DNA of 33,453 nt from a virus, in the IMG/VR virus record IMGVR_UViG_3300046520_000064, positions 1-33,453 of that record. One strand, written 5' to 3'. The notes beneath the pieces are model-generated. The model was not told where the DNA came from. It saw only the letters and a list, made by a program, of their open reading frames with translations, and did not search any database. Positions 1 to 33,453 of this stretch are shown in pieces. The translations under genes were made by a program, and so were the position numbers. The first letter of the stretch is position 1, and each line of letters starts with the position of its first letter.

Positions 1-340
1 CACGGCGCCGATCGCCCTCGGTCACCAGGAGGTTTCCGAAGGCGGAGTACAGGGTCTGGGCCATCTGCGCGGAACGCTTGCCCGACTTCTTGTAGTGGGA
101 CAGGTCATCGCACAGGGCGTACGCCAGAGCCCAGTCGCTGTTCTGGTAGAAGTCGGCTTGGCCGGACGTCTTCAGCGAGTTGTAGAGCTTCACGGCGATG
201 GGGTGCCAGTCGGGGTCAGGTCGGGGGACCGTGACCTTCCGCATCTGGCCCTTCTTCGTCTCCTGCTCGTCGGTGCCCTTCCGCGACCGGGGGCGAGCGA
301 GGTCTGATTCACGATTCGGTACGGGGCCTCGAACGCCCAC
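1..340 (-). CDS. terS: Terminase small subunit (3' part off the left edge)
   Basis: About 113 codons are visible; the gene leaves the window on the left. It starts at GTG (340) behind a strong AGGAGGTGACC Shine-Dalgarno. The protein begins VGVRGPVPNRESD and later has DPDWHPIAVKLYNSL, SGQADFYQNSDWALAYALCDDL and SAQMAQTLYSAFGNLLVTEGDRRR. This is the pattern I know from actinophage small terminase subunits (basic GPVP start, then WHP..A...Y.SL, then DWA). The small subunit recognises the packaging site and recruits the large subunit, which should lie just beyond the left edge. It follows thioredoxin-like, nuclease-like and HNH genes on the same strand, a usual setting next to cos. Family assignment is from recalled motifs. 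Confidence 0.8.
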   Translation of the reverse strand, partial: MGVRGPVPNRESDLARPRSRKGTDEQETKKGQMRKVTVPRPDPDWHPIAVKLYNSLKTSGQADFYQNSDWALAYALCDDLSHYKKSGKRSAQMAQTLYSAFGNLLVTEGDRRR

Positions 341-353
341 CGGTCACCTCCTT

Positions 354-617
354 TCATCGGAGGACGCTGAGAGCGTCCTTCAGTGAATCTCCGAGGAGTG
401 CGCCAGAGAAGCGGCTGATCTCCTCGCCATACCGTTCGATCACGACGGTGGGCGTACCCACAACGCCGTAGAGGTCGGCCTGATCCAGGCCGTCGGAAGT
501 GCTGACGTCGATCTTCTCCGCCTCGATGTCGAGCTCAGCGAGCTCGGCCAGGAGGAGAGGCCCGAACGACCGGCAGGGCCGGCAGCTCGGGGAAGTGAAG
601 TAGAGGACTCGGCTCAC
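354..617 (-). CDS. Thioredoxin/glutaredoxin-like protein
   Basis: 87 aa, GTG start at 617 overlapping the stop of the upstream nuclease-like gene by a GTGA junction. The sequence opens with a beta strand and the active site SCRPC (Cys12, Cys15), has the cis-proline motif GTPTVV (Pro56) and ends with a thioredoxin-fold helix (LGDSLKDALSVL). Length fits NrdH/glutaredoxin-type small redoxins. A role as electron donor to the phage ribonucleotide reductase at 16450-18540 is plausible, since that enzyme keeps its C-terminal Cys pair, but the genes are far apart and in different operons. It sits 13 bp upstream of the terminase start and is probably co-transcribed with it. Confidence 0.85.
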   Translation of the reverse strand: MSRVLYFTSPSCRPCRSFGPLLLAELAELDIEAEKIDVSTSDGLDQADLYGVVGTPTVVIERYGEEISRFSGALLGDSLKDALSVLR

Positions 618-994
618 GCGGCCTTCGCCCCGATCCCGTGCCCGAAGCCGCGGCTGGCGACGAAGGCGTTCACGTCCTCGTTGAGGATCGAGTAGCCGTT
701 CAGCGCGGTGAGCGTCCCGACGTACCGGCCAAGGGTGGACACCTCGTGGGTGCCGGCCTTGGTCCGCTCGACGGTCACCACGAAGGGCCACTCGTCGCCG
801 TCAGGGTCGTGCTCGTTCAGCCAGGTCTCGACGAACTCGCGGGTCTCAGGCCCGCCCGGCTCGTCATGCTCGGGAGCGAACGTCTTGAACAGACGCAGGT
901 CGATGGTCTTCGTGTCGCCGAAGCCCTGGTCGAGGACGACGCGCAGCGTGTCCCCGTCCTTGATGGAGAGCACCTTCGCTCTGCGGTCCCACAT
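614..994 (-). CDS. SNase-like (staphylococcal nuclease fold) protein
   Basis: 126 aa from ATG 994, which overlaps the stop of the preceding membrane-protein gene (TGATG). The N-terminal half reads KVLSIKDGDTLRVVLDQGF, then IDLRLFKTFAPE and GGPETREFVETWL, and later STLGRYVGTL. These match staphylococcal nuclease homologues: the DGDT metal loop (13-16) and candidates for the three catalytic residues, Arg34, Glu42 and Arg90. If active it would be a Ca-dependent nuclease; a structural SNase-like domain is the alternative. No signal peptide is seen, so it is expected to act in the cell or in the particle. Placed between HNH and terminase genes, a DNA-end or packaging role is possible but unproven. 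Confidence 0.7.
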   Translation of the reverse strand: MWDRRAKVLSIKDGDTLRVVLDQGFGDTKTIDLRLFKTFAPEHDEPGGPETREFVETWLNEHDPDGDEWPFVVTVERTKAGTHEVSTLGRYVGTLTALNGYSILNEDVNAFVASRGFGHGIGAKAA

Positions 995-1239
995 CAGACG
1001 AGCCCTCCCGTCATGAAGTGGACGACCAGCCACACGAGGCCGGCGAGCAGCGTGAAGCGCCGCAGTCGGAGCAGGCCGGAAGGCTGGCCCTTGGGGTACT
1101 CGACGTCGCGGCGGGTACCGAAGAGCCGCCAGACCTGCTCGGAGAGCGTGTCGCCAGGCTGCTTGCGATGCAGGGCGATGCCCTCGATCACGACGAAGGC
1201 CCCCGCCCAGGCGGCCCATGCGATCTCAAAACCGGTCAC
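994..1239 (-). CDS. Small two-helix membrane protein
   Basis: 81 aa, GTG start at 1239 preceded by AGGAGGTGACCG, the same leader as the terminase gene. Two hydrophobic segments are visible: residues about 4-24 (FEIAWAAWAGAFVVIEGIAL) and about 62-78 (FTLLAGLVWLVVHFM). They flank a short charged segment with RKQPGDTLSEQVWRLFGTRR. I do not recognise the family. Small membrane proteins near packaging genes are common in actinophages and are sometimes holin-like, but the lysis genes here are elsewhere (28.2-29.7 kb), so no function is assigned. It overlaps the next gene by TGATG, implying translational coupling. Confidence 0.7.
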   Translation of the reverse strand: MTGFEIAWAAWAGAFVVIEGIALHRKQPGDTLSEQVWRLFGTRRDVEYPKGQPSGLLRLRRFTLLAGLVWLVVHFMTGGLV

Positions 1240-1272
1240 CGGTCACCTCCTGGGAAGGGGTAGGAAGTCTCG

Positions 1273-1298
1273 GGCCCCTGGGGTAGCGACCAGGGGCC
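1273..1298 (-). other. Perfect 9-bp hairpin between HNH and membrane-protein genes
   Basis: GGCCCCTGG and CCAGGGGCC flank an 8-nt loop in the 134-bp gap upstream of the gene starting at 1239. There is no T tract on either side, so it is a weak terminator candidate; it could be an RNA-processing or packaging-related structure. Confidence 0.5.
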
Positions 1299-1373
1299 GG
1301 CGCCTCGCCCGAGGAGAGGAGGGCTCGGGGGCGCACACGCTCAACAGGCGGGGAGGAGCCTGGAGCGCGGGTC

Positions 1374-1697
1374 TTACATGAGGCCGGGGTGCTTCTCGGT
1401 GCGCCGGAACTTCTTCTCGATCGCACGCCGCTTGGCGGCCTTCGCCGCCGCACCCTCCGCCCCACTCTTCTGCCGGTGATGCCACGAGCACAGGGACCGT
1501 AGGTTGCCCATGCCGTGATCGTCGCCCGGCTTGATGTGGTCCACGTCGGTCGCGACTTCGAGGCAGCGCGCACCCGCTTCATTCAGCGCGGTGCACTGTC
1601 CTGCATCGCGTCGCAGGACCCGGAGCCGGATCTTGGGCCAGTCAGCCGGAAGGCGCGAGCGCCTGTCCGACCCTTCCCAGTTCGGCATCCTGATCAC
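1374..1697 (-). CDS. HNH endonuclease
   Basis: 107 aa; start GTG 1697, or ATG 1688 with the same frame. The HNH fold is clear: Cys35 and Cys45 (QCTALNEAGARC), DVDHIKPGDDHGMGNL with Asp53-His54 and Asn65, then LCSWHHRQKS with Cys70 and His73/74. The cysteines form the usual structural zinc site and the two His plus Asn the beta-beta-alpha metal catalytic site. The tail is strongly basic. Free-standing HNH proteins next to phage terminases are known to help terminase cut at cos, and this gene is the first of the leftward block that leads to the terminase small subunit, which supports a packaging role over a homing endonuclease. It is the first gene after the long non-coding region. Confidence 0.93.
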   Translation of the reverse strand: MIRMPNWEGSDRRSRLPADWPKIRLRVLRRDAGQCTALNEAGARCLEVATDVDHIKPGDDHGMGNLRSLCSWHHRQKSGAEGAAAKAAKRRAIEKKFRRTEKHPGLM

Positions 1698-1785
1698 CCC
1701 CGACGTGGAACGTTGAACCCTCGGTGACGTCCTACCTGAAGAGGTAGCTGTCCGAAGCAGTCAACCCGAGGGAGGCTGTACTCCC

Positions 1786-1811
1786 ACTTGCACTTACGTA
1801 AGGAGTAAGTA
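1786..1811. promoter_or_regulatory. Operator-like cluster: GTGCAAGT site plus CTTACGTAAG palindrome
   Basis: GTGCAAGT on the minus strand (1786-1793) runs into the palindrome CTTACGTAAG (1793-1802) and then GTAAGT (1805-1810). The site points toward the HNH gene, the orientation seen for this motif elsewhere. Likely a repressor/stoperator site upstream of the packaging block. Confidence 0.5.
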
Positions 1812-1823
1812 GCTTCGGTCAGC

Positions 1824-1841
1824 GAGGCCCGTCAGGGCCTC
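1824..1841. other. Hairpin GAGGCCC-GTCA-GGGCCTC
   Basis: Perfect 7-bp inverted repeat with a 4-nt loop in non-coding DNA. No T run follows on either strand, so it is only a weak terminator candidate. Confidence 0.4.
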
Positions 1842-1862
1842 AAGCCTTCTACCTCGTGCTTC

Positions 1863-1882
1863 GTACTTACCCTTGTACTTAC
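1863..1882. repeat. Two GTACTTAC direct repeats, 12 bp apart
   Basis: Exact 8-bp copies at 1863-1870 and 1875-1882 in non-coding DNA upstream of the packaging genes. They resemble the TAAGT/ACTTA elements of the nearby palindrome (1793-1811), suggesting protein-binding sites. Confidence 0.4.
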
Positions 1883-2098
1883 TGATACGGAGCTCGACAG
1901 GTAGAAGTTTCCATCAGTCCAACGTGACCGTGGTCACACTTACACAGTGAGGCTTCGAGGCTGGGCCGCCTGGCGGCGGCCGACTGACCTGGGATGCAAC
2001 GGCGAAGCGATGCAGGGGCGAAGCCACGATGGGCGCCAAGGGCGCCACAGAGCAGAGCCACTTACGACCTGGGGGCGCTACCGCGCCCCGGTATCCCA

Positions 2099-2127
2099 GT
2101 GACAGTAAGCCACTTTCCGTCTACGCT
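2099..2127 (+). promoter_or_regulatory. Promoter for a possibly leaderless small gene
   Basis: GTGACA (2099-2104), 17-bp spacer, TACGCT (2122-2127). The ATG at 2134 lies 7 nt after the -10 box with no Shine-Dalgarno, so transcription would begin at or next to the start codon. Leaderless mRNAs are common in Streptomyces. Confidence 0.5.
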
Positions 2128-2133
2128 GGGGCC

Positions 2134-2319
2134 ATGCCCAACGACGATGACCTCCGCTTCGCGCTCCAGATGGCTGGCGCCAACCTCTCCCCGACGCCCC
2201 TGACCCCCGACTCCCCGCTCGGCCGGCTGCGTCTCTTCGCCGCTGCCAATCCTGGGGTCACGCTGGGGCGGAAGCACGTCCAGGCCGCGGTCGACGGCAC
2301 GCTGGTGCGCCCCTCCTGA
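2134..2319 (+). CDS. Small protein of unknown function, possibly leaderless
   Basis: 61 aa from ATG 2134 (MPNDDDLRFALQMAGANLSPTPL...). The third codon positions are strongly G/C, as in the real genes here, and the frame is preceded by a good promoter whose start point coincides with the ATG. The protein is mostly helical in look, with a short acidic start and LGRLRLFAAANPGVTLGRKHVQAAV in the middle. I recognise no family. It is alone in the otherwise non-coding hub between the packaging and early blocks. The main doubt is that high GC produces false frames readily. Confidence 0.5.
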   Translation: MPNDDDLRFALQMAGANLSPTPLTPDSPLGRLRLFAAANPGVTLGRKHVQAAVDGTLVRPS

Positions 2320-2434
2320 TCGACCCTGAAACCGTGGCGCGATCTTGGCCGGTAAGACATGGCGGTCAGCGAGCTCGCGTCCAGGGGGTCCTACCCCACC
2401 CCCACCCGTCCCGTCAACGTGACGACGCGCACAC

Positions 2435-2440
2435 TTGCAC
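2435..2440 (+). promoter_or_regulatory. TTGCAC element within a minus-strand GTGCAAGT site
   Basis: ACTTGCAC at 2433-2440. TTGCAC could act as a -35 box with TACCCT 17 bp downstream (2457-2462). The motif itself is the repeated repressor-site candidate. Confidence 0.35.
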
Positions 2441-2566
2441 AGCCATCGGGTCTCAGCTACCCTCTCGCGCGCTCCCGCCCCTTCCCTGGAACATCGCCCC
2501 AAGCGACCCCGGAACGGGCGGGAAACGGGCTCTCAGCCCTTCTCACGCACCCCCTGACCTGCGGGT

Positions 2567-2595
2567 TTGACAAAGGCGTGCAAGTGGCGCAGAGT
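2567..2595 (+). promoter_or_regulatory. Promoter-like TTGACA-N17-CAGAGT with GTGCAAGT in the spacer
   Basis: TTGACA at 2567-2572 and CAGAGT at 2590-2595, with the repeated site GTGCAAGT (2578-2585) between them, where a bound repressor would block polymerase. The -35 box is perfect; the -10 box is weak. Confidence 0.45.
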
Positions 2596-2663
2596 TCTGT
2601 CTGTCGCCACAACGGGACGCACCGCAAGCCGCAAGGCAAGCGGGACGGACCAGGCAGCGACAC

Positions 2664-2692
2664 TTGCACAACCGAGCGAAAGCCTGTAAGGT
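2664..2692 (+). promoter_or_regulatory. Promoter-like TTGCAC-N17-TAAGGT
   Basis: TTGCAC (2664-2669) lies inside a minus-oriented GTGCAAGT site; TAAGGT is at 2687-2692 after 17 bp. Rightward orientation. Overlap of the -35 box and the motif would allow repression. Confidence 0.4.
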
Positions 2693-2809
2693 CGAGCTCA
2701 GCAAGGCAGCACAGCGGGTGAGTGAACCGGGATGTCGATGGTCCGGGGAACGGTTACCGAGTGGCGAACAGCGGCTCACCTGCACAACGCACGCCGAGCA
2801 AAGCGCAAC

Positions 2810-2842
2810 TTGCACAACCCGAAGCGAGTGTGATACTGTCGC
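2810..2842 (+). promoter_or_regulatory. Promoter-like TTGCAC-N16-GATACT with extended -10 and two motif copies
   Basis: TTGCAC (2810-2815) is part of a minus-oriented GTGCAAGT site (2808-2815). GATACT (2832-2837) is preceded by TGT (extended -10) and lies in the 14-mer TGTGATACTGTCGC (2829-2842), a subclass of the same motif that recurs at 4614, 7144, 9734 and, on the minus strand, 23320. Confidence 0.45.
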
Positions 2843-3247
2843 TTCAGCGCAAGGCCGAGAGGCCAAGCGCACACAGACTTCAGATTGTGGTTCGGACGGC
2901 TTCCACGCCTCCGGGCATCAGAGCTCAGCGACCCGATGGGAAGCGGGCTGGGAGAGGGCCACCTCGGAGTTCCCGGCAGCGCGCTCGGCTGGCCATTCGC
3001 AAACCTCTTCGGACTGGGTAGCCCTGGTGCGGCGGACCTCACATGTGAGTGTGGGGGCGTTCGCGGCCGGTACGAGTTCGGTGAAGCACCCCCCAGGGGG
3101 TGTGGAACTGTCAGTGAGTGAGCCTCACTGGCAGGTGATACCGGGCAGACCACTGGCGCATCAGGGAGGTCAGTTCGCCGTCCCTCGGACGGTCCCGGAA
3201 ACGGGGCCCAGGGGGACGGCGGGAGGGCTCAAGACCCTCACGCAGTA

Positions 3248-3293
3248 CCGGTCCCGCAAGGGACCGGGGGAGTCCCGCAAGGGGGTCCCGCAA
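3248..3293. repeat. GCAA-capped hairpin and three GTCCCGCAA repeats
   Basis: CCGGTCCC-GCAA-GGGACCGG (3248-3267) is a perfect 8-bp stem with a GNRA tetraloop. GTCCCGCAA occurs at 3251-3259, 3272-3280 and 3285-3293. It sits about 100 bp upstream of the early-operon promoter; it could terminate or insulate transcription or be part of an origin. Confidence 0.5.
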
Positions 3294-3379
3294 AGCCCCT
3301 CTCGGGACCGCTCGCCAGTACGGGAGCGGGGCCCGTGCTGCAAAAGCCAAGGGGGGTACCACGTCACCGGCTCCGCTGG

Positions 3380-3411
3380 TTGACAGCACACCCCAAGTGT
3401 GCAAGTGTAGC
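3380..3411 (+). promoter_or_regulatory. Candidate early rightward promoter with overlapping repressor site
   Basis: TTGACA (3380-3385) followed after 17 bp by AAGTGT (3403-3408), which is inside the 14-mer TGTGCAAGTGTAGC (3398-3411). The minus-strand promoter candidate upstream of the repressor gene (27784-27756) has the same layout, TTGACT-N17-AAGTGT. The first gene of the operon starts 22 bp downstream. Confidence 0.55.
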
Positions 3412-3432
3412 AACACACGAACGGAGAGCACG

Positions 3433-3816
3433 ATGGACTGCACGTACGCCTTCCACCCCGCCACCGCGACGCACTACTACCGCACCGCCGCTGGCACCAA
3501 GCTCCACCTCTGCGCCGACTGCGCAAGCAGCTTCGGGTACCCCGAGTACCTGGTCCCGGTCCAGCCCGCCCCTTGGCGCAAGGCGTACGGCTACCTGGTC
3601 AACGCCCACATCGGGGACGGTAGCGACGACCTGGTCGCGGACCTCTGGCCCTTCGAGGGTGACGACGCCGAGCGGTGGCTGCGGGCCCTGGGCAACCAGG
3701 ACAAGTACCTGCTCGCCGACGCGGCCTGGGAGCCCTACCGGGCACACCAGACTGAGGTGCAGGGCCTGACGATCGAGTGCACCAGGGTCACTGTTCTGCC
3801 ACTTGTGCAAGTGTGA
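3433..3816 (+). CDS. Conserved phage protein with CxxC motif, first gene of the early operon
   Basis: 127 aa from ATG 3433, behind GGAGA. Early in the protein is CTYAFHPATATHYYRTAAGTKLHLCADCASSFG, in which Cys3 and the CADC pair plus His could bind zinc; the rest is acidic (DGSDDLVADLWPFEGDDAERW). I do not recognise the family. The gene ends with codons for VQV in which CTTGTGCAAGTGTGA contains the repeated repressor-site 14-mer, so the stop codon lies inside the motif, as also at 9730. It is followed by hammerhead ribozyme 1. Confidence 0.8.
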   Translation: MDCTYAFHPATATHYYRTAAGTKLHLCADCASSFGYPEYLVPVQPAPWRKAYGYLVNAHIGDGSDDLVADLWPFEGDDAERWLRALGNQDKYLLADAAWEPYRAHQTEVQGLTIECTRVTVLPLVQV

Positions 3817-3834
3817 CAAGTGTGAGAGTGTAGC
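3804..3834 (+). promoter_or_regulatory. Tandem pair of TGTGnnnnTGTnRC sites
   Basis: TGTGCAAGTGTGAC (3804-3817) and TGTGAGAGTGTAGC (3821-3834), 17 bp apart and both pointing with transcription. The first overlaps the stop codon of the upstream gene. Three other gene junctions have pairs with 16-17 bp spacing. Confidence 0.6.
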
Positions 3835-3844
3835 AACGTCGAAA

Positions 3845-3910
3845 GGCGAAACCTCCCCGCCCCCAAGGGGAGGTCCGGCCAGGTGGTTCCTGGTCGCTGA
3901 TGAGCCAGCC
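3845..3910 (+). ncRNA. Type II hammerhead ribozyme 1
   Basis: Stem II GGC (3845-3847) with GCC (3904-3906) faces outward. GAA+A is at 3848-3851. Stem III ACCTCCCC/GGGGAGGT (3851-3858 with 3867-3874) has an 8-nt loop. Cleavage is expected after C3875 (GUC). Stem I CGGCCAGG/CCTGGTCG (3876-3883 with 3889-3896) has loop TGGTT. The core CUGAUGA is 3897-3903. Loop-I GGUU (3885-3888) can pair with AGCC (3907-3910). All core bases match the hammerhead consensus. The next start codon is 26 nt beyond stem II. Confidence 0.95.
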
Positions 3911-3932
3911 TGCTCGATCCCAAGGAGTCCCC

Positions 3933-4109
3933 ATGGTTTCCCTCGACAAGACGACCCACTCGATCCAGCTCAGCCGCTACAGGGCCCGGGTGAACGCCGG
4001 TCTGCGGCAGAACAACCTCCGGGCCCTGTCGCTGGAGTTCGGCGAGCGGGTGCATGACGCCGAGGTCAAGGCGTTCGAGGCGCACAAGGCCGAGGTGCTG
4101 GCCCGATGA
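3933..4109 (+). CDS. Small helical protein of unknown function
   Basis: 58 aa, ATG 3933 with AAGGAG 7 nt upstream. The sequence (MVSLDKTTHSIQLSRYRARVNAGLRQNNLRALSLEFGERVHDAEVKAFEAHKAEVLAR) is basic at the front and forms an amphipathic helix pattern at the end. No family is recognised. It lies alone between ribozymes 1 and 2, so after cleavage it would be the only gene on a 283-nt RNA unit (3876-4158). Confidence 0.75.
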   Translation: MVSLDKTTHSIQLSRYRARVNAGLRQNNLRALSLEFGERVHDAEVKAFEAHKAEVLAR

Positions 4110-4127
4110 GAAGGACTGAGTAGTGAA

Positions 4128-4193
4128 GGCGAAACCTCCCCGCCCCCAAGGGGAGGTCCGGTCGGCTGGTAGCCGATCGCTGATGAGCCAGCC
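4128..4193 (+). ncRNA. Type II hammerhead ribozyme 2
   Basis: Stem II GGC (4128-4130)/GCC (4187-4189). GAA+A 4131-4134. Stem III 4134-4141 with 4150-4157, identical to copy 1. Cleavage after C4158. Stem I CGGTCGGCT/AGCCGATCG (4159-4167 with 4171-4179), 9 bp with a GGT loop. CUGAUGA 4180-4186. Stem I differs from copy 1 at most positions on both strands yet stays fully paired, which is direct covariation evidence. The start codon follows 25 nt after stem II. Confidence 0.95.
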
Positions 4194-4214
4194 GCTCAAT
4201 CCCGAGGAGACGCA

Positions 4215-4595
4215 GTGACGACGTACGTACACCCCGCAGCGTGGTCCGAGTACACCGCCGCCCTTGACTGGGCGAGGACGGGCAGCGAGAGGATCGCGGC
4301 GGCCACCAGTGAGCCCAAGGAGATGCCCCGCGGTGCGCGGTACTACCTGACCAACGACTTTCAGTCCGGGTTCGGGGTGGCCAAGGACGGCACGCTGATC
4401 GGCCTGTTCTCCCTGGTCAAGGGGCGCGGTGAGGATCTCATGTGGGACGCGGTGAACCACAAGGGTGCGAGCAAGCTGGACTGCTTCGACGGGTTCCTGC
4501 CCGAGTACTACAAGCGGTTCGGGTTCATCGAGACGGAGCGGGTTGCGAACTGGACGCCGGGTGAGCCCGACGTGGTGTTCATGAACCTGGCGTAG
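4215..4595 (+). CDS. GNAT-like acetyltransferase domain protein
   Basis: 126 aa, GTG 4215 behind CCGAGGAGACGCA. The core (YYLTNDFQSGFGVAKDGTLIGLFSLVKGRGEDLMWDAVNHKGASKLDCFDGFLPEYYKRFGFIETERVANW) has the GNAT order: a strand, a central strand G.LIGLFS, then LPEYYKRFGF, the usual GNAT end motif in which Tyr is near the acyl-CoA sulfur. A clear Q/RxxGxG/A acetyl-CoA loop is not obvious, so it may be a divergent member. Target unknown. It follows ribozyme 2 and is followed by two repressor-motif copies rather than a ribozyme. Confidence 0.6.
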   Translation: MTTYVHPAAWSEYTAALDWARTGSERIAAATSEPKEMPRGARYYLTNDFQSGFGVAKDGTLIGLFSLVKGRGEDLMWDAVNHKGASKLDCFDGFLPEYYKRFGFIETERVANWTPGEPDVVFMNLA

Positions 4596-4596
4596 G

Positions 4597-4627
4597 TGTG
4601 CAAGTGGAGCAAGCGTGATACTGTGAC
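4597..4627 (+). promoter_or_regulatory. Tandem pair of TGTGnnnnTGTnRC sites
   Basis: TGTGCAAGTGGAGC (4597-4610) and CGTGATACTGTGAC (4614-4627), 17 bp apart, just after the stop codon of the gene ending at 4595. GATACT in the second could double as an extended -10 box. Confidence 0.55.
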
Positions 4628-4650
4628 AACGTCAAGCAAGGGAGCAGGCG

Positions 4651-4782
4651 ATGGACGGATACAGCATCGAGCGGGAGTGGACCGCGGAGGAGCTCGCGGA
4701 GCGGCTGGCCGACCTGGAGTACGGCGAGCGGCGCAGGGCCCTGGAGATCGCGGACAAGATCGCGGCATCGCACTACGAGTGA
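4651..4782 (+). CDS. 43-aa acidic/helical protein, unknown
   Basis: ATG 4651 behind GGGAGCAGGCG. Translation: MDGYSIEREWTAEELAERLADLEYGERRRALEIADKIAASHYE. It is a highly charged, continuous-helix protein with no Cys, perhaps a small partner or inhibitor. Codon use is typical of the neighbouring genes and the gene is tightly packed: its stop is 3 nt before the first base of ribozyme 3. Confidence 0.7.
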   Translation: MDGYSIEREWTAEELAERLADLEYGERRRALEIADKIAASHYE

Positions 4783-4785
4783 CAA

Positions 4786-4843
4786 GGCGAAACACCCTCG
4801 CGGGTGTCTGACCGGGTGGTTACCGGTCACTGATGAGCCAACC
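4786..4843 (+). ncRNA. Type II hammerhead ribozyme 3
   Basis: Stem II GGC (4786-4788)/GCC (4837-4839). GAA+A 4789-4792. Stem III ACACCC/GGGTGT (4792-4797 with 4802-4807), loop TCGC. Cleavage after C4808. Stem I TGACCGG/CCGGTCA (4809-4815 with 4823-4829), loop GTGGTTA. CUGAUGA 4830-4836. Loop GGUU (4818-4821) pairs perfectly with AACC (4840-4843). Both stems differ from copies 1 and 2 with pairing kept. The next start is 50 nt away, the longest gap of the set. Confidence 0.95.
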
Positions 4844-4889
4844 CCCCACAAGCGTTGTCCATCCAGTTTGAGGCTGAAAGGCCACCTTG

Positions 4890-4985
4890 ATGCAGATCAC
4901 CCTGCACGTGCACGACCGGCTCTCTCTCGATGTCCGTGGGCACCGTGAGGCGAGCAACTGGGAGGTCGCCTTCTTTAGGCGTTGA
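4890..4985 (+). CDS. 31-aa protein, unknown
   Basis: ATG 4890, preceded by GAGGCTGAAAGG. Translation: MQITLHVHDRLSLDVRGHREASNWEVAFFRR. The pattern suggests beta strands. It is the only open frame on the 289-nt unit between ribozymes 3 and 4, which argues that it is expressed; the short length keeps confidence moderate. Confidence 0.55.
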   Translation: MQITLHVHDRLSLDVRGHREASNWEVAFFRR

Positions 4986-5056
4986 CCACCGATCGGCACA
5001 GCAACACCTCACACGCAGATCCCCGGTCGTCGGATCGGGATGGTGTGACCTCAAGC

Positions 5057-5134
5057 GCGAAACACCCGACTGAACTGCCCTCAGTGCGGCGGGTGTTGGC
5101 CAGGCGTGGCGGCCTGGTCCTGATGAGCAGCCAC
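5057..5134 (+). ncRNA. Type II hammerhead ribozyme 4 (variant)
   Basis: GAA+A 5059-5062. Stem III ACACCCG/CGGGTGT (5062-5068 with 5090-5096) carries a nested hairpin ACTGA/TCAGT. Cleavage triplet is GUU (after U5097), allowed by the NUH rule but usually slower than GUC. Stem I GGCCAGGC/GCCTGGTC (5098-5105 with 5112-5119), loop GTGGCG. CUGAUGA 5120-5126. Stem II has only 2 bp (GC 5057-5058 with GC 5127-5128), but loop GUGGC (5106-5110) can form 5 bp with GCCAC (5130-5134), which may compensate. Confidence 0.88.
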
Positions 5135-5156
5135 CCATACCGAGAGATGAGAGACC

Positions 5157-5774
5157 ATGATCCCCATCAAGCCCGACGCCAAGACCCGTGAGCAGTACGT
5201 GCGGAACATCGTCGACACGTGGCTGGACGCGTCCCCCGAGCAGGAGTTGCAGGGACGGGACTGGTACCCGAGTGCGCACCGCCTGGCCGCAGGGATGGCG
5301 GAGGGTGATGTCCGGATCGGCGCCGGCCTCCTGGCCGCGCTGTCTCCGCAGACGGCATGGTGGCTGAACGTCGAGCTCGCCACGGAGGCGTACGAGACGG
5401 GCACCCCGGCCAGACACCTGGGTGACGCACTGGCCAAGGCGTCGAAGATCCTGGCGGGTGTCGACCCGGCCGAGGTGCTCCCGATGGACCGCAAGACCGG
5501 CCACTTCTACCGCTGCATCTTCGACCCGACGGACGCGGACGCGGTCTGCATCGACAGGCACGCACACGACATCGCGGTGGGGGAGGAGTACGGCGCCCGT
5601 GACCGGGGCCTGGGTGCCAAGGGTCGGTACGCCCTGATCGCGCACTGCTACCGGGAGGCGGCCCAGCGCCTGGGTGAACTGCCCTCGGCCGTGCAGGCGG
5701 TGACCTGGGTGGTGTGGCGGGACCGCCTGGTCGGGACGTCCACGCGGGGAACCATGTTCGCTACTGCGGTATGA
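5157..5774 (+). CDS. Conserved actinophage protein (DUF7178-like)
   Basis: 205 aa, ATG 5157. Recognisable blocks: NIVDTWLDASPEQELQGRDWYPSAHRLA near the start, GLLAALSPQTAWWLNVELATEAYETG, AKASKILAGVDPAEVL, GHFYRCIFDPTDADAVCIDRHAHDIAVG and YREAAQRLGELPSAVQAVTWVVWRDR. I recall this arrangement from a family common in actinobacteriophages (DUF7178). The VCIDRHA segment recalls the catalytic Asp region of helix-hairpin-helix DNA glycosylases, but no glycosylase claim is made. It is the only gene on the 721-nt unit between ribozymes 4 and 5; the stop is followed by a GTGCAAGT site. Confidence 0.75.
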   Translation: MIPIKPDAKTREQYVRNIVDTWLDASPEQELQGRDWYPSAHRLAAGMAEGDVRIGAGLLAALSPQTAWWLNVELATEAYETGTPARHLGDALAKASKILAGVDPAEVLPMDRKTGHFYRCIFDPTDADAVCIDRHAHDIAVGEEYGARDRGLGAKGRYALIAHCYREAAQRLGELPSAVQAVTWVVWRDRLVGTSTRGTMFATAV

Positions 5775-5775
5775 C

Positions 5776-5789
5776 TGTGCAAGTGTGAC
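5776..5789 (+). promoter_or_regulatory. TGTGCAAGTGTGAC site
   Basis: Exact match to the 14-mer, 2 nt after the stop codon of the gene ending at 5774, oriented with transcription. A related copy, TGTGAAGGTGTGAC, lies at 5857-5870 just before the next start codon, so the two flank ribozyme 5. Confidence 0.55.
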
Positions 5790-5796
5790 ACACGAA

Positions 5797-5854
5797 GCCG
5801 AAACCCCTGGAAGGGGTCGGGTGGAGCGGGTCTCCACTCCTGAAGATGGCAACC
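5797..5854 (+). ncRNA. Type II hammerhead ribozyme 5 (degenerate core)
   Basis: Stem II is inverted relative to the other copies: GCC (5797-5799) with GGC (5848-5850). GAA+A 5800-5803. Stem III ACCCC/GGGGT (5803-5807 with 5813-5817). Cleavage after C5818. Stem I GGGTGGAG/CTCCACTC (5819-5826 with 5832-5839), loop CGGGT. The core reads CUGAAGA (5840-5846): the change is at the variable position 7. One extra U (5847) separates the core from stem II, which departs from consensus. Loop GGU can pair with ACC (5852-5854). Activity is uncertain. Confidence 0.75.
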
Positions 5855-5874
5855 AGTGTGAAGGTGTGACAGAG

Positions 5875-6453
5875 ATGATCCCGAGCAACGTAGTGCGGTG
5901 CCAGGTCGACAACGGCCCGATCCTCTACCCCCTGAAGCCCGGCCCGTACAAGTGCGAGACCTGCGGTGAGGGCCTGAAGTACGACCAGCGCCCCACGCCC
6001 GGCCTGTACTGGGGCGAGAGCTACGGATACCTGGCCGTGAACGAGGTCGAGGAGGACGAGCGGGACTCCGACGAGGAGATCGAGGATCTGTACTCCGCGA
6101 TCGGTGTCTTCGCCCGCATCCTCGGCGACCAGATGACGGCACACGGAGTGGGCGGCCACTTCACCTGCACCGAGGCGGAGGAGCTGGCCCGAACGCTGGC
6201 CAAGAACGGCCACAAGCGGGCGGCGATGACCTTCCTGGAGGGCCACGCCTACGGGGACGACGACCCGGACGACCTGCACGCAGGCATCGACGACTACGAG
6301 GCATGGGTCCTGGAGCTGGCCGGTCAGCCCGTGCCCGTGCTGATCGAGGGACCCAAGGCCAAGGCCGAGGTGGTGACCGAGGGCACGGTCGTGAAGCACG
6401 AGCTGGAGGTGGTGACGACCGAGGAGCTGGTGGTCCTGCTGAACCTGAACTGA
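5875..6453 (+). CDS. Acidic protein with a CxxC knuckle, unknown
   Basis: 192 aa from ATG 5875. An upstream in-frame start exists but would run through ribozyme 5, so 5875 is preferred; GAAGGTG lies 7-14 nt upstream. Near the start is RCQVDNGPILYPLKPGPYKCETCGEGL, a possible zinc knuckle; the rest is very acidic (NEVEEDERDSDEEIEDLYSAIGV) and helical. No family is recognised. It is the single gene between ribozymes 5 and 6. Confidence 0.8.
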   Translation: MIPSNVVRCQVDNGPILYPLKPGPYKCETCGEGLKYDQRPTPGLYWGESYGYLAVNEVEEDERDSDEEIEDLYSAIGVFARILGDQMTAHGVGGHFTCTEAEELARTLAKNGHKRAAMTFLEGHAYGDDDPDDLHAGIDDYEAWVLELAGQPVPVLIEGPKAKAEVVTEGTVVKHELEVVTTEELVVLLNLN

Positions 6454-6456
6454 CCT

Positions 6457-6513
6457 GGCGAAACCCCTTCGGGGGTCCGGGGTGGGTGGCATCCCCCCGC
6501 TGATGAGCCTGCC
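6457..6513 (+). ncRNA. Type II hammerhead ribozyme 6
   Basis: Starts 3 nt after the upstream stop codon. Stem II GGC (6457-6459)/GCC (6507-6509). GAA+A 6460-6463. Stem III ACCCC/GGGGT (6463-6467 with 6472-6476) is capped by a UUCG tetraloop. Cleavage after C6477. Stem I CGGGG..GGG / UCC..CCCCG (6478-6486 with 6492-6499) has one bulged U (6483). CUGAUGA 6500-6506. Loop GGCA (6488-6491) pairs perfectly with UGCC (6510-6513), where copy 3 has GGUU with AACC: compensatory change in the pseudoknot. Start codon 25 nt further. Confidence 0.95.
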
Positions 6514-6534
6514 GTACGTGATCGGAGAACCACA

Positions 6535-6678
6535 GTGACCCCCAAGTTCCGCACCCACGACCTGAACGTCCGCGACTCCAAGCGCACGGACAAGGCAACG
6601 ACGCTGGCCCGCAAGCACGTCCGGCAGAACAAGTACGAGGCCAGTGAGGCCGTCGTCCGCATCGCCACCCACGCCTGA
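6535..6678 (+). CDS. 47-aa basic protein, unknown
   Basis: GTG 6535 behind CGGAGAACCACA. Translation: VTPKFRTHDLNVRDSKRTDKATTLARKHVRQNKYEASEAVVRIATHA. Strongly basic and helical, perhaps nucleic-acid binding. The next gene follows in 16 nt with its own GAGGAG, without a ribozyme between, so the two would stay on the same processed RNA. Confidence 0.7.
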   Translation: MTPKFRTHDLNVRDSKRTDKATTLARKHVRQNKYEASEAVVRIATHA

Positions 6679-6694
6679 TCGAGGAGACACGACA

Positions 6695-7120
6695 GTGCCC
6701 AGCACCGACGAGATCAAGAAGTACGTCACCGACCAGGTAGCGCAGGACATCATCGACATCGCGGCCGGGGGAGGGATCACCTACTGGGCGACGGAGCCGA
6801 CCGCGGAGGAGTTCGCCGGCCTGCCCGAGGGCAAGGCGTGGACGATCACCGAGGGCTCTGCGCCGCACCCGATCTTCGCCTTCGACGATGTGCGTGAGGT
6901 CGAGGGAGTCCACTACCTGAGTGCGGACGACATCCGCGAGGCGTACGGCAAGCTGCTCGACATCGACCAGGCGTACGTGAACCGGGAGTACCACGGCTAC
7001 ATCATCGAGTCGTGGATGGACAGGGACGACAAGCAGGGCATCGACGCTGGCCACATCGACGCGGGCACGGCTGACATCCTCGTCCAGCTCGCCGCGCTGG
7101 GGGAGATCCGCTACGGCTGA
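6695..7120 (+). CDS. Hypothetical acidic protein
   Basis: 141 aa, GTG 6695 behind GAGGAGACACGACA. Starts MPSTDEIKKYVTDQVAQDIIDIAAGGGITYWATEPTAEEFAGLPEGKAWTITEG and contains VREVEGVHYLSADDIREAYGKLLDIDQAYVNREYHGYIIESWMDRDD. It has features of small all-alpha/beta phage early proteins with many Asp/Glu. I recall similar unnamed proteins in actinophages but give no function. Followed by a degenerate/good motif pair and ribozyme 7. Confidence 0.8.
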   Translation: MPSTDEIKKYVTDQVAQDIIDIAAGGGITYWATEPTAEEFAGLPEGKAWTITEGSAPHPIFAFDDVREVEGVHYLSADDIREAYGKLLDIDQAYVNREYHGYIIESWMDRDDKQGIDAGHIDAGTADILVQLAALGEIRYG

Positions 7121-7126
7121 GGGGAG

Positions 7127-7157
7127 TGTGCAACCTGCGCACCTGTGATACTGTGAC
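7127..7157 (+). promoter_or_regulatory. Tandem pair of motif sites, first degenerate
   Basis: TGTGCAACCTGCGC (7127-7140) and TGTGATACTGTGAC (7144-7157), 17 bp apart, 6 nt after the upstream stop codon and 8 nt before ribozyme 7. The second copy contains an extended -10-like TGTGATACT. Confidence 0.55.
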
Positions 7158-7165
7158 CACATCAA

Positions 7166-7225
7166 GGCGAAACCACCCGAGGGGGTGGTCGGGCGGGGAG
7201 GACCCCCGCTCCTGATGAGCCAACC
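7166..7225 (+). ncRNA. Type II hammerhead ribozyme 7
   Basis: Stem II GGC (7166-7168)/GCC (7219-7221). GAA+A 7169-7172. Stem III ACCACCC/GGGTGGT (7172-7178 with 7183-7189), loop GAGG. Cleavage after C7190. Stem I GGGCGGGG/CCCCGCTC (7191-7198 with 7204-7211, one G-U), loop AGGAC. CUGAUGA 7212-7218. Loop GG can pair with CC (7224-7225), the weakest pseudoknot of the set. The start codon is 22 nt past stem II. Confidence 0.95.
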
Positions 7226-7243
7226 CTTGTGAAGGCGAGACCG

Positions 7244-7627
7244 ATGGACACCATCGAGAAGATCAACCACTACGACCCCCCGACCCTGGCCCGCCTCGCC
7301 CAGTGCGCCGAGCCCGACTCGCGAGTGAGTGAGGGCGCCGACTTCCTCGCCCTCGTACGGGACAAGGTGGTCGACCTGGTCCAGGAGTTCGGGGAGGTGA
7401 GCACCCCCTACCGCGAGGCCATCCAGGACGCCGCCGCCGACATCGGCAGCACGGCCGAGCCCAGCGTGAAGTGGCGCCGGTTCGTGGACCTGAGTGCCTA
7501 CAAGGAGAACGTCACCGAGTTCGGACGGCCCAGCCCGGACACCCCCGAAGGGCACGCCGACCTGGCCCTGTTCTTCATCGGGTTCCGCCTGGCCAGTGCA
7601 CTGATCACCGAGATTGAGAAGGGCTGA
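7244..7627 (+). CDS. Hypothetical actinophage protein
   Basis: 127 aa from ATG 7244 with GAAGGCGAG upstream; a GTG at 7229 in the same frame is less likely because it falls on the ribosome-binding site. Content: MDTIEKINHYDPPTLARLAQCAEPDSRVSEGADFLALVRDKVVDLVQEFGEVSTPYREAIQDAAADIGSTA..., mostly helical and acidic, ending LALFFIGFRLASALITEIEKG. No family is recognised. First gene of the longest processed unit (7191-8573), which carries four genes. Confidence 0.8.
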   Translation: MDTIEKINHYDPPTLARLAQCAEPDSRVSEGADFLALVRDKVVDLVQEFGEVSTPYREAIQDAAADIGSTAEPSVKWRRFVDLSAYKENVTEFGRPSPDTPEGHADLALFFIGFRLASALITEIEKG

Positions 7628-7632
7628 ACACC

Positions 7633-7845
7633 ATGGGACGCATGAAGGACATCGCCATCGACCTGATGAGCTTCGAGTCGGACGAGCTGGAGATCGACGA
7701 GATCGTGGAGCTCTTCGCCTTCCTCATCCGCAGCGGTCTGGTGTGGACGTTGCAGGGTTGGTACGGGCGAGCAGCCCTGGACCTGATCGACGCCGGGATC
7801 ATCAGCTCGGAGGGCGAGATCCTGACGGAGCTGGTGCCCGGATGA
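7633..7845 (+). CDS. Small acidic protein, unknown
   Basis: 70 aa from ATG 7633, 5 nt after the preceding stop. Translation begins MGRMKDIAIDLMSFESDELEIDEIVELFAFLIRSGLVWTLQGWYGRAALDLIDAGIISSEGEIL. I recall this kind of short protein (an acidic helix followed by IRSGLVWTLQGWYGRAA..LI..G.I) from many actinophages, always without a function. Overlaps the next gene's ATG (ATGA at 7842). Confidence 0.8.
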   Translation: MGRMKDIAIDLMSFESDELEIDEIVELFAFLIRSGLVWTLQGWYGRAALDLIDAGIISSEGEILTELVPG

Positions 7846-8285
7846 GTGACCTGCCCCGACAGCTCAGTGCGCGTGTCGACGAGGAGCTGGCCCGCCACAT
7901 CAAGACGCTCGCCCCGACGGGCCTGAGCTACAGCGAGATCATCAAGCAGGCGGTCGCCCAGTTCGCCCTGACGTACTCGGTGGCCGTAGACCACGGCGTC
8001 GCCAAGCCGCACGAGATCCCGAGGCTGACCGCCTTCAAGTTCGAGCTCCCTCCCCTCTGGCAGCCGCCGAGAACCGGAGCGATCACCCTTCCCCCGCTGA
8101 ACCCCACCAAGGAGAACCCCAATGAAGCTCGTCCGCACCGCACTGACGTCCCTCGCCCTCGCCGTGACGGGCTCCCTGATCTGGGCCTCGCCGGCCTCCG
8201 GGTCGCCGGACGTGAAGCCGGTGGCCCTGCCCACCGCGGTGAAGTACGTCCCGGTCTTCCACATCCCGACTCGGCCGTGCGCTGA
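7842..8285 (+). CDS. Ribbon-helix-helix-like DNA-binding protein with out-of-frame 3' overlap
   Basis: 147 aa from ATG 7842. The N-terminal part LPRQLSARVDEELARHIKTLAPTGLSYSEIIKQAVAQFALTYSVAV has the ribbon-helix-helix pattern: a basic strand, a helix and a second helix starting after GLSYSE. Up to about residue 90 it looks like a normal protein. The last 55 residues (ARPHRTDVPRPRRDGLPDLG...) are Arg/Pro-rich and are read from the same DNA as the start of the next gene (8122) in another frame. The original stop may have been lost, giving a 164-bp overlap. It could be a local transcription regulator. Confidence 0.65.
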   Translation: MSDLPRQLSARVDEELARHIKTLAPTGLSYSEIIKQAVAQFALTYSVAVDHGVAKPHEIPRLTAFKFELPPLWQPPRTGAITLPPLNPTKENPNEARPHRTDVPRPRRDGLPDLGLAGLRVAGREAGGPAHRGEVRPGLPHPDSAVR

Positions 8286-8532
8286 CGACCACGACGACCG
8301 CAACTGCTACTGGGACGGCGCCGGTCCGGCGTACTACGTCGACCGCGCAGGCAACGTGACGTACCTGAACCCGAAGCTGAACGACCCGGCCAAGCGTGCG
8401 GCGTGGACCAAGACGAACAAGGCCGCGCACCGCGAGTACTGGGGCACCGTGTGGGGGCACCGCCTGTGCTGGGCGAAGGTCGGCGACACCTCGTACATCT
8501 ACTGCTTCGACGGTCACCGCGAAACGTCCTGA
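8122..8532 (+). CDS. Secreted four-cysteine protein
   Basis: 136 aa, ATG 8122 behind AAGGAGAACCCCA. A classical Sec signal peptide is visible: MKLVRT, then the hydrophobic core ALTSLALAVTGSLIWA and a cleavage region ASPASGS (mature part from about residue 28). The mature part has four cysteines (RPCADDHDDRNCYW and HRLCWAK...IYCFD), suggesting two disulfides, and many aromatic residues (GAGPAYYVDRAGNVTYLNPKLND). No family is recognised. A small exported protein made by a phage early operon could act at the envelope, for example in superinfection exclusion, but this is inference. Followed by ribozyme 8. Confidence 0.75.
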   Translation: MKLVRTALTSLALAVTGSLIWASPASGSPDVKPVALPTAVKYVPVFHIPTRPCADDHDDRNCYWDGAGPAYYVDRAGNVTYLNPKLNDPAKRAAWTKTNKAAHREYWGTVWGHRLCWAKVGDTSYIYCFDGHRETS

Positions 8533-8538
8533 CCCGAG

Positions 8539-8552
8539 TGTGCAAGTGTGCC
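8539..8552 (+). promoter_or_regulatory. TGTGCAAGTGTGCC site fused to ribozyme 8
   Basis: Copy of the 14-mer whose last four bases (TGCC, 8549-8552) are also the 5' strand of stem II of ribozyme 8, so protein binding on DNA and RNA folding share bases. Confidence 0.5.
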
Positions 8553-8609
8553 GAAACCTCCTGAAGGGAGGTCGGGGTGGGGTGGCGCCCACCTCCTGAT
8601 GAGGCAGCC
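8549..8609 (+). ncRNA. Type II hammerhead ribozyme 8
   Basis: Stem II TGCC (8549-8552)/GGCA (8603-8606), 4 bp, inverted relative to copies 1-3, 6 and 7. GAA+A 8553-8556. Stem III ACCTCC/GGAGGT (8556-8561 with 8567-8572). Cleavage after C8573. Stem I GGGGTGGG/CCCACCTC (8574-8581 with 8588-8595, one G-U), loop GTGGCG as in copy 4. CUGAUGA 8596-8602. Loop GGC can pair with GCC (8607-8609). The start codon is 24 nt past GGC (8603-8605). Confidence 0.95.
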
Positions 8610-8629
8610 GTGATGAGGGGAGCACCACC

Positions 8630-8956
8630 GTGAGCGAGAAGCGCAGCCGACTCGGCAAGAACGAGGTCTCGGGACTGGGCAAGCTGTACCTGCATGGCGG
8701 CCAGGCCCTGAAGCGTGACGACCTGGGCCTGAGCAACGCCGAGTACTCCGTGTTCGCGAAGCTGTCCTGGTTCGGCCTGGCCAGGCGAGAGCACGAACAG
8801 AGGTGGTCCATCACCGACCTCGGCATCTCCTTCATCGAAGGCCGGGCCCGTGTGCAGGCGGTCGCCCTCACCGTCGCCCGTGAGTTCGCCGGCCTGACGG
8901 GTGAGCTCGTCAAGGCGAGCGACGTGAACGACGCCTTCTACTTCGAGACGGTCTGA
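8630..8956 (+). CDS. Winged-helix-like protein, unknown
   Basis: 108 aa, GTG 8630 behind GAGGGGAGCACCACC. The middle (LGLSNAEYSVFAKLSWFGLARREHEQRWSITDLGISFIEGRARV) looks like a helix-turn-helix with a C-terminal wing (strand RRE...RWSITDLG...F), as found in small phage winged-helix proteins. No family is named. It is the last gene directly preceded by a ribozyme; the genes after it are closely packed. Confidence 0.7.
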   Translation: MSEKRSRLGKNEVSGLGKLYLHGGQALKRDDLGLSNAEYSVFAKLSWFGLARREHEQRWSITDLGISFIEGRARVQAVALTVAREFAGLTGELVKASDVNDAFYFETV

Positions 8957-8987
8957 CCTTCCCCACCTACCGCAAGGAGAACGAGCA

Positions 8988-9161
8988 GTGAAGATCGCCA
9001 TCACCATCACGGTGGACGTCAAGGACCCGGCCGAGTGGACGCGGTCGTTCGGGCAAGAGGGTGCGGCAGCCATCCGGCAGGACGTGAAGGACTACGTCGG
9101 CACCAACGTGCAGGGCCTGCGTGTGTGGGAGGAAGTCGAAGCGGAGGTGAGCTGGAAGTGA
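8988..9161 (+). CDS. 57-aa protein, unknown
   Basis: GTG 8988 behind AAGGAGAACGAGCA. Translation starts VKIAITITVDVKDPAEWTRSFGQEGAAAIRQDVKDYVGTNVQG and ends LRVWEEVEAEVSWK: a strand, a helix and a strand. This pattern is common in unnamed small actinophage proteins. Its stop overlaps the GTG of the dNMP kinase (GTGA), pointing to translational coupling. Confidence 0.8.
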   Translation: MKIAITITVDVKDPAEWTRSFGQEGAAAIRQDVKDYVGTNVQGLRVWEEVEAEVSWK

Positions 9162-9730
9162 CCGACCTGATCGTCGGCCTCAGCGGATACGCGAGGTCCG
9201 GCAAGAACACAGCGGCTGACGCCCTGATCCAGCGAGGCTGGAGGCAGGCAGGCTACGCCGACAAGCTGAAGGAGTTCCTGTACGCAGTGAATCCCTTGAT
9301 CCCTGGGCACTACGGTGCCGGGAGCCTGCGCCTGCGGCAGCTCGTCGACTCGACCGGCTGGGACTACGCGAAGACCGCGTACCCGGAGGTCCGGTCCCTG
9401 CTCCAGCGCACGGGCACCGAGGCAGGCCGGCGAGTACTCGGCGATGACGTGTGGGTGGATGCCCTGTACGTCGACCACCAGGACGCGGCCGGCCTGGTCG
9501 TGACCGACGTCCGCTTCCCCAATGAGGCGGAGGCCGTGGCCAAGCGTGGTGGCGTGATGATCCGGGTCGAGAGGCCCGGCGTGGGCCCGACCAAGGACAA
9601 GCACGGACGAGCCCACGTCAGTGAGACCGCGCTGGATGACTGGCCCTTCGACCACGTGCTGGTCAACGACGGGTCGGTGGATGACTTGCACGCCAAGCTG
9701 CACGGCGTCGCCGAACTTGTGCAAGTGTGA
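9158..9730 (+). CDS. Deoxynucleoside monophosphate kinase
   Basis: 190 aa, GTG 9158. The P-loop GLSGYARSGKNTAAD is at residues 7-21 (Lys16), of the GxxxSGKNT type seen in phage dNMP kinases. Further family marks are YADKLKEFLYAVNP, LLQRTGTEAGRRVLGDDVWVDAL and VVTDVRFPNEAEAV, where Asp/Arg residues hold the monophosphate substrate. It should convert dNMPs to dNDPs in the cytoplasm, working with ThyX, dCMP deaminase and the ribonucleotide reductase of this phage. The gene ends inside a repressor-motif copy (stop in CTTGTGCAAGTGTGA), as does the first gene of the operon. Confidence 0.88.
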   Translation: MTDLIVGLSGYARSGKNTAADALIQRGWRQAGYADKLKEFLYAVNPLIPGHYGAGSLRLRQLVDSTGWDYAKTAYPEVRSLLQRTGTEAGRRVLGDDVWVDALYVDHQDAAGLVVTDVRFPNEAEAVAKRGGVMIRVERPGVGPTKDKHGRAHVSETALDDWPFDHVLVNDGSVDDLHAKLHGVAELVQV

Positions 9731-9747
9731 CGGTGTGATACTGTGAC
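9718..9747 (+). promoter_or_regulatory. Tandem pair of TGTGnnnnTGTnRC sites over a stop and a start codon
   Basis: TGTGCAAGTGTGAC (9718-9731) covers the stop of the kinase; TGTGATACTGTGAC (9734-9747) covers the GTG start (9743) of the next gene. Starts are 16 bp apart and both point with transcription. Confidence 0.6.
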
Positions 9748-9943
9748 CATCAGAACGATCCGGGAGCTCGACGAACTGCCTGACGGTACGGAGATCGAGA
9801 TCCAGGACAAGCGAGACACGCCCCTCTTCAAGCGAGACGGCGACTGGCACAGCCCAAGCAAGACGGCGACGCAGAACATGATCGCCTACGTCAACACCCG
9901 GCGCTGGGGAGTACGGGTCGTCGAGAGAGGAGGTCGGGAGTGA
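9743..9943 (+). CDS. Small protein with beta-rich start, unknown
   Basis: 66 aa, GTG 9743 inside the motif copy; no clear Shine-Dalgarno precedes it, so coupling to the kinase stop 12 nt upstream may be used. Translation: MTIRTIRELDELPDGTEIEIQDKRDTPLFKRDGDWHSPSKTATQNMIAYV..., a pattern I recall from short actinophage proteins (LPDGT.I...G...K..G.W). Function unknown. Overlaps the next gene by GTGA. Confidence 0.7.
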   Translation: MTIRTIRELDELPDGTEIEIQDKRDTPLFKRDGDWHSPSKTATQNMIAYVNTRRWGVRVVERGGRE

Positions 9944-10443
9944 GGATCACCCCAAGGGCGCACGAACTGAAGAAGGTGGTCGACATCCTCGAAGACCCGA
10001 CCTTCGACAGTCCGGAGCAACTGGCCAAGGCTGTGATCAAGGAGGTCGGGGACATGCTCCAGATGCGGGACCTGTTCGTGATGGTCCACAAGTGGGCGGA
10101 CGGCAGCAAGGGCCTGAACTTCGGACCCTTCGGCGCCGTCGCCGAGGCGGAGAGCTTCGCCAAGAAGATGAGCTTCGGAGGTACTGGCCGAGTGGTGCCC
10201 CTGACTTCGTCGGGGATCATGCTCGCCAACCACGACGGCAAGAAGGACGGGTGGCCCGGCTACTGCTGGAACCCCGAGTGTGGACACGCCCCCTGGATGC
10301 ACGGGATCGACGGCGCAAGCCGTGGCAAGTGCCATCTGGAAGTGTGCGAGTGTGACAAGTTCGTCAAGGACGATCCCGCACTGAAGGCGAGGAAGAAGGC
10401 GCCCGCCAAGCGAGGCGCCGCGAAGGGAGTCAACGAACTGTGA
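9940..10443 (+). CDS. Zinc-finger-containing protein, unknown
   Basis: 167 aa, GTG 9940 preceded by GGAGGTCGGGA. The N-terminal half is alpha/beta (LKKVVDILEDPTFDSPEQLAKAVIKEVGDMLQMRDLFVMVHKWADGSKGLNFGPF). The C-terminal half has CWNPECGHAPWMHGIDGASRGKCHLEVCECDKF, which supplies five cysteines and two histidines for a zinc site, and a Lys/Ala-rich basic tail (ARKKAPAKRGAAKG). The design suggests nucleic-acid binding. Overlaps the next gene. Confidence 0.75.
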   Translation: MRITPRAHELKKVVDILEDPTFDSPEQLAKAVIKEVGDMLQMRDLFVMVHKWADGSKGLNFGPFGAVAEAESFAKKMSFGGTGRVVPLTSSGIMLANHDGKKDGWPGYCWNPECGHAPWMHGIDGASRGKCHLEVCECDKFVKDDPALKARKKAPAKRGAAKGVNEL

Positions 10444-10679
10444 CCTGCAACTGGATGAGCTGCCCATGTGGAGGCAAGCGGGGATTCCTGACTGAACGAG
10501 ACGCAGAGAAGGCGCTCGGCCGAGCCCGAGCCAAGCGGAGCCGACAGGGTGAGGCGCGGGGCACCATGCGGGGACTGAAGGTGGAGTCCCGCTGGTACCA
10601 GTGCGACGAGGGTGGCTACCACCTGACGTCCGAGTCCCGCGCATCGTACGAGAACCGAATCAAGGAGGTAGCGAAGTGA
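10440..10679 (+). CDS. Zinc-ribbon-like small protein
   Basis: 79 aa, GTG 10440. Cysteines are arranged CNWMSCPCGGKRGFLTERDAEKALGRARAKR ... RWYQCDEGGYHLTS, typical of small phage zinc-ribbon proteins in which a CxCG knuckle and a later C...H close the site. The linker helix is basic, so DNA or RNA binding is plausible. Function unknown. The next gene starts by a GTGA overlap behind AAGGAGG. Confidence 0.75.
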   Translation: MTCNWMSCPCGGKRGFLTERDAEKALGRARAKRSRQGEARGTMRGLKVESRWYQCDEGGYHLTSESRASYENRIKEVAK

Positions 10680-11197
10680 GTACTGGTTGGGACTGGATTG
10701 CTGAGGGACAGCGCATCGCGGAGGAGTCGCGTCAGGCCGGCGAGCTGGACATCGACGCCATCAAGGCACAGTCGATGGTGTTCGAGGGGCCGCTCGACGC
10801 ACTGAAGGCCGCCGACATCGGCGTCACCGAGGCGGAGCCGGCCCCCAAGGTGGGTGGACTGGCCGGCGACCTGGCCGACATCGTCCGCGAGGTCGAGCTG
10901 TGCCGGGCCGGGCACTGCGATGCTGCCTACAGGCAGAACGACAAGGGTGGTGAGGCCCGCAACGTGGTGGGGCAGATCGCGAAGGCCGCGGGCGTGACGC
11001 TCAGCTCCGCGTTCATCCGCCCGCTCGACGGTGACGTGTGGAGCCCGGCGAACATGGCGCGGGTACTTCAGGGCGTGCAGGATCTCGCCGCCGAGAACCA
11101 GGCGCTCCGTGAGGAGCACGCCAACCGAGACAAGAAGGCAACCGTCACCGTCAAGGCCCTGCATGAGGCCCTGAACAACTTCGTGGAGGGTGTGTAA
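10676..11197 (+). CDS. Hypothetical protein with C-terminal helix
   Basis: 173 aa, GTG 10676 with AAGGAGG 7 nt upstream. Acidic N-terminal part (WDWIAEGQRIAEESRQAGELDIDAIKAQSMVFEGPLDALKAADIGVTEAE), middle part with REVELCRAGHCDAAYRQNDKGGEARNVVGQIAKAAGVTLSSAF, C-terminal possible coiled coil (VLQGVQDLAAENQALREEHANRDKKATVTVKALHEALNNF). No family is recognised. The stop sits in GTGTAAGTGTCGC, a near copy of the 14-mer that also carries the next GTG start. Confidence 0.75.
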   Translation: MSTGWDWIAEGQRIAEESRQAGELDIDAIKAQSMVFEGPLDALKAADIGVTEAEPAPKVGGLAGDLADIVREVELCRAGHCDAAYRQNDKGGEARNVVGQIAKAAGVTLSSAFIRPLDGDVWSPANMARVLQGVQDLAAENQALREEHANRDKKATVTVKALHEALNNFVEGV

Positions 11198-11503
11198 GTG
11201 TCGCTTTCCATTGGTCCGCTTGACCCGGTCACCGACGAGGACATCCTCATCGTCTACGGCTTCCACCAGGCCCGCATCTACCCCGAGTTCAACCGCGACA
11301 ACGTCTACACCCTGAACGGGGTCGCCGCCTTCGGCCGACTGAACGGACGCCAGCCCAAGCGGGTGTTCCACACCGGCCTCGGCCTGAGTCGCGAGGCAGA
11401 CCGACTGAGGCGGGAGCTCGCCGCTCTCGAAGGCAAGTACGGCACCACGGTGCACCACGTGAACGAGCTCTACATGTACGACGAGGAGATCCCCGCATCA
11501 TGA
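11198..11503 (+). CDS. Hypothetical protein
   Basis: 101 aa, GTG 11198 immediately after the previous stop codon. Sequence: MSLSIGPLDPVTDEDILIVYGFHQARIYPEFNRDNVYTLNGVAAFGRLNGRQPKRVFHTGLGLSREADRLRRELAALEGKYGTTVHHVNELYMYDEEIPAS. A beta-rich first half and one long helix. No family is recognised. Overlaps thyX by ATGA and would be translationally coupled to it. Confidence 0.75.
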   Translation: MSLSIGPLDPVTDEDILIVYGFHQARIYPEFNRDNVYTLNGVAAFGRLNGRQPKRVFHTGLGLSREADRLRRELAALEGKYGTTVHHVNELYMYDEEIPAS

Positions 11504-12213
11504 CCGCCATCCAGACCCGCAGTGACGTCACCGTCGAGCTCGTCAAGGCCAGCGCCACTGACTCGGACGTGGCCACCGCGGCCCGCGTCAGCACCGTGGG
11601 TGCCAGCCATGACCGCGTCGTCGACCTGACCCGAGACCAGGGCCTGATCAACTACTTGATGCGGGACCGGCACGGCAGCCCCTTCGAGCACACCTCGTTC
11701 ACCTTCTACGTCGAGGCCCCGCTGTTCGTGGCTCGCGAGCACATGCGTCACCGCGCCGGCCACTCGTACAACGAGGAGAGCGGACGCTACAAGGAACTGG
11801 CGGCCGTCTTCTACATCCCCGACCAGGGGCGCAACCTGGTCCAGGTCGGCAAGCCTGGCGCCTACGTCTTCGAGCCCGGCAACGCAGGCCAGTACGACTG
11901 CATGTCCGCCCACATGGCCAGCGCCTACACCGAGGCGTACGACGCCTACCAGGGCATGCTCGACGCAGGCATCGCCCGCGAGGTGGCCCGCATGGTGCTG
12001 CCGGTGGGCATCTTCACCTCGTACTACGTGACGTGCAACGCACGCAGCCTGATGCACTTCCTCGGACTGCGTACCCAGAGCGCGGTCGCCGCGCACCCCA
12101 GCTTCCCGCAACGCGAGATCGAGATGGTCGCCGAGCAGATGGAAGACCACCTCGCCGAGCAAATGCCGCTCACCTACGCCGCCTTCAACAGGAACAAGCG
12201 GGTGGCCCCGTGA
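11500..12213 (+). CDS. thyX: Flavin-dependent thymidylate synthase ThyX
   Basis: 237 aa, ATG 11500. The family signature is at residues 83-97: RHRAGHSYNEESGRY, with the flavin/substrate Arg-His-Arg and Ser/Asn/Glu/Arg. Further marks are GLINYLMRDRHGSPFEHTSFTFYVEAP at 49-74 and AREVARMVLPVGIFTSYYVTCNARSLMHFLGLR in the C-terminal half. ThyX makes dTMP from dUMP using methylene-tetrahydrofolate and NADPH, with FAD. The signature has eight residues between RHR and Ser (RHRX8S), one more than the textbook RHRX7S. It acts with the dCMP deaminase (24150-24623), which supplies dUMP, and with the dNMP kinase. Confidence 0.95.
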   Translation: MTAIQTRSDVTVELVKASATDSDVATAARVSTVGASHDRVVDLTRDQGLINYLMRDRHGSPFEHTSFTFYVEAPLFVAREHMRHRAGHSYNEESGRYKELAAVFYIPDQGRNLVQVGKPGAYVFEPGNAGQYDCMSAHMASAYTEAYDAYQGMLDAGIAREVARMVLPVGIFTSYYVTCNARSLMHFLGLRTQSAVAAHPSFPQREIEMVAEQMEDHLAEQMPLTYAAFNRNKRVAP

Positions 12214-12320
12214 GCGAGAGCCCCATCGTCAGCGTCGAGTGGCGCCGGACCAAGTGGACGCCCGCCGAGCGGGAACGCCTCGCCCGCATCCTGCTCGGAC
12301 CGATGGCGCGAAAGGACTGA
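12210..12320 (+). CDS. 36-aa basic protein ending the early operon
   Basis: GTG 12210 overlapping the thyX stop (GTGA). Translation: VSESPIVSVEWRRTKWTPAERERLARILLGPMARKD. Short, basic and coupled to thyX; WTPAERERLARIL could be a small helix. Unknown function. Followed directly by a terminator. Confidence 0.6.
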   Translation: MSESPIVSVEWRRTKWTPAERERLARILLGPMARKD

Positions 12321-12349
12321 AGTAGGTACAGTTACACACGGCCCCCACG

Positions 12350-12375
12350 CCCCCCGAGTCTTCCGATTCGGGGGG
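12350..12375 (+). terminator. Hairpin terminator after the plus-strand early operon
   Basis: CCCCCCGA (12350-12357) pairs with TCGGGGGG (12368-12375) around a 10-nt loop, followed by CTTCG. It separates the thyX operon from the integrase gene. Confidence 0.7.
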
Positions 12376-12415
12376 CTTCGACGTATTCACATGCAGTCTT
12401 GAGAGGGAACCACCC

Positions 12416-14401
12416 ATGAGCAAGAAGGCACTGCCGCGACAGCGCAAGGTGCTCCGCGTCGCCATCTACCTGCGCGTCTCCACGACCAAGCAGCTCGACG
12501 GTTACGGTCTGGATGTGCAAGATGAGCGATGCCGCTCATGGATCGACTACCAGTTGAAGAACACCCCGCACACCATCGTGGACGTGTACTGCGACGGGGG
12601 AGTGTCCGGCAAACTTGCACACCGAGAGAACCTGGACCGCCTGACGGCCGACATCGAGGCCGGCCTCATCGACGTCGTCGTCTTCGCCAAGCTGGACCGC
12701 ATCGGCCGCACGATGCGCAACATCCACCGCTGGGTGTACGACGTCACCGACTTCGGCGTCCGTGTCGCCACCGCGGATGGACGCATCGACTCCCAGGACG
12801 ACATGTTCGGGATTCAGCTCTCCCTCCTGGCGTACATGGCCGAGGTCGAGCACGCGCTGATCCTGGAGCGCACGATGGGCGGCCGGATCAAGAAGATCGC
12901 CGGGGGAGGGTGGGCCAGCGGCACTCCGCCGTACGGGTACATGCTCGACGACGACGGCGAGCCCGTCGTCAACCCGGCCGAGCTCGAACAGATCGAACTG
13001 TTCGCCAAGCTGGCCCTCGACGAGAAGCTGTCCCGAGGCGAGGCCGCCAAGGCGATGAACGAGGCCGGCCACCGCACCCGCACGGGCAAGCTCTGGGAGG
13101 GCAACAACCTGATCCTCCGCATGCGCCTGGCCGTCCGCGGATACGTCGACTTCACCTTCTCCGGTGAGAACGAGGACGGCGAGGAGATCACCACCTCCTA
13201 CCGACTGGAGATGCCCCCGCTCTTCGAGAACGAGGCACGCCGCAAGGCCCTGGAAGCCGTCCTGGAGGACATGAAGGGCGCCCCCCGGACCACGTACTCC
13301 AATCACCTGCTCTCCGGGCACCTGGTGAGCGAGTGCGGGCACTCCCGGTACGGCGTGGCCCGCTCGCAGCACGACGACGTGATCTACCGGTGCTCGAACC
13401 AGGCCACCATCGCCGAGGGCCACACCTGCAAGCAGATACCCGGCAAGGAGACCGAGGGATACGTCTGGGGCGAGGTGGCCAAGCTCCTGTCGGACCCCGA
13501 CGAGATCATGGGGCTCGTCGACGAGTGGCTGGGCTCGGTTCCCGACCGCGCGGAGTCCTACCGGACCCGCATGCAGGAGATCGACGTCGAGCTGAACAAA
13601 CTCCAGGCCACCAAGCGCAAGAAGATCGCGCTCCTGGTCGCCGCGCTCGACGAGGACGACGAGGAGGACCAGAAGCTGGTCGACGACCTGAAGGAGGGGA
13701 TCGCTTCCAAGATGAAGGAGCTCCGCCAGGAGCAGGAGCGCATCGCGGAGTGGCTGGAGGAGGCCGAGCAGAAGGAGGAGAAGGCGCAGGGCATGCGCTC
13801 GGTCATCGACCGGATCGGCGAGAACGTCCAGGATCTCGACACCATGGAGAAGAAGCGGATCTTGGAACTGCTTCAGGTCCGGGTCGACATCGTCGGCGAA
13901 AGCAAGTCCGGGCGGGCAGGTGGCAGCAAGGACCCGATGCTGGAGTGGCACCGGGAGAACAAGATCAGCATCCCGCTCGGGGTCTCCGATGAGCAGTGGG
14001 GACGAGTCGAAGGCATCCTGGCAGGAGGACGGAAGCCGAAGGCGGAGGACCGGGCCTGCTTCGAGATGCTGCTGGAGAAGCTGCGCCACGACAAGGGATG
14101 GCACGACTACGACCGTGACGAGCGCATGGGCGGGAAGGGCTGGGGATTCTTCTACCGGCTCGGTCGCCGATGGTTCATGGAGGGCATGTACGCCGCAGCG
14201 CTGGAGGAGCTGGCCCCGTACGAGGGGGCCGCAACACCTGTTGACTACACTCTGCCTCCCATGAAAATTTACGGTGTGATCGACGATTCCCCGGAGGATG
14301 TAGTGAAAACTGAAGTAGGCGAGCGAACTCCTTCCACCAAGGGAATCCGCGGAACCGCTTCAGGTTTCGAGTTCGAGATCGGCGCCGCGAAGAGCGCCTG
14401 A
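12416..14401 (+). CDS. int: Large serine integrase
   Basis: 661 aa, ATG 12416 behind GAGAGGG. The N-terminal catalytic domain has AIYLRVSTTKQ, with the nucleophilic Ser about residue 23, VFAKLDRIGRTMRN and the start of the long helix (QLSLLAYMAEVEHALILERTMGG). The recombinase domain has GGGWASGTPPYGYMLDDDGEPVVNP. A zinc-ribbon domain follows (LVSECGHSRYGVARSQHDDVIYRCSN...HTCKQI), with a coiled coil (SYRTRMQEIDVELNKLQATKRKKIALLVAALDEDDEEDQKL and on). About 150 residues follow the coiled coil, longer than in many serine integrases. It should join attP and attB; an excision partner is not evident. attP is expected next to the gene but could not be located. Confidence 0.97.
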   Translation: MSKKALPRQRKVLRVAIYLRVSTTKQLDGYGLDVQDERCRSWIDYQLKNTPHTIVDVYCDGGVSGKLAHRENLDRLTADIEAGLIDVVVFAKLDRIGRTMRNIHRWVYDVTDFGVRVATADGRIDSQDDMFGIQLSLLAYMAEVEHALILERTMGGRIKKIAGGGWASGTPPYGYMLDDDGEPVVNPAELEQIELFAKLALDEKLSRGEAAKAMNEAGHRTRTGKLWEGNNLILRMRLAVRGYVDFTFSGENEDGEEITTSYRLEMPPLFENEARRKALEAVLEDMKGAPRTTYSNHLLSGHLVSECGHSRYGVARSQHDDVIYRCSNQATIAEGHTCKQIPGKETEGYVWGEVAKLLSDPDEIMGLVDEWLGSVPDRAESYRTRMQEIDVELNKLQATKRKKIALLVAALDEDDEEDQKLVDDLKEGIASKMKELRQEQERIAEWLEEAEQKEEKAQGMRSVIDRIGENVQDLDTMEKKRILELLQVRVDIVGESKSGRAGGSKDPMLEWHRENKISIPLGVSDEQWGRVEGILAGGRKPKAEDRACFEMLLEKLRHDKGWHDYDRDERMGGKGWGFFYRLGRRWFMEGMYAAALEELAPYEGAATPVDYTLPPMKIYGVIDDSPEDVVKTEVGERTPSTKGIRGTASGFEFEIGAAKSA

Positions 14402-14413
14402 CCTGCGCAAAGA

Positions 14414-14441
14414 AAGGCCCTCGCCACACGGCGGGGGCCTT
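14414..14441 (+). terminator. Terminator after the integrase
   Basis: AAGGCCCTCGCC and GGCGGGGGCCTT form a long stem with loop ACAC, followed by CTTCGTTTC. Located 13 bp after the integrase stop. Confidence 0.8.
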
Positions 14442-14490
14442 CTTCGTTTCTCCCGGCTCCGCCTACTACCGCAGGCCGTACTCTCGAAGC

Positions 14491-15702
14491 ATGGCCGAGC
14501 ACCTGGGAGATCGTCTCTACCGGCTTCGTCGGATGGCCAGCCTCACCCAAGAGGCACTGGCCGAGCTGTCCGGCGTATCCGTAGACGTGATCAAGAAGCT
14601 GGAGCAGAAGCGGAAGCACTCCGCTCGCCTGCCCACCCTGCACTCACTCGCGCTGGGTCTCGGCGTCGAGCTGACCGCCCTCCTCGGCGACCCGCCCGGC
14701 GTCCCGTCAACGGGGGAGGTCGACTCCCCGGAGCTGGTCGCCCTGCGCCGTGCCGTCATGCCCCCGATGTTCATGCCGCCCGCCGAGCCGAGCGACACCG
14801 AGCGCCTGACCGGCCCGCTCCTGCGCCGGGAGATCTCGGACGCCTGGACGCTGTACCACGACGCCGACTTCGGTCGGCTGATGGCCGTGCTGCCCGGCAT
14901 CATCACCGACGCGCGGTTCATCGCAGCGGTGGGCAACGCGGACGAGCGGGCGACCGGACAGGCCGCCCTCGGCAAGGCGCTTCAGCTCGCCGGCCACCTC
15001 GCGATCCGCCTGGGCAAGACCGACCTCGCCCTGTCCGCGCTGGAGCGCGCGATGAGCGCGGCCGACCAGTCCTCCGACCCCCTGCTCGGCTCGATGATCA
15101 GCAACTCGGTGGCCTGGAACTACCAGCGACAGAACAGGCTCGACGACGCGACGAACCTGGCCGTCTACGCCGCCGACAAGGTGGACCGGGAGCAGACCGA
15201 CACCGCGGAGAAGGTCCGGGTGTGGGGTGGCCTGGTCATGTCGGCTGCAACCAGCGCCGCACGCTCTGGGGACTACGACACGGCCAAGGACATGATGACG
15301 ACGGCCGAGGACGCGACGAAGAAGCTCGGCAAGCTGCCCCCGCCTGTCGACGGCAAGCTGGTGTCCGTCTTCAGCCGCTCCTCCGTACGCATCGAGCGGG
15401 TACGCCTTGCCGTACAGCACGCGCGCCCCGACGAGGCCCTGCACCTGGCCAAGGGGATGCGACTGTCCGCCGACACGCCCCCGTCGTGGCGTACGTGGCT
15501 GCTCCTCGACGTGGCACGGGCGCACGCCGACCTGGGCGATGCCGAGGGGGCCGTGAAGGCCCTCACGAAGCTCCGGGAGGTGGCTCCTGGATGGATGGCC
15601 CACCACACCCTTGCCGTCGCCATCGTGGGCGATCTGTGGGCGGGGTCGGCGCGTCCTGCGGGGCTGCGGAAGCTCGCCGAGTTCCTTGGGGTGGCTGCGT
15701 AA
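14491..15702 (+). CDS. XRE-family regulator with TPR-like C-terminal domain
   Basis: 403 aa, ATG 14491 with no Shine-Dalgarno but TACTCT 7-12 nt upstream, so it may be leaderless. N-terminal helix-turn-helix: GDRLYRLRRMASLTQEALAELSGVSVDVIKKLEQKRKHSARLPTLHSLALGLGVELTALLG (residues about 5-68). The rest consists of helical pairs rich in Ala/Leu (for example LGKALQLAGHLAIRLGKTDLALSALERAMSAADQSSD and DEALHLAKGM), as in the large Streptomyces family of XRE regulators with TPR-like tails. It is a host-type gene. In this position it could be a phage regulator or a carried-along host gene that works in the lysogen. Confidence 0.85.
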   Translation: MAEHLGDRLYRLRRMASLTQEALAELSGVSVDVIKKLEQKRKHSARLPTLHSLALGLGVELTALLGDPPGVPSTGEVDSPELVALRRAVMPPMFMPPAEPSDTERLTGPLLRREISDAWTLYHDADFGRLMAVLPGIITDARFIAAVGNADERATGQAALGKALQLAGHLAIRLGKTDLALSALERAMSAADQSSDPLLGSMISNSVAWNYQRQNRLDDATNLAVYAADKVDREQTDTAEKVRVWGGLVMSAATSAARSGDYDTAKDMMTTAEDATKKLGKLPPPVDGKLVSVFSRSSVRIERVRLAVQHARPDEALHLAKGMRLSADTPPSWRTWLLLDVARAHADLGDAEGAVKALTKLREVAPGWMAHHTLAVAIVGDLWAGSARPAGLRKLAEFLGVAA

Positions 15703-15714
15703 GGTCGCAAAAGG

Positions 15715-15778
15715 GGGACGTTCCGTCCCTGTTTCGTCTCGCCGTGTGGCAAGAACCTGTCTTTCAGACGGACGAAAC
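15715..15778. promoter_or_regulatory. Two inverted repeats upstream of a small gene
   Basis: GGGACG-TTC-CGTCCC (15715-15729) is followed by GTTTCGTC (15731-15738) and its inverted copy GACGAAAC (15771-15778), 32 bp apart. They lie between the XRE regulator and the gene at 15791 and are likely binding sites for a dimeric regulator or the ends of a stem; the XRE protein is the obvious candidate. Confidence 0.5.
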
Positions 15779-15790
15779 GAGGGGTTGGCG

Positions 15791-16003
15791 ATGGCGCAGA
15801 CCGCGAGAGAACGCCTGTCCGAGGCGATGGAACTGTTCGGCCACGAAGGGAAGTTGCTCGTCTTTCGTGACGCCGACGATCCGTTCGGTACCACCGCGGA
15901 AGGCGCCGACCCTGCCCCGTACAGCGGCATCGAGAGGCCACGGTCCAGACTCCGTGAAGAAGTCGCGAAGGCCAACGCGCGGAGCCGAGGCGAGATTCTG
16001 TGA
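15791..16003 (+). CDS. Small host-type protein, unknown
   Basis: 70 aa, ATG 15791 behind GAGGGG. Translation: MAQTARERLSEAMELFGHEGKLLVFRDADDPFGTTAEGADPAPYSGIERPRSRLREEVAKANARSRGEIL. Streptomyces genomes often carry small proteins next to XRE regulators of this kind; I do not recognise this one. Overlaps the next gene by GTGA, so the two form a unit. Confidence 0.7.
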   Translation: MAQTARERLSEAMELFGHEGKLLVFRDADDPFGTTAEGADPAPYSGIERPRSRLREEVAKANARSRGEIL

Positions 16004-16242
16004 CTGGTCCGAAGGCGATCATCAGGCACGAGCAGTGGACGCTCACCCCCGACCGTGAGCCCGACGCGGCGCCGCTCTCGTACAAGATGAAGTGCACCGT
16101 GTGCGAGGAGGCGTCGGAGGCGGCCGGCTCATGGGATGAACCCCAGTCGTGGGCCCTCGGGCACTCGGGACAGAACCCGTCGCACCACTCGTACAGCGAG
16201 ATCATCACGCGCCCGTGGCGCACGTTCATGCACAACCCCTGA
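16000..16242 (+). CDS. DUF7848-like small protein
   Basis: 80 aa, GTG 16000. Translation includes YKMKCTVCEEASEAAGSWDEPQSWALGHSGQNPSHHSYSEIITRPWRTFM, with a CxxC pair and several His, a pattern I know from short Streptomyces proteins (DUF7848 as I recall) that sit beside XRE regulators. It may bind zinc. Ends just before a bidirectional terminator facing the nrdJ operon. Confidence 0.7.
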   Translation: MTGPKAIIRHEQWTLTPDREPDAAPLSYKMKCTVCEEASEAAGSWDEPQSWALGHSGQNPSHHSYSEIITRPWRTFMHNP

Positions 16243-16354
16243 GACCGGCCCCGCCCGAGCATCGTTCCCCCGTGGCGCTTGGGTGGGGCCATCCAACGTC
16301 CCGCACTGGACGGTGAAACCCTGGACAGGTCGAGCGGCCAGCGCAGGAACGACG

Positions 16355-16389
16355 AAGAACCCCCCACCCAGGAAGGGCGGGGGGTTCTT
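16355..16389. terminator. Bidirectional terminator between convergent operons
   Basis: AAGAACCCCCC (16355-16365) and GGGGGGTTCTT (16379-16389), an 11-bp stem, between the plus-strand gene ending at 16242 and nrdJ ending at 16450. A second hairpin TCAACCC/GGGTTGA (16402-16408 with 16422-16428) lies closer to nrdJ. Confidence 0.85.
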
Positions 16390-16449
16390 GGTGATCAATC
16401 CTCAACCCGAGAGAGGGGAGGGGGTTGATCCAGTGGGCGTACTCGGAGA

Positions 16450-18540
16450 TTACCGCACCGGGCAGGCGCCCGTGGTGCAGTCCTCGTCAGTGCCGTCCTC
16501 GACGGACGTCAGCTCGTAGGTGTCGAACTCTTCCTCAGTGATCCGCTCGTACGGAGCCTGTGCTCGCGTGCCGTCCGGCATCAGGGTCGTGCCCTTCAGG
16601 TCGGGCAGCCACGCCTTGATGATGTCGGCCGCCTCGTCCGTGGAGTACTGCCCCTCGGGGAAGTTCACCGTGAAGCTGACCGCATTGTCAGCCCATTCGG
16701 CCTGGTACATGGCCTGGAAGGCGAGCATGTCCCACAGGCTGATCTCGTCCGCGGACTCTACGATCTTCGGGTCGTAGCCCAGCTCCTCGACCTCGGCGAC
16801 CAGCTTCTCCTTGGTCGGGAACGCGACGACCATCGTGTTGCCGCTCTGGTCGTACACGCACTTCTCGACGAGGTAGCCCTGGTTCATGTAGCTCTGCACC
16901 GTCGCGGCCTGCGCCGGGTCGGGCATCGAGAACCGGACGCGCCGCATGAAGTGCCGGGCGTAGATCGGGTGGATGCCCTCGCTCACTCCGGGGAGCTTGG
17001 CGATCGAGCCGGTCGGCGCCACGGTCGTCACCTTCACGGGCTCCGGTATGCGGAGCTTGAAGGCGTACTCGCGGGCCTCGTCGCGGACCGTGTCGTACAG
17101 GTCGTTCAGCAGGTTGCGGAACTCGTAGGAGTTGGGCGCCTTGGAGTAGGCGACGCCCTGCTTGGCGAGGTAGCCCTGCACTCCGAGGTGGCCGACCCCG
17201 ATGCGCCGGTTCTGGGCGAGGCGGGTCGCCTGCTCGGCGTCCGTCACGTCACCGTAGGTGGCACGGATCAGGAAGCGCGTCATCAGTTCGTGGGCTCGGA
17301 CCAGGCCCTTGCGATTCACCCTCTCGCCGGTCGCCTGCGGGGCGAAGTGATCAAGGTTGATGTGCCCGAGGTTGCAGTTCTCGGCAGGCTCCAGAGCGAT
17401 CTCTCCGCAAGGGTTTGTAGCAATGACTGTGCCAGTCTCGCCCTCGTTGGAGTACGTCGAGTTCCAGTAGCCCGGCTCCCCGTTCAGGAGCATCGCCCCG
17501 ACCGCGAGGTTGTGGATCTCGACAGCCTCGGAGTGCCGGCCGTCCGTCACCTCGTTCAATGCCTGGATGAACCGCTCGTCGATCTCGACGGAGATGTTCG
17601 TCGTCCAGTGCTTCGAGCCGTCCGCCTTGCAGTTGAGGAAGTCGTGGATGAACGGGTCATCCCACTTCACGATCGCCATACGGGCCGAGCGCCGGACTCC
17701 GCCCGACACCACGCACTCCGCGATGGCGTGGTCGATCTCCATCGCCTCGGTCGGGATGAGGTGAGGCTCGACAGCCCACTCGCCGGTCTCGGCGGCAGAG
17801 CGAGACAGGATGCGCCCAACCTCCTGAAGCATCCGAGCGAAGGGGCCAGGCCCGCTCGCCGTACCGCCGAACGTCTTCAGGCGCGAGCCCTTGCAGCGCA
17901 CCCGGCTCACGTCGTAGACGCGGGCCTTGTGCTTCACCTCGCCGTCGCTCATGAACGTGTCGATCAGGTCGACCAGGGCGTCAGCCCATCCCTCGCGGGA
18001 GTCCTCGACCTCGAAGGCGCCGGCCCAGTCCGAGTCGTACTCCGTCGACAGCAGGCCCGCGGCCCGCATCTCCTCGTAGTCCTGGTGCATCGGGTCGCAC
18101 ACCACGTGGACGTCGAGCTCGCGACGCGGTGCGCCGTACGGCTGGAGGTACGTCGAGCTGTAGTTGCCGCCGACCCCGCCGCCCTCCATCAGGCGCATGA
18201 ACGTGAACTCGAAGTGCCGGCTCAGCTTGTCCCCCCACGGGGCGACGTGGCAGTTGAACAGGTACTGGCGTCCCTTCACGCCGGTCGCCCACAGGTGCCG
18301 GCCTGCCGGGATGACGGCGAACACGTCCATGAACGCGACGAGTTCGTCGTACTCGTCCTTCGCCTCCTGGTCCCAGCTCTCCATGTCGGGGCCGTGGACG
18401 AGGGCGAGGTTGCCGCGCGCTACGCGGCGGACCGTGTCCGGCCAGGTCTCCTTCGAGCCATCGGCCAGCGTGCGGGAGTAGGTGCGCTCATACACGAGCT
18501 GGCCCGTGGGCCCGAACGGAACCTGGTTGTCGGTCGTCAC
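16450..18540 (-). CDS. nrdJ: Adenosylcobalamin-dependent (class II, monomeric) ribonucleotide reductase
   Basis: 696 aa, GTG start 18540 with CAGGAGGACTTCAGCA. By recalled numbering of the Lactobacillus leichmannii enzyme, all key residues are present: catalytic NPCGE (Asn376, Cys378, Glu380), the redox pair Cys97 (FNCHV) and Cys389 (ENCN, 11 residues after Cys378 as expected), and the C-terminal pair Cys688/Cys693 (DCTTGACPVR) that passes electrons from a thioredoxin. This form needs no second subunit and uses B12, so it works with or without oxygen. It is the last gene of the leftward replication block. The small redoxin at 354-617 is a candidate partner. Confidence 0.95.
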   Translation of the reverse strand: MTTDNQVPFGPTGQLVYERTYSRTLADGSKETWPDTVRRVARGNLALVHGPDMESWDQEAKDEYDELVAFMDVFAVIPAGRHLWATGVKGRQYLFNCHVAPWGDKLSRHFEFTFMRLMEGGGVGGNYSSTYLQPYGAPRRELDVHVVCDPMHQDYEEMRAAGLLSTEYDSDWAGAFEVEDSREGWADALVDLIDTFMSDGEVKHKARVYDVSRVRCKGSRLKTFGGTASGPGPFARMLQEVGRILSRSAAETGEWAVEPHLIPTEAMEIDHAIAECVVSGGVRRSARMAIVKWDDPFIHDFLNCKADGSKHWTTNISVEIDERFIQALNEVTDGRHSEAVEIHNLAVGAMLLNGEPGYWNSTYSNEGETGTVIATNPCGEIALEPAENCNLGHINLDHFAPQATGERVNRKGLVRAHELMTRFLIRATYGDVTDAEQATRLAQNRRIGVGHLGVQGYLAKQGVAYSKAPNSYEFRNLLNDLYDTVRDEAREYAFKLRIPEPVKVTTVAPTGSIAKLPGVSEGIHPIYARHFMRRVRFSMPDPAQAATVQSYMNQGYLVEKCVYDQSGNTMVVAFPTKEKLVAEVEELGYDPKIVESADEISLWDMLAFQAMYQAEWADNAVSFTVNFPEGQYSTDEAADIIKAWLPDLKGTTLMPDGTRAQAPYERITEEEFDTYELTSVEDGTDEDCTTGACPVR

Positions 18541-18582
18541 TGCTGAAGTCCTCCTGAAGTAGTGGGTCTCTCACTGCCTGAA

Positions 18583-18606
18583 GGGGGCGGCCCGAAGGCC
18601 ACCCCC
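18583..18606 (-). promoter_or_regulatory. UUCG-capped hairpin in the nrdJ leader
   Basis: On the minus-strand RNA GGGGGUGGCC-UUCG-GGCCGCCCCC forms a continuous 10-bp stem (one U-G pair) upstream of the nrdJ ribosome-binding site and just after a GTGCAAGT site. No U tract follows; RNA stabilisation or attenuation are possible roles. Confidence 0.55.
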
Positions 18607-18607
18607 T

Positions 18608-18621
18608 GCGTCACTTGCACA
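18608..18621 (-). promoter_or_regulatory. TGTGCAAGTGACGC site
   Basis: Copy of the 14-mer between the gene ending at 18632 and nrdJ, pointing with leftward transcription. Confidence 0.55.
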
Positions 18622-18631
18622 CCTGGTCCGT

Positions 18632-19015
18632 TTACATCGGCCGGCCAGTGAGCTCACCGAGCACCACGATCAGGCGCTTCAGCGTCCCCGCGCTGTACGC
18701 GGCGAGGTCGGACAGCACCTTGATCTGGGCCGCCGCCTCCTCCGCGGTGGGGGAGGGGTTGGCGAGGAACGTCAGGCTCAGGTCGATGCGCTCGTCGAGG
18801 TAGGGGATCGCGGCCTCGGCCTGGATGCGCAGCCCGTCGAGAGCGACGCGCTTCGTGAGGCCGGCCTGCTCGTCCTCGTTGAAGGGGCGGGAGTAGATGA
18901 GCCCGTCGTCCGGGTTGCGCCAGAAGTACAGCGCGCGCTCGTTGTCCCAGAACTCCTTGTTGAACTCAGTCATCCCGGCAGGCGGGGCGATCGGCTCGGG
19001 GGTGGTCTCACTCAC
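18632..19015 (-). CDS. Hypothetical protein
   Basis: 127 aa, GTG 19015, overlapping the stop of the sigma-4-like gene. N-terminal part TEFNKEFWDNERALYFWRNPDDGLIYSRPFNEDEQAGLTKRVALDGLRIQAEAAIPYLDERIDLSLTFLANPSPTAEEAAAQIKVLSDLAAYSAGTLKRLIVVLGELTGR: strand-rich start, then helices. No family is recognised. It is coupled to the two sigma-like genes upstream. Confidence 0.8.
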   Translation of the reverse strand: MSETTPEPIAPPAGMTEFNKEFWDNERALYFWRNPDDGLIYSRPFNEDEQAGLTKRVALDGLRIQAEAAIPYLDERIDLSLTFLANPSPTAEEAAAQIKVLSDLAAYSAGTLKRLIVVLGELTGRPM

Positions 19016-19397
19016 TGGTGTCTGCCTCCAACTGGTCGTATCCGTCGATGTACTGGTCGCCGTTCAGCCAGGCCGTCACCTTGCCGACAGCCCGCTCGGT
19101 CGCCCGCTGCGCTCCGGACTTCTGGACTCCGCGCAGTACGCCGATCTCCTCGTAGGCGTAGTCGAGGCCGTAGCGCAGGACGAGGGACTGTCGCTCGACG
19201 AGCGTGAGCTCGGTCGACTTCCACGCCTGCTTGATGTCGGCGATGTGGACGAAGAGCGGGCTGCCCTTCTTCGGGTCCTTGTAGCCGCGCGGCATGTCCG
19301 CGTCGGGGACCAGCTCGCCCTTGATGCCGTACGCCGCTTCGCCGTCCCAGGCGGCGGGCAGGATGTGCTCGACGAGAGCGCGGTTGTAGCAGGTCAC
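19008..19397 (-). CDS. Sigma-factor region-4-like protein
   Basis: 129 aa, GTG 19397 overlapping the stop of the sigma-2-like gene (GTGA). The C-terminal half STELTLVERQSLVLRYGLDYAYEEIGVLRGVQKSGAQRATERAVGKVTAWLNG has the sigma-70 region 4 layout: a helix with L...ER.vLvLRYG, then the turn helix YEEIGVLRGVQKS and the recognition helix with Arg and the RAV..V tail. The N-terminal half is unlike sigma. With the neighbouring gene this gives the two conserved parts of a sigma factor on separate proteins. It could direct host RNA polymerase to phage promoters. Confidence 0.6.
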   Translation of the reverse strand: MTCYNRALVEHILPAAWDGEAAYGIKGELVPDADMPRGYKDPKKGSPLFVHIADIKQAWKSTELTLVERQSLVLRYGLDYAYEEIGVLRGVQKSGAQRATERAVGKVTAWLNGDQYIDGYDQLEADTSE

Positions 19398-19735
19398 TCG
19401 GCCTCACCGAAGGCTTCGACGTTCGCCTCGAAGGACACCTGCCGGGACCGGTGCTTCTCCTTGGTCAGGTGCTGGTCGCGCAGTCGCTGCGTCAGCCATC
19501 GGCTCAGGGCTCCGGGGCCCAGGTCGAGGGCGGCCCTGGCCTTGCTCGGCCTGGTGGCCATGAGGACGAGGGCGTCCTGGTAGGCGTCGTCGTACTCCAG
19601 CACGCTGGGGTAGCTGTCGGACGCCTTGCGGGCCGCACGCTGGGCGATCCCGTCCGTCTCCTCGGTGATGACCGACCAGTCCGGGCGCTCGTCGGTGCTG
19701 GTGCTGAACTCGGTCTCGATCAGATTCAGGGTCAC
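19394..19735 (-). CDS. Sigma-factor region-2-like protein
   Basis: 113 aa, GTG 19735 in the overlap with the metallophosphoesterase stop. The segment SVLEYDDAYQDALVLMATRPSKARAALDLGPGALSRWLTQRLRDQHLTKEKHRSRQVSFE follows ECF sigma region 2: D(D)A.QDALVLM, then a helix with ALSRWL..RLRD and a basic end. It begins MTLNLIETEF, a start shared in part with two other genes (25135, 26705). Together with the next gene it seems to form a split sigma factor. Alternative: chance similarity in a helical protein. Confidence 0.6.
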   Translation of the reverse strand: MTLNLIETEFSTSTDERPDWSVITEETDGIAQRAARKASDSYPSVLEYDDAYQDALVLMATRPSKARAALDLGPGALSRWLTQRLRDQHLTKEKHRSRQVSFEANVEAFGEAE

Positions 19736-20922
19736 TTGCTGACTACCTCCTTCACGGGCACGCGCCCGTCCTTGGTGATGGCGACGATCAGTCCGGGGGC
19801 GCCCTCCGCGCCCTTGCTGTGCCGGAACCACGTCGACTCGGACTCCATCGACGGCACCTGGATGAACGTCCGGGGACCGTCGGCTTCGATGAACTCGTGG
19901 TGCAGGTGGCCGGAGAGGAGCACGTCCGCCTGGTGCATCGCGGAGCTACGCCCGAAGGCTTGGCCCTTCCACCACTCGAAGTGCTTGCCCGGCCTGAACT
20001 GGTGGCCGTGGACGTGGGCGATCACGCTGCCCGAGCACTGGACTACGACGCTCAGCTCGTCCGTGTCGGGGACGTAGAACTCGACGTGAGCGAACCGGGT
20101 GGGATTCAGGTCGGCTGCGTCCTTGACCGCGATCAGGGACTCGGTGTCGTGGCTGTCGTCGTAGCGGGTCACGCCCTTGCCCATGAACCGGACGGCCTCG
20201 CCGTGGTTGCCGGGCACCGCCACCATCGTGAGCCGACTGCACAACGGCGCGAAGAGAAGCAGTGCGTGCAGCATCACTCGACGGGTCAGGCGGATCTGCT
20301 CGTTCAGCGTGAGCTGCGTGCGCCAGGTGTTGGCCCCGCCCTGCGAGACGAAGCCTTCGATGTGGTCGCCCAGCCACGCGATGTGGACGTGAGCGATGCT
20401 GAACCGGAGCCGGTACTCCTCCAGGAGCCGGGCCGCCTCGTTCAGGTTCTCGATCGTGCGGCGGAGCGTGCCCTCTACTCCGTCGCCGTCGATCTTTCCG
20501 AACTGCATGTCGCCGAGGGCGACGATGAACGTGTGCTCGCCGGCCTGCTCGTCGCGCTCGACGACGGGGCTGGCTTCGATGGCTGCAAGCAGCTCGCCGA
20601 TGTCCGGCCCAACGCCTGTCACACTTGCACTCTTTCGGGCGAAAGTAAAGCGTGTGCTCACGCCCGTGTCCCCGTTGGCCATGGTCCACTCCGAGGACCG
20701 CAGGCCGGTCACCGTCCACTCGGCCGGCTCCAGACCCTGACCCCGCAGCACGCCGGCCGCAGCCGATTCGTTGTCCTCGAAGGACTCACCGCGGACCGTG
20801 ACGTCCGCCTCGTCGCCCTTGATCTCGATCTGGCGGGTGAAGTCCTTCTCCGGGTCGGTGGTCCGGGCCGGGACAGTGGGGCCGATCGGCTTGGCCAGGA
20901 GTCCGTCAAGCAGCTCGCTCAC
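19732..20922 (-). CDS. Calcineurin-like metallophosphoesterase
   Basis: 396 aa, GTG 20922 behind AAGGAGG. All metallophosphoesterase blocks are visible in order: GDMQFGK, WLGDHIEG, AVPGNHGE, VIAHVHGHQ and LLSGHLHHEF (D, GD, GNH, H and GHxH metal ligands). The N-terminal 110 residues form a separate domain (DFTRQIEIKGDEADVTVRGESFEDNESAAAG...). Enzymes of this family act as nucleases or phosphodiesterases; in a replication operon, DNA or nucleotide processing fits best. A copy of the GTGCAAGT motif (20623-20630) lies inside the coding sequence. Confidence 0.88.
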   Translation of the reverse strand: MSELLDGLLAKPIGPTVPARTTDPEKDFTRQIEIKGDEADVTVRGESFEDNESAAAGVLRGQGLEPAEWTVTGLRSSEWTMANGDTGVSTRFTFARKSASVTGVGPDIGELLAAIEASPVVERDEQAGEHTFIVALGDMQFGKIDGDGVEGTLRRTIENLNEAARLLEEYRLRFSIAHVHIAWLGDHIEGFVSQGGANTWRTQLTLNEQIRLTRRVMLHALLLFAPLCSRLTMVAVPGNHGEAVRFMGKGVTRYDDSHDTESLIAVKDAADLNPTRFAHVEFYVPDTDELSVVVQCSGSVIAHVHGHQFRPGKHFEWWKGQAFGRSSAMHQADVLLSGHLHHEFIEADGPRTFIQVPSMESESTWFRHSKGAEGAPGLIVAITKDGRVPVKEVVSK

Positions 20923-21133
20923 TGGAGCCTCCTTCCTGCCGAAGAGATCGGCGGTACGTGCGGATGGTGGTAGCGGACACGTCGTGCCCGTGGATGCGCA
21001 GGATGGACGCGAGCCAGTCGGCCGAGGTCTGGCCGATCAGGTGGGGGATGAGAGCGTCCCGCTCCTCCAGGGTCAGGGCCGACCAGATGTCGATCAGCGT
21101 CGGGCCCGGCGTGCCGGGCAGTACGTCAGCCAC
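20906..21133 (-). CDS. Small helix-turn-helix-like protein
   Basis: 75 aa, GTG 21133. Sequence TLIDIWSALTLEERDALIPHLIGQTSADWLASILRIHGHDVSATTIRTYRRSLRQEGGSSERAA shows a tri-helical pattern in which TSADWLASILRIHGHDVSATTIRTYRR would be the turn and recognition helix. DNA binding is inferred. It overlaps the metallophosphoesterase start by 17 bp and ends in a basic tail. Confidence 0.65.
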   Translation of the reverse strand: MADVLPGTPGPTLIDIWSALTLEERDALIPHLIGQTSADWLASILRIHGHDVSATTIRTYRRSLRQEGGSSERAA

Positions 21134-21328
21134 TCAGGCCAGCACCCCCAACTCCGAGGCCCAGAACATCTGGACCAGCTCGAAGGCTTCCTCTCGGGTG
21201 AAGCCCTCCTTGCGCAGGCACGCCCGCAGGTCGCCCACGATCGAGGCAGCGCGCTGGGTGTGGGCGAAGTGGTCGATGACCTGGGGCTCGCCCTCGGCCT
21301 CGATGTCGAACTCCTCCTCGGCGCTCAC
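21134..21328 (-). CDS. 64-aa acidic protein, unknown
   Basis: GTG 21328, in a GTGA overlap with the upstream stop. Translation: MSAEEEFDIEAEGEPQVIDHFAHTQRAASIVGDLRACLRKEGFTREEAFELVQMFWASELGVLA. The pattern ..RACLRKEGFTREEAFELVQMFW.SEL is a recurrent short actinophage motif (a small helical hairpin) without known function. Confidence 0.75.
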   Translation of the reverse strand: MSAEEEFDIEAEGEPQVIDHFAHTQRAASIVGDLRACLRKEGFTREEAFELVQMFWASELGVLA

Positions 21329-21651
21329 TTGGCGGCGTCGATCTGTGCGATGCGGTCCAGCGCGACGGCGACGAGCTGAGTCAGCGAGTACCTGCTCTCC
21401 GCCTCGTTCAGGGAGGACAGCGACTCGAACGCCAGCGACAGGAGCAGGGCGTCGAACGCCCCGTCCTTGGCGTACTGGCGCCCCCATGCAGCCGCTCGAC
21501 CGTCGTGCACCAGGGCCCGCGTCTCGGGCACCGGACTGACGTCGAACTCGGTCACGTGCTTGGCTGCGGCCTTGACGTCGTTCAGGATGCGGGTCATCGG
21601 GTCGGGCTTACGGGTCGCCTTCTTCGGCTGCTCCGTCACGGTCTCTGCCAC
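21325..21651 (-). CDS. Hypothetical protein
   Basis: 108 aa ending in the overlap with the previous gene. Begins MAETVTEQPKKATRKPDPMTRILNDVKAAAKHVTEFDVSPVPETRALVHDGRAAAWGRQYAKDGAFDALLLSLAFESLSSLNEAESRYSLTQLVAVALDRIAQIDAAK: basic leader followed by helices. No family is recognised. It is directly downstream of the primase TOPRIM gene (3-bp gap), so a replication accessory role is possible. Confidence 0.8.
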   Translation of the reverse strand: MAETVTEQPKKATRKPDPMTRILNDVKAAAKHVTEFDVSPVPETRALVHDGRAAAWGRQYAKDGAFDALLLSLAFESLSSLNEAESRYSLTQLVAVALDRIAQIDAAK

Positions 21652-21653
21652 TG

Positions 21654-22316
21654 TCAGTCCTCCTTCTTCTGGACCAGGGAGAGCACGTGCTCCGCGCCGT
21701 GGGCCATGTAGGTGTCGGTTACGTCAGCCTTCAGCCGGACCGCCTTGGCGGAGCGGAGCTGGCGTGTGATCTTGCCGGTGAGCTCGGCGCCTGCGTCGTC
21801 TGGATCAGCCCACGTCCACACGCGGTTGAAGCCGGCGAGCATCCTTCGATGCCGCCCGAACCACATGTTCGCGCCGGGGATGGCGACAGCAGGCAGGCCC
21901 AGCTTGTTCAGGATGATCGCGTCGAGCTCGCCCTCGGTGACGTGGATCTCCTCGCCCGCCCGGTGGACGGCGCCGATCCCGTACATCCGGGGGATGTCTT
22001 CCTTGATGGTGTTGTACTTGCCGTGGAAGTAGTCGCGGTGGTTGTGCTCGCTCAGGCAGCGGAAGCGCACCGTGAGCGGCTGCCCGTCCCGACCGAGGTA
22101 GGGGATCGCGAGCATCCCCCGGTACTTCTCGTGGCCCGGTGCGGGGTCGGCGACGATGCCGAGCCGGAAGGCCAGCGCCTCGTCCCGCCCGATACCCCGC
22201 TTCATCAGGTAGGCGGCGGTCTCGGCCGTGAGGTGCGCCTGGTAGGTGGCCACGGCCTCCTCCAGCATCTCCTTCTGGGACGTCGAGAGCGGCGTGAGCG
22301 GTTCGTGCTCGGCCAA
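21654..22316 (-). CDS. Primase, TOPRIM (catalytic) part
   Basis: 220 aa, TTG start 22316 with AAGGAGGAG 8 nt upstream. The TOPRIM fold is clear: EIHVTEGELDAIILNKLGLPAVAIPG, with the catalytic Glu128, and RVWTWADPDDAG, with Asp171 and Asp173. Before it is the primase-type segment YLMKRGIGRDEALAFRLGIV and RGMLAIPYLGRDGQPLTVRFRCL. It synthesises RNA primers together with the zinc-binding protein encoded immediately upstream (14-bp gap). Full-length DnaG-type primases have both parts on one chain; here they are on two. Confidence 0.9.
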   Translation of the reverse strand: MAEHEPLTPLSTSQKEMLEEAVATYQAHLTAETAAYLMKRGIGRDEALAFRLGIVADPAPGHEKYRGMLAIPYLGRDGQPLTVRFRCLSEHNHRDYFHGKYNTIKEDIPRMYGIGAVHRAGEEIHVTEGELDAIILNKLGLPAVAIPGANMWFGRHRRMLAGFNRVWTWADPDDAGAELTGKITRQLRSAKAVRLKADVTDTYMAHGAEHVLSLVQKKED

Positions 22317-22330
22317 GCTGGTTCTCCTCC

Positions 22331-22759
22331 TTACTTCCTCTTCCAGGCCGGCACGTAGCCGCTGCCTGGCTTCTGTCCGGGCTTCTTCGCTGCCCGGTGG
22401 CCGCCTCCGTAGCGGCTGGTGTAGCTGTCCTGCTTGGCGACCGCGCCCTCTTCGAGGCCGTGCTCCTTGGCGTACGCCTTGGTCTCCTTGAAGCCGAGCT
22501 GCTTGTTGAGCTGTTCGGCGTGGTACTCCTGGATCATGGTGAAGCTGTCGCCGCCCTTGCCGCAGGAGTGGCAGTTCCACAGGCCCTCGTCCAGGCGGTA
22601 GCTCATCGACGGGGTGTTGTCGTCGTGGAGCGGGCACTTGGCCATGCCGGTGTTGCGCTGGTCGTTGAAGTCCACGTCGAAGTGGTGCATCACAGCGTCG
22701 AGCGTGGGCTTGCTGGTCTCTCCGCCCGAGTGGTCGTTGTCGATGCGGTGGAACCTCAC
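22331..22759 (-). CDS. Primase, CHC2 zinc-binding part
   Basis: 142 aa, GTG 22759 overlapping the upstream stop. Zinc ligands: KCPLHDDNTPSM (Cys42, His45) and LWNCHSCGKGGDSF (Cys63, Cys66), the CHC2-type template-binding zinc finger of DnaG-like primases. The C-terminal 60 residues are basic and flexible (HRAAKKPGQKPGSGYVPAWKRK). It pairs with the TOPRIM gene that follows. Confidence 0.9.
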   Translation of the reverse strand: MRFHRIDNDHSGGETSKPTLDAVMHHFDVDFNDQRNTGMAKCPLHDDNTPSMSYRLDEGLWNCHSCGKGGDSFTMIQEYHAEQLNKQLGFKETKAYAKEHGLEEGAVAKQDSYTSRYGGGHRAAKKPGQKPGSGYVPAWKRK

Positions 22760-22899
22760 ACCGTCACCTCCAGGGCCTCCTCGATCGCGAGGATCGTGAC
22801 CAGGTCGGACTCGGGGTCTTCGATGTAGGCGAAGAAGGCTTCCGCCTCGTCCCACGCCTCGTCGTAGTCCACGCCCTCCCAGCCGATGAACCCGATCAC
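22756..22899 (-). CDS. 47-aa acidic protein, unknown
   Basis: GTG 22899, in a GTGA overlap with the stop of the resolvase-like gene. Translation: VIGFIGWEGVDYDEAWDEAEAFFAYIEDPESDLVTILAIEEALEVTV. Very acidic and helical. It overlaps the primase gene as well, so expression seems fully coupled. Confidence 0.65.
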   Translation of the reverse strand: MIGFIGWEGVDYDEAWDEAEAFFAYIEDPESDLVTILAIEEALEVTV

Positions 22900-23285
22900 T
22901 GCGGGTCCAGCCCGAGGTAGTCCTCGACCGTGGTGAGGACGAACGCCTTGCGCCAGTTCTTGCCGCGCCGCTTCACGACGACGACGGACTCGACGTCTTC
23001 GAGGTCCAGGCCGCGGTGCTTGGCGAAGTTCTCGCGCTCGACGATGGCCTGGCCGAGGAAGACGCCCGGCTCGAACTTGGCGTTCTTCGCCTCGATCACC
23101 AGGTACTTGCCGTCGCTCTCGCGGATGACCATGTCGCCCTCGTCCTCGGCGCCGGCCAGGCGAAGGGACTCGACGTCGAACCCTTCGGTGCGAAGACCGT
23201 CCCGCAGGTCGCTCTCCCAGTCAGCGCCCTTGCGCTTGTTCGCTCGGTTCCTCGCCGCGATGCTGTTGCTCAACTTGCACACCAC
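22896..23285 (-). CDS. Holliday-junction-resolvase-like nuclease (PD-(D/E)XK)
   Basis: 129 aa from GTG 23285; a TTG 15 nt downstream (in the GTGCAAGTTG motif copy) has better Shine-Dalgarno spacing and may be the true start. KGADWESDLRDGLRTEGFDVESLRLAGAEDEGDMVIRESDGKYLVIEAKNAKFEPGVFLGQAIVE has the Hjc-like nuclease order: Glu in the first helix, GD in the second strand and the catalytic E-A-K. It should cut branched DNA in replication/recombination. Confidence 0.75.
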   Translation of the reverse strand: MVCKLSNSIAARNRANKRKGADWESDLRDGLRTEGFDVESLRLAGAEDEGDMVIRESDGKYLVIEAKNAKFEPGVFLGQAIVERENFAKHRGLDLEDVESVVVVKRRGKNWRKAFVLTTVEDYLGLDPQ

Positions 23286-23333
23286 CTCCCAGTAAGACCG
23301 GACGGACGTCCGGTGTCTTGCGACAGTATCACA
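23268..23333 (-). promoter_or_regulatory. Gap with two motif copies and a perfect hairpin
   Basis: TGTGATACTGTCGC (23320-23333) starts next to the helicase stop; ACCGGAC-GGAC-GTCCGGT (23297-23314) is a perfect 7-bp stem; TGTGCAAGTTGAGC (23268-23281) lies at the start of the nuclease gene. All motif copies point with leftward transcription. The hairpin may terminate or process the RNA here. Confidence 0.6.
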
Positions 23334-23334
23334 C

Positions 23335-24213
23335 TTACGATCCGAGAGACAGCGCGACCTTGGTCGGCGACCACTCCTCGGCCGGCTTGGCGGAGGCGAT
23401 GATCTCGCGCCGCTCCGCCTTCTTGAAGCGGGTGTACTCCGGCTGGCAGATCATCGTCGCGTAGCGGCCCGCAGTGGGGTCACACGGGCCCATGCGCTGC
23501 TTGATGCACGCCACGTTGTAGGCCAGCGACGTCGGGTCCAGAGCCACGGACAGCGAAAGCTCGGGCTTCTCGGACAGGCCGCCCTTGACCTGGTCGCGGG
23601 ACGGGGGAGCCCACGGGTTCGTCTTCGCTTCCCAGTTCTTGTCGCTCGCGTGGTGAAGGATGATGACCGTCGCGCCCGTGTGCCGGGCAATCTCGGTGCA
23701 GCCCTGCATCACAGCCATCTGCTCGGTGTAGTCCGACTCGGCGCCCTCGAAGTCCATGAGGTTGTCGAAGACCAGGACCTCCGGGTACCGGTCCCACAAC
23801 TCGACGTACGCCTCCAGCTCCTCGTCAACGGCACGCCAGGAGATGGGGGAGCCGAAGGAGAAGGTGATGTTCGAGCTGGCCAGCGCGTCGATGTAGCCCT
23901 GCCGGTACTTGCCGCCCTCCGCCATGCCGGCCTCGACCATCTCCGTCGTGTCCATCGTGGCCATCGACGCAAGACGGGAGCTCGCCGTGAAGGCGCTCAT
24001 GTCGGCGGAGAAGTACAGCGTAGGCAGGTTCATCTGGGCAACCCAGAAGAGAGCGAAGCCCGACTTCTGCGTGCCGGAACGGCCGGCCACCATGACGACC
24101 TCGCCATGCCGGGGCCGAACGCCCATCGCGTAGAGGTCGTCGAACGCCTCTACGCGCGGGAGCTCACGGCCGCTTGCAGCATGGAGCGCCAGGGACCTTC
24201 CAGGGGTGAGCAC
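23335..24213 (-). CDS. DnaB-like helicase (RecA-type ATPase)
   Basis: 292 aa, GTG 24213 with AGGAGG 8 nt upstream, so its 64-bp overlap with the deaminase gene is real. Walker A is MVAGRSGTQKSGFALFWVAQ (Lys50, Ser51), with Gln in place of the last Gly of GxxxxGK, a form I recall in actinophage helicases. Walker B is EVLVFDNLMDF, and TVIILHHASD is the next motif. A separate N-terminal DnaB domain is absent, so the protein is the ATPase core only. It is expected to unwind the fork with the split primase. Confidence 0.85.
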   Translation of the reverse strand: MLTPGRSLALHAASGRELPRVEAFDDLYAMGVRPRHGEVVMVAGRSGTQKSGFALFWVAQMNLPTLYFSADMSAFTASSRLASMATMDTTEMVEAGMAEGGKYRQGYIDALASSNITFSFGSPISWRAVDEELEAYVELWDRYPEVLVFDNLMDFEGAESDYTEQMAVMQGCTEIARHTGATVIILHHASDKNWEAKTNPWAPPSRDQVKGGLSEKPELSLSVALDPTSLAYNVACIKQRMGPCDPTAGRYATMICQPEYTRFKKAERREIIASAKPAEEWSPTKVALSLGS

Positions 24214-24623
24214 TTACTGTCCTCCTCTCCACGGACGACGACGCGTCCGATGCCTACGGCTTCGATCAGGGTCTGGCAGGCCGGGCACGGCTTGCGGGTG
24301 ATGTAGAGCGTCGAGTCCTTCAGCTCGTCGGGGTGGATGCCCTTGTCGAGCACGTCACGGATCGCGTTGCGTTCGGCGTGGTCCGCCGCACAGTTGGCGT
24401 AGTCGCTGTCCGGAGCACAGTCCTCACGCGACAGCCGTCCTCGCGGGCAGTTCCCCGCGGTCTTGCAGCCAGGGATGCCGGGCGGCAGGCCGTTGTAGCC
24501 CACGCCCAGGAGCCGCTTACGGCGGTTCAGGATTACGGCGCCCACCTGGGAGCGCGTGCAGTCAGCCATCGTGGCGACCTCGGCCGCAATGCCGAGCGCC
24601 CACTCATCTCTCGAAGGTCTCAC
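24150..24623 (-). CDS. dCMP deaminase
   Basis: 157 aa, GTG 24623. Zinc/catalytic motif HAERNAIRDVL (His-Ala-Glu) and PCPACQTLI (two zinc cysteines), plus SQVGAVILN and GVGYNGLPPGIPGC near the start, all of the dCMP deaminase type. It turns dCMP into dUMP, the substrate of ThyX. Extra Cys residues (KTAGNCPRGRLSREDCAPDSDYANCAAD) fit the second zinc site of phage enzymes. The 3' end overlaps the helicase gene by 64 bp. Confidence 0.92.
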   Translation of the reverse strand: MRPSRDEWALGIAAEVATMADCTRSQVGAVILNRRKRLLGVGYNGLPPGIPGCKTAGNCPRGRLSREDCAPDSDYANCAADHAERNAIRDVLDKGIHPDELKDSTLYITRKPCPACQTLIEAVGIGRVVVRGEEDSKCSPLEGPWRSMLQAAVSSRA

Positions 24624-24638
24624 TCGACCCTCCCTCCT

Positions 24639-24691
24639 GCGGGCTGGCGCCCGCTCAACCCCCTCCTCTCTCTCGCGGCGACACTTGCACA
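24639..24691 (-). promoter_or_regulatory. Leader of the deaminase gene: GTGCAAGT site and hairpin
   Basis: TGTGCAAGTGTCGC (minus strand, 24678-24691), then GCGGGC-TGGC-GCCCGC hairpin (24639-24654), both between the stop at 24698 and the start at 24623. The motif points with transcription. Confidence 0.5.
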
Positions 24692-24697
24692 GTTACA

Positions 24698-25135
24698 TCA
24701 GTCGAAGTCCGGAGCGTCGGCGACAGCCTGCTCCGCCGCAGCCTCACGCTTGTTGGCGTAGTCGACGACCGCGGTACGCACGCCCGAGTCGGTCACCGGA
24801 CGCCACACCCACGCCGGGTGCGCACCGGGCTTCTTCGGGGGAACCTGCTCCAGGCGCACGATCGTGGCGCCACCGACGATGGTCTCCAGGTCGCGGGCGA
24901 GGATGGTCTGCTCGATCCTCTGGCCCTTGGTCACCTCGGGGGTGCCGGCCTGGAGCGCTCCGCCGTCCTTGAAGACGGTCACGTCCGCGAGGACGGAGTC
25001 CTTCGGGCCGTTCGGGGTGGGGCGCTGACGGTCGAAGCTGTGGACCTCGATCAGGATGGCCGGCGCGGTGATGTTGTCCTTCGGCTTGAACCAGCCGCCG
25101 CCCTGGACCGGGATGTCGATGAGGTTGAGAGCCAC
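24698..25135 (-). CDS. Hypothetical protein (single-strand-binding candidate)
   Basis: 145 aa, GTG 25135 (MALNLIDIPVQGGGWFKPKDNITAPAILIEVHSFDRQRPTPNGPKDSVLADVTVFKDGGALQAGTPEVTKGQRIEQTILARDLETIVGGATIVRLEQV...). The strand-rich middle resembles an OB-like fold and the tail is acidic (EAAAEQAVADAPDFD), the layout of phage single-stranded-DNA-binding proteins, but I cannot establish homology. Its first residues LNLIDIP match those of the Cas4-like gene upstream. Confidence 0.65.
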   Translation of the reverse strand: MALNLIDIPVQGGGWFKPKDNITAPAILIEVHSFDRQRPTPNGPKDSVLADVTVFKDGGALQAGTPEVTKGQRIEQTILARDLETIVGGATIVRLEQVPPKKPGAHPAWVWRPVTDSGVRTAVVDYANKREAAAEQAVADAPDFD

Positions 25136-25211
25136 TGTGTTGATCTCCTTCGTTCGTTGCCCACGCGGGCAGTTACGTTGTGATGGGTTACTTGGGTGAT
25201 GCGGCGTGCTC

Positions 25212-25688
25212 CTACTGGAGCGACTTGCCCTTCGCCTTCCAGGCCGCCATGACGGCCGGGTCGGAGAAGAAGGACTGGTTACCGGCCCACAGCTTCTTCA
25301 GCCCGTCGACCGTGGTCTGCTTCTCGATCTCCCCGAGGATGTACGCGTTCGGGTCTTCCTTCGCCTCGGTCACACTTGCACTCCCTGGCCAAGGGCCGGA
25401 AGGCTGCGCAGCCGAAGCCGCCGCCCACGGGTCGTCGGTGGGCTTGGCCGGCTCGGTGGTCTCCTCGACGATCGTGGCCCCGAGGGTCGTTGCGATCAGC
25501 GCCTTGCCGTGCGCGATCTGCGTCGCGTTCGTGACCACGCTGCTCAGGCTCAGGCCGGCCTGCGTGGCCGGGTCCATCCCGAAGAACTCCAGGACGTCCG
25601 CCCTGATCTCTCCGGTCGTCCCTCGGAACACCGCCCAGGTGGCGTCGTGTCCCTTGTCGTACTTGATCGTGACGCTCAGTTCGCTCAC
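25212..25688 (-). CDS. Hypothetical protein
   Basis: 158 aa, GTG 25688. N-terminal MSELSVTIKYDKGHDATWAVFRGTTGEIRADVLEFFGMDPATQAGLSLSSVVTNATQIAHGKALIATTLGATIVEETTEPAKPTDDPWAAASAAQPSGPWPG, a two-strand/helix domain followed by a Pro/Ala linker, then a small helical end (ILGEIEKQTTVDGLKKLWAGNQSFFSDPAVMAAWKAKGKSLQ). A GTGCAAGT site (25374-25381) lies inside the gene. No family is recognised; its position suggests a recombination accessory. Confidence 0.75.
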   Translation of the reverse strand: MSELSVTIKYDKGHDATWAVFRGTTGEIRADVLEFFGMDPATQAGLSLSSVVTNATQIAHGKALIATTLGATIVEETTEPAKPTDDPWAAASAAQPSGPWPGSASVTEAKEDPNAYILGEIEKQTTVDGLKKLWAGNQSFFSDPAVMAAWKAKGKSLQ

Positions 25689-25760
25689 TGTTTGTCGTTC
25701 TCCCCTCGCTCGGTGACGTTGTCCAACTTACACACTCTCGGCGTTGAAGTCAACTCGACT

Positions 25761-26705
25761 TCACGTGGCCTGGGCCACAAAAGGCATCATTGCGCCCTTT
25801 GTTGACCGCGCCTGGCGGATCGTGAGTGCAAGCTGCGCCAGTGCCCACCCGATGTTCAGGTCGACCCAGTACAAGTTACACACTCCGGTGCCAGCAGGCA
25901 AGTGGACGATGATGCCCCAGTCCTGGTTCACGGGAGGCAGCGGCGAGTAAGCCTCTGCTGCCTGCTCGGCAGTGAACTCGGTCTTCTTCCAGGTGGTAAA
26001 CGCCTGCTTTTCTGAAGCGTCTACCGGGAACCTGGTGTGGTCGTACAGCTTGCCGCGCGAGTACACCGCGAGCTGCGATGCCATCTTCAGCTTGCCGTAC
26101 TCGATCGTTCCGGTCTTGGTGTCCGTGATGAAGTTGCCCGAGATCGGCTTGCCGTCCGGTCCGGGTCCGTCGTAGTACGACAGCCGGTCGAACGTGCCGC
26201 CCACGGACAGCTCAGGTACTGCCACGAACTGCTCGATCGCAACGACCTTCAGCACCGACGTGGCCATCATGTAAGCGGCCATGTCGTCGAGATCCGCACC
26301 CGAGATGGTCTTGGGTAGCGGCTCCCCGCGGTCCACGTACTCCGACAGGTCGTGCAGGTAGGTGCCCTTGCGCGACTTCTCGTTCGCGCCGGCCGCGTCC
26401 TTGGCCTGCTCTGTCAGTGCGTTCAACTGCTTCTTGTCGGCCGGGTCCTCATGGTTCAGAAGACGCGCCTTGTCCAGCAGGTCAGGTCGGTTCGCCGAGC
26501 CGATCAGGACCATGCGGCCCTGCCAGTCGATGAGGTTCGACTTGTCCTCAATGCAGTCGATGAATGTGGTGGTGCGGGTGTGGCCCTTCGGCTTGCCCCC
26601 GTCCTGCGGCACGATGAGCGGCCGGCCCCAGCCGTCGCGCGGTACCGAGAGGTTCGGGTGCAGGGGCTTGGGCGCCTGCGGGATCTCAATCAGGTTCAGG
26701 CTCAA
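25761..26705 (-). CDS. Cas4/RecB-like exonuclease (PD-(D/E)XK)
   Basis: 314 aa, TTG 26705 overlapping the stop of the preceding gene. Catalytic block: His118 (GTYLHDL), Asp173 (GGTFDRL), Asp195-x-Lys197 (FITDTKTG) and Gln211..Tyr215 (SQLAVYSRG), the order of the Cas4/RecB nuclease domain. Phage relatives process DNA ends for recombination. The long non-nuclease N-terminal part is usual in actinophage versions. It shares the start LNLIEIP with the gene at 25135. An AGTTACAC near-motif is inside the gene. Confidence 0.8.
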   Translation of the reverse strand: MSLNLIEIPQAPKPLHPNLSVPRDGWGRPLIVPQDGGKPKGHTRTTTFIDCIEDKSNLIDWQGRMVLIGSANRPDLLDKARLLNHEDPADKKQLNALTEQAKDAAGANEKSRKGTYLHDLSEYVDRGEPLPKTISGADLDDMAAYMMATSVLKVVAIEQFVAVPELSVGGTFDRLSYYDGPGPDGKPISGNFITDTKTGTIEYGKLKMASQLAVYSRGKLYDHTRFPVDASEKQAFTTWKKTEFTAEQAAEAYSPLPPVNQDWGIIVHLPAGTGVCNLYWVDLNIGWALAQLALTIRQARSTKGAMMPFVAQAT

Positions 26706-27004
26706 GCGGCCACCACCTTCAGTGCCGGTGTAGAGGCCGGCCTCGGTGCCAGGTAGATACGTATCGTCTCTTCGTCCACGATCTCGGGGTCTCCTTCGTC
26801 TTCGTCCAGGAGGTCAAGGCCGTTCTGCCTTGCCATCAAGAGCACCGATCGCATGAGGCTGGGCCTGTAGCCCTCCTTGGCGTCGATGTGGAAGTCGTAC
26901 TCTTCCTCGTTGACAACGAGCTTGATCAGCCCGTCAGGGGACCGGTATTCACCAACCCACCCTCCGGCTTCCGGAGAGGGGCCGCCCCCCAGGCGATGTG
27001 GCAT
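26702..27004 (-). CDS. First gene of the leftward replication operon, unknown
   Basis: 100 aa, ATG 27004. Begins MPHRLGGGPSPEAGGWVGEYRSPDGLIKLVVNEEEYDFHIDAKEGYRPSLMRSVLLMARQNGLDLLDEDEGDPEIVDEETIRIYLAPRPA: a small alpha/beta protein. No family is recognised. Its start is behind AGGAGGTCTGGTAG and about 35 nt downstream of the probable transcription start. Confidence 0.75.
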   Translation of the reverse strand: MPHRLGGGPSPEAGGWVGEYRSPDGLIKLVVNEEEYDFHIDAKEGYRPSLMRSVLLMARQNGLDLLDEDEGDPEIVDEETIRIYLAPRPASTPALKVVAA

Positions 27005-27215
27005 CTACCAGACCTCCTTCTGTGCAAGTGTCGCTGTTGAGCCCATCCTGTATTGCCACAGATGTGTTGTCAACAGCAAACGGCCGCAGATTTACTACAA
27101 CTTTCATGATTATTTCACAAGAGGAAGGTGTTCATCTACCTGGCTTCCAATGGTCATGGACAAAAAGGGGCATACCTTTTGAAGGTTCGGGTGGTCTGTC
27201 CTACTCTGGAACGAA
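27005..27215. other. AT-rich non-coding leader region
   Basis: About 210 bp between the replication operon and the repressor terminator, much less GC-rich than the surroundings. It holds the leftward promoter (27045-27073) and a GTGCAAGT site. Another possible promoter on the minus strand (TTGTGA-N17-TAGTAA) begins about 27120. No gene seen. Confidence 0.5.
27021..27073 (-). promoter_or_regulatory. Leftward early promoter with GTGCAAGT site at its start point
   Basis: TTGACA (27073-27068), 17-bp spacer, CAGGAT (27050-27045) on the minus strand. The transcription start would be near 27038, and GTGCAAGT (27022-27029, plus strand) follows at about +10. The motif faces against transcription here, unlike at the gene junctions, a good place for a true operator rather than a stoperator. 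Confidence 0.6.
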
Positions 27216-27252
27216 GGAGAGCCCCCCGCAGTTCGGATGCGGGGGGCTCTCC
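27216..27252 (-). terminator. Terminator of the repressor gene
   Basis: A 15-bp perfect stem (27216-27230 with 27238-27252) and 7-nt loop, followed on the minus strand by TTCGTTCC. It ends the transcript of the gene 27264-27722 before the replication promoter. Confidence 0.85.
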
Positions 27253-27263
27253 ATTTGCCGGTC

Positions 27264-27722
27264 TCAGTCGCGATCGGCGTTGGGGCGCGGTGTCGTCTTG
27301 CTCTTCGGGCGGTGGATGAGGTCATCGTCGCCCTCCTGACGTGGGACGTAGAAGAATCCTTCCTCGGTGTCCGGGTCGTAGTGCACGACGGCGTCCTGCT
27401 CCTTGATCATCTCCATCCAGTTCTTCAGGCGACCCTCGTCGGTCTCCGTCAGATCTTTGCCAGCGCGACGACGGGCCTCCGCCCGGAGCATCGCCAGGGG
27501 GTAGGCCCAGCGGTGCTCTTCCTTCACGAACCAGGGGATGAGCTCGTCATCCCGGACGATTCGACGATCCAGCCCCCGGCGTCGCCGGAAGTTGCCCCAC
27601 ATCGACGAGACAGTGTCGATGTTGTACTTACGCTTGTACTCGTCGATCATCCACTGGTACGTGCGCCCTTCCTCGAACCAGCGGATTACCTCCGACTCGT
27701 CCTGGATCTTGCGCTTACCCAT
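27264..27722 (-). CDS. L5 gp71-like immunity repressor (proposed)
   Basis: 152 aa, ATG 27722 (an upstream extension reads as noise). N-terminal half: ESEVIRWFEEGRTYQWMIDEYKRKYNIDTVSSMWGNFRRRRGLDRRIVRDDELIPWFV, a tri-helix start with a basic recognition segment. C-terminal half: GRLKNWMEMIKEQDAVVHYDPDTEEGFFYVPRQEGDDDLIHRP. As I remember the repressor gp71 of mycobacteriophage L5, it has the same architecture: W.. ML..ND.V..FDP....GF.YVPRD..DDDL. L5-type repressors bind many asymmetric 13-bp stoperators, and this genome is full of a similar directional motif. It has its own terminator and a promoter overlapping one motif variant. Confidence 0.75.
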   Translation of the reverse strand: MGKRKIQDESEVIRWFEEGRTYQWMIDEYKRKYNIDTVSSMWGNFRRRRGLDRRIVRDDELIPWFVKEEHRWAYPLAMLRAEARRRAGKDLTETDEGRLKNWMEMIKEQDAVVHYDPDTEEGFFYVPRQEGDDDLIHRPKSKTTPRPNADRD

Positions 27723-27755
27723 GAGCCTCCTTGCTCCAAGTGATCTTGCTCTGTA

Positions 27756-27784
27756 ACACTTCCACAGTAGCGCAGCACAGTCAA
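27756..27784 (-). promoter_or_regulatory. Repressor-gene promoter candidate, TTGACT-N17-AAGTGT
   Basis: Minus strand: TTGACT (27784-27779) and AAGTGT (27761-27756), the same boxes and spacing as the early promoter at 3380. AAGTGT lies in a variant motif (GTGGAAGTGT), so autoregulation is possible. The divergent Lsr2-like gene begins at 27839. Confidence 0.45.
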
Positions 27785-27838
27785 CACTGCACAGGTATCG
27801 TGTAAAGCACTGTCCAAGATGCACACCGGGAGGGAAGC

Positions 27839-28153
27839 ATGAAGATCCAAGTAATCGCGTGCGACATCGACCAGCAGGTCCCCGCTCTCACCTACACCAT
27901 CACAGTCAGCGACGGCCGGACCATCTCCAAGGATCTGTGTGAGGAGCACGCCGGATACCTGGAAGACCTGCTCGAAGAGGCGGAGGTCAGCGAGGATGAG
28001 CCCGAGGCCAAGCCCGAGCCGGCCCCGAAGCCAGCGGCCAAGCGTGCCCCCGCCAAGAAGGCGCCGGCCAAGGAGGCTGCGGCCAAGGTGCCCGCACGGC
28101 GCAGGGCCAAGGTGGTCAGCTTCGAAGAGATCGAAGCCCGCAAGAGCAACTGA
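27839..28153 (+). CDS. Lsr2-like nucleoid-associated protein
   Basis: 104 aa, ATG 27839 behind GGGAGGGAAGC. N-terminal MKIQVIACDIDQQVPALTYTITVSDGRTISKDLCEEHAGYLEDLLEEAE is like the Lsr2 dimerisation domain (two strands and a helix, DLxxxxAxxLxxxL), here in the DLCEEH form. The rest is an acidic linker and a histone-H1-like tail (KPEPAPKPAAKRAPAKKAPAKEAAAKVPARRRAK). The Lsr2 AT-hook-type DNA-binding domain with RGR is absent, so it may heterodimerise with or antagonise host Lsr2. Divergent from the repressor gene, suggesting a lysogenic-control module. Confidence 0.65.
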   Translation: MKIQVIACDIDQQVPALTYTITVSDGRTISKDLCEEHAGYLEDLLEEAEVSEDEPEAKPEPAPKPAAKRAPAKKAPAKEAAAKVPARRRAKVVSFEEIEARKSN

Positions 28154-28163
28154 GACGACAAGA

Positions 28164-28197
28164 AAGCCCCCGCGAGCCGTCAGGCCAGCGGGGGCTT
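28164..28197. terminator. Bidirectional terminator between the Lsr2-like and lysis genes
   Basis: AAGCCCCCGC (28164-28173) and GCGGGGGCTT (28188-28197), a 10-bp stem with T/C-rich ends on both strands, between convergent genes. Confidence 0.85.
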
Positions 28198-28200
28198 CTC

Positions 28201-28413
28201 TCATTCCGAGTCGGACTGCTCGACGAACCCGAACGCGGTCAGCGCCTGTATGACGAGCGAGACCTGCGGGTAGTCGGTGCCGAAGTAGGTGGCCAGGGAC
28301 AGGGCCACACCGAGGCCGGCCGCAACCAGCCCGGCCTTCGACTTGTACCTGGTGGGCAGGACCCCGGCGATACGCGCCAGGCCCTTGCTCGTCACCTTCG
28401 CGTGGCGGCTCAC
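28201..28413 (-). CDS. Holin-like membrane protein
   Basis: 70 aa, GTG 28413 in the overlap with the endolysin stop. The sequence VTSKGLARIAGVLPTRYKSKAGLVAAGLGVALSLATYFGTDYPQVSLVIQALTAFGFVEQSDSE has a basic start and two hydrophobic stretches (GLVAAGLGVALSLATYF; VSLVIQALTAFGFV) with a short charged tail. Size, position after endolysin and topology suit a holin that permeabilises the membrane for the amidase. Confidence 0.75.
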   Translation of the reverse strand: MSRHAKVTSKGLARIAGVLPTRYKSKAGLVAAGLGVALSLATYFGTDYPQVSLVIQALTAFGFVEQSDSE

Positions 28414-29321
28414 TTGATACCGGCCTCCTTCTGGAGCTCCTTGAAGCCGGACTTCCCGATGACCGGGTCGTACGACTTCCCCGCGGTGCGCAGGTGAGGG
28501 TTCTTGTTGTGGAACCGGGCGACCGCCTTCTGGGTCTCCGGGCCGTAGTAGGTGCTGTACGCGCCGGGGATCGGGCCGTAGCCGGCCTTCACGAGGAAGT
28601 GCTGGAGATCGACCACCTGGGCGTGCTTGGCGCCCGGCTTGACGGCCGCGTTCAGGGCGACGATCTTCGAGACCGGCTTGGGGGCGGGCTTCGCGGGAGC
28701 GGGCTTGCTCGGGGCCGGCGCAGGAGTGGCCGGCTTGCCCTTCTTCGCCTTGACCAGCTCGATCAGTCGCTTGATCGGGAAGTTGCCGGGGTCGCCGTGA
28801 TCGTTCTCCGGGACGTGCTGGTGACCGCAGATCCCCTTGAACGCCTCCCACTCGGCGAAGCTCATGCGCTGCCCGCTCTTCGAGCCGTAGCTCGACGGGT
28901 AGCTCAGCCACGGCTTCGAGGTGGAGACGAGCGGCACGTCGTAGGTGTCGGTCAGCCAGTCGATCAGGTCGACCAGGCCCGCGAGGTCAGCGTCGGACGC
29001 GCCCGGCCAGAAGAGGCCCGGCCCACCCTTGGCGCAGGTGCCGACCAGCTCGATCTGGATGACGTTCAACGTGTTGGTGTCGACGCCCCCCGCCGCGTTG
29101 ACCAGGGCCCGAGCGGAGTGGTTGGCGTAGAAGTGCTGGTGCACCTCCTTGCCCTTGACGGTGAAGGTCGGCGCCGAGCCGCCCCCTCCGTAAGAGGGGA
29201 ACGAGCCGCCCTCGGTGGTGTGGATGACGATGACGTTCGGGTGCGGCATGGTGTCGCCGGAGTACGCCTTGCCGAACCACTGGACGGTGGAGTTGCCTCC
29301 GGGGTAGATGTGCGCGGTCAC
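28410..29321 (-). CDS. Endolysin: N-acetylmuramoyl-L-alanine amidase with peptidoglycan-binding domain
   Basis: 303 aa, GTG 29321 behind AAGGAGA. Amidase_2 domain, residues about 1-185: zinc ligands His34 (VIVIHTTEGG), His167 (CGHQHVPENDHGDPG) and Asp177, and the central QIELVG strand. A Pro/Ala/Lys linker (198-216) leads to a C-terminal peptidoglycan-binding domain (GAKHAQVVDLQHFLVKAGYGPIPGAYSTYYGPETQKAVARFHNKN). It cuts the bond between muramic acid and the peptide in host cell walls. No signal peptide, so a holin is needed; holin-like genes lie on both sides. Confidence 0.93.
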   Translation of the reverse strand: MTAHIYPGGNSTVQWFGKAYSGDTMPHPNVIVIHTTEGGSFPSYGGGGSAPTFTVKGKEVHQHFYANHSARALVNAAGGVDTNTLNVIQIELVGTCAKGGPGLFWPGASDADLAGLVDLIDWLTDTYDVPLVSTSKPWLSYPSSYGSKSGQRMSFAEWEAFKGICGHQHVPENDHGDPGNFPIKRLIELVKAKKGKPATPAPAPSKPAPAKPAPKPVSKIVALNAAVKPGAKHAQVVDLQHFLVKAGYGPIPGAYSTYYGPETQKAVARFHNKNPHLRTAGKSYDPVIGKSGFKELQKEAGIK

Positions 29322-29340
29322 GCTGTTCGTTCTCCTTCCA

Positions 29341-29724
29341 TCAGCCCGAGAGCCGCCGCATGGCGGCCACTACGGGGCGGGTGTCTTCGATGTGGTCGTC
29401 GAGGCGTTCGGCGACAGACAGCCGCTCGCGCCGTTCGTGGCCGATCTCTTCGCGTAGGGAGGTCAGGTCGCGGTTGTGCCGCTCCTGGCCGTCGATGACC
29501 CGGTCGATCCGGAACATCACCGCGTCGAGGTCGTCCCGCAGATTCGTGCTGTGGGTGTTGGCGACGTGGTCTCGCGCCACTTGCACGTTCTCTCGCACTT
29601 CGCTCATCGCGTTCGCCTGGCGCCGCATCATCTCGATGAGGACGCCGACGAGGGCGGCACACACGGTGCCGCCCGTCGTGACGAGCGCAACTTGCACACT
29701 TGGTTCCATGGCCATCGCGGTCAC
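29341..29724 (-). CDS. Lysis-associated membrane protein with coiled coil (DUF2746-like)
   Basis: 127 aa starting GTG 29724. One N-terminal transmembrane segment (VQVALVTTGGTVCAALVGVLIEMM, about 10-33), then a charged coiled coil (NAMSEVRENVQVARDHVANTHSTNLRDDLDAVMFRIDRVIDGQERHNRDLTSLREEIGHERRERLSVAERLDDHIEDTRPV). This is the layout of the single-TM lysis proteins of L5-like phages (DUF2746 as I recall). Two GTGCAAGT sites are inside the coding region (29579, 29690). Precedes the endolysin by 20 bp. Confidence 0.7.
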   Translation of the reverse strand: MTAMAMEPSVQVALVTTGGTVCAALVGVLIEMMRRQANAMSEVRENVQVARDHVANTHSTNLRDDLDAVMFRIDRVIDGQERHNRDLTSLREEIGHERRERLSVAERLDDHIEDTRPVVAAMRRLSG

Positions 29725-30995
29725 GACAGCTTGGCCTCCAGGCGGGCCAGGCGCGCTTCGAGGTCGGCGACCTGCTGGGCCTGGCGCTGGACGACGGGGA
29801 CGAGGGCGACCCCGAGGAGGTCGTAGCGCAGCCCGTCGACCTCGCCGTCGAGGTAGTTGACGAGCCAGCCGAAGCCGGCCTTCTCGGTCTCCTCTGCGAT
29901 CAGGCCGACCTCGTCCTTACGTCCCTCGCGCACGGTGCCCTCGTCGTCGACCCGGTCCTTGCGGTCGTAGATGACGGGGCGGAGCTTCAGGACGTCGTCC
30001 GGGTTGATCGCGAAGTCGCGGACGTTCTCCTTGAACTTGATCGAGGAGGTGTTCCGGGCGAAGGTGCCGTCACCCTGCACCCATACCGCGTAGTACGTAC
30101 CGGAGCCGGACACCGAGTCGGCGTGGACTCGCTTCGAACCATTGGCCCAGGAGATCGTGTCGCCCGACTCCAGGTAGGAGGAGTGGGAGTGCGAACTCGG
30201 GGCGAACGTGCTGGGCTTCGAGGTGATCGACGACCAGGTGTGCGAGTGGGTGGCCGGAGTGAAGGTGGTCGGCTTACCGGTGACCGAGTCCCAGGTGTGG
30301 GAGTGGGTGGCCGGGGTGAACGTCGTGGGCTTGTCGGTGATGTCGGCCCACAGGTGCGTGTGTGCGGCCGGGGCGAACGAGGATGGCTTGTTCGTCAGGG
30401 TCGACCAGTCGACCGACTGCGAGACGTTGCCCCACGCCGTACCGTTCCAGAACTCCCACGTGGCCAGCGTGGTGTTGTAGCCCAGGCGCCCGATGCGGGG
30501 CGAGGCCGGCCGGGTCGCGGTCGTCCAGCCGCCTACCGTGCTGCCGACGAACTGACGGTCGCCCGTGACGGACGCGGCGGAGATCGAGGTGACGCTTGCG
30601 CCTACCGCGACGGTGGCCAGCGACAGCTCGTAGATACCCGTGTCGGTCTGGGTGAGAGCGGGCGGAGTAGAGGAGCCGGCCGTGCCCGGCTTGACCACGA
30701 GGGTGATCGAGTTGGTCGCAGGGTCCAGCTTCAGGACCACGCGGTCCACGCGGGCCGTCGTGTTGGACGCCGTGACTGTGAGCGGCTCGATCGCCGTCGA
30801 GTAGATCGCGTGACCACGAACGATCGCGAAGCCGGAGTTGACCTTCACGGTCATGCCCGTGCCGTCCGCGTAGACAGACAGGCCAGTACCTCCGACGCTG
30901 TCCGCGACGCCGGTGGACTGGAACTCCCGGAAGAGCCGGGAGTAGTCGGTCTCGGTGACAGCCTGGCTGTCGAAGGGATACGAAGTGATCGCCAC
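29721..30995 (-). CDS. Tail fibre with HxH repeats and S74 chaperone domain
   Basis: 424 aa, GTG 30995 with AAGGAGG. N-terminal 200 residues: a beta-rich fibre base (YPFDSQAVTETDYSRLFREFQSTGV.., SVTGDRQFVG, YNTTLATWEFWNGTAWGNVS). Residues 204-271 are 19-residue repeats with HTH/HSH, the His-x-His metal-binding strands of phage fibres. From about 316 comes the intramolecular chaperone of peptidase S74: NTSSIKFKENVRDF, with the Ser-...-Lys motif for self-cleavage (Ser317/318, Lys322), followed by the trimeric coiled coil (RQAQQVADLEARLARLEAKL). The chaperone probably cuts itself off after the fibre folds as a trimer. Confidence 0.92.
   Translation of the reverse strand: MAITSYPFDSQAVTETDYSRLFREFQSTGVADSVGGTGLSVYADGTGMTVKVNSGFAIVRGHAIYSTAIEPLTVTASNTTARVDRVVLKLDPATNSITLVVKPGTAGSSTPPALTQTDTGIYELSLATVAVGASVTSISAASVTGDRQFVGSTVGGWTTATRPASPRIGRLGYNTTLATWEFWNGTAWGNVSQSVDWSTLTNKPSSFAPAAHTHLWADITDKPTTFTPATHSHTWDSVTGKPTTFTPATHSHTWSSITSKPSTFAPSSHSHSSYLESGDTISWANGSKRVHADSVSGSGTYYAVWVQGDGTFARNTSSIKFKENVRDFAINPDDVLKLRPVIYDRKDRVDDEGTVREGRKDEVGLIAEETEKAGFGWLVNYLDGEVDGLRYDLLGVALVPVVQRQAQQVADLEARLARLEAKLS
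30180..30386 (-). repeat. 57-bp repeats coding HxH segments
   Basis: Three full copies of a 19-residue unit (P[TS][TS]F[TA]PA[TA]H[ST]H.W..IT.K) and one partial within the tail fibre gene. In phage fibres such His-x-His units bind iron and form the slender tip. Confidence 0.85.
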
Positions 30996-31013
30996 TTGTG
31001 GGGCCTCCTTGGG

Positions 31014-31391
31014 TTACAGGACGAATGCGCCAGAGCAGCGGATCGTCTCGCCTACGTTCAGGCTGTACGTGTTCGTGGTTCGGACGGTGACATCGCCGGT
31101 CGCCTCGACGTCGCACTCGCCGTCCGCGTAGCCGGTGGAGTAGATCGCCGTCACCGTGCGGGCCGGGCGGTACCCGGCCGGGAGGTTGGCGATGACGACG
31201 TCGGCGAGGTTGTACGGGGCGGTCGTGCCCGCGTCGAACTTGGTGGTGATGGCCAGGTCGAAGCCGAACGAGCAGACCCCGTTGATCTTCCTGGCCTGGA
31301 AGTTGTTGACCGTGACGCCCGAGCCTGCGGTCAGGCCGGTCGTGATGACCGTGGGCGCCTCGACCGGGGGCGGGTAGAGCGACGCTCCCAC
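31014..31391 (-). CDS. Tail-tip-associated protein, unknown
   Basis: 125 aa, GTG 31391 with AAGGAG 7 nt upstream; the start codon lies in the GTGCAAGT copy. Begins MGASLYPPPVEAPTVITTGLTAGSGVTVNNFQARKINGVCSFGFDLAITTKFDAGTTAPYNLADVVIANLPAGYRPARTVTAIYSTGYADGECDVEATGDVTVRTTNTYSLNVGETIRCSGAFVL: an all-beta fold like carbohydrate-binding or fibre-tip proteins. Lies between two fibre genes. Confidence 0.8.
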   Translation of the reverse strand: MGASLYPPPVEAPTVITTGLTAGSGVTVNNFQARKINGVCSFGFDLAITTKFDAGTTAPYNLADVVIANLPAGYRPARTVTAIYSTGYADGECDVEATGDVTVRTTNTYSLNVGETIRCSGAFVL

Positions 31392-31398
31392 TTGCACA
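31385..31398 (-). promoter_or_regulatory. TGTGCAAGTGGGAG site at a start codon
   Basis: Motif core GTGCAAGT (31390-31397, minus strand) that contains the GTG start (31391) of the gene ending at 31014; it points with transcription. The last base departs from the consensus C. Confidence 0.5.
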
Positions 31399-31402
31399 CT
31401 CC

Positions 31403-33331
31403 TTACGCGAGGGCGACCCAGAACTGAATGCCGTTGGCGGAGAACAGGGTCGACGGGGTGATGGTCGACGGCGCGGTGGTGGCCGAGCTGGTGAACTTCG
31501 CGAAGCGCCACACCTGCGTGCCCAGACCCATCTGGCCGTTCGTCGTGCCGGTGCTGTCCCAGCGCGCCATGGCCGGACCGTCCACAGGGGAGGAGGTGTA
31601 GCTGAAGCGCCAGCACACGTAGTAGATGCCGGGCGCCAGGGTGACCGACGCGGTCAGCGGAGAGGACGACCAGCCGCCACCCGTGACCGACTGCGTGGCG
31701 GGCTCGTAGGCCGCGGTGGACATGTCGCCGGTCGCACCTTTCAGCGTCCCGGCCGTGTCGTAGATGCCGGCCCAGGAGCCGGTCAGCAGGCCGCCCGCGT
31801 AGCCCTGCATGTGCCACACGAGCTTCGACACCGTGATGGACCGGCTGACGTACACGGCCGTCATGCGGCCCTGCCCGACACCGGAGTAGTCGGCGCCCGA
31901 CGAGAGGGTGCCGGGGTCGCCGGCCCACGCCTTGACGCCCAGCGACTCGGGGGTGAAGTCGCTCGGGGGAGTCACCGCGTAGTCCGCACCGCTGGCCTCG
32001 CGGAAGCGCGGGACGCCTCCGGTGGTGTAGAAGATCGAGCCGACCGGGTTCGAGGTCGGCAGCGTGGTCGCGTTGGCCAGCGCGATGACGGAGCCGGACG
32101 CACCACCGAAGGAACCGGACGAGCCGACCCGCAGGTTGGGGACGGTGCTCGTGCCGTTCGCGGTGACGGCGCCAGCCAGCGTCAGGTTGCCGCTCGCGTC
32201 CAGCGAGAACTGATCCACACCGTTCACGCGCATCACGGCGAGACGGGCCGACTGCCCGGAGGGGGAGTCAGTGATGATCGGGTTCTGGGTGGCGTCGGTC
32301 GAGGTGACCGTGAACCCCTTCGCCGCGGTGATCCTGCCCGACGTCGAGCCGTCCGCGTTGGACGGGAGGGCGTTGACGTCCGAGGCGGCCAGGACGACCG
32401 CGCCGGTCTTGGTGTTGACCGAGGTGACGGGAGCCGCGCCGCCTCCGGCGCCGACCTGGAAGACCGTGCCGTCCGCCTGCTTGATGTAGGGCAGGCCGGC
32501 CTTCGAGTACAGGAAGACGCCGCCCGTGGTTGTCGCCGGATCGGCAGTCAGGTCTCGCAGGCCGAGCGCGCCAGCCGAGGTGACCTGCGCGGTGCCGTGG
32601 TGCGTCGTCGTGCCGAAGGTGATCGTGCCGTCCGACCGCTTGGCGTGGATGACGGTCTTGTTGAACGTGCCGTCATCGTTGCGTGCCGACAGGCGGAAGT
32701 CGGAGCCGGCGCCCGTACCGTCCTCGGCGACGTCGTCGACCTGGGCCTCCCAGCGGGAGACGCCCGTGCTCATCCACCGGTACACCCGGTAGTTCCCGGG
32801 CGCCTTGTCGATGCTCATGTAGGTCGCGCTGAGCGTCGCGTTGGCCTTGCTCGGCAGCGACTCGACGACCTGGAACTTGTCGGTCCCGTTCGCGGTCTGC
32901 ACCCACAGCTTGCCGGCCTTCGAGTAGAGCTGAGCGCCCATGCTGGTAGTCGCCGGGTCGGTGGTGTCTCGCGTGCCGATGGCACCGTTGACGCTGAGCT
33001 TCACGCCACCCTGCGAGCTGTCGGCGATGCCGATGGCGACCTGACCCGTGGTCCGTGAGATCCAGATCGGATCGTTGATCTTCGTGGTGCCGTCGTCGGC
33101 GAAGGCTTCCACCCACAGGTCGGAGCCGTTGTTCGAGCCGGACTCGGTACCTGCCGAGCGGATCTTCCAGCGCATCGACCCGTTCTTCTTGATGTCGATG
33201 TTCGGGTCGCCGGAGGTGTCGTTCACCCCCACCGAGCCGGTGAAGACCGGGTCCGAGGAGACCGTGCCAGCGGGACCCTGCGGGCCCGTGAAGCCGGAGA
33301 TGGCAGGCTCCGGGATTACGGAGAAACCCAT
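31403..33331 (-). CDS. Large tail fibre/receptor-binding protein
   Basis: 642 aa from ATG 33331, overlapping the stop of the preceding gene (TGATG), with GGAGGTGACAGCCTG before it. Short collagen-like start (PEPAISGFTGPQGPAG), then repeated beta modules of the type VGVNDTSGDPNIDIKKNGSMRWKIRSAG.., IGTRDTTDPATTSMGAQLYSKAGKLWVQ and LGLRDLTADPATTTGGVFLYSKAGLPYIKQADG, typical of trimeric beta-helix fibres. Only fibre motifs are seen, without a recognisable enzyme. The C-terminal 130 residues (GRMTAVYVSRSITVSKLVWHMQGYAGG) look like a lectin-type sandwich. Confidence 0.85.
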   Translation of the reverse strand: MGFSVIPEPAISGFTGPQGPAGTVSSDPVFTGSVGVNDTSGDPNIDIKKNGSMRWKIRSAGTESGSNNGSDLWVEAFADDGTTKINDPIWISRTTGQVAIGIADSSQGGVKLSVNGAIGTRDTTDPATTSMGAQLYSKAGKLWVQTANGTDKFQVVESLPSKANATLSATYMSIDKAPGNYRVYRWMSTGVSRWEAQVDDVAEDGTGAGSDFRLSARNDDGTFNKTVIHAKRSDGTITFGTTTHHGTAQVTSAGALGLRDLTADPATTTGGVFLYSKAGLPYIKQADGTVFQVGAGGGAAPVTSVNTKTGAVVLAASDVNALPSNADGSTSGRITAAKGFTVTSTDATQNPIITDSPSGQSARLAVMRVNGVDQFSLDASGNLTLAGAVTANGTSTVPNLRVGSSGSFGGASGSVIALANATTLPTSNPVGSIFYTTGGVPRFREASGADYAVTPPSDFTPESLGVKAWAGDPGTLSSGADYSGVGQGRMTAVYVSRSITVSKLVWHMQGYAGGLLTGSWAGIYDTAGTLKGATGDMSTAAYEPATQSVTGGGWSSSPLTASVTLAPGIYYVCWRFSYTSSPVDGPAMARWDSTGTTNGQMGLGTQVWRFAKFTSSATTAPSTITPSTLFSANGIQFWVALA

Positions 33332-33453
33332 CAGGCTGTCACCTCCACTCCGCTGATGAAGTAGGCGCACGTCGTCGTGCTGCCCTGGACCTTGACCGTG
33401 TCGCCCGCGTCCATCACCTGGGAGATGTCGAGGGTGAAGATGCCGTTCGCGGG
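33331..33453 (-). CDS. Tail protein, C-terminal 40 residues only
   Basis: The gene enters from the right edge. The visible end PANGIFTLDISQVMDAGDTVKVQGSTTTCAYFISGVEVTA is beta-rich. Its stop overlaps the start of the fibre gene (TGATG). A minor tail protein is expected by position. Confidence 0.6.
   Translation of the reverse strand, partial: PANGIFTLDISQVMDAGDTVKVQGSTTTCAYFISGVEVTA

Follow-up and report, generated by a model that had tools for sequence, protein, structure and literature searches.

Type II hammerhead ribozymes and a tRNA-like minihelix replace each other at several gene junctions of a predicted early operon in actinophages

We propose that an R4-like Streptomyces phage divides its polycistronic early transcript at gene junctions by means of eight type II hammerhead ribozymes (HHRs), a reading of the sequence that we regard as likely. 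The window, i.e., the whole stretch of DNA analysed (33,453 nucleotides; IMG/VR virus record IMGVR_UViG_3300046520_000064), comes from an R4-like Streptomyces phage of the subfamily Arquatrovirinae. The observations behind the proposal are the ribozyme motifs, their covariation, placement and strand, their conservation over five genera, and their replacement in sister phages by an unrelated tRNA-like structure (hereafter TLS). With somewhat less assurance, we also favour a broader proposal, namely that actinophages would split their early operons with two unrelated, interchangeable devices, either HHRs or a widespread TLS that would rely on host RNase P and/or RNase Z, at least one virus using both.

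The gene content of the operon that carries the HHRs (an Ocr-like antirestriction family, a dNMP kinase and ThyX) points to early expression. Pfam and PHROGs assigned almost no functions to the genes lying between the HHRs, and a plasmid search returned no match.

The first-pass annotation had described eight hammerheads in the gaps between plus-strand genes. The Rfam type II hammerhead model (RF02276, Hammerhead_II; curated cut-off 37 bits) matched seven of them, all on the plus strand, at 37.0-58.1 bits; the remaining one, HHR5 (about 5797-5859), had no Rfam match in the window search and is accounted for below as a bulged orthologue. The pattern CGAAAC..GTC..CTGATGAG occurs six times in the window versus zero times in each of 100 dinucleotide shuffles, and parsing found the GAAA and CUGANGA core elements together with an NUH triplet in all eight copies. 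Both the covariance-model alignments and the parse agree with the type II topology that had been assigned (loops cap stems I and III, and stem II is open), and the C17 positions that we recomputed coincide with the eight cut sites predicted earlier (3875, 4158, 4808, 5097, 5818, 6477, 7190 and 8573). The triplet is GUC in seven copies and GUU in HHR4. As had also been noticed, the stems differ yet stay paired; stem pairs change together between copies and between phages. Each copy lies 2-69 nt after a stop codon and 14-42 nt before a start codon, and none overlaps a chosen gene. Taken singly, the copies give weak folding z-scores (MFE; +0.25 to -3.05); the main evidence for the HHRs is the core, the match to the covariance model and the comparison between phages.

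The elements and genes are arranged as follows, all on the plus strand. HHR1 (3844-3914; 47.0 bits, with parsed core and stems; GUC, predicted cut after C3875) lies downstream of an F15 family gene to which no function is assigned (3433-3816). HHR2 (4127-4197; 46.5 bits; GUC, predicted cut after C4158) is 90% identical to HHR1 over 68 nt, the differences being mostly paired changes in stem I, and is followed by an F1 family gene (4215-4595), annotated as an acetyltransferase in relatives. HHR3 (4785-4847; 47.1 bits; GUC, predicted cut after C4808) and HHR4 (5055-5136; 58.1 bits; long stem III, GUU, predicted cut after U5097) stand on either side of a 31-aa open reading frame, MQITLHVHDRLSLDVRGHREASNWEVAFFRR (4890-4985), and each of the 11 relatives tested has a related reading frame of 29 to about 46 aa at this position. 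Downstream of HHR4 comes an F19 family gene (Pfam DUF7178; 5157-5774), then HHR5 (5797-5859, found by parsing; GUC, predicted cut after C5818), and then HHR6 (6456-6517; 37.0 bits; GUC, predicted cut after C6477), which precedes the F2-F3 gene pair (6535-6678 and 6695-7120). HHR7 (7165-7229; 40.4 bits; GUC, predicted cut after C7190) adjoins the Ocr-like gene family on its upstream side; in R4, Amela, Sujidade and Jevington the F16 family, whose gene here (7244-7627) lies downstream of HHR7, is annotated as an OCR-like antirestriction protein. A promoter-like box (TGTGCAACCTGCGCAC..TGATACTGTGACC; 7126-7164) abuts HHR7 on the upstream side, and its first part is common to Sujidade, where it is followed by a TLS, not an HHR. 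The last copy is HHR8 (8549-8613; 51.2 bits; GUC, predicted cut after C8573). Several of the small "proteins" annotated in these phages overlap ribozymes.

In HHR5, GAAA, stem III, GUC and a stem I of 8 bp are followed by CUGAAGA, and an extra U stands between A9 and stem II (GA-U-GGC). We considered CUGAAGA as a core change and dropped this idea because N7 is a free position; the true departure is the U bulge, which recurs in 36 of the 118 HHRs of these phages. At the HHR5 junction a copy is retained in Spernnie, and full-scoring HHRs stand there in other relatives. Judged by this comparison, HHR5 is an orthologue of scoring copies with a recurrent one-base bulge. Cleavage by HHR4, with its GUU triplet, and by HHR5, with its U bulge, may be slow or absent.

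The HHR array is not special to this phage. Each of the 11 relatives tested carries 8-14 copies, for a total of 113; these relatives represent five genera and one phage that is unclassified, and the window is the twelfth HHR phage. Every one of the 113 lies on the early-operon strand and within the last ~10-11 kb of the ~50-kb genomes. Most are located 0-45 nt past a stop codon and 10-20 nt ahead of the next start codon. The triplet is GUC in 109 of the 118 parsed HHRs, GUU in eight and GUA in one. Stem I pair types exchange among these 118 copies; knowing that the parser picks the stem I pairs, so that "100% paired" holds by construction, only this exchange is informative. For a pseudoknot between loop I and the 3' tail there is modest support: 4 bp can form in 78% of the unique copies, as compared to 65% when tails are permuted and 37% when loop letters are shuffled. 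Several junctions of the same operon have neither an HHR nor a TLS, and therefore cutting is not needed everywhere.

No HHR was found in the sister phages Amela, Sujidade and Whatever, which carry nine, seven and six TLSs, respectively, whereas the 12 HHR phages carry none; one hit resembling a TLS in the HHR set (L094) looks different from the consensus and was attributed to chance. The TLS, a 48-nt tRNA-like acceptor/T-arm minihelix, sits in intergenic gaps of the sister genera Likavirus and Camvirus, which lack HHRs, shows strong covariation and has a hairpin closely downstream. Its acceptor and T stems stack over 11 bp (12 in tRNA), its T-loop is UUCGA and it has no 3' CCA; a G occupies +1 in 93% of cases and A-C-U/G follows the stem, UUCGA and GG being preset because the scan required them. 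The comparison was with RNase P substrates, for which stacked acceptor and T stems, a T-loop, a G at +1 and an RCC-like 3' motif are expected. An ordinary tRNA is ruled out, as judged from the missing anticodon arm and from Rfam and ARAGORN; the latter reported two tRNAs in Amela, of which the one overlapping a TLS is probably spurious, and none in Sujidade. Dozens of phages carry TLSs, as do some bacterial contigs, which are probably prophages, and arrays occur in other actinophages too, including mycobacteriophage Send513. All 52 multi-copy TLS loci keep to one strand, and in one virus six TLSs come after an HHR. There is no Rfam family for the TLS, and our search of the open-access literature found no report of it, or of HHR arrays in R4-like phages; the TLS is apparently an undescribed RNA element.

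HHRs and TLSs replace each other at several orthologous junctions, as indicated by the following lines of evidence. First, an HHR stands ahead of the F1 gene in all 12 HHR phages, and a TLS does so in Amela. Second, the elements on either side of the F2-F3 pair, at the HHR6 junction among others, are HHRs in the 12 phages and TLSs in both Amela and Sujidade. Third, across 19 gene families and two TLS phages, six of the eight TLS-preceded families are preceded by an HHR in the HHR phages, as compared to none of the 11 others (Fisher p = 0.001). The two elements occupy the same junctions yet have no sequence in common. In a tree of 10 shared proteins the two TLS phages are grouped (support 100) and the HHR phages may or may not form one clade (support 53); therefore, we claim no direction for the swap. 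The exchange, as read from the genomes, suggests that mRNA cutting between genes matters, whatever the means.

We infer that in the cell the HHRs would self-cut the early transcript during its synthesis. Hammerhead self-cleavage depends on Mg and yields a 2',3'-cyclic phosphate and a 5'-OH. After a cut, the upstream message would end in the stem III hairpin, and the downstream one would start with a 5'-hydroxyl and then the stem I hairpin, some 50-80 nt before its start codon. Such cutting would turn one long RNA into one- or two-gene mRNAs with structured ends, which could be degraded independently, and would affect mRNA stability. At HHR7, beside the promoter-like box, newly started and read-through transcripts would be trimmed to a single 5' end. 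For the TLS, host RNase P and/or RNase Z would probably make the cut.

The conserved promoter-like box just before HHR7 would also fit a different use of genuine HHRs, the release or trimming of small RNAs or leaders in place of operon division, through 5'-end trimming at internal promoters or excision of segments between paired HHRs. This role, unlikely as we judge it, could further explain the tandem HHRs separated by 1-2 nt in Spernnie, Sentinel and Jevington, and the ~290-nt segment bracketed by HHR3 and HHR4, which has a bracketed equivalent in relatives. However, most copies stand alone between two genes with no promoter-like box, and the HHR3-HHR4 segment contains the conserved small reading frame, so that it resembles a short message and not a leader. 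Operon division also accounts better for the data than a gene-cassette origin, in which HHRs and TLSs would be DNA recombination points or be carried along with mobile genes, RNA processing being incidental. Gene content between the elements differs among phages and HHR1 closely resembles HHR2, in line with cassettes, but the stems covary while the primary sequence diverges (the opposite of what recombination homology needs), each array keeps to a single strand, and the two elements share junctions while sharing no sequence; we find this origin quite improbable. Least credible by far are terminators, attenuators or 3'-end stabilising hairpins acting without cleavage. Stems III and I are indeed strong G+C-rich hairpins and a U-less terminator class has reportedly been described in the early region of phage phiC31, but a terminator needs neither the catalytic core nor the NUH triplet kept in 118 copies, and a TLS with a tRNA T-loop takes the same place in sister phages.

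The purpose of phage-operon hammerheads has been a question since 2011. Related phages with only HHRs, only TLSs or mixed arrays offer a natural comparison, which points to intergenic cutting as the selected function. If true, self-cleaving RNA or tRNA-processing enzymes borrowed from the host split operon transcripts into separate messages, and the TLS is a new common RNA element for phage annotation. This proposal is open to test in ordinary laboratory phages, such as R4, Sujidade and Send513.

The arrangement, not known at first pass to have been described, has a precedent in the clustered type II HHRs of prophages, which flank single genes or small blocks and were suggested to process long phage transcripts (Perreault et al. 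2011; PMC3088659). In vitro cutting was shown for tandem sets, one set cuts in E. coli, and some of these HHRs adjoin the antirestriction gene ardA (PMC3088659). Similarly to them, the HHRs studied here are of type II, and several on one strand flank individual phage genes. Unlike them, they number 8-14 per genome in five genera of one subfamily, are confined to the early operon, and are substituted by a non-ribozyme element in sister genera. The HHR array belongs to a known kind, of which it is a large example shared across the family; the new part is the TLS in Likavirus and Camvirus gaps, replacing the HHR at orthologous junctions.

In animal mitochondria, tRNAs punctuate polycistronic transcripts, folded RNA between genes marking where they are cut. 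HHRs and TLSs are likewise folded RNAs between genes, but the HHRs are enzyme-free, and the TLSs lack an anticodon arm and occur in phage operons. The mascRNA-menRNA family (RF01684), whose members are processed by RNase P and RNase Z, combines a T-arm with a cloverleaf remnant and is the best, weak, Rfam likeness of two TLSs; these score 21.3 and 21.9 bits, far below the cut-off of 42.5, which places them outside the family, and mascRNA/menRNA belong to a different host kingdom and context. Non-tRNA substrates of RNase P include the phage C4 and M3 RNAs and polycistronic bacterial mRNAs (PMC11143913). Like these, the TLS is a tRNA-like fold in phage or operon RNA, RNase P cutting being shown for those RNAs and predicted for the TLS; unlike them, TLSs form repeated arrays of a common 48-nt design at gene junctions.

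The window, an IMG/VR virus record of 33,453 bases, has the R4-like Streptomyces phages as its closest kin (99 records matched by megablast), with Spernnie as best match (83% identity, 91% of query). From its gene content, we infer that the hammerhead-bearing gene run, which comprises in order an unknown gene at 3433, an acetyltransferase family, an Ocr-like antirestriction family, dNMP kinase and ThyX, is an early operon. The first-pass annotation had recognized in it eight type II hammerhead ribozymes (HHRs), rightly so, and the covariance-model search that it proposed (Rfam type II hammerhead model) yielded seven plus-strand matches, none scoring below the curated cut-off. In the window, six instances of the pattern CGAAAC..GTC..CTGATGAG were counted vs none in any of 100 dinucleotide shuffles. 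The eighth element, at 5797, is a bulged variant made of GAAA, stem III, GUC, an 8-bp stem I and CUGAAGA, with an extra U between A9 and stem II; this bulge also occurs in other copies (36 of the 118 HHRs of the window and its relatives), and the element is kept at the identical junction in Spernnie, where it differs only by loop changes and one stem I wobble change. As the annotation held, every copy is intergenic (stop codon 2-69 nt upstream, start codon 14-42 nt downstream), and its eight predicted cleavage positions coincide with those computed here from the parsed copies.

Often immediately 5' of an HHR stands a promoter- or operator-like box, TTGTGCAAGTGTGA, which has 20 matches in the window (at most 3 mismatches) vs 1.5 expected, at 1782-3820, 4593-4630, 5775-5788, 7126-7166, 8535-8555 and 9717-9749, and which is followed at some sites by TGATACTGTGAC. 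Between two HHRs, at 4890-4985 of the window and at the same place in the fetched loci L124-L134, we noticed a conserved microprotein of about 30 amino acids (..QVLLDxR..RE.S..E..FFRR), which the annotations of several of these phages lack; HHR cuts on both sides would free its ORF as its own message of about 290 nt. Small hypothetical proteins annotated over HHRs (R4 gp75.1, gp67.1, gp60.1 and others; L125 3898-3999, 6855-6947 and 9227-9310; L126 3277-3369; L127 1410-1568) are probably misannotations. Tandem HHRs 1-2 nt apart (L124 5135-5263, L127 1416-1548, L133 1279-1414) would free a short RNA.

Using the type II model, we found 8-14 HHRs per genome in eleven relatives (Arequatrovirus, Caelumvirus, Sentinelvirus, Omarvirus, Janusvirus and the unclassified Jevington), all 113 of them on the early-gene strand, inside the last 10-11 kb. 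Among the 118 parsed HHRs, window included, the cleavage triplet is GUC in 109, GUU in eight and GUA in one, and stem I pairs swap between G-C, C-G, A-U and U-A, this exchange being the only informative pairing evidence since the parser picks paired stems. A 4-bp pseudoknot between loop I and the tail can form in 78% of unique HHRs vs 65% with tails permuted (47% vs 26% for Watson-Crick pairs only).

The same search gave no HHR in the sister-genus phages Amela (Camvirus), Sujidade and Whatever (Likavirus). The early genes of Amela and Sujidade are likewise set apart by gaps of about 80-120 nt, inside which lies a 48-nt tRNA-like minihelix (TLS): a 5-bp stem, the 11-nt strand ACYGGCASRCA, a 6-bp stem with the tRNA T-loop UUCGAGU, then A-C-U. 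It is an acceptor stem plus T-arm, the remainder of the tRNA being absent. All 11 pairs form in each of 15 copies taken from Amela and Sujidade, whose covariation score of 0.501 (shuffles, 0.118 ± 0.028) drops to 0.12 or less when the partner is shifted by one to three columns. The TLS is apparently undescribed. No Rfam family covers it (the closest likeness, MALAT1 tRNA-like RNA, scored far under its cut-off), and ARAGORN called no TLS a tRNA, save for one probably spurious call overlapping one copy.

Scanned by geometry, the fetched loci yielded 414 TLSs, of which 284 are unique; shuffled sequence totalling 505 kb yielded none, and the HHR set one poor match only. Every variable pair covaries above shuffles, and in each of the 52 loci that hold at least three TLSs, these all lie on one strand. 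Arrays between genes (L143 5291-9753; L144 8549-13832, minus strand; also L150, L199, L292 and others) span Likavirus, Camvirus, mycobacteriophage Send513 (ten TLSs in 8.8 kb, nine in gaps between annotated genes) and other actinophages; some TLSs also occur on bacterial contigs (Streptomyces, Kribbella, Amycolatopsis and others). In L176 (IMGVR_UViG_3300038552_000146, 2580-2868), TLSs stand about 105-135 nt apart, too tight for ordinary genes.

Judged by the protein families of the neighbouring genes, comparison shows HHR and TLS junctions to be orthologous, and it is this exchange of a hammerhead with a tRNA-like element that makes the array worth following. First, a TLS covariance model found nine copies in Amela, seven in Sujidade, six in Whatever and none in the window or the eleven relatives; among 36 virus records carrying multiple TLSs, an HHR over the cut-off occurred in none (two had one weak match). 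Second, the F2-F3 gene pair is HHR-bounded in 12 of 12 HHR phages and TLS-bounded in Amela and Sujidade; family F1 is preceded by an HHR in every one of those 12 and by a TLS in Amela; and F23 by an HHR in R4, Hank144, Paedore and Jevington, and by a TLS in Amela and Sujidade. Third, among gene families occurring in both phage groups, six of the eight TLS-preceded ones are mostly HHR-preceded in the HHR phages vs none of the 11 others (Fisher p = 0.001; the automated count overlooked F23 in Amela). Fourth, the F3-F16 junction shares the box TGTGCAACCTGCGCAC, after which the window has an HHR and Sujidade a TLS. One virus (fetched as L199 and L243) combines both elements, one junction holding an HHR and the next six holding TLSs; in L199, this succession, all on the same strand, occupies 7439-10503. 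In a 10-protein tree, the TLS phages form one clade (support 100), but the HHR phages may or may not form another (support 53), so that we claim no direction of change.

Most likely, both elements split the polycistronic early RNA into messages by predicted cleavage: the transcript would become messages of one or two genes each, their ends structured, the HHR cutting itself with no helper and the TLS being cut by host RNase P, perhaps also RNase Z. The known targets of RNase P include polycistronic mRNAs as well as other RNAs of phages (PMC11143913), and the G at +1 of the TLS and the A-C-U/G past its stem fit the interaction of RNase P RNA with the RCC motif (PMC12710915). However, the TLS departs from an RNase P-type tRNA substrate in its stack of 11 bp, not 12, and in lacking CCA; it may itself be self-cleaving, with no host enzyme. 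A hairpin located 1-5 nt 3' of most copies (34-nt MFE of -10.3 vs -6.6 kcal/mol shuffled) means that a cut at the TLS 3' side would leave the downstream mRNA with a 5' hairpin, the same outcome as an HHR cut.

The first-pass annotation knew of no description of an array of eight dividing the genes of one phage operon. HHR clusters flanking single prophage genes, cleaved in vitro, are already in print, and their authors suggested the processing of long phage transcripts as a role (PMC3088659). The window array is a large, conserved example of this published kind. One published set flanks the antirestriction gene ardA (PMC3088659), and here HHR7 lies directly upstream of the Ocr-like antirestriction family.
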